From: Candidatus Hydrogenedentota bacterium
Lineage (GTDB): Bacteria; Hydrogenedentota; Hydrogenedentia; Hydrogenedentales; GCA-2746185
Direction: 5' to 3'
Assembly (NCBI GenBank): GCA_947486375.1
Contig: CANKTP010000022.1
Span: 1-33,187 of the forward strand
DNA: 33,187 nt
Below are positions 1 to 33,187 of this stretch, piece by piece; within the stretch, counting starts at the first letter, position 1; every line of letters starts with the position of its first letter. Below the pieces are notes generated by a model. It saw nothing but the letters and a program-made list of their open reading frames with translations. It ran no database searches and had not been told where the DNA came from. The position numbers and the translations under genes were made by a program.

Positions 1-1262
1 CCCCAGATGAGGGAGCAGCGGCGCCCGGCTTGTTCGCCGGTGGTGATGGCCGTCAAGGGGACGACGGGCCGGTATCGCGCGATGAGGCTGATCGTATGGC
101 CGGAACTCGTGAAGCAGACGATACGCACCGCCTCGACAGCCTCCGCCGTGCGGCACGCCGCTTGCCCGATGGCGTCGCCAAATGCGCCCTTCCCTTTCCG
201 AATGCCCGAGGCGCGCATGCGCGCGATACGTTCGAGACCCGGCGCGGCGGCCAGCGCCTCGTCGGCGGTCGTGGCGATGCGGGCCATGATCGTGACCGCC
301 TCGATCGGGAATTGCCCGGAGGCCGTTTCGGCGCTGAGCATAAGCGCGTCCGTCCCGTCGTAGATCGCGTTCGCCACGTCAGCCACCTCGGCGCGCGTCG
401 GCCGCGCATTCGTGACCATCGATTCCATCATCTGCGTGGCGGTAATCACGGGAACGCCAAGGTCGTTGCATTTTGCGATGAGTCTTTTCTGTATCTGCGG
501 CACCTCGTTGAGCGGCACCTCGACGCCGAGGTCGCCTCGCGCCAGCATGACCGCGTCGGTCTCGCGGAGGATCGCATCAAAATTCTCGACCGCCTCCGGC
601 CGCTCGATCTTGGCCACGATCCCCGTGTTCTTCCCGAATTTGCGGATACGCTCGCGGAGGTCGACCACGTCGGCGGCGGTACGGACGAACGATAGCGCGA
701 CATAGTCCACGTCGAGCGACATGCCAAACTCGAGATCCGCGAGGTCCTTCTCGGTCAGCGACGGCGTGCTTACCTTGACGCCCGGTAGGTTGATCCCCTT
801 GTGCTGGCCAAGCATCCCGCCGTGCAACACACGACAATGGGTGTCCTGGCCTTCAATGCGCACGACCTCGAGCTCGATGATGCCGTCGGAAAGATAGATG
901 TGATTGCCCGGGGCGACGTCTCCGGGGAGATTCTTGTACGTGGTCGAGATGAGCGTTTCGTTGCCAGCCACCTCGCGCGTGGTGATGCAGAGGGGTTCGC
1001 CCTCGATCAGACGAATGTGATCGCCATTTTCGAGTTTTCCGGTTCGAATCTTCGGCCCTTGGAGATCCATCATGACACCGACGCTTTTGTCGAGTTCGCG
1101 AGAAATGCGCCGGATCGTGTCGTAGGTCTCTTGGTGCGAGTCGTGGCTGCCGTGCGAAAAATTCATGCGGGCCACATCCATGCCGGCGAGCACGAGGGCG
1201 CGGAGCATTTCGGGGGATCGCGAGCTCGGCCCAATCGTACAGACAATTTTAGTGCGTCGCAT
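1..1262 (-). CDS. pyk: Pyruvate kinase, C-terminus truncated by window start
   Basis: Reverse-strand translation from ATG at 1262: MRRTKIVCTIGPSSRSPEMLRALVLAGMDVARMNFSHGSHDSH...VMMDLQGPKIRTG...VMLARGDLGVEVP...ITATQMMESM...PTRAEVADVANAIYDGTDALMLSAETA. Absent from the ORF track because it runs off the window. Confidence 0.97.
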   Translation of the reverse strand, partial: MRRTKIVCTIGPSSRSPEMLRALVLAGMDVARMNFSHGSHDSHQETYDTIRRISRELDKSVGVMMDLQGPKIRTGKLENGDHIRLIEGEPLCITTREVAGNETLISTTYKNLPGDVAPGNHIYLSDGIIELEVVRIEGQDTHCRVLHGGMLGQHKGINLPGVKVSTPSLTEKDLADLEFGMSLDVDYVALSFVRTAADVVDLRERIRKFGKNTGIVAKIERPEAVENFDAILRETDAVMLARGDLGVEVPLNEVPQIQKRLIAKCNDLGVPVITATQMMESMVTNARPTRAEVADVANAIYDGTDALMLSAETASGQFPIEAVTIMARIATTADEALAAAPGLERIARMRASGIRKGKGAFGDAIGQAACRTAEAVEAVRIVCFTSSGHTISLIARYRPVVPLTAITTGEQAGRRCSLIW

Positions 1263-1478
1263 TTGGCTTCCCCGGGGTCAAGATGGGTGTGAGAAGAGGT
1301 ATCTGTAACCCGTTGGGGGGCAGGGGTATGGAATCTGCCTGGATCCCACGCATCCGGGTTCTCGCCACGAGAGGATACCCCGGCGGCATCGCGGCATTCC
1401 AGTGAAATCTGGGGTTAAGTTTAGAAGCTTGCTGGATTTGTGGCATACTGCCGAGGCAGTTGCATTCCGGCGGTAGCG

Positions 1479-1627
1479 GAAAAAGACCGGAACGCACCGT
1501 GCGCTCCGGCCTGCAAATTGCCACGCCCGGATTGGCGTTCACCGGGACGCATCTTGTTTAGAAGCCCAAGATTGTTACCAACCTTGGGCCTCCGCGGAAG
1601 GAGAAACGCCACATGGTGGCGCTGACC
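1479..1627 (-). ncRNA. Candidate structured small RNA or pyk leader/attenuator
   Basis: Minus strand: consensus-like promoter (TTGCAA-17-TACAAT), 11-bp stem with GUAA tetraloop, GC-rich terminator hairpin followed by U5. G-U wobbles are only compatible with the minus strand. Confidence 0.55.
1480..1511 (-). terminator. Rho-independent terminator hairpin (minus strand)
   Basis: Minus strand GGCCGGAGCGCA-CGG-TGCGTTCCGGTC followed by TTTTT; the stem pairs fully when two G-U wobbles are allowed. Confidence 0.7.
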
Positions 1628-1633
1628 ACCCGC

Positions 1634-1662
1634 ATTGTACCACGGATCTCGCGAAATTGCAA
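1634..1662 (-). promoter_or_regulatory. Sigma70-type promoter, -35 TTGCAA (1657-1662), 17-bp spacer, -10 TACAAT (1634-1639), reading leftward
   Basis: Direct match to the consensus hexamers with optimal spacing. Confidence 0.65.
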
Positions 1663-1710
1663 AATGACCCTTGTTGATTTATATCATTGTGTAAACAATT
1701 ATCATTTTAA

Positions 1711-3764
<2,054 letters not shown>

Positions 3765-3798
3765 TCGCCCCGTTTACCCAAATTAGGGAGTGTTCTAC

Positions 3799-4140
3799 GT
3801 GTTTAAGAGCGCCGTTGCACATGCTCAGGACGCCACGGGTGCCACCCCGGCGACCGGGGGAGGCATGGGATTGTTCGGCTCCATGATGCCGTTGATCGCG
3901 ATCTTTGCGGTCATGTGGTTTTTCATGATCATGCCCCAGCAACGCCGCGACAAACAGCGCCGCGCAATGCTCGCCTCCATCGCCAAGGGCGACCGCGTCG
4001 TCACGAACGGCGGAATCTGCGGGACCATCGTGGGGCTGCACGAAAATACCGTGGTGCTCAAGGTGAGCGACGACCCGCCCACGAAGATCGAATTTGTCCG
4101 TAGCGCGATATCCCAAGTCACCAAGGAAGAATCGAAATAA
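3799..4140 (+). CDS. yajC: Preprotein translocase subunit YajC
   Basis: Single TM segment then IMPQQRRDKQRRAMLASIAKGDRVVTNGGICGTIVGLHENTVVLKV; GTG start (3799) preceded by AGGGAG; sits between tgt and secDF. Confidence 0.92.
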   Translation: MFKSAVAHAQDATGATPATGGGMGLFGSMMPLIAIFAVMWFFMIMPQQRRDKQRRAMLASIAKGDRVVTNGGICGTIVGLHENTVVLKVSDDPPTKIEFVRSAISQVTKEESK

Positions 4141-4207
4141 CGCATGCACCGTCCGGGCGAAGGCCCGGAAGCCCAACCCCCCAGGGGAGATTGTCTCGGA
4201 GTCGCCA

Positions 4208-6883
4208 ATGAAGAACAATGCGTTTTGGAACATCGTTATCGCCCTCGTCATCGTCGTGTCGTTGATCTACATATACCCGACGATCGGATGGATGACGCTC
4301 TCCGGGGAGCAGCGCGAGACGCGGCTCGCCAAATGGCACGAGGAAGACATGGCGACCAGCGAGCCCGGGTTCTTCGGCGATATCGGGCGCTCGGTCCGGC
4401 GATGGTCGGAATTCAATCGCGACTCCGTTATCAACCTCGGATTGGATTTGCAAGGCGGCGTCCACATGGTCGTTGGCTTCGATATGCCGGACGACGCGGC
4501 CGAGCGCAGCCTGACCGAGAGCGACATCCAAGAGCTCGTCCTCCAGCGGATCAGCAACCGCATCGACGAGTTCGAGGCGCAGGAACCCATCATCCAGAAA
4601 CTGGGCCGGAACCAAGTCCAGATTCAGCTACCCGGCGAAAAAGACACGGGCCGCGCGCAACAGTTGATCTTGAAGACCGCCTACCTGACCTTCCATATTG
4701 TCAGCGGCCCGGATGAAACGAGCCAGGTCCTCCGTGCAATCGACACGCACCTAAAGAATGGATTTGTCCCGTTCTTGGAAACGCCGGTGTTCCGTGGCGG
4801 GCCAGTTTGGGTCAAGCCGGAGAATTTCGACCGCATATCGAATCTAGTGAAAGAGGCCATGGCGACCCCCGGGGTAATGCCCGCCGGCAAGACCATCCTG
4901 TTCAGCCCGCCCCCAGCCCCCCAAATCGTCGATGGCGGCTACACCCTCTACGTGACCGACTCGGAGCCCGCTGTCACGGGCGAGGGACTTTCCAAGGCGG
5001 TCGCCCGCCCGGACGATCGGAATCCGGGGCAGTGGCAGATCATGTTCGAGTTCGACGGCGATGGGGCGACAAAGTTCGCCGATGTCACCGGGGCCAACAA
5101 GGGCCGCGGATTGGCCATCGTGCTCGACAACAAGGTCGTGTCGGCCCCGAACATCAACGAGCGCATCTACGGCCAGGGCAATATCACCGGATCGTTCACC
5201 GCCGAGGAATCGCGGGACCTCGCCATCGCCCTGAACTCGGGATCGATGCCTGTTCCGGTCCGCGTGGACTACCAAGGCGTGGTCGAGGCGACCCTCGGGA
5301 ACGACTCTGTCCGGAACGGTTACATCTCCGCGACGATCTCGACGATCGTGGTCATGCTGTTCATGGTGTTCTATTACCGCGTCGCCGGCATGGTGGCCAA
5401 CATCGCCCTGATCGTCAACATGATCTCGATCTTGGGGGCCTTGGCCTATTTCGACGCCACCCTCACCCTGCCCGGCATCGCGGGCCTGATCCTCACCATC
5501 GGCATGGCGATGGATGCCAACGTGCTCATCTACGAGCGCATCCGCGAGGAACTCAAGTTGGGCAAGTCCCTCGCGTCGGCGGTCGAGGCCGGATTCAACC
5601 GCGCCGTCGTGACGATCCTCGACTCGAACATCACCACCCTAATCGCTGCGGCGGTCTTGAGCCAGTTCGGCACGGGCCCCATCCAAGGGTTCGCGGTGAC
5701 GCTGAGCATCGGCGTGGTATCGAGCGTGTTCGCGGGCGTCGTGGTATCGCGCGCGATAATCGACTTCATGGTCAGCCGCAAACTCATCAGCACAATGACC
5801 ATGATGACGATCTTCAAGCAGGAGCCGCAGTTCAAGTTCATGAAGAAATTCCCGCCCGCGATGACGCTCACCGCCGTCACCATCGTCGCCGGCATGGTCG
5901 TCTTCGGATTGCGCGGCGAAAACATGTATGGCATCGATTTCAAGAGCGGCACGAACATGATCGTCGCCATCAAGTCCGATACCGAGGTGCCCGTCGAGGC
6001 CGTGCGCAAGGGACTTACCGGTATCTCCAAGGACGAGCCGGTCGTCCAGGCCTACAAGGAACAAGGCACCGGCGACATCAACAAATTCCTGATTCGCATC
6101 GGCGACGACGGGACCAACGCACCGGAGGCGAACGCCGACGGGACCCAAATCCAGACCGTCGCCGACCGCGTCCAGGCCGCGCTGCTGCCCCTCAGCAGCA
6201 ATCCCGATCCGGCCATGAAGGATGAATCGGTCGATCTTCTCCGGGTCGAGACGGTCGGGCCATCGGTCGGCGCCAAATTGAAGACCGACGCGATAAGCGC
6301 CCTGCTCTATGCCCTTGTCGGCGTCATGATCTATCTCTGGTTCCGCTTTGAGTTCCGTTACTCGCTCGCCGCGGCCGTCGCGCTCGCGCACGACGCCTTG
6401 TTTACCGTGGCCATATTCGCATTCGCGGGCCGCGAGATTAGCCTCTCCGTCGTCGCGGCAATCCTCACGGTCATCGGCTATTCGCTCAACGACACCATCG
6501 TCGTCTTCGACCGTGTCCGCGAGGACTCGAGGCCCCTCCGCGGCAAGGGGTTCAGTTTCCCCGATATCATCGACATCTGCGTGAACCGTACGCTGAACCG
6601 CACCTTGTTGACCTCGGTGACCACGACATTCACGGTGATTATCCTGCTGCTGTTCGGGGGCGACGCCATTTTCGACTTCGCGTTGGCCTTGCTGATCGGG
6701 ATCGTCATCGGCACCTACTCCTCCATCTTCATCGCCAGCCCCATCGTCGACATCTGGCAACGTTGGCGCGCCAGCCGCGACATCGCCAGCGATGCAAAGG
6801 GCGACGGTGCCGACAAGAAAGGCCCCGGCGCGCGAAAGAAAAAGAACGCCCGCAAGGAAGAAGGCGAAGAAGCCCTCGCCTGA
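4208..6883 (+). CDS. secDF: Fused protein-export protein SecDF
   Basis: GLDLQGGVHMVVGFD, SecD TM block with GMAMDANVLIYERIREEL, then SecF-type GIDFKSGTNMIV, VGPSVGAKLKTDAI, GYSLNDTIVVFDRVREDSR in one 891-aa frame. Confidence 0.97.
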   Translation: MKNNAFWNIVIALVIVVSLIYIYPTIGWMTLSGEQRETRLAKWHEEDMATSEPGFFGDIGRSVRRWSEFNRDSVINLGLDLQGGVHMVVGFDMPDDAAERSLTESDIQELVLQRISNRIDEFEAQEPIIQKLGRNQVQIQLPGEKDTGRAQQLILKTAYLTFHIVSGPDETSQVLRAIDTHLKNGFVPFLETPVFRGGPVWVKPENFDRISNLVKEAMATPGVMPAGKTILFSPPPAPQIVDGGYTLYVTDSEPAVTGEGLSKAVARPDDRNPGQWQIMFEFDGDGATKFADVTGANKGRGLAIVLDNKVVSAPNINERIYGQGNITGSFTAEESRDLAIALNSGSMPVPVRVDYQGVVEATLGNDSVRNGYISATISTIVVMLFMVFYYRVAGMVANIALIVNMISILGALAYFDATLTLPGIAGLILTIGMAMDANVLIYERIREELKLGKSLASAVEAGFNRAVVTILDSNITTLIAAAVLSQFGTGPIQGFAVTLSIGVVSSVFAGVVVSRAIIDFMVSRKLISTMTMMTIFKQEPQFKFMKKFPPAMTLTAVTIVAGMVVFGLRGENMYGIDFKSGTNMIVAIKSDTEVPVEAVRKGLTGISKDEPVVQAYKEQGTGDINKFLIRIGDDGTNAPEANADGTQIQTVADRVQAALLPLSSNPDPAMKDESVDLLRVETVGPSVGAKLKTDAISALLYALVGVMIYLWFRFEFRYSLAAAVALAHDALFTVAIFAFAGREISLSVVAAILTVIGYSLNDTIVVFDRVREDSRPLRGKGFSFPDIIDICVNRTLNRTLLTSVTTTFTVIILLLFGGDAIFDFALALLIGIVIGTYSSIFIASPIVDIWQRWRASRDIASDAKGDGADKKGPGARKKKNARKEEGEEALA

Positions 6884-6921
6884 TCCCCTTACGTTCAATC
6901 GCAACGCATTGCGTCTATCGA

Positions 6922-6944
6922 GTTCCCGGGCTTCGCTTGGGAAC
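6922..6944 (+). repeat. REP-like hairpin GTTCCCGGGC-TTC-GCTTGGGAAC
   Basis: 10-bp stem (two G-T wobbles on +) with 3-nt loop in the 300-bp gap between secDF and hemH. Confidence 0.45.
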
Positions 6945-7210
6945 CCGATTCGCGCAGGAACACCGGGACCACGCCGCCCTTCGACGATGCGGCCGACAAA
7001 CGTCTTGCGTTGGGAGTGCACGGGTTTCATGCCGACGCTCGACTCGCAAAAAAAGACCGCAAGCGTGGGATAGGACTGATAGAATTTGTGGGACCCATGG
7101 AGGCGCTGCCGAGGTTTGCCGCCGGCGTCTTCGAGGGGGACCACGGGGGACGTTGCCCCTTACGAAACACCTGGCGAACTGATGAGTTACCACACTAGGA
7201 TTGCCCGCAT

Positions 7211-8245
7211 ATGAATCCCCCCGGCCGCATCGGCCTCCTTCTCGTCAATACCGGCAGTCCCGACGCCCCGGAAACCGCCCCGACGCGGCGCTATCTGCGC
7301 CAATTCCTCTCGGACCCCCGGGTGATCGACATCGCGGCGTGGAAACGCCGGCTCCTGCTCGAGCTCATCATCCTCCCCTTTCGCCCCAAGAAGTCCGCGC
7401 ACGCCTACCGGCAGATATGGACGGCCCAAGGGTCGCCCCTCATCGCCAACAGCCGCGCTTTCGCCGAGGCCCTCAAAGCCGCGCTGCCCGACCTGAAGAT
7501 CGAGATCGGCATGGCCTACGGAAACCCCTCCGTCCCCGACGCGATCGGCACCCTGCTCGCCCAGGGAGTGGGCCGGATCCTCGTCGCTCCCATGTTTCCC
7601 CAATACGCCTCCGCCACTTTCGGCTCGGTCCTCGAGGCCGTCTACCGCTGCTGCGCGCACAAGGAAAATGTCCCCCGCCTCACCGCGATTCCTCCCTTCT
7701 ACGGCGACGCGGGCTTTCTCGATGCATGGGCCGAGAATGCGCGGGCGCCGTTGGAGGCGTTCAAGCCGGACCATGTTCTGTTCAGTTACCACGGCCTACC
7801 TGAACGGCAAGTGCGGAAATCAGACCCCACGGGCCGGCACTGCCTACAACACGCGGACTGCTGCGAGCGCTACCTTGACGGCAATCCGGATTGTTACCGT
7901 GCCCATTGTTTCGCCACGACGCGCGGCATCGTCGAGCGGCTTGGCATCGCCAACGACATGCACACGGTGGCATTCCAGTCGAAGCTTGGGCGCGACCCGT
8001 GGTTGCAACCCGCTGCCGACGTCGTGCTAGTCGAAAAGGCCAAAGGCGGAGTGAAACGGCTCGCAGTGCTCTCCCCCGCCTTCGTGGCAGACTGCCTCGA
8101 GACCATCGAGGAATTGGGCCTGCGCGGCAAGGAGGATTTCATCGCGCACGGCGGGACCGATTTTCTCCTGGTGTCGTCCTTGAACGCCCATCCTGCATGG
8201 GTGAGAGCGTTTGCGGGGCTAATAAAACGGAACAAGCCGGAGTAG
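7211..8245 (+). CDS. hemH: Ferrochelatase
   Basis: RIGLLLVNTGSPDAPETAPTRRYLRQFLSDPRVID...IWTAQGSPLI...FSYHGLPERQV...VAFQSKLGRDPWLQP...LSPAFVADCLETIEEL. Confidence 0.96.
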   Translation: MNPPGRIGLLLVNTGSPDAPETAPTRRYLRQFLSDPRVIDIAAWKRRLLLELIILPFRPKKSAHAYRQIWTAQGSPLIANSRAFAEALKAALPDLKIEIGMAYGNPSVPDAIGTLLAQGVGRILVAPMFPQYASATFGSVLEAVYRCCAHKENVPRLTAIPPFYGDAGFLDAWAENARAPLEAFKPDHVLFSYHGLPERQVRKSDPTGRHCLQHADCCERYLDGNPDCYRAHCFATTRGIVERLGIANDMHTVAFQSKLGRDPWLQPAADVVLVEKAKGGVKRLAVLSPAFVADCLETIEELGLRGKEDFIAHGGTDFLLVSSLNAHPAWVRAFAGLIKRNKPE

Positions 8246-8391
8246 GGACCGGGCGAATGTTGTGAATGGAACGGTGGACCTTATGGACACGATGGACGTC
8301 ATGGACAGACCGCCACAGCCGTTAACGGTTCTTCCTTTTCCGGTCGTCCCCAAGACCTGGCAAAGTTCCGGTGGCTTGATATACTTCCGGG

Positions 8392-8919
8392 ATGAACCTC
8401 ACGAATGTCATCGTCGCGATCAACCGCATGGAAGCCGACGGCGTGATTGTTCGGTATGCCATAGGCGGCGCGGTGGGAGCCACCTTCTACGTTGAACCCA
8501 TATCGACATTCGACTTGGACGTGTTTGTAGACTTCCCCATCCAGCCGGATTCGGCAATCATCACGCTAAAGCCGATCTTCGATTACCTAAAGGCGCGAGG
8601 CGGTGTGGTCGAGGGAGAACATATCGTCGTCGCCGGCTGGCCGGTCCAATTCTTGCCGCCTTCTGGGCCATTAATCGAGGAAGCCATCACCGAAGCGATT
8701 GAAGCGGATATTGGCGGAGTTTCGGCCCGAGTCTTCAAGGTTGAGCATCTCGCCGCGATCGCCCTCCAGACCGGTCGTGCCAAGGACAAGGCACGTCTTT
8801 TACAATTTGTCGAGGCCGGCACACTTGACGTCCATGGATTTCATGCGATCCTCGGCCGTCATGGATTGACCGGGACATGGCAACGGTTTGAAGGGCAGTA
8901 TCTGGGCGACAAGACATGA
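8392..8919 (+). CDS. Nucleotidyltransferase-like protein (AbiEii/MNT-like), possible toxin-antitoxin member
   Basis: YAIGGAVGATFYVEPISTFDLDVFVDF (G-G-x-A ... D-x-D pattern), HLAAIALQTGRAKDKARLLQFVEAGTLD. Confidence 0.6.
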   Translation: MNLTNVIVAINRMEADGVIVRYAIGGAVGATFYVEPISTFDLDVFVDFPIQPDSAIITLKPIFDYLKARGGVVEGEHIVVAGWPVQFLPPSGPLIEEAITEAIEADIGGVSARVFKVEHLAAIALQTGRAKDKARLLQFVEAGTLDVHGFHAILGRHGLTGTWQRFEGQYLGDKT

Positions 8920-9113
8920 CGTTCGATTTCGAGAAAGTCTGGGAGGACAAGCGCGAGATGCGCCGCAAGCTCGCCGCGCTCCCGATTGCCGAGAAGCTCA
9001 GGATGTTGGACGCCATGCGCGAGCGGGCCCTCGTTCTCCGCGGCGCCACGATCATATCGGTTCCAAAGGCGAAAGAGCCGTCCCCGGAGCCCCCTCCCGG
9101 GTCCGGCTCATGA
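8916..9113 (+). CDS. Small 65-aa protein coupled to the upstream nucleotidyltransferase
   Basis: ATGA overlap with the 8392-8919 stop; charged helical MTFDFEKVWEDKREMRRKLAALPIAEKLRMLDAMRERALVL. Confidence 0.65.
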   Translation: MTFDFEKVWEDKREMRRKLAALPIAEKLRMLDAMRERALVLRGATIISVPKAKEPSPEPPPGSGS

Positions 9114-9138
9114 CATCGATAGCCCGCCCTGCTATGAT
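9110..9138 (+). promoter_or_regulatory. Promoter ATGACA-17-TATGAT for the sialate O-acetylesterase gene
   Basis: -35 at 9110-9115, -10 at 9133-9138, spacer 17 bp, upstream of the 9191 start. Confidence 0.5.
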
Positions 9139-9190
9139 ACGGGTTCGTTTTTTACCACCCCGGGCGGCAGCGATTGAAAGGGACTGAATA

Positions 9191-10732
9191 ATGCGCGCGA
9201 TTCGATGGGTTTTCACGGCGGGATGCATGCTCCTGGCGGCGATGGCGGCGTCAGCGGAATTGAAACTGCCGAGCGTGTTCGGCGATCACATGGTGCTCCA
9301 GCAAAAGTCGAAGGTGCCTGTGTGGGGCTGGGCCGATCCGGGCGACGAAGTCACCGTCGCATTCAACGGACAGACGCGCCGTGCCACCACCGACGCATCG
9401 GGCGAGTGGTCGGTCGAACTGAAATCGATGAAGCACGGCGGGCCCTTCGAGATGACGGTCTCGGCCGACGGCGAATCGAAGGTGTTCAAGGACGTGCTGA
9501 TTGGCGAGGTCTGGATTTGTTCGGGCCAGTCGAACATGCAGTGGACCGTGGCGATGGCGGGTAACCCCGAGAAGGAAATTGCCGACGGCAACCACCCGGG
9601 CATCCGCTTGTTCCAAGTAGAGCGGGTGACGGCGGAAACGCCGCAGGCCGACTGCAAGGCCACGTGGACGGCCTGCAACAGCGAGACCATCAAGGACTTC
9701 TCGGCGGTGGCGTATTTCTTCGGCCGGACCGTCCACCAGGAACTCGACATTCCCGTTGGTCTCATCCACACCTCGTGGGGCGGGACCCCTTCGGAAGCGT
9801 GGACGAGCCGTGCGAAACTCGAGGCCACGCCGCTGGCAAAACCCATACTCGAACGTTGGGACGCGATGGTCGCCGATTACCCGGCCGCCCGCCCGGTCTT
9901 TGACAAGGCCATCGGCGAATGGAACGAGGCCGCACGCAAAGCCAAGGAAGCGGGCCAGCCCGAACCGGCAAACAAACCCCAAGCGCCGCTCGCCCCCGAT
10001 AATCCCCACCGTCCGGCAAGCCTCTACAACGCAATGATTGCGCCGCTGGTCCCGTATGCGTTCCAGGGCGCGATTTGGTACCAAGGGGAGACCAACGCGG
10101 GCCGGGCCTATCAGTACCGCGAGATTTTTCCGGCAATGATTACCGACTGGCGCGAAACATGGGAAGCAAAGAAGCATCCTTTCCTCTTTGTGCAATTGGC
10201 GAATTTCATGGCGCGCAAGGACGAGCCCGGGGACTCCGCCTGGGCGGAACTCCGCGAAGCGCAATTGATGACGCTGCGCCTCAAGGACACGGGCATGGCG
10301 GTGATCATCGACATTGGCGAGGCCGAGGACATTCATCCGAAGAACAAACAGGATGTCGGGCGGCGACTGGGACTGGCCGCGCTCGCGGGGACTTACAAGA
10401 AGAAGATCGAATTCTCGGGTCCAATGTATAAATCGATGAAGGCGAAGGACAATGAAATCCGAGTGAGTTTCACGCACGCGAGCGGCCTCGAGGCCCGGGG
10501 CGGCGCGTTGAAGGGTTTCGCGGTCGCCGGGGAGGACAAGAAGTTTGTCTGGGCGGACGCCCGCATCGAGAAAAACACGGTGGTAGTCAGTGCCTCGGGC
10601 GTCACGATCCCGGTGGCAGTACGGTACGGGTGGGCCGACAATCCGGACGCCACGCTGTACAACGCGGCAGGACTTCCCGCGTCGCCGTTCCGCACCGACG
10701 ATTGGCCGGGCATCACGATCGATGCCCGATAA
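9191..10732 (+). CDS. Sialate O-acetylesterase (SASA/DUF303 family), secreted
   Basis: Signal peptide; LPSVFGDHMVLQQKSKVPVWGWADPGDEVTV; EVWICSGQSNMQW; GLIHTSWGGTPSEAWTS; GAIWYQGETNA. Confidence 0.93.
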   Translation: MRAIRWVFTAGCMLLAAMAASAELKLPSVFGDHMVLQQKSKVPVWGWADPGDEVTVAFNGQTRRATTDASGEWSVELKSMKHGGPFEMTVSADGESKVFKDVLIGEVWICSGQSNMQWTVAMAGNPEKEIADGNHPGIRLFQVERVTAETPQADCKATWTACNSETIKDFSAVAYFFGRTVHQELDIPVGLIHTSWGGTPSEAWTSRAKLEATPLAKPILERWDAMVADYPAARPVFDKAIGEWNEAARKAKEAGQPEPANKPQAPLAPDNPHRPASLYNAMIAPLVPYAFQGAIWYQGETNAGRAYQYREIFPAMITDWRETWEAKKHPFLFVQLANFMARKDEPGDSAWAELREAQLMTLRLKDTGMAVIIDIGEAEDIHPKNKQDVGRRLGLAALAGTYKKKIEFSGPMYKSMKAKDNEIRVSFTHASGLEARGGALKGFAVAGEDKKFVWADARIEKNTVVVSASGVTIPVAVRYGWADNPDATLYNAAGLPASPFRTDDWPGITIDAR

Positions 10733-10747
10733 TACCGACGAGCGGGA

Positions 10748-11182
10748 TTAGCTAATAAATCGGATGGAAAAGGGGTAGTCATAGGACCGCCCCTCGCTGG
10801 CGCGAACGCCCGCCATGATGGCCAGCGCGGCTTGAATTAGTAGGACGAGTCCCGGCGCCCAGAAAAAGAGCCAACCGATAACCAGCCATTTCAGCACGAC
10901 TATCGTCATCCATGTGATGAAGTAAATGATCGATGCTGTGATTTGGAAATTGACGGCGTCACGTCCGGCCCTGTCGATGAACGGATGGTCTTCCCGTTTG
11001 GATAGCCAGAGGATTAGCGGTAAGAAGATGGCCGCACCAGGAATCCACGTAAAGCATGCCAATCCGCCCAGATGGCAAAACATGGCCCACTGCCGCGTCT
11101 TCCTATCGGGTATATAGAGATCTTCGTCGTACATGCTCGCCTCTCCCGCCCCGGACATGGGGCCGAGTTCCGTATCGTCCAA
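10748..11182 (-). CDS. DUF4870-like small membrane protein
   Basis: RKTRQWAMFCHLGGLACFTWIPGAAIFLPLILWLSKREDHPFIDRAGRDAVNFQITASIIYF; several TM helices. Confidence 0.85.
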   Translation of the reverse strand: MDDTELGPMSGAGEASMYDEDLYIPDRKTRQWAMFCHLGGLACFTWIPGAAIFLPLILWLSKREDHPFIDRAGRDAVNFQITASIIYFITWMTIVVLKWLVIGWLFFWAPGLVLLIQAALAIMAGVRASEGRSYDYPFSIRFIS

Positions 11183-11228
11183 TAAGACCAGCCCAACCGG
11201 ACTGCGGTTTTAATCGTTTCGGGGCCCC

Positions 11229-11246
11229 TTATCTTTATCTTTATCT
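11229..11246 (-). repeat. Three tandem copies of hexamer TTATCT (AGATAA on the coding strand)
   Basis: ttatct x3 spanning the stop codon of the 11241-12662 CDS. Confidence 0.9.
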
Positions 11247-12662
11247 TTGGTTGGCCGTCCGGACACGTTCGCTCAGGAGAAGGATGATATTCATCAATAA
11301 CTGAATCGACGCTTCGCTCGAAATCAGGTTGTGAAAAATGTCGTCGCTTAGGCCGACCAGGGTGGCGGGTTCAAGGGCGACCGCGGTGGCGCTTCGGGGT
11401 TCGTCACTGATCCAGGCCATTTCTCCCAGGATGTCGCCGGGTCCAAGGGTGGCAATACGCTTGTCGCCGTCGCGAATGTCCACTTTGCCGGCCAAGACCA
11501 CGTAGAGCTCGTCACTTTGGTCGCCCTTGTTGAAGACGACTTCACCGGCATTGAATTCGGTGGACATGCCGGAAGCGAAGACTTTGGCCACATCGTTGGA
11601 ACTCAGCCCGCGAAATAGTTCCATTCGACGGGTAAGCACTTCGTATGTCTCGCGCATGCTGTCGCGCATGACATCGAGCATTTCTTGCATCATGAAGGAA
11701 GCGGCCGGGACCGAAGGCGCCGGCGCGGGCGGCGCCGCGGCGGCCACTGGCACGACGGTGTCGCCAGTATCCATGAACGCATTCACGATGGAATTCCCGT
11801 CGACGGCCGCGAGCGGCGCGGCATCCGGCTCGAACCGGGCCAGGGGAAGGCCAGCGGCGGCGGGAGCGGATGCGGGCGAAATCGCCTCGATGGGGGCGGG
11901 AATTGGTTCCGCGATGACCGCTTCCGGGGAAGCCGACGCCGTCGAGGTCACTGAAGCCACCGGCGGGGCGGGCGCCGGCGAACTCTTCGGTCTTTCGACC
12001 GACTTCGGCCCGAGCCCAAAATCCGCCGCAGTCATCTCTCGCGGGGCCCCGGTTGGCATTTTTTCGCCGAATAACTTCTTCACCACGGCCTGATAATGGC
12101 TATAGGCGCACAGAATAGGCTTAATCCGCAGCTCGGGGTTCAACTCCCGGATTTTCTCCAAGGCCCTCGAGTCGAGCGGGTTCACCATGGCCACGGTCAA
12201 GTTCTTCGCCAACTTGTCGATCGGCAGCAGTTGGTACTCCAGGCACACCGTCTCGGGAATCAACGAAAACAAGCCCGGATCGATCAGGTAGTCGAGCAGG
12301 CTCAGGTGCGGAATTTTGCACTGTTTCGCAAGGAAGGTAATCAGGGAGTTCTCGTCGAAATATCGCAAATCGACCAGGATTTGACCCAAGAAGCCCCCTT
12401 GCGATTTCTGGACATTGATGGCTTCCTCGAGCTGGCCCTGGCTGATATGCCCCTGTTCGATTAGCACCTCGGCCAGGGAGCGCTGCTCGGGCACGGCTTC
12501 GGGTGCCGCGCGGCGAGGGACCGGTGGGGACGCGGGAGAAACCCCAGGACGAATCCCGCTTCCGGCAGCGACAGAGGCGGCCGGGACAACCGACGGGCGG
12601 GACGGTGCCGGGGCAGGCGCGGCGGCCTCGGGTGTCTTGTCCTTGCCCCACATGATGCGCAT
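11241..12662 (-). CDS. GspE-N/MshEN-like domain + low-complexity linker + cyclic-nucleotide-binding (Crp-like) domain protein
   Basis: N-term SLAEVLIEQGHISQGQLEEAINVQKSQGGFLGQILVDLRYFDENSLITFLAKQCKIPHLSL; C-term FRGLSSNDVAKVFASGMSTEFNAGEVVFNKGDQSDELYVVLAGKVDI...LGPGDILGEMAWISDEPRSATAVALEPATLVGL. Confidence 0.85.
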   Translation of the reverse strand: MRIMWGKDKTPEAAAPAPAPSRPSVVPAASVAAGSGIRPGVSPASPPVPRRAAPEAVPEQRSLAEVLIEQGHISQGQLEEAINVQKSQGGFLGQILVDLRYFDENSLITFLAKQCKIPHLSLLDYLIDPGLFSLIPETVCLEYQLLPIDKLAKNLTVAMVNPLDSRALEKIRELNPELRIKPILCAYSHYQAVVKKLFGEKMPTGAPREMTAADFGLGPKSVERPKSSPAPAPPVASVTSTASASPEAVIAEPIPAPIEAISPASAPAAAGLPLARFEPDAAPLAAVDGNSIVNAFMDTGDTVVPVAAAAPPAPAPSVPAASFMMQEMLDVMRDSMRETYEVLTRRMELFRGLSSNDVAKVFASGMSTEFNAGEVVFNKGDQSDELYVVLAGKVDIRDGDKRIATLGPGDILGEMAWISDEPRSATAVALEPATLVGLSDDIFHNLISSEASIQLLMNIILLLSERVRTANQR

Positions 12663-12796
12663 GTCAATTCACCTCAAACGATTTGGTCGAAAAAAACCGG
12701 GGCCCGGGATAGATAGCTTCGATTGACCGCAAGTAGCCGACCCTGATTTTATCATGCGTCCGGATGTTCATCAATTCGGCGCGAATCCGCGCGCCG

Positions 12797-12825
12797 TTGA
12801 TTCCCGCAGGCATACGGCCTAGAAT
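12797..12825 (+). promoter_or_regulatory. Promoter TTGATT-17-TAGAAT of MNT/HEPN module 1
   Basis: -35 12797-12802, -10 12820-12825. Confidence 0.65.
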
Positions 12826-12866
12826 CGGCCTTTCCGTGTGTGTTGTCCGAACGATGACGAGGCCCC

Positions 12867-13199
12867 ATGTCCACCGCATCCAAACTCGATTGCAAGGAAA
12901 TCCTCAAGGCCGTCCGCGCCATCCTCGAGCCGATGTACGGGGAGCGGCTTCGCGGTTTGGTGTTGTATGGCTCCGTCGCGCGGGGGGATTACGATGAGGA
13001 CAGCGACGTGGATATTTTGGTGTTGCTGGATGAAGTGGGTAAGTATGGGGAAGAGATGCGGCGGCTTGGGACCATTCTGTATCCGCTTGCCTTGGGAGTC
13101 GATCACCGGATTAGCGCCAAGCCCGTGGCGGAGGCCGCATATCGACACGGAGAGATTCCGTTATATGTGAACGCGAGGCACGAGGGTATTGCAGGGTGA
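12867..13199 (+). CDS. MNT-type nucleotidyltransferase (module 1, putative antitoxin)
   Basis: LRGLVLYGSVARGDYDEDSDVDILVLL: GSxxRGxxxxxSDxD motif. Confidence 0.9.
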   Translation: MSTASKLDCKEILKAVRAILEPMYGERLRGLVLYGSVARGDYDEDSDVDILVLLDEVGKYGEEMRRLGTILYPLALGVDHRISAKPVAEAAYRHGEIPLYVNARHEGIAG

Positions 13200-13585
13200 T
13201 TGAGAGGGCACGGGCACACTGGGATAAGGCCTTGAGATTCTTGGCCACCGCGCGCGACGAATCCGATACGGATGTGGACTCTGCCGTGTCTCGGGCCTAT
13301 TACGCATCATTCCACGGGGTCTCCGCACTCTTTGCGTTGAGGGGTCAAGAATTTGCAAAACACGCCCACATCCGGTCCGCCTTGCATTTGCACCTCATCA
13401 AGACAGGCGAGTGGCCAACACCCCTCGGTTCGGATTACGACAAGCTCCTCGATCTTCGCGAGTCGGGCGACTATGGCGTGGAGATGGAGGTGGATTTTGA
13501 CGATGCCGTGTTTGCCGTCGATGCTGCAGCGCGAATTCTCGAAATGGTCCGCAGGAGCCACCCGGACATCTTCACGGAGGGCTGA
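13196..13585 (+). CDS. HEPN-domain protein (module 1, putative toxin)
   Basis: SRAYYASFHGVSALFALRGQEFAKHAHIRSALHLHLIKTGEWP...LLDLRESGDYG resembles the HEPN (PF05168) pattern; GTG start overlaps the MNT stop (GTGA). Confidence 0.87.
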   Translation: MIERARAHWDKALRFLATARDESDTDVDSAVSRAYYASFHGVSALFALRGQEFAKHAHIRSALHLHLIKTGEWPTPLGSDYDKLLDLRESGDYGVEMEVDFDDAVFAVDAAARILEMVRRSHPDIFTEG

Positions 13586-13691
13586 CCCGTTGTATTCGGA
13601 ATGCTCTCGAACCCGATGGATCGGGGAACCCGGGGTAGCCGCCTGCGGAATGGCGGTATGCATGGTCGCGCTGTCCAATGTCCGCGGGCCG

Positions 13692-13720
13692 TTGACTCAA
13701 CCCGGTGTCCGGCCTAGAAT
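13692..13720 (+). promoter_or_regulatory. Promoter TTGACT-17-TAGAAT of MNT/HEPN module 2
   Basis: -35 13692-13697, -10 13715-13720; shares CCGGCCTAGAAT / ACGGCCTAGAAT context with module 1. Confidence 0.65.
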
Positions 13721-13772
13721 GACTTCGGGCACAATTTCCCCCAATGCGTTGTCCAGATAGTGACGAGGTCCC

Positions 13773-14108
13773 ATGTCGACCGCAGCCAAGCTCGATTGCA
13801 AGGAAATTCTCAAGGCCGTCCGCGCCATCCTCGAGCCGATGTATGGGGAGCGGCTTCGCGGGTTGGTGTTGTATGGTTCCGTCGCGCGGGGGGATTATGA
13901 TGAGGATAGCGACGTGGATATCCTTGTGTTACTAAGCGACGTGGGGAATTTTGGGGAGGAACTCTGGCGCCTTGTGGGGGCGGTATACGATTTGTCTTGG
14001 GAAAAACTTGGGCGACCGATTAGCGTGAAGCCCGTGTCTGAAGACATATTCAAGTCCTCACTGTACCCACTCTATGTGAATGCGAGGCGGGAAGGAATTG
14101 CAGGGTGA
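13773..14108 (+). CDS. MNT-type nucleotidyltransferase (module 2, putative antitoxin)
   Basis: 53 of the first 54 residues identical to module 1; GSVARGDYDEDSDVD motif. Confidence 0.9.
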   Translation: MSTAAKLDCKEILKAVRAILEPMYGERLRGLVLYGSVARGDYDEDSDVDILVLLSDVGNFGEELWRLVGAVYDLSWEKLGRPISVKPVSEDIFKSSLYPLYVNARREGIAG

Positions 14109-14494
14109 GCGAAATTGCCAGGGCGCTTTGGGAAAGGGCCGAAGAGGCGCTGGCGATTGCACGCATGGCGGTGGAGTTGGGGCCAAATTCCTCCGCCTCC
14201 CGCTCCTACTATGCTGCATTCCAAGCGCTAAGCGCCTATTTCGCGCTGCGCGGCAAGACATTCACGAAGCATGCCCAACTGCGCGCGGCATTCCATACAG
14301 ATCTCGTAAGACCGGGTGTGTGGCCCAAAAGTTTCGCCGAAGACTTTGGACGTCTCTGGGAGTCCCGCCAGACTGGTGACTATGGCGATATCCAGAAGAT
14401 CGACTCGGCTACCGCCTTGCGCGCCGTCGATGCGGCCACGAGGATTCTCGACAAAGTCCGTGCGAGTCACCCGGATATCTTCGGCGACGCTTGA
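14105..14494 (+). CDS. HEPN-domain protein (module 2, putative toxin)
   Basis: SRSYYAAFQALSAYFALRGKTFTKHAQLRAAFHTDLVRPGVWP...RQTGDYGD; GTGA overlap with MNT2. Confidence 0.87.
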   Translation: MSEIARALWERAEEALAIARMAVELGPNSSASRSYYAAFQALSAYFALRGKTFTKHAQLRAAFHTDLVRPGVWPKSFAEDFGRLWESRQTGDYGDIQKIDSATALRAVDAATRILDKVRASHPDIFGDA

Positions 14495-14549
14495 GCGCGT
14501 AGGCGCTACTCTTTCCGTTCTTAGATACTCAACGGCGACGGAGAACGTG

Positions 14550-14795
14550 ATGGACGAGAACCACCCCGTGACAGTGATTATCGGAGTGGTTGTCCTTGTG
14601 CTGATGAACCCGATTTCGATGGCGGTGTCGCACGTGGCGCTGATTCTGGCGGGGCTTCAGAAGTTTTCGGGATCGATCGATGTGGCCGGCGAAAGCGGCT
14701 CCCGCCGCAGGGCGAAGAAGACGGGACTGGTTGCGTTGATTGGGCTCGTTGTCGTTCAGTGGGTATTTTGGACCCAATCAGGAGGGATCATCTGA
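14550..14795 (+). CDS. Small membrane protein (81 aa, two predicted TM segments)
   Basis: MDENHPVTVIIGVVVLVLMNPISMAVSHVALILAGLQKFSGSIDVAGESGSRRRAKKTGLVALIGLVVVQWVFWTQSGGII; hydrophobicity pattern only. Confidence 0.45.
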   Translation: MDENHPVTVIIGVVVLVLMNPISMAVSHVALILAGLQKFSGSIDVAGESGSRRRAKKTGLVALIGLVVVQWVFWTQSGGII

Positions 14796-14848
14796 ACGCG
14801 CGATGACGTTTGGCGAATTGGGGCACGAGAATTGACGAGGCCGACGGA

Positions 14849-14870
14849 GGGCAGACACATAGGTCTGCCC
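14849..14870. repeat. REP-like palindrome GGGCAGAC-ACATAG-GTCTGCCC
   Basis: Perfect 8-bp inverted repeat with 6-nt loop at the convergent end of two transcription units. Confidence 0.6.
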
Positions 14871-14887
14871 CTACGGAGTTCGTAGCG

Positions 14888-16318
14888 CTACGCAAGAATC
14901 TCCCTTACGACGTGCGCGGGTTCGACGCCGGTTAGGCGGGCGTCGAGGCCTTGGAAGCGGTAGGTGAAGCGGGAGTGGTCGAAGCCGAGTTGGTTGAGCA
15001 GGGTGGCGTGTAGATCGTGTACATGGACGCGCCCGCTGCCGACGTTGAAGCCTAGGTCGTCGCTTTCGCCGTAACTGATGCCGGGCTTGAACCCACCGCC
15101 GGCGACCCACATGGTGAAGGCGTTGGGATGGTGATCGCGGCCGTCGTCGCCGTCGCCTTGGACCATCGGGGTTCGTCCGAACTCGCCGCCCCAGACGACG
15201 ATGGTGTCCTCGAGCAGGCCGCGGGCCTTGAGGTCCTTGACGAGCGCGGCGCAGGCCTGGTCGGTGTTCTTGCAGTTCTTCTTGAGGTCCGCGCGCAGGT
15301 TGCCGTGCTGGTCCCAGGCCTCGTGGAAGAGTTGGACGAACCGCACGCCGCGCTCGACCAGGCGCCGCGCGAGGATGCAATTTTTTGCGAAGGACGGGAC
15401 TCCGGGTTCCGCGCCGTACATCTCGAGGATGTGCGCGGGTTCCTTCGAGATGTCCATCAGGTCGGGCGTGCTGGCCTGCATGCGGAACGCGAGCTCGTAG
15501 GAATCGATGCGCGTGGCGATCTCGGGATCGCCCATCACGTCGAGGCGGCGTCCGTTGAGTTGGCCGAGGGTGTCGAGCGTGTCGCGCTGGACCTGGTTGT
15601 CGACGCCGCCGGGGTTCGACAGGTACATGACCGGGTCGCCGGTGGTGCGGAACATGCAGCCCTCGTGGACCGACGGCAGGAAGCCGCTGCTCCACACGGC
15701 GGAACCGCCGCTCGGGCCTTTCGATCCTGAACTGAACACGACGAAGGCGGGGAGGTCTTTGTTCTCCGTGCCGAGACCGTAGCTGGCCCAGGACCCGAAA
15801 CTCGGGCGTCCGAATTGCTGCGAGCCGGTGCTCATGAGGACCTGCGCGGGGGCGTGGTTGAAGGCGTCCGTGGTCATGCTCTTGACGATCGTGATGTCGT
15901 CGACGATGCTCGCGAGATGCGGCATGAGTTCCGAGACCCACGCGCCGCCTTGGCCGTGTTGCGCGAAGTTGAAGCGCGTCCCGAGCAGCCGCGAATTCGG
16001 GTTGATGAAGGCCGCGCGGTATCCCTTCAGCAATTCGGGCGGCGGCAGGGTGCCGTCGAACTTGGTCAGGATCGGCTTGTGGTCGAGCAACTCGAACTGG
16101 CTCGGCGCGCCCGCCATGAAGAGATAGATGACGCGCTTGGCGCGCGGGGCGAAGTGGGGCGTCTTGATACCGACACCGCCCTCGCGGGCCATGGCCATCG
16201 GCGCGAGCATGTCGCTGAGCGCGAGCGTCCCAAGGCCGACCCCGCATTGCTGCAAAAACCAGCGGCGCGCGATTTGAGGACCGGCGGGATTCGTCCCGGG
16301 CGTATTTCCTTCAGGCAT
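14888..16318 (-). CDS. DUF1501 domain-containing protein (Tat-type signal)
   Basis: IARRWFLQQCGVGLGTLALSDML; RAKRVIYLFMAGAPSQFELLDHKP; VWGGEFGRTPMVQGDGDDGRDHHPNAFTMWVAGGG. Confidence 0.94.
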   Translation of the reverse strand: MPEGNTPGTNPAGPQIARRWFLQQCGVGLGTLALSDMLAPMAMAREGGVGIKTPHFAPRAKRVIYLFMAGAPSQFELLDHKPILTKFDGTLPPPELLKGYRAAFINPNSRLLGTRFNFAQHGQGGAWVSELMPHLASIVDDITIVKSMTTDAFNHAPAQVLMSTGSQQFGRPSFGSWASYGLGTENKDLPAFVVFSSGSKGPSGGSAVWSSGFLPSVHEGCMFRTTGDPVMYLSNPGGVDNQVQRDTLDTLGQLNGRRLDVMGDPEIATRIDSYELAFRMQASTPDLMDISKEPAHILEMYGAEPGVPSFAKNCILARRLVERGVRFVQLFHEAWDQHGNLRADLKKNCKNTDQACAALVKDLKARGLLEDTIVVWGGEFGRTPMVQGDGDDGRDHHPNAFTMWVAGGGFKPGISYGESDDLGFNVGSGRVHVHDLHATLLNQLGFDHSRFTYRFQGLDARLTGVEPAHVVREILA

Positions 16319-16341
16319 GACGGTACTCCTGTTACTCGCGG

Positions 16342-19300
16342 CTATTGCCGCGTGATTGTTTCATCGAGATTGAGAATGATTCGCGCTGTCAGCGTCCATG
16401 CGGCCCACTCGGCCGCATCGTGCTGGGTATCGGCGGCGGTCACGATGGAGGCGGGCGTCAATTCGCCGCCGGCGATTCGTTCGCGTTGCTTCGCGAGAAA
16501 TTGTTCGAGCGCCGCGACTTCTGAATCCTCGGGCGGACGGTTCACGCAGCGGCGGAAGGCGTATTCGATGCGCGAGCGCGTCGTGGCGCCGCCCTCGGCA
16601 AGGGTTCGATCGGCCAGTTGTTTTGCGCATTCGAAGAAGAGCGGCTCGTTCAGCGTCGTCAGCGCCTGAAGCGGCGAATTGCTGCGCGAACGCCGGGTAC
16701 ACGGGGCGTCGCCCGGCGGCGTGTCGAAGGTCTGCAACGCGGGATAAGGCACGCTGCGGAACCTGAACGTGTACAACGCGCGGCGGTATTTGGCGTTCCC
16801 TTGCGCGGTGGTCCATGTCTTCGGTCCGTAGCTCGCGGGCGGCTGGAAGAGATAGTCCGGCGCGGGTGGATATACGCTCGGGCCACCAACGGCCGGATTT
16901 AACAGACCGCTCGCGGCAAGGGCGACGTCGCGCACGGTCTCGCCGTCGACCCGGTACCGTGCGCCCCGCGCGACCAGCGTGTTGTAGGGATCGCGTTCGA
17001 GCATTTCCGGTGTCGACTTCGACGACTGCCGATACGTCGCCGAGGACACGATCAATCGCTGGAGCGCCTTGATGTCCCAATCGGAATCCATGAACTCGAC
17101 CGCGAGCCAATCGAGCAATTCCGGGTGCGAGGGCGCATCGCCCTGGGTGCCGAGGTCGGAGGAGGTGGGCACGATGCCCGTCCCGAAATATTGTTGCCAT
17201 GCTCGATTGACGAAGGCGCGCGCGGTGGTCGGCGATGCCTTTGACACCGTCCACTGTGCGAAGTCCAACCGGCTCGGATTGCCCTTTACGTCCAGTGCAT
17301 GGAGGAATGACGGGACGCCGGGTTCGACCGATTCGGCCGGGCTGAGGAAATCGCCGCGTTCGAGCCGGTGTGTCAGCCGCGGCGTGTCGCGTTCCGCCAA
17401 CACGAGCTGGGTTGCCCCTTGCGGAAGCGCGCGCCGGAGCGCATCGATGCGGTTATTCGCCATCGCGAATTCGGGAAGCGTCGAGCGCCAATGGCTGAAC
17501 AGGGCGCGTTGATCGGCCTCGCTCCGCTTGTCCGGCGCGAGGCCCAAGATCGCCTGGATTTGCGGTGGCAGCACCTTGTCAGGCAGGGTCGCGTCGCCGG
17601 TCACCGAGATTCGGAACCGGCCGAGGTTGTTGTTCTGGTTGTCGTCGCTGTTCTCGCCGCCGTGTTGCTGGCCGAGGCGGAAGGCGAGCATCATTCCGAA
17701 CTCGACCGTGAGCGGTTCCGCGAGCGTGAAGATCGCCGTGTGCGCTTCGTTGCGCCGCTCGGGATCGATGTCCGTGGTCCAGGCCGTCTCCGCCTTGTCG
17801 TCGATGGCCATCTCGATGGGCCCGGTCACGCGGTTCTTCTTGTCGCCGTCGGGATATTCCGGACCAAGGGGCGCCTGCGGCGGATTGATGTCCGCGATAG
17901 CGGAGGCGATCTTCACCTCGCTCCACTTCGAGAAGTCCGCGATCGGCAACGTCTCGGGCCCCACCCGCATCTCGAAATTCGACAGCGCGCTGGTGCCGTA
18001 GACGGATCGTCCCGGGCCGCCCCGCGGAAGGTTCGGATCGGGCAACAGCTCAAGCCGGATGGCCGTGATGCGCGCAAGGTTGACCGTGGCCGTCGCCTTG
18101 GGCTGAAACTGCGTCGGCGCGTAGCCCTGGGCGAGAAACGAACCATCTTCCTGCGGAATGAACTTTTGGCCGCCGTCCGACGAGGCGTCGAAATTGAGCG
18201 CGACCGTTTCCCATTTCGGATTTGGGATGGCCTTCGCCTCCGCTTCCCATTTGGCCATGCGCTCCGGCCAGTCCGTGTTGGCCTCCTTGATGCCCCGCTC
18301 GATCTCGTCGATCAGTGCCGCGATGGCCTCGCGCTGGTTCTCTTCCTCGGGCGAATAGACCGTGATGCAGGACTCGTGCGCGTTGTTGAGAAAGGACAGC
18401 GTACGGTAGTAGTCGGTATGCGTGAGCGGGTCGTATTTGTGTGTGTGGCATTGGGCGCACTGGATGGTCAGGCCGAGCACGGCCCGCCCAATGATGTCCA
18501 TGCGGTTGAACTGCGCCTCCATGCGGAATTGTTCCGGATCGATCCCGCCTTCCTCGTTGATCATGCTGTTGCGCAGGAAGCCGGTGGCCACGCGATCGTC
18601 CTGCGTGGCATTCGGGAGCATGTCGCCCGCGATCTGCTCGACCACGAAACGGTCGTAGGGCATGTTGTCGTTGAAGGCGCCGATCACCCAGTCCCGCCAC
18701 GCGTATACCTGCCGGGGCTTGTCCTTTTCGAAGCCGTCGGAGTCAGCATACTGCGCCGCGTCGAGCCACGCGCGCGCCCAGCGTTCGCCGTAGTGGGGCG
18801 ACGCGAGCAAACGGTCGACATAGGCGGCGTACCAATTCTCGCCATCGGCGGCGATTTGCTTCATGTCGTCGAGCGATGGCGGAAGCCCGGTGAGGTCGAG
18901 GCTGAGGCGACGCGCGAGCGTCTCGCGATCGGCCTCGGGCGAGGGCGCGAGGCCTTCCGATTCGAGACGCTGGAGAACGAAGTTGTCGATGGGATTGCGT
19001 GTCCATGCGGAATTGCTTACGCCGGGAACGACGGGACGTTGCGGGGTCTCGAACGACCAATGGGCCGCATACGACGCGCCCTCGTTTATCCATTGCCGGA
19101 GCAAGGCCACATGTTCCGGCGGCAAGGCGTCGCCTTTCGCCGGCATGCGTTCGTCCGGATCCGTGTGGGTGATGCGTTTGAGGAGTTCGCTCTGGTCCGC
19201 CTTGCCGGGGACGATGACCGCGTGGCCCTCGCGATCGGCGAAGACGTTCTCGGTGGTGTCGAGTCGGAGTTTCGCCTTGCGCGCCTCGTCGTCCGGCCCG

Positions 19301-19434
19301 TGGCACTGGAAACAGTTCTTGCTGAGGATGGGCCGAATCTGGCGGTCATAGGATATCTTGCCGTCGGCCGCGGCAGCGATTGCGGGCAAAACAAGGCCCA
19401 ACGTGCCAGCCAATGCGAGGATTCGAGGGTACAT
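16342..19434 (-). CDS. Planctomycete-type cytochrome c (PSC1) + DUF1549 + DUF1553 protein
   Basis: Signal peptide; YDRQIRPILSKNCFQCHGPDDEARKAKLRLDT; DLTGLPPSLDD; ERWARAWLDAAQYADSDGFEKDKPR; AQCHTHKYDP; RAFVNRAWQQYFGTGIV; RRSRSNSPLQALTTLNEPLF. Start set at internal Met because the ORF-track start (19494) falls next to the -10. Confidence 0.93.
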   Translation of the reverse strand: MYPRILALAGTLGLVLPAIAAAADGKISYDRQIRPILSKNCFQCHGPDDEARKAKLRLDTTENVFADREGHAVIVPGKADQSELLKRITHTDPDERMPAKGDALPPEHVALLRQWINEGASYAAHWSFETPQRPVVPGVSNSAWTRNPIDNFVLQRLESEGLAPSPEADRETLARRLSLDLTGLPPSLDDMKQIAADGENWYAAYVDRLLASPHYGERWARAWLDAAQYADSDGFEKDKPRQVYAWRDWVIGAFNDNMPYDRFVVEQIAGDMLPNATQDDRVATGFLRNSMINEEGGIDPEQFRMEAQFNRMDIIGRAVLGLTIQCAQCHTHKYDPLTHTDYYRTLSFLNNAHESCITVYSPEEENQREAIAALIDEIERGIKEANTDWPERMAKWEAEAKAIPNPKWETVALNFDASSDGGQKFIPQEDGSFLAQGYAPTQFQPKATATVNLARITAIRLELLPDPNLPRGGPGRSVYGTSALSNFEMRVGPETLPIADFSKWSEVKIASAIADINPPQAPLGPEYPDGDKKNRVTGPIEMAIDDKAETAWTTDIDPERRNEAHTAIFTLAEPLTVEFGMMLAFRLGQQHGGENSDDNQNNNLGRFRISVTGDATLPDKVLPPQIQAILGLAPDKRSEADQRALFSHWRSTLPEFAMANNRIDALRRALPQGATQLVLAERDTPRLTHRLERGDFLSPAESVEPGVPSFLHALDVKGNPSRLDFAQWTVSKASPTTARAFVNRAWQQYFGTGIVPTSSDLGTQGDAPSHPELLDWLAVEFMDSDWDIKALQRLIVSSATYRQSSKSTPEMLERDPYNTLVARGARYRVDGETVRDVALAASGLLNPAVGGPSVYPPAPDYLFQPPASYGPKTWTTAQGNAKYRRALYTFRFRSVPYPALQTFDTPPGDAPCTRRSRSNSPLQALTTLNEPLFFECAKQLADRTLAEGGATTRSRIEYAFRRCVNRPPEDSEVAALEQFLAKQRERIAGGELTPASIVTAADTQHDAAEWAAWTLTARIILNLDETITRQ

Positions 19435-19496
19435 TGCGCGCAATCCAGAAACTCCCTGAAGAATCGACCTGTACTGTCCAATAGGAACGATCACCC

Positions 19497-19525
19497 ATGA
19501 TAGGAAGATTCGCCTACACAGTCAA
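19497..19525 (-). promoter_or_regulatory. Promoter TTGACT-17-TATCAT driving the DUF1549/DUF1501 operon
   Basis: Minus strand -35 at 19520-19525, -10 at 19497-19502. Confidence 0.6.
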
Positions 19526-19568
19526 TTCCTCAGAGATAGCGACCTGCATCCACGAAACCAGTGCAGAA

Positions 19569-22500
19569 TCACGTCCCAAGCTTCGCCACATTGTTGTGGC
19601 GGGTCCTATCAATCACTTTGTAGTGCGGATCAATCTCGACCGAATCGGGCGGCTCTGAAACTTCGAGCTCGATTGTCTGGGCCCCCGATTCGACGAGATG
19701 CCGGCCGCGATACAGCGGTTGCCGGTCTTGGCCATGGGGGTCAGGGCCCGGGAAGACGGCGATGTCCACGACCCTGTGTAGCGGCACCTCGGTTTCTTTC
19801 CCGAGCGCATCCGCCTCGAATTGATGGGCCGACAACGAGATCGAGACGGTAAATGAGTCGCCGACGGGCTGGAGATCCGCCCGTTCTATTTCCAAGTCGC
19901 AGAGAACGATCTTCTCGAAGAGATCGGTGATCAATTCTTGATGCGACTCGTCGGTCACCGATCGCAACTCATTCACGACATCGCGTGACGTTGGAAAAGG
20001 CGCTTCCTTGAACGCGAATTTCTCCAAATACCGTCGAAGGGCCGTATTCACCCTGTCTTCCCCGATCACGTCTTGGAGCGCGTAGAACGCCAGGGGGCCC
20101 TTGTTGTAGCTGATGTACCCCTGGTCATCGGTGTACATCAACGGAAACTCGGTGCGCGCCTCGTCGCTTCGATTGGAAAGGTAGTTGTCCTCGAGTTGCC
20201 TTGCCAGTTGGCCGGCGAACTCGTCGCCAAAGTGTTCCTTGAATATCATCAGCGTGGAATACTGGGCGAGGGTTTCGTTCAACATCTGCCTGCCCTGCAT
20301 CTTCGCGCCATAGGCCAGGCCTCCCCACCACTGATGGCAGAGTTCATGAATCGTTGCGTAGTCCAAATCCCTCATCCCCGCCGGATCGGTGATGAACCCA
20401 TACAATTCGGGATAAACGGCGATCCCCGCAAAGGCCTTTGCGGCGGCACGGTATCCGGGATATTCCAGGATTCGGAACGACGAATAGGGATAGGGAAAAA
20501 ACTCCCTCGTCATGTAGTCCAGCGTAGACTTGATGGTTGTCATCATGGCCTGGACGTTGGCGCCGTGTCCCGGATGGTGATAAATCTCGATAGCCACGTC
20601 GTTCCAGCGGTCTCGGGCGACATCGTACCGAGCCGACGCAATCGGCGCAGCGGGCCAGATGGGCCCCTCGGAAACGTATTCGAAGTAATGGCGTCCGCGT
20701 TCCACCCAATCACGCTGCAATACCCCCGGGGCAACGGCCGTCTGGCCGGCGGAGGTGCTGACCACCGCGCGAACCTCCGCCCGGCTGTCCACGCCAAACT
20801 TGAGCACGTCCAGGTAGTCGGGGTCTCCCAACGCGGGAAGCCCTTCCGCCGACCCAAGCCCGAATTGCCGACGCCAGGTTTCGTCGGAGATAAACCGATC
20901 GTTGTCAAAACCCGGTATGGGCACAATCTCCGGGCTCTCGACGAATGTCCCGTTGTTGACGATTTCGTAGTCGTGGCCATCGTTCACGAAACCGCGGTTT
21001 CGGCGGCTCATGTCCCAGTCCACCGTGACCGCCATACGCGGTTCGAGCCGTGAGTGCAGCGTAAAGAGATAAAACCCATGCACGGGATCCGAGACGGTCA
21101 ACGTGGCTTCGCCGACGCGAAGACGATTGACGCGCATCCGCAGATCGATGGAGATGACGAACTCGGCTATCGGCGTGTCCTTGTTGTTTCGAAGCGTTCC
21201 GGTACCCCGCGACTCCAGTCTTCGTTGCTCGGGAAAGAGTTCCACCTCCATGGACATGCGTTCGTAGGAAGGGGCCGGCGATCCCAGATACTGACGATAC
21301 TTCTTCTCGTAGTCCGCCAACAATCGTTGCTGTTCCGCCGTCGATTGATACGTATTCAGCAGGTTCGTGTTGTAAAAGATCCACCCTCCAAACCCAACGA
21401 AGCCCATTGAAGCGACTGCGAACGAAAACACAACTCCCTTGTTGAATCGTGTCGACACGGCCCGAAACCGCTGCATCAAGCTCGTATGGGATCCGCGAGG
21501 ATAAACCAAGTGGCCCGCAAGCAGCAGAAGCATGCAGAAGAAGCCCCAGTACCCGATCAACGAATAGACCATCGCGCTGGCCGGGCCGTAGCCGTTCATG
21601 TCGGAGTAGATGGCAAAGGGAATTCCGAATTGGGTGAGAATATGTTCGGCCCCGAGGCTTGGCAGGCTCGCCAGGGCGACATACGTCGCGAACACCAACA
21701 GCATGCCGATCCACTTGTTTGGCGACACGATTTGAATGGTCACGGCCAGCACGCACAGCATCCCGTAGTAGAAGCCGTTGTAGACGAACAAACTCTTTAG
21801 ATACAGGCCGATTTCAAAATTAGTGTGCCCGGCAATGGCTTGCAACGCCATGGAGGTCAACATGACGACGATCAGCAGCAAAGTGACGACTATCCACAGC
21901 GTCATTGTCTTCGAGACAGGCATGATCCAGTCGGCATAAGGGGACGCGCCGACGATATCCGAGATGCGCGATTCTCGTTCGCGATGGACCAATGTCCCTG
22001 AATAGTAAATGGTCATCAGCATAATGAGAAGGACCAAACCGAAATGGAAGGCTTCGAACATCAATCGCGTGTAGGGATAGTAGGGGAGATTCGAAAGGAT
22101 GTCGCGGTGATTGCTGGATTCTCCGACAATCGTGACGACTCCCCACAGAAGCAGGATGTACAGCAAGGGACTCTTCACAACGCCCGCGACATCCATTCTC
22201 AATTGCGACAAGAACTGTGATAACGAATCCGAAACGCGGAATCGCGGTGCGCCATCGAATGTCGGAATCGTCGCGGCCGGGCGAAGTTCCCGGGGCTTCG
22301 TGGATCGCCTGCGGAAATTCCACAGACCGCCGCCCTCGTCGAGATCGAGTCTAAATCTCCGCACGGTCACGGCCATCGCTGCGATGGCGACTCCCAACCA
22401 GAGCAGTCGATTCTCCAACAGCAGTCCGCCGGGTAACTGCGTGTTCAGCTCGGGCACCGTCCAGTAGCGCGTCTCCACAAGTATCGCCAGGGTGCCCAAC

Positions 22501-23129
22501 GGATCGGCCATGGCGGTCCAGCCCGTATTGTCCGAAGGGGCATAGAGCGACACAACGGCATCTCCCGCCAGCAACGTTGCCGCCGCCGCGACGGTCATGG
22601 CCGCGGATCGCGTCAGCGCGGCGACGGAGAAAAACAAAGCGCACAAGATGAACACGCCGGGAACGGTGATGACCGCAAAGCCAAACCCATAAGGGAGCCA
22701 ACTGAATGCGCCGATGGGATCCTCTGCGGCCAATGGCGTCAGGGGACCAACCAGTACGCCCAACAGACCGGCGCAACCGACACCAAGGCCAAGGATGAAC
22801 GTGCTCGCAAACCGACCTAGGACGAAGTGGGCCTTTTTCACCGGCGTGACGAAGAAGAACGACGCGGTCGACCGATCAAAATCGCCGATAATCGCCCCGA
22901 TGGCAAACACGACAATGGGCATCATCATCAAGTAAATGTACGTGGAGATGACCTGCAGGATTTTTGCCGCGCCATTGATGTCGATTCGATGGTTCTGGCC
23001 CAGATGGACACCGGTCGAGGTGATGGTGAGCAGATGAATGAGAAAGAATAGAAGCAAGGTGCCCAGGAAAAAAGGCGACTTCGCCTGGCGCCGAAGCTCG
23101 AACGCCAGAATCGCGAGGAACGATCGCAT
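19569..23129 (-). CDS. ABC-2 permease (two TM blocks) fused to M1-family metallopeptidase
   Basis: N-terminal FLAILAFELRRQAKSPFFLGTLLLFFLIHLL..., second block LRMDVAGVVKSPLLYILLLWGVV..., C-terminal TIHELCHQWWGGLAYGAKMQGRQMLNETLAQYS (HExxH...NE). Confidence 0.93.
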   Translation of the reverse strand: MRSFLAILAFELRRQAKSPFFLGTLLLFFLIHLLTITSTGVHLGQNHRIDINGAAKILQVISTYIYLMMMPIVVFAIGAIIGDFDRSTASFFFVTPVKKAHFVLGRFASTFILGLGVGCAGLLGVLVGPLTPLAAEDPIGAFSWLPYGFGFAVITVPGVFILCALFFSVAALTRSAAMTVAAAATLLAGDAVVSLYAPSDNTGWTAMADPLGTLAILVETRYWTVPELNTQLPGGLLLENRLLWLGVAIAAMAVTVRRFRLDLDEGGGLWNFRRRSTKPRELRPAATIPTFDGAPRFRVSDSLSQFLSQLRMDVAGVVKSPLLYILLLWGVVTIVGESSNHRDILSNLPYYPYTRLMFEAFHFGLVLLIMLMTIYYSGTLVHRERESRISDIVGASPYADWIMPVSKTMTLWIVVTLLLIVVMLTSMALQAIAGHTNFEIGLYLKSLFVYNGFYYGMLCVLAVTIQIVSPNKWIGMLLVFATYVALASLPSLGAEHILTQFGIPFAIYSDMNGYGPASAMVYSLIGYWGFFCMLLLLAGHLVYPRGSHTSLMQRFRAVSTRFNKGVVFSFAVASMGFVGFGGWIFYNTNLLNTYQSTAEQQRLLADYEKKYRQYLGSPAPSYERMSMEVELFPEQRRLESRGTGTLRNNKDTPIAEFVISIDLRMRVNRLRVGEATLTVSDPVHGFYLFTLHSRLEPRMAVTVDWDMSRRNRGFVNDGHDYEIVNNGTFVESPEIVPIPGFDNDRFISDETWRRQFGLGSAEGLPALGDPDYLDVLKFGVDSRAEVRAVVSTSAGQTAVAPGVLQRDWVERGRHYFEYVSEGPIWPAAPIASARYDVARDRWNDVAIEIYHHPGHGANVQAMMTTIKSTLDYMTREFFPYPYSSFRILEYPGYRAAAKAFAGIAVYPELYGFITDPAGMRDLDYATIHELCHQWWGGLAYGAKMQGRQMLNETLAQYSTLMIFKEHFGDEFAGQLARQLEDNYLSNRSDEARTEFPLMYTDDQGYISYNKGPLAFYALQDVIGEDRVNTALRRYLEKFAFKEAPFPTSRDVVNELRSVTDESHQELITDLFEKIVLCDLEIERADLQPVGDSFTVSISLSAHQFEADALGKETEVPLHRVVDIAVFPGPDPHGQDRQPLYRGRHLVESGAQTIELEVSEPPDSVEIDPHYKVIDRTRHNNVAKLGT

Positions 23130-23133
23130 CGGC

Positions 23134-24033
23134 CTAGTCCACGGGCTCGCCAATCCCGTGCTCGATCAGCGTCGTGAAATAGACGTCTTCGAGGTCGGGT
23201 TGGGCAGGGTCCATTCCCTCCGGTGGCGTGTCCGCAAGGATCCGAATTTCGATACCGCCGCCCTTGAATCGGCTCGACACCACGGCGTGGTTCCCCCGGA
23301 TTCCTTCCTCGTCTCGCTTCGACACGATTCGAGTCCACAACTTGCCTTGTAGGTCAGCCATGAATTTGCCGGGGTCGCCCGCCTTCAATACTCTTCCCCG
23401 GCCCATGATGGCGATGGTGGGGCAGAGTTCCGCGACGTCATCCACGATGTGCGTGGAGAGGATTACGACCCTGTCCTCGGCAATCCCGGCCAGTAGATTC
23501 TGAAAGCGGCGGCGTTCCGCGGGGTCCAAGCCGGCCGTGGGTTCGTCGACAATGATGAGCCTCGGATCGCCAAGGAGGGCTTGGGCGATGCCAAATCGTT
23601 GCTTCATGCCGCCGGAATACTTGTCGACGCTGCGCTTGCGAACGTCCCAAAGGTTGGTCTGAAGCAACACGCGTTCAACAGCCTGCGTGCGATGCGTGCC
23701 ATGGAGGCCCTTGAGCGCGGCGAAATGCATGAGCATGGCATCCGCTGAAGTCCGCGGATACGAGCCGAATTCCTGCGGCAGGTAGCCCAATGTCCTTCGT
23801 AGCGCGCTTTTGTCGTTGCGCACGTCGATGTCGTCAAACTGAATCGCCCCCGTGTCCGGCTCCTGTAGCGTGGCGATCGTGCGCATCAGCGTGGACTTGC
23901 CCGCGCCATTCGGCCCAAGCAGGCCAAACATTCCCCTGGGAATGTGCAGGCTGACGTCGTTTAGGGCCACGACGTTACCGGCGTAGGTCTTACTTATGTT
24001 CGAGAGTGTTAGCATGGGGTCTGGTTTCACCAA
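23134..24033 (-). CDS. ABC transporter ATP-binding protein (start possibly 24015)
   Basis: Walker A GPNGAGKST, signature YSGGMKQR, Walker B LIIVDEPTAGLD; adjacent to the permease/M1 gene. Confidence 0.95.
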   Translation of the reverse strand: MVKPDPMLTLSNISKTYAGNVVALNDVSLHIPRGMFGLLGPNGAGKSTLMRTIATLQEPDTGAIQFDDIDVRNDKSALRRTLGYLPQEFGSYPRTSADAMLMHFAALKGLHGTHRTQAVERVLLQTNLWDVRKRSVDKYSGGMKQRFGIAQALLGDPRLIIVDEPTAGLDPAERRRFQNLLAGIAEDRVVILSTHIVDDVAELCPTIAIMGRGRVLKAGDPGKFMADLQGKLWTRIVSKRDEEGIRGNHAVVSSRFKGGGIEIRILADTPPEGMDPAQPDLEDVYFTTLIEHGIGEPVD

Positions 24034-24111
24034 ACGATTCGATTGAGTGAGAAGCGCGTTTTAGGCGAACCGCCCCCTACTTGACGGTTTCGATCTCCGA
24101 ATGGTTTCAAC

Positions 24112-24126
24112 TAGGGTGTAACCCTA
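24112..24126. promoter_or_regulatory. Perfect inverted repeat TAGGGT-GTA-ACCCTA, possible operator
   Basis: 6-3-6 palindrome between the SDR stop (24144) and the ABC ATPase start. Confidence 0.35.
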
Positions 24127-24143
24127 AGAATACGACCGCGCCC

Positions 24144-24989
24144 TTATTTCATCCGGAACTCCCTGGGTACCGGCGTGCGCTGGTGGATGATGTTCTCCAT
24201 CCGTTCCTGGATAAGGTCTTTCCAGTGGGCATGCGGCAGGATATAGAAGGTCTTGTTGACCACCGCTTGGAACACCATCTCCGCCACTTCGTCCGGACTC
24301 AGGCCCTCCGAGAGTGCCCCGCGAATCGCCGTCTGCATCGCTTGCCGGACCGGATCCAAGGTCGTCTCGTCGACCGGCCCGCCCGGCCGATTTCTATCCG
24401 ACTCTCCGATCCGCGTGTTCACCCATGCGGGACAAAGCACCGAGACGCCGATGTTCGCCTGCGCCATCATGAGTTCCTGGTGAATCGCCTCGGACAACGC
24501 CACGACCCCATGCTTGGTAACGAAATACGGGCTCATGCCGGGCCCCGTGGTGAGCCCCGCCATCGAGGCGGTATTGACGATGTGCCCCTCGCCGCCCTTG
24601 ATCATGATCGGCACGAAATGACGGATGCCGTAAATGACGCCCCAAAGGTTGACGCCCATGACCCAGCGCCAATCCTCGTCGGAAATCTCCCACGCGAACC
24701 CGCTGATGCCGACCCCTGCGTTGTTGCACACGATGTGCGCACCCCCGAAGGCCTCGAGCGTCTTGTCCGCCAACGCCTTGACATCGGCCTCCTTCGACAC
24801 GTCCGTCCGAAGGCCCACCGCCTTGACGCCCGCCGCCTTGAACTCCCCCAAAACCTTCTCGAGCGCCGCCGGCTCCACGTCGCCGATGACGATATTCATC
24901 CCGGCCGTTGCAAAACGGTCCGCCATGGCCCGGCCGATTCCGCTCGCGCCTCCAGTGACAACCGCCGTCTTTCCCTTGAATTCGTCCAT
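24144..24989 (-). CDS. Short-chain dehydrogenase/reductase
   Basis: KGKTAVVTGGASGIGRAMADRF, CNNAGVG, NTASMAGL, SPYFVTKHGVVALSEA. Confidence 0.95.
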   Translation of the reverse strand: MDEFKGKTAVVTGGASGIGRAMADRFATAGMNIVIGDVEPAALEKVLGEFKAAGVKAVGLRTDVSKEADVKALADKTLEAFGGAHIVCNNAGVGISGFAWEISDEDWRWVMGVNLWGVIYGIRHFVPIMIKGGEGHIVNTASMAGLTTGPGMSPYFVTKHGVVALSEAIHQELMMAQANIGVSVLCPAWVNTRIGESDRNRPGGPVDETTLDPVRQAMQTAIRGALSEGLSPDEVAEMVFQAVVNKTFYILPHAHWKDLIQERMENIIHQRTPVPREFRMK

Positions 24990-25092
24990 GTCCGAACCGC
25001 CTCCGTGGTTGGGTATCCGAAGTTTTGGCGAGGATACCACACCCGCGAGACGACGGGCCGTCGCGACAATTTCGCTCCCGCGGACCGTCTGC

Positions 25093-25098
25093 TATACT
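25093..25098 (+). promoter_or_regulatory. Extended -10 (TGCTATACT) upstream of the histidine kinase
   Basis: TG-n-TATACT motif 35 bp upstream of ATG 25133; -35 weak. Confidence 0.35.
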
Positions 25099-25132
25099 CC
25101 GCGAATCAGCCTCACGAGTCCCCTTCGCCACC

Positions 25133-26950
25133 ATGGATAACCCATCCGCCATACTATTGGCCCGCTCCGGCGACATCGTTCGGCGGGCCTCGGAGCGCCT
25201 GGACGGCAATGCCCCGTCCGAGGCCTTGGAAGCAAGCCTGGGGTCGATCTGCCGTTTTATCGACGAGAACGAATCCATGCCGCCGGCGGTGATTCGAGGG
25301 CTCGGCACCGACGAATTCGCGGCAAGGCGCGCCTTGTATTGCCTCGCATGGACGGCATTGGACTCGCTAAGGGAGGACCCGGGGCGAGTCGACTTCGATC
25401 GCGCCTCCGGGATGGTGTTCAAGGCGATTCGCGGCGCGATTGGGCTCGAGCTTTTGAGCTCCAGCTCCCAGCGGGAATGGCGCGCGCTGCTTGGGGGGGA
25501 CACGCACGGCGGACAGACGCCGGCCGATGCCCTGGCCCGCGCCGCAGGCTCATTTGCGGACCTTGTGTGTGTCGTCTCGGGCACGGGCCAGGTGTTGTGG
25601 ATGAACGATTCCGGGTTGGCGCTTCTCGACTATGACGCCGTCGCGCTGCGCCAAGGCATCACGGTCTTCGACATCGTGGACCCGCAGTCCATCGGCGGTA
25701 TCGTGGAATCCCTTTCCTCCGGGGCGCTTCCGGTCTCGCATCCGATCGAGGCCAATTTTTATACCAGCCGCCTGGCCCCGCTGCCGGTGCGCCTCTATTG
25801 CGAGCGCGTCGAGTTAAAGGACCAACCCGCCGTCAATCTGTTGGCGGGCAGGCCGATCGAGGAAGGCGGAGGGCGCGGGGCGCGGGCTGTGCTGGCGTCG
25901 ATCCTCAAGCACATGCCCATCGGAATCATGCTGACCGATGTCCGGGGCCGGATAGTCGAGGCCAATGCCCAGGCATGCACCACCGTCGGCGCGAACGCGG
26001 CGACCGGCCTCGTCGGCCGCCCATTCCTCGATCTGTTCGCGGAAGACCTCGAGGCCCCGAGGAACGCGCTTGCCGCGGCGCTTAATCGCGGGGACGATGT
26101 TCGCATGCACTTTTCCGGTTCCACCGTCTTCGGGGAGGATTTGAACTGCGACATGGCGATGGCCCCCCTTCGGGACGCTAACGCGCAGATCGAGGGGGTC
26201 GAGATTTTCCTGGTCGACGTGTCGGAACAGACGGCGCTGCAGCGAAGCCTCGTGCAGGCCGAGAAACTCTCCGCGCTGGGCGAAATCGTGGCCGGCTTGG
26301 CGCACGAATTGAACAACCCGTTGACCGGGATTCTGGGGTACGCCCAGCTTCTCATGGGTTCGGGATTGGACGAAAAGACACGCGGGCGCCTCGAGCAAAT
26401 ATCCTTGGAAGCCCAGCGTTGCCGCACGATCGTCCAAGGGTTGCTCGGCTTCGCGCGGCACTACGAGTCCGCCAAATTACCCGGCGACGTGAACGCGCTC
26501 GTCAGCGAGGTCCTGTCGTTGCGGGCATATCAGATGGGAGTCGACAAAATCGAAACCGCGACGAGCCTCGGGGAACATATTCCCCTCGTCGAAATCGACC
26601 GCCAGGAAATCCAGCGGGTATTCTTGAACATCATCAATAATGCCCACTATGCATTGTGCCAAGTGAATGATCGGCCCCGCCGTTTCGCAGTCGCAATGAG
26701 CACGCGCGGCGGCGAGGTGAGTATCTCCTTCGAGGACAACGGCCCGGGAATGCCGCCCGAGACCCAGTCGAGGGTGTTCGACCCGTTTTTCACGACAAAG
26801 GATATTGGCGAGGGCATCGGCATGGGGTTGAGCATCGCCTACGGCGTGGTGCGCGATCACGGCGGACGGATCCTCGTCGAGTCGAAATTGAACCACGGCA
26901 CGACCTTCACCGTGGTTCTTCCGGCGGCGGCCAACATCGCCGGGGCGTAA
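25133..26950 (+). CDS. PAS-containing sensor histidine kinase
   Basis: PAS-like regions; H-box GLAHELNNPLTGILGYAQLL; N-box INNAHYAL; G-boxes DNGPGMPPE, GEGIGMGLSIAYGVV. Confidence 0.94.
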   Translation: MDNPSAILLARSGDIVRRASERLDGNAPSEALEASLGSICRFIDENESMPPAVIRGLGTDEFAARRALYCLAWTALDSLREDPGRVDFDRASGMVFKAIRGAIGLELLSSSSQREWRALLGGDTHGGQTPADALARAAGSFADLVCVVSGTGQVLWMNDSGLALLDYDAVALRQGITVFDIVDPQSIGGIVESLSSGALPVSHPIEANFYTSRLAPLPVRLYCERVELKDQPAVNLLAGRPIEEGGGRGARAVLASILKHMPIGIMLTDVRGRIVEANAQACTTVGANAATGLVGRPFLDLFAEDLEAPRNALAAALNRGDDVRMHFSGSTVFGEDLNCDMAMAPLRDANAQIEGVEIFLVDVSEQTALQRSLVQAEKLSALGEIVAGLAHELNNPLTGILGYAQLLMGSGLDEKTRGRLEQISLEAQRCRTIVQGLLGFARHYESAKLPGDVNALVSEVLSLRAYQMGVDKIETATSLGEHIPLVEIDRQEIQRVFLNIINNAHYALCQVNDRPRRFAVAMSTRGGEVSISFEDNGPGMPPETQSRVFDPFFTTKDIGEGIGMGLSIAYGVVRDHGGRILVESKLNHGTTFTVVLPAAANIAGA

Positions 26951-27015
26951 CCAGACGGAACTTGGCCCCCGCGAGCGCCCCATCCTCGCGCGCCAGCGCG
27001 ATGGCGGTTCTCGAT

Positions 27016-27450
27016 TCAGGACCGGAACAAGACCACGTATCCCGCCAGGATGACCGAGGCCACAATCAGGGTGACCACGGCGACCGTCGTCCATGCGCCG
27101 TCCCGCCGGGTCGCATTGAGGATCACGGGGGTATCGGCGAAATCCTGCCCCAATTGAAGCGTCTCGAAGGCCCCGTTGTCCTCCCCGGCGGCGCCCGTGC
27201 CCATAATCCGGGCCTTGAACTCGCGGGCCTTGCCATGATCGTAGAGCTCGGAAAGTAAATTGCACAGGACAAGCGCCTCATCCGTACGGTCGAGCTTCGC
27301 CAGGCACCGCGCGCGGGGAAACATGACATTCCGGTTGCCCGGAAACCCGCGATCGATTTCCTCGAGGAGGGAAAGGGCCTCTGCAAACCGGCCGGCGCGG
27401 TACGATTCGTCGGCGAGTTTGAATTTGAAGGTCGCGTCCTTTGGCTTCAT
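27016..27450 (-). CDS. TPR-like protein with C-terminal TM anchor
   Basis: MKPKDATFKFKLADESYRAGRFAEALSLLEEIDRGFPGNRNVMFPRARCLAKLDRTDEALVLC...VAVVTLIVASVILAGYVVLF; ORF-track N-terminus trimmed. Confidence 0.65.
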   Translation of the reverse strand: MKPKDATFKFKLADESYRAGRFAEALSLLEEIDRGFPGNRNVMFPRARCLAKLDRTDEALVLCNLLSELYDHGKAREFKARIMGTGAAGEDNGAFETLQLGQDFADTPVILNATRRDGAWTTVAVVTLIVASVILAGYVVLFRS

Positions 27451-27662
27451 CAGGGATCCCGAAACGTTAGCTAAAGAAAGAGTGTCGCAACCGGGAACAT
27501 ACAAGTCAACCCCGTCCGTCTCGGCTGCTTCGAAAAATACAGCTATCAACCTGGGCGGACCGCATTTTTCCCGCCGATACCCGCCGGGCGCGGGGTCATG
27601 GACACTCCACTGTGGTAGGATAATGCGCGACGTTCGAGATCGAACGAAAGCGAAGGTGCAAC

Positions 27663-27950
27663 ATGATTGAGCTACATCCGGAAATTCTGAGGAAGGACGG
27701 CAGGCCGCAATTTGCGGTGTTGCCGTACGAGGAGTTCCTGCAATTGCAAGGGATTCTGGCCCGCATGGCGGAAAAGAAATTCGAGGACCCACGCTACGGG
27801 GGATTTTGGGACAATCTTACCGCCGAGGAACTCGCCCGGCGCCAAGGCGTAAAACCGGTCGAGGATGTGTCATCGCTATACGGCGGGGGAGATCCCGCCG
27901 ACTGGGTTGGCTTCGACGAGGCCTTGGAAGAATCGAGGGAGCGAAAGTAG
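27663..27950 (+). CDS. Putative antitoxin (Phd/YefM-like) of the downstream PIN protein
   Basis: MIELHPEILRKDGRPQFAVLPYEEFLQLQGILA; 12 bp upstream of a PIN-domain gene. Confidence 0.7.
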   Translation: MIELHPEILRKDGRPQFAVLPYEEFLQLQGILARMAEKKFEDPRYGGFWDNLTAEELARRQGVKPVEDVSSLYGGGDPADWVGFDEALEESRERK

Positions 27951-27962
27951 GCGCGCCCCAAC

Positions 27963-28358
27963 ATGTTGCTCGACACCAACATCGTAAGCTACTTCTTCCG
28001 AAACGATAGCCGGGCGCAGCTTTACGAGCGCCAATTGATGGGGCGCTCGCGCTATATTTCGTTTGCCACCCAAGCCGAGCTATTCCAGTGGTTGTTCCTC
28101 CGGCCCTTCTCGGAACAGAATCGAGAAAGGTTGTTGGCTCATATACGTGCGCACGTGGTTCTGCCCTACGATCACGAATTGGCGTGGACTTGGGCGGAGA
28201 TGACTGCCTATTGCAAGAAGAAGGGGATAGGCCTTTCCGACGCCGACGCCGACGCCTGGATTGCCGCGACCGCGCTCCGCCACGGCCTGCCCTTGGTGAC
28301 GCACAATCGCCGCCACTTCGATCATGTGCCCGGCCTGATCCTCATTTCCGAAGGCTGA
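27963..28358 (+). CDS. vapC: PIN-domain (VapC-type) toxin
   Basis: MLLDTNIVSYFFRND...ISFATQAELFQW...GLSDADADAWIAATALRHGLPLVTHNRRHFDHVPGL. Confidence 0.92.
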   Translation: MLLDTNIVSYFFRNDSRAQLYERQLMGRSRYISFATQAELFQWLFLRPFSEQNRERLLAHIRAHVVLPYDHELAWTWAEMTAYCKKKGIGLSDADADAWIAATALRHGLPLVTHNRRHFDHVPGLILISEG

Positions 28359-28390
28359 ACGGTTCCCCGTCGCGGAATCCTCCCCGTCCC

Positions 28391-28419
28391 TTGCGCGTGC
28401 CGCCGGGTTCCGGTATCGT
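28391..28419 (+). promoter_or_regulatory. Promoter TTGCGC-17-TATCGT for the MFS gene
   Basis: -35 28391-28396, -10 28414-28419, start codon 28442. Confidence 0.4.
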
Positions 28420-28441
28420 GCCGCGTCATCGGAACGGGGAG

Positions 28442-29926
28442 ATGAACGTGAATTCCAAGCCCAAACGGGACTTCTCGCGAATCGAGGGCCTCTCGATCTG
28501 CCTGGCCTTCATCGCGATCCAACTCAGCAGCGAACTCAACGCCGCCTGGGGAAACTATTTCTATTCGCCCCCAGCGGGCACCGGACGCATCGTCTATGTC
28601 GCCATCGGCCTGAGTGCGTGGATTTTCATCGCCGGCCGCGTGACGGATTTCATCATCGACCCGCTCATCGGCGCGTGGTCCGACAAGACCCCGACACGGC
28701 CCGGCCGCTGGCGCATCCTGCCGATTGCCGGCCGCCGCCGTCCCTTCCTGTTCTACGGCGCGTTCCTCACCCTCGTGACCAGCATCGCCACGTGGTATCC
28801 GCCCGTGCCGGAAACCTCGATCGTGAATTTTATCTACGGCACCGCCATCATCAGCCTCCACTGGGTGTTCTTCGGGCTCTGCTTCATCGGACTGCAATCG
28901 CTCGGGCCTGAGATCGCCCGCAGCCCCGAAGGCCGGACCGAGATAGGCATGTGGACCGCATGGGGCCTCGCCGTCGGGCTGGCCATCGCCTATATCGTCC
29001 CCGGTATCCTGATCGAGTCCCTCGACCCCGCGCGGCACGCCGTCCCGCCGAGCGAGTCCCCCGTCGGATTCCAGCGCATGGCCATCATCATGTCCATCGT
29101 CTCGCTCGTCCTGTTTCTGCTTCCCGTGTGGCTCGTCCGCGAACGCTTCGATTCCGAGCGCACCCCACAGACGACCCCCGGCCTGCGCACCATCTACGAG
29201 GCCTTCTTCAACCGCCCCTTCCTCATGTATTTCGGCGTGTACTTTTTCTTCCAGCTCGGCCAGCTCGCCACGCAGCGAGTGCTCCCTTATTGGGCGCAGA
29301 TCGGCCTCGGCGGAAACGAGGCGACCGTCAGCGCCATGATGATGCCGTTCATGCTCATGGTCTTCGCCGTGTTTCCATTCATTCCCGCCCTGTCGCGCCG
29401 CTTCAAGCTCAAGTGGCTCATGTTCGCATGCGTCGCCATCCTCACGTCGGGCTTTCCGCCGATGTATTTTCTCGCCGTCTGGGAGCCGTCGACGACCGTC
29501 GCCTCGTCGCCCGTGCTCGATTGGTGGATGCGCCTCGCCCAAGTCGAAAACACCACGGCGGGCCTCAAGACCTTCCTCGGCGCGCTCATGTTCGCATGGA
29601 GCGGCATTGGCCAGGGATTGTTCTACGCGCTCTTGATTCCCATGCTCGGCGAGATTATCGACATGGACGAACGCCGCAGCGGCGAACGGCGCGAGGCGGT
29701 CTACAATGGACTTCAGGGCGCCGCCATCAAGTCGGCCCAGGCCATCGCCATCCTCATCTCGAACCTATCCATGCAGGCCTGGGGCAACTCGGTCGCCGAC
29801 CCCGACGGGATTTACTACGTTCCCCTCATCGCGACCGGCTTCGGCATCATCGCGCTCGGGCTCATCGCGATCTACCCCGTGTATTCAACCGCTAAAGGAG
29901 GTTCGCCAGCAGTCGAAGCGAGATGA
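28442..29926 (+). CDS. MFS transporter, GPH (glycoside-pentoside-hexuronide):cation symporter-like
   Basis: About 12 TM segments; GRVTDFIIDPLIGAWSDKTPTRPGRWRILPIAGRRRPFLFYG. Confidence 0.87.
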   Translation: MNVNSKPKRDFSRIEGLSICLAFIAIQLSSELNAAWGNYFYSPPAGTGRIVYVAIGLSAWIFIAGRVTDFIIDPLIGAWSDKTPTRPGRWRILPIAGRRRPFLFYGAFLTLVTSIATWYPPVPETSIVNFIYGTAIISLHWVFFGLCFIGLQSLGPEIARSPEGRTEIGMWTAWGLAVGLAIAYIVPGILIESLDPARHAVPPSESPVGFQRMAIIMSIVSLVLFLLPVWLVRERFDSERTPQTTPGLRTIYEAFFNRPFLMYFGVYFFFQLGQLATQRVLPYWAQIGLGGNEATVSAMMMPFMLMVFAVFPFIPALSRRFKLKWLMFACVAILTSGFPPMYFLAVWEPSTTVASSPVLDWWMRLAQVENTTAGLKTFLGALMFAWSGIGQGLFYALLIPMLGEIIDMDERRSGERREAVYNGLQGAAIKSAQAIAILISNLSMQAWGNSVADPDGIYYVPLIATGFGIIALGLIAIYPVYSTAKGGSPAVEAR

Positions 29927-30686
29927 CGGCCAACAACACCCCCATGATCGCCCGGCGCCGACCCAGCGTCATCCGCGCATTCGCCGCGCGTCCCGCAGGC
30001 GTCCCCGCCACCGCGCCGAGAAACACCAGTGGCGCGAGTGACAACGTAACCTGCCCGTAAGTCCAATCGATCTCGGCGGTTTTCTCCCCCATGAAGTGCG
30101 CCAAGGCCCCCGCCGCCGCGGTCGCGATCATCACCGTATTCGATAGCGCCACCACCCGCTCGTTCGAGCTGATCCCAGCGAACAACGCCATCGGCACCAG
30201 CACCGCGCCTCCGCCCGTCCCCGTGCCGCCGCCGACGATCCCCGCGGCGATGCCGATTCCAACGGACCACGCACGGCGTCGGCGCACATCTTCCTCACGC
30301 ACCACCCTGGGCATAAGAAAAAACGTCCGGTACGCCATGTAGCCGATCAGGGCCACAAACAATAGCGTCACCGTGCGTTCCGGCATCAATCCCGTCGCCC
30401 AGCCCCCGAAATACCCGCCCGCCATCGATCCCAACGCCAACAGCGCCACCATGTCCCACGGCGCCCTGTGCGCGCCCCGGTTCATCTTCCACGAACTCCA
30501 CATCGAGACGAAGATGATGATGAAGAGACTCGAGCCCTTCGCCGTGTGGATGTCCATCCCCGGGACAAACTGGAGAAACGCCGGCACCATCAGCGTACCC
30601 CCGCCGATGCCCAATGCCCCGCTGACAATGCCCACGCCGACACCCAGCGCCAGCATAATACCGCCGAAAACGACCTCGTCCATCAT
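29892..30686 (-). CDS. TauE/SafE family sulfite exporter-like permease
   Basis: GIVSGALGIGGGTLMVPAFLQFVPGMDIHTAKGSSLFIIIFVSMWSSWKMNRGAH; GIVGGGTGTGGGAVLVPMAL repeat; multiple TM. Confidence 0.9.
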   Translation of the reverse strand: MMDEVVFGGIMLALGVGVGIVSGALGIGGGTLMVPAFLQFVPGMDIHTAKGSSLFIIIFVSMWSSWKMNRGAHRAPWDMVALLALGSMAGGYFGGWATGLMPERTVTLLFVALIGYMAYRTFFLMPRVVREEDVRRRRAWSVGIGIAAGIVGGGTGTGGGAVLVPMALFAGISSNERVVALSNTVMIATAAAGALAHFMGEKTAEIDWTYGQVTLSLAPLVFLGAVAGTPAGRAANARMTLGRRRAIMGVLLAVISLRLLANLL

Positions 30687-30719
30687 GCCCCCATCGTGCG
30701 CTAGAAAGCGGCGAATCCG

Positions 30720-31418
30720 TCAGGACTTCCCACCGGATTCCCCCCGGTCGGGACGCTTCTGGAAGATGAAGAAGTGCTGCGCCGGCAGAAACTCGATTAA
30801 ATCCACCAGCTCGAACCCTGCGGGGTTCCACTCGGCGAGTACTTGTTTCACCGACATCCGGTGCTCGGTCTTGATGTGCTTGGCCGTGTCCCCCAGCATG
30901 CGATACTCGATGAGCGCGATCCGGCCGCCCGGCTTGAGGGCCTCGCGCATCTTCGCCAGCATCGGCGCAGGCTGCTGGAACTCGTGGTAGACGTCCACGA
31001 GGATCATCCAGTCGATCGAATTCGGCGGCAACTTCGGATCGACCTCGCCCCCGAGGACCGGCTCGACGTTCGTAAGCCCCTCTTTCTTGCAAAACTCCCT
31101 CAGGTAGTCGAGCATTTCGGGCTGGATATCGACCCCGTACACCTTGCCCGTCGCGCCCACGGCCTTGGCCATGCGCCGCGCGAAATACCCCGTGCCGCAA
31201 CCCATGTCCACCGCGACATCGCCCTCCTTCAGTCCCATCTCGCGGATGACGTCGTCGGGGCGCTCCTCTTCCTCCCGCGTTGGCCGCTCGAGCCAGTCCG
31301 CGCCGTGAAACGTCATGACCGCCGCGGGCGTCCGTTCCAAGGGCGCGGATTCCTGCGCGTGGACGGCACAAACGCCCAGAAAAGCGACAGGCAAAACAAG
31401 CAGGGCTATACGAGGCAT
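30720..31418 (-). CDS. Class I SAM-dependent methyltransferase with predicted signal peptide
   Basis: MPRIALLVLPVAFLGVCAVHAQES signal; GDVAVDMGCGTGYFARRMAKAVG; VYGVDIQPEML; LKPGGRIALIEYR. Confidence 0.88.
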   Translation of the reverse strand: MPRIALLVLPVAFLGVCAVHAQESAPLERTPAAVMTFHGADWLERPTREEEERPDDVIREMGLKEGDVAVDMGCGTGYFARRMAKAVGATGKVYGVDIQPEMLDYLREFCKKEGLTNVEPVLGGEVDPKLPPNSIDWMILVDVYHEFQQPAPMLAKMREALKPGGRIALIEYRMLGDTAKHIKTEHRMSVKQVLAEWNPAGFELVDLIEFLPAQHFFIFQKRPDRGESGGKS

Positions 31419-31510
31419 CGCACGTTCTCCATCGGGTATGATTCATCCTACCCGCGTGCAGCGCCATACACAAGCAGCGGGCGCAACGGGGAAATCGGGA
31501 GGGAAACGCA

Positions 31511-32593
31511 ATGGTCCACGGCGTCATTGTTCTCGCTGTTCTTGACGGCATCTGCGCCCTGATGGCCTACGCCGCTTTCCGCTCGAACCGCGCCCAGACC
31601 GTCAAGGGCTTCCCCTTGTCTTGGATGTTGGGAATCGCCCTTGTCGCCGCTCCCTTGCATTTCATCGGGATTGCCGCCGCCGCCCGGGAAGTCGGCATGA
31701 CCTCCGCGTTCGTGGTTTCCATCGGGACCGGCTTCGTGCCCGCAGTGCTACTCGCCATTCTCGTCCGCGAATCGGTTGCGCACCGCGCCTCGAACTTCAT
31801 TCTCGGCGACGACCGCGACGCCATCCCAAGGCCCGAGATGGCCGCGGCCCATGCCATGATGCGTGCAGGGAACTACGCCAGCGCCCTCGCCGAATACCAG
31901 CGCCTCGCCCGCGAATACCCCAATGCCCCCGAACCTCTCTTCGGCATGGAAACCCTTTTCTCGCAGGACGGGCGCTTCGAGGACGCCGCCGCCGTCTGCC
32001 GCGACATCGCCCGCCGGTTCACGCACCGCGAGACGGAATGGACAAAGGCCAATCGCCGCCTCGCTGAATTGCTTCGAGAACATCTCGACGATCCCACGGC
32101 CGCGGACATGCTCGCCAAGGCCATCGACGAACGCAACCCCGACGCCAAGTTCGGCTACATCAAGCTCGAACAGAAACACGCCGTCCAGCACGCACCCGAG
32201 CGGAAAAAAGGCGACTTTCACGGGACCGCCGACCTCGACCAGGCCCGCCGCCTCGCGAAAAAAGGGGAAACCCGCGAGGCCGTCGCCCTCTTCAAGCGCC
32301 ACTACGCGGACTCCGCGAGGGATCCGCGCCCCCTCTTCGAGGCGGCCCACGCCCTGCAACTGGCCGAACAATTCCAAGAGGCCCTCGCCCTGCTCCAGGA
32401 GATCGCGCGCACGCATGACTCCGACGAGGAGATATGGTGCCGCGCCACCCTCGAGCTCGCCTCGATCCACGAGGCACACTTCGCCGACACCGTCACCGCC
32501 GAGTCAATTCTCATCCAAGTCCAACGCCGAATACCTTACGGCGAACCCGGCCGCCTCGCACGCGAACGCCTAAACCGCATCCGCGGAGAATAA
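31511..32593 (+). CDS. Membrane-anchored TPR protein
   Basis: N-terminal TM helices; TPR-like repeats MMRAGNYASALAEYQRLAREYPNAPEPLFGM..., LFEAAHALQLAEQFQEALALLQEIARTH. Confidence 0.7.
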   Translation: MVHGVIVLAVLDGICALMAYAAFRSNRAQTVKGFPLSWMLGIALVAAPLHFIGIAAAAREVGMTSAFVVSIGTGFVPAVLLAILVRESVAHRASNFILGDDRDAIPRPEMAAAHAMMRAGNYASALAEYQRLAREYPNAPEPLFGMETLFSQDGRFEDAAAVCRDIARRFTHRETEWTKANRRLAELLREHLDDPTAADMLAKAIDERNPDAKFGYIKLEQKHAVQHAPERKKGDFHGTADLDQARRLAKKGETREAVALFKRHYADSARDPRPLFEAAHALQLAEQFQEALALLQEIARTHDSDEEIWCRATLELASIHEAHFADTVTAESILIQVQRRIPYGEPGRLARERLNRIRGE

Positions 32594-32631
32594 CCGCCCC
32601 TCCTCCCCCCCCCCTTCAAACCCTTTTCTCG

Positions 32632-32660
32632 TTGACCGCCGCCCCACTCAACGGTATACT
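32632..32660 (+). promoter_or_regulatory. Promoter TTGACC-17-TATACT for the symporter
   Basis: -35 32632-32637, -10 32655-32660. Confidence 0.65.
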
Positions 32661-32692
32661 CCCGCGACTGACCCCCTATTCCGGAGAAGCAA

Positions 32693-33187
32693 ATGGGCGC
32701 CGACGCGATAACCGCCGTGGAAGGTCTCCACTGGATAGATAACGCCATCATCTTGGTCTATATGGTCGGCGTGTTTGTCCTGGGGTCGTATTTCGGGAAG
32801 TATGTCAACACCGCCGAGGACTTTTTTAGCTCGGGCAAGACGCTGCCGTGGTGGGCGATCGGCATGTCCATCGTCGTCACCGACATCAGCGCGACAGACT
32901 TCATCGCGACCGCCGGCGCGGGTTATGTCTACGGTATCTCCGCGGCGAATTTCGACCTGATCGGGTCGATGCCCGCGATGGTCTTTTCCGCGTTCATTTT
33001 CGTCCCCTATTATTGGCGTTCCGGCGTTTTCTCGATCCCCGAGTTCCTGGGCCGGCGATACAACTCCGCCGTGCAGATCATCCACGGCTCCATCTGGGGC
33101 GTGTTCCTCCTCGTCATGATGTCCGTCATGCTGTGGCTCACCGCCGTCACCCTCCAGACCATCGTCGGCTGGAACCCCTACGTGTCC
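32693..33187 (+). CDS. Sodium:solute symporter (SSS family), truncated by window end
   Basis: WIDNAIILVYMVGVFVLGSYFGKYVNTAEDFFSSGKTLPWWAIGMSIVVTDISATDFIATAGAGYVYG...FIFVPYYWRSGVFSIPEFLGRRYN. Confidence 0.93.
   Translation, partial: MGADAITAVEGLHWIDNAIILVYMVGVFVLGSYFGKYVNTAEDFFSSGKTLPWWAIGMSIVVTDISATDFIATAGAGYVYGISAANFDLIGSMPAMVFSAFIFVPYYWRSGVFSIPEFLGRRYNSAVQIIHGSIWGVFLLVMMSVMLWLTAVTLQTIVGWNPYVS

Follow-up and report, generated by a model that had tools for sequence, protein, structure and literature searches.

Results

A probably Hfq-independent small RNA candidate upstream of pyk

The stretch of Hydrogenedentota DNA analysed here (the window, 33,187 nucleotides) carries on its minus strand, upstream of the pyruvate kinase gene pyk, what we are highly confident is a real, stand-alone RNA gene, judging from its promoter, its terminator and its homologues. 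Our best reading of the sequence is that the RNA represents a new small RNA (sRNA) family with a Yfr1-like architecture, and on balance we favour a role in trans, in which it would block the Shine-Dalgarno (SD) regions of a restricted group of mRNAs without Hfq. Gene boundaries, structure, conservation and the absence of an Hfq match were established computationally, and the parts of the locus are as follows.

1627-1480, minus: RNA gene upstream of pyk; behind the promoter come a 5' hairpin, the unpaired UCUCCUUCCGC, a second hairpin, a 3' extension and the terminator
1634-1662, minus: promoter, with -35 TTGCAA (1662-1657), 17-nt spacer and extended -10 TG-G-TACAAT
1642-1641 and 1639-1634, minus: TG and hexamer TACAAT of the extended -10
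1627, minus: predicted transcription start, from promoter spacing; sequence conservation starts here with GGUCA
1605-1623, minus: hairpin 1, 8 bp, AGCGCCAC/GUGGCGUU, loop CAU (folding; pairs kept despite changes among homologues)
1594-1604, minus: linker UCUCCUUCCGC, the unpaired invariant core and proposed seed, complementary to the SD type GGAAGGAGA
1560-1593, minus: hairpin 2, 15 bp (1593-1579 with 1574-1560), GUAA loop (folding, homologues)
1513-1559, minus: 3' extension, specific to the long form and corresponding to the CUCUAAAAUAACUCGCGG box and hairpin 3 of family f4 (in this copy a folding prediction only)
1480-1512, minus: intrinsic terminator, a 13-bp GC-rich hairpin (1512-1484) and U-run (1484-1480)
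3-1262, minus: pyk (PF00224, E=3.7e-127), the downstream neighbour, which runs off the window
1711-2625, plus: divergent upstream gene, L-amino acid ligase/ATP-grasp type C-terminal domain (PF18603)

The promoter TTGCAA-N17-TACAAT, the 5' hairpin GCGCCAC-CAU-GUGGCGU and the GC-rich terminator hairpin with its U-run all lie where the initial annotation had described them, the promoter having an extended -10 TG in addition. The stem closed by the GUAA loop is also present, but the 11 bp claimed for it fell short of the 15 pairs found. Elsewhere in the window, also on the minus strand, are a large protein with Planctomycete-type cytochrome c (PSCyt1), PSCyt2 and PSD1 domains (16342-19494) and a protein with an MshEN domain and a cyclic nucleotide-binding domain (11241-12662).

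Folding and covariation support the structure and the strand

The whole element folds at -84.1 kcal/mol, compared with -59.6 +/- 4.1 for dinucleotide shuffles (z = -6.0; none of 200 shuffles was equally stable), and the opposite strand reaches a z-score of only -3.0 against such shuffles. The strand had originally been assigned from stem positions that are G-U wobbles on the minus strand but A-C mismatches on the plus strand, and this argument is borne out by the homologues: 37 of 48 sequences have G-U at one stem pair, which would be a mismatch if read on the other strand. Since the output of a consensus scan of the window did not list the terminator, the case for the element rests on folding and conservation.

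Aligning 48 copies gave support for a hairpin 1 of 7 bp and a hairpin 2 of 13-14 bp. The stems are paired in 95.1% of alignment cells (95.8% for hairpin 1, which has changes among homologues), and pairing falls to about 40-52% when the partners are slid against each other. Ten pairs have double-sided changes, amounting to 76 cells against a shuffle mean of 21.3, a value that none of 500 shuffles reached. Covariation among relatives, which the initial annotation had named, together with a matching transcript, as support for the element, is strong in both stems.

The RNA gene has its own promoter and terminator and varied neighbours

All 58 Hydrogenedentota copies with upstream sequence have an extended -10 at the equivalent place (2.6% in shuffles), 54 of them with TTG in the -35 zone and 52 with a distance of 25 nt between the -10 and the core. 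A hairpin followed by a T-rich tail ends the RNA in nearly all copies. Hairpin 2 is itself the terminator in most families, the T-rich tail following it directly in 39 of 61 classified copies; in the window it is followed by CUAAACAA, with no U-run. In about 20 copies, mainly those of family f4 and that of the window, the RNA takes a long form that adds a CUCUAAAAUAACUCGCGG box and a third hairpin and terminates later; the copies were sorted by a simple rule that left two spurious entries among the 24 classed as 'long/other'. Examples are the f4 loci L062, L086 and L111 and window positions 1559-1480, among which the CUCUAAAAUAACUCGCGG box is conserved.

The neighbours vary from genome to genome: in 21 entries the upstream gene is glpK, on the same strand, in 11 a convergent MnmE lies downstream, and a gene of the type found at 1711-2625 also adjoins the RNA in some relatives (a neighbour cluster with L052, L081 and L087). 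The downstream gene is mostly convergent in the homologous loci, and among the genomes examined pyk follows the RNA in the window only. These neighbours were called approximately, as the longest open frame, and glpK, MnmE, FtsH and the like were named from protein sequence. Between the two options that the initial annotation had left standing, a stand-alone sRNA and a terminating leader or riboswitch of pyk, the promoter, the terminator and the varied, mostly convergent neighbours speak for the former.

About ten of the roughly sixty copies are preceded by sequences resembling TGTAAACA, where shuffling predicts 0.5. Some are palindromic (L100, L102), one lies upstream of L094, and the window has TTGTTTACACAA at 1698-1687 on the minus strand, upstream of the promoter. 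They are possibly sites of a transcription factor; because the enrichment partly reflects shared descent, we treat it as a lead only.

Distribution

When the element was compared by BLAST with 60 relatives, most matched at E < 1e-7, the matches being confined to the 5' 40-84 nt. The 21-mer GCGTTTCTCCTTCCGCGGAGG is found exactly in most of the 60, once or twice per genome, whereas its reversed control is found in almost none. In 84,980 species genomes the 19-mer GTTTCTCCTTCCGCGGAGG occurs in 56 stretches, nearly all of which are labelled Hydrogenedentota or placed in the window's order by the kinship table, some Hydrogenedentota carriers bearing another record label (L073, for example, is G054). 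The exceptions are one Actinacidiphila (L069) and two Patescibacteria (L088, L089); we regard the Actinacidiphila match, which lies in a repeated GC-rich stretch with neither promoter nor terminator, as chance. Apart from the two Patescibacteria, in which the architecture is complete, the exact 19-mer core is thus all but restricted to Hydrogenedentota. No viral contig with the 19-mer was found.

A covariance model of the RNA (R1; strong match, E < 1e-14) detects it in 58 of 68 Hydrogenedentota genomes (~85%), with one or two copies each. The 70 strong matches are set off by a wide gap from the next, a single partial match at 0.004. Most of the genomes used are fragmented assemblies, and those in which R1 finds no copy are all four of family f6, both of genus g22 and four others that are 78-88% complete; the absence from every f6 and g22 genome suggests loss.

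The two Patescibacteria copies score about 1e-12 to 1e-13 with R1 and have common neighbours, a DoxX-like gene upstream and FtsH downstream, for which reason they are probably not contamination. Weak matches in 286 and 247 other sampled Patescibacteria included none with the architecture. Transfer of the RNA between Hydrogenedentota and Patescibacteria appears likely from these sequences.

The core between the hairpins is invariant

While the stems vary, all 61 distinct copies share TTTCTCCTTCCGC without a single change. Part of this invariance could reflect ascertainment, since the copies were gathered by searches that used the TTTCTCCTTCCGC motif; a counterweight to this worry is that R1 tolerates changes and its strong matches nevertheless also carry the linker, with no intermediate matches. 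The invariant block of ~20 nt takes in stem bases, GGCGU and GGAGG. In one genome the two paralogues of locus L013 have different first hairpins (GCGCCACATGTGGC and GCGCCGGTAACGGC) and the same linker. A search for sibling RNAs presenting the seed on another scaffold gave five extra 14-mer matches, none flanked by hairpins, and these were set aside.

Search for mRNA targets

The complement of the linker is GCGGAAGGAGAA. In 68 genomes, an exact 12-mer complement followed by ATG occurs at a few dozen non-self places, compared with about six for the control; the start codons in question belong to assorted, unrelated genes, and no conserved mRNA target emerged among the 68. A complement precedes tsf in two genomes of one genus, and gpsA and an HU-like gene are single cases, the three names having been read from sequence and the gene calls in these target tests being crude. 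Of 11 cases of glpK, the commonest neighbour, only 3 show a complementary stretch of 9-11 nt.

For ribosome-binding sites (RBS) in bulk we sampled 400 kb of G018, 200 kb each of G026 and G008, and ~370 kb of genomes without the RNA. The G018, G026 and G008 stretches gave no excess of long linker matches over flank-permuted controls, so that if the RNA pairs with mRNAs, it would do so with a limited set only. In the same sampling, RBS of the AAGGAG type were far commoner in RNA-less f6 genomes (G017, G010, G022) than in the three RNA carriers; G032, also without the RNA, shows no such excess.

Known RNA families and RNA-binding proteins

No Rfam 15 family reaches its gathering cut-off in the window, and relaxing the limit to E = 10 brings no match within the element. 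The best of the weak matches, to isrK, falls beyond the element (plus strand, 1396-1466) and scores 20.8 bits, the cut-off being 50; it is taken as chance. Hfq (PF17209) was found in none of the 68 Hydrogenedentota genomes, in a search whose positive controls worked. CsrA is present in 45 of the 68; it is missing from nearly all family f10 genomes searched and present in most other families.

Discussion

From the features above we infer transcription of the gene, pairing with mRNA as its mechanism, repression, and the kind of target. RNA polymerase would start at about 1627 from the gene's own promoter and stop at about 1480 at the terminator. The transcript would then measure ~148 nt in the window, and in most relatives ~75-80 nt. 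Two stable hairpins would keep the pyrimidine-rich UCUCCUUCCGC open between them. Like the anti-Shine-Dalgarno (anti-SD) sequence of 16S rRNA, with which it has CUCCUU in common, this linker could then pair with SD sequences of the GGAAGGAGA type in a few mRNAs, and the pairing would block ribosome binding with no need for Hfq. Such pairing with SD regions is in our estimate the most likely mechanism, held with somewhat better than even confidence. Set beside anti-SD sRNAs as a class, the RNA has, by sequence, a stand-alone gene with its own promoter and terminator as well as an exposed, conserved segment complementary to the SD; for the repression of specific mRNAs there are candidate sites only, with neither a conserved target nor a genome-wide enrichment.

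The closest known counterpart is Yfr1, an established sRNA found phylum-wide, with two hairpins, an unpaired ultraconserved core containing CUCCU and a 3' hairpin terminator (PMC2190773). The present RNA is likewise short, with one hairpin 5' of the unpaired core, which also contains CUCCU, and a terminator hairpin 3' of it; in both RNAs the stems vary around an invariant core, and both are spread throughout one phylum with few losses. The second of the two hairpins is the terminator in most families here, as in Yfr1, whereas in the window and in f4 this role falls to a later hairpin, some families thus having an extra hairpin and a later terminator unlike Yfr1. The cores also differ, ACUCCUCACAC in Yfr1 and UCUCCUUCCGC in all copies here, and Yfr1 is confined to cyanobacteria, the present RNA to Hydrogenedentota and the two Patescibacteria. 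NfeR1, an Hfq-independent anti-SD sRNA, represses by occluding the ribosome-binding site (PMC10746234); the alphaproteobacterial NfeR1/alpha-r14 RNAs likewise display an ultraconserved, unpaired anti-SD motif on variable stems, but they do so on three hairpins each with CCUCCUCCC, in contrast to the one UCUCCUUCCGC linker between hairpins found here. The SisA-D group of Caulobacter, of which SisA carries an anti-SD 10-mer (PMC12559287), is a sibling group in another phylum. As the sequence fits neither Yfr1 nor NfeR1, we assign the RNA to a new sRNA family.

The most serious competing explanation, to which we give distinctly less credence, is that the stand-alone RNA uses its invariant core to bind a protein or the ribosome, as a sponge or structural RNA, with no antisense pairing. 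Variable mRNA targets would not call for a block of ~20 nt, stem bases included, to stay invariant, nor would pairing with many diverse mRNAs demand such strictness over the whole block; the failure of any conserved mRNA target to emerge points the same way. On the other side, the linker is rich in pyrimidines and complementary to the SD, and base-pairing is how Yfr1, whose core is equally invariant, works. A sponge for CsrA is unlikely, many f10 genomes carrying the RNA without CsrA. As to a ribosomal partner, the 3' end of 16S rRNA in three genomes reads ...GGATCACCTCCTTTCT, and pairing of the linker with 16S rRNA is weaker than that of most shuffled seeds. A more far-reaching account, which we consider improbable, though worth stating, is that of an ancient core RNA of Hydrogenedentota, with at least one transfer involving Patescibacteria, whose ~20-nt block is fixed by a single invariant protein or ribosomal partner; if true, the RNA would constitute a new functional class among bacterial RNAs.

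Control of pyk by the element as a terminating leader or riboswitch is very unlikely. In the window pyk does lie downstream on the same strand, ~215 nt past the terminator, but the varied neighbours, and the fact that pyk is the downstream gene in none of the other genomes examined, argue strongly against a general pyk leader, and the downstream gene in relatives is usually convergent. Tandem copies such as those at L013 do not suit a single leader either. The switch-like refolding proposed in the initial annotation, with the 5' hairpin pairing instead to a GCGUGGC further downstream, is not conserved: short-form homologues stop before that sequence, and long forms differ there. We judge pyk not to be part of the RNA's function.

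A small coding gene is scarcely credible, whether opened by the AUG of hairpin 1 (MWRFSFRGG...) or, on the other strand, by GGAAGGAGAAACGCCACATG as SD and start. The AUG is present in many copies, the window's included; it is lost in L015, L024, copy 2 of L013 and L059, which retain the RNA structure, the frame past the core is not conserved, and that on the other strand comprises three codons. A divergent 6S RNA, also a stand-alone gene running from promoter to terminator and near the long form in length, can be dismissed: the search of the locus for RF00013 that had been suggested gave no match even at E = 10, the structure is a row of hairpins and not one long bulged stem, and the window's genome has a separate 6S RNA gene (G000:C39:20437-20620, E=1.7e-14), as one of 45 among the 68 Hydrogenedentota genomes with a 6S RNA.

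Returning to the preferred reading, an anti-SD sRNA acting in trans, we found no description of this RNA in the openly licensed literature, nor of any small RNA from Hydrogenedentota in the part of it searched. The RNA family is absent from Rfam; about 85% of the genomes of this uncultured phylum carry it. The two Patescibacteria copies with the same neighbours invite the question whether a regulatory RNA has passed from one phylum to another. The Yfr1 design would now be seen in a second, distant phylum without detectable Hfq, which suggests that this design may have arisen repeatedly.
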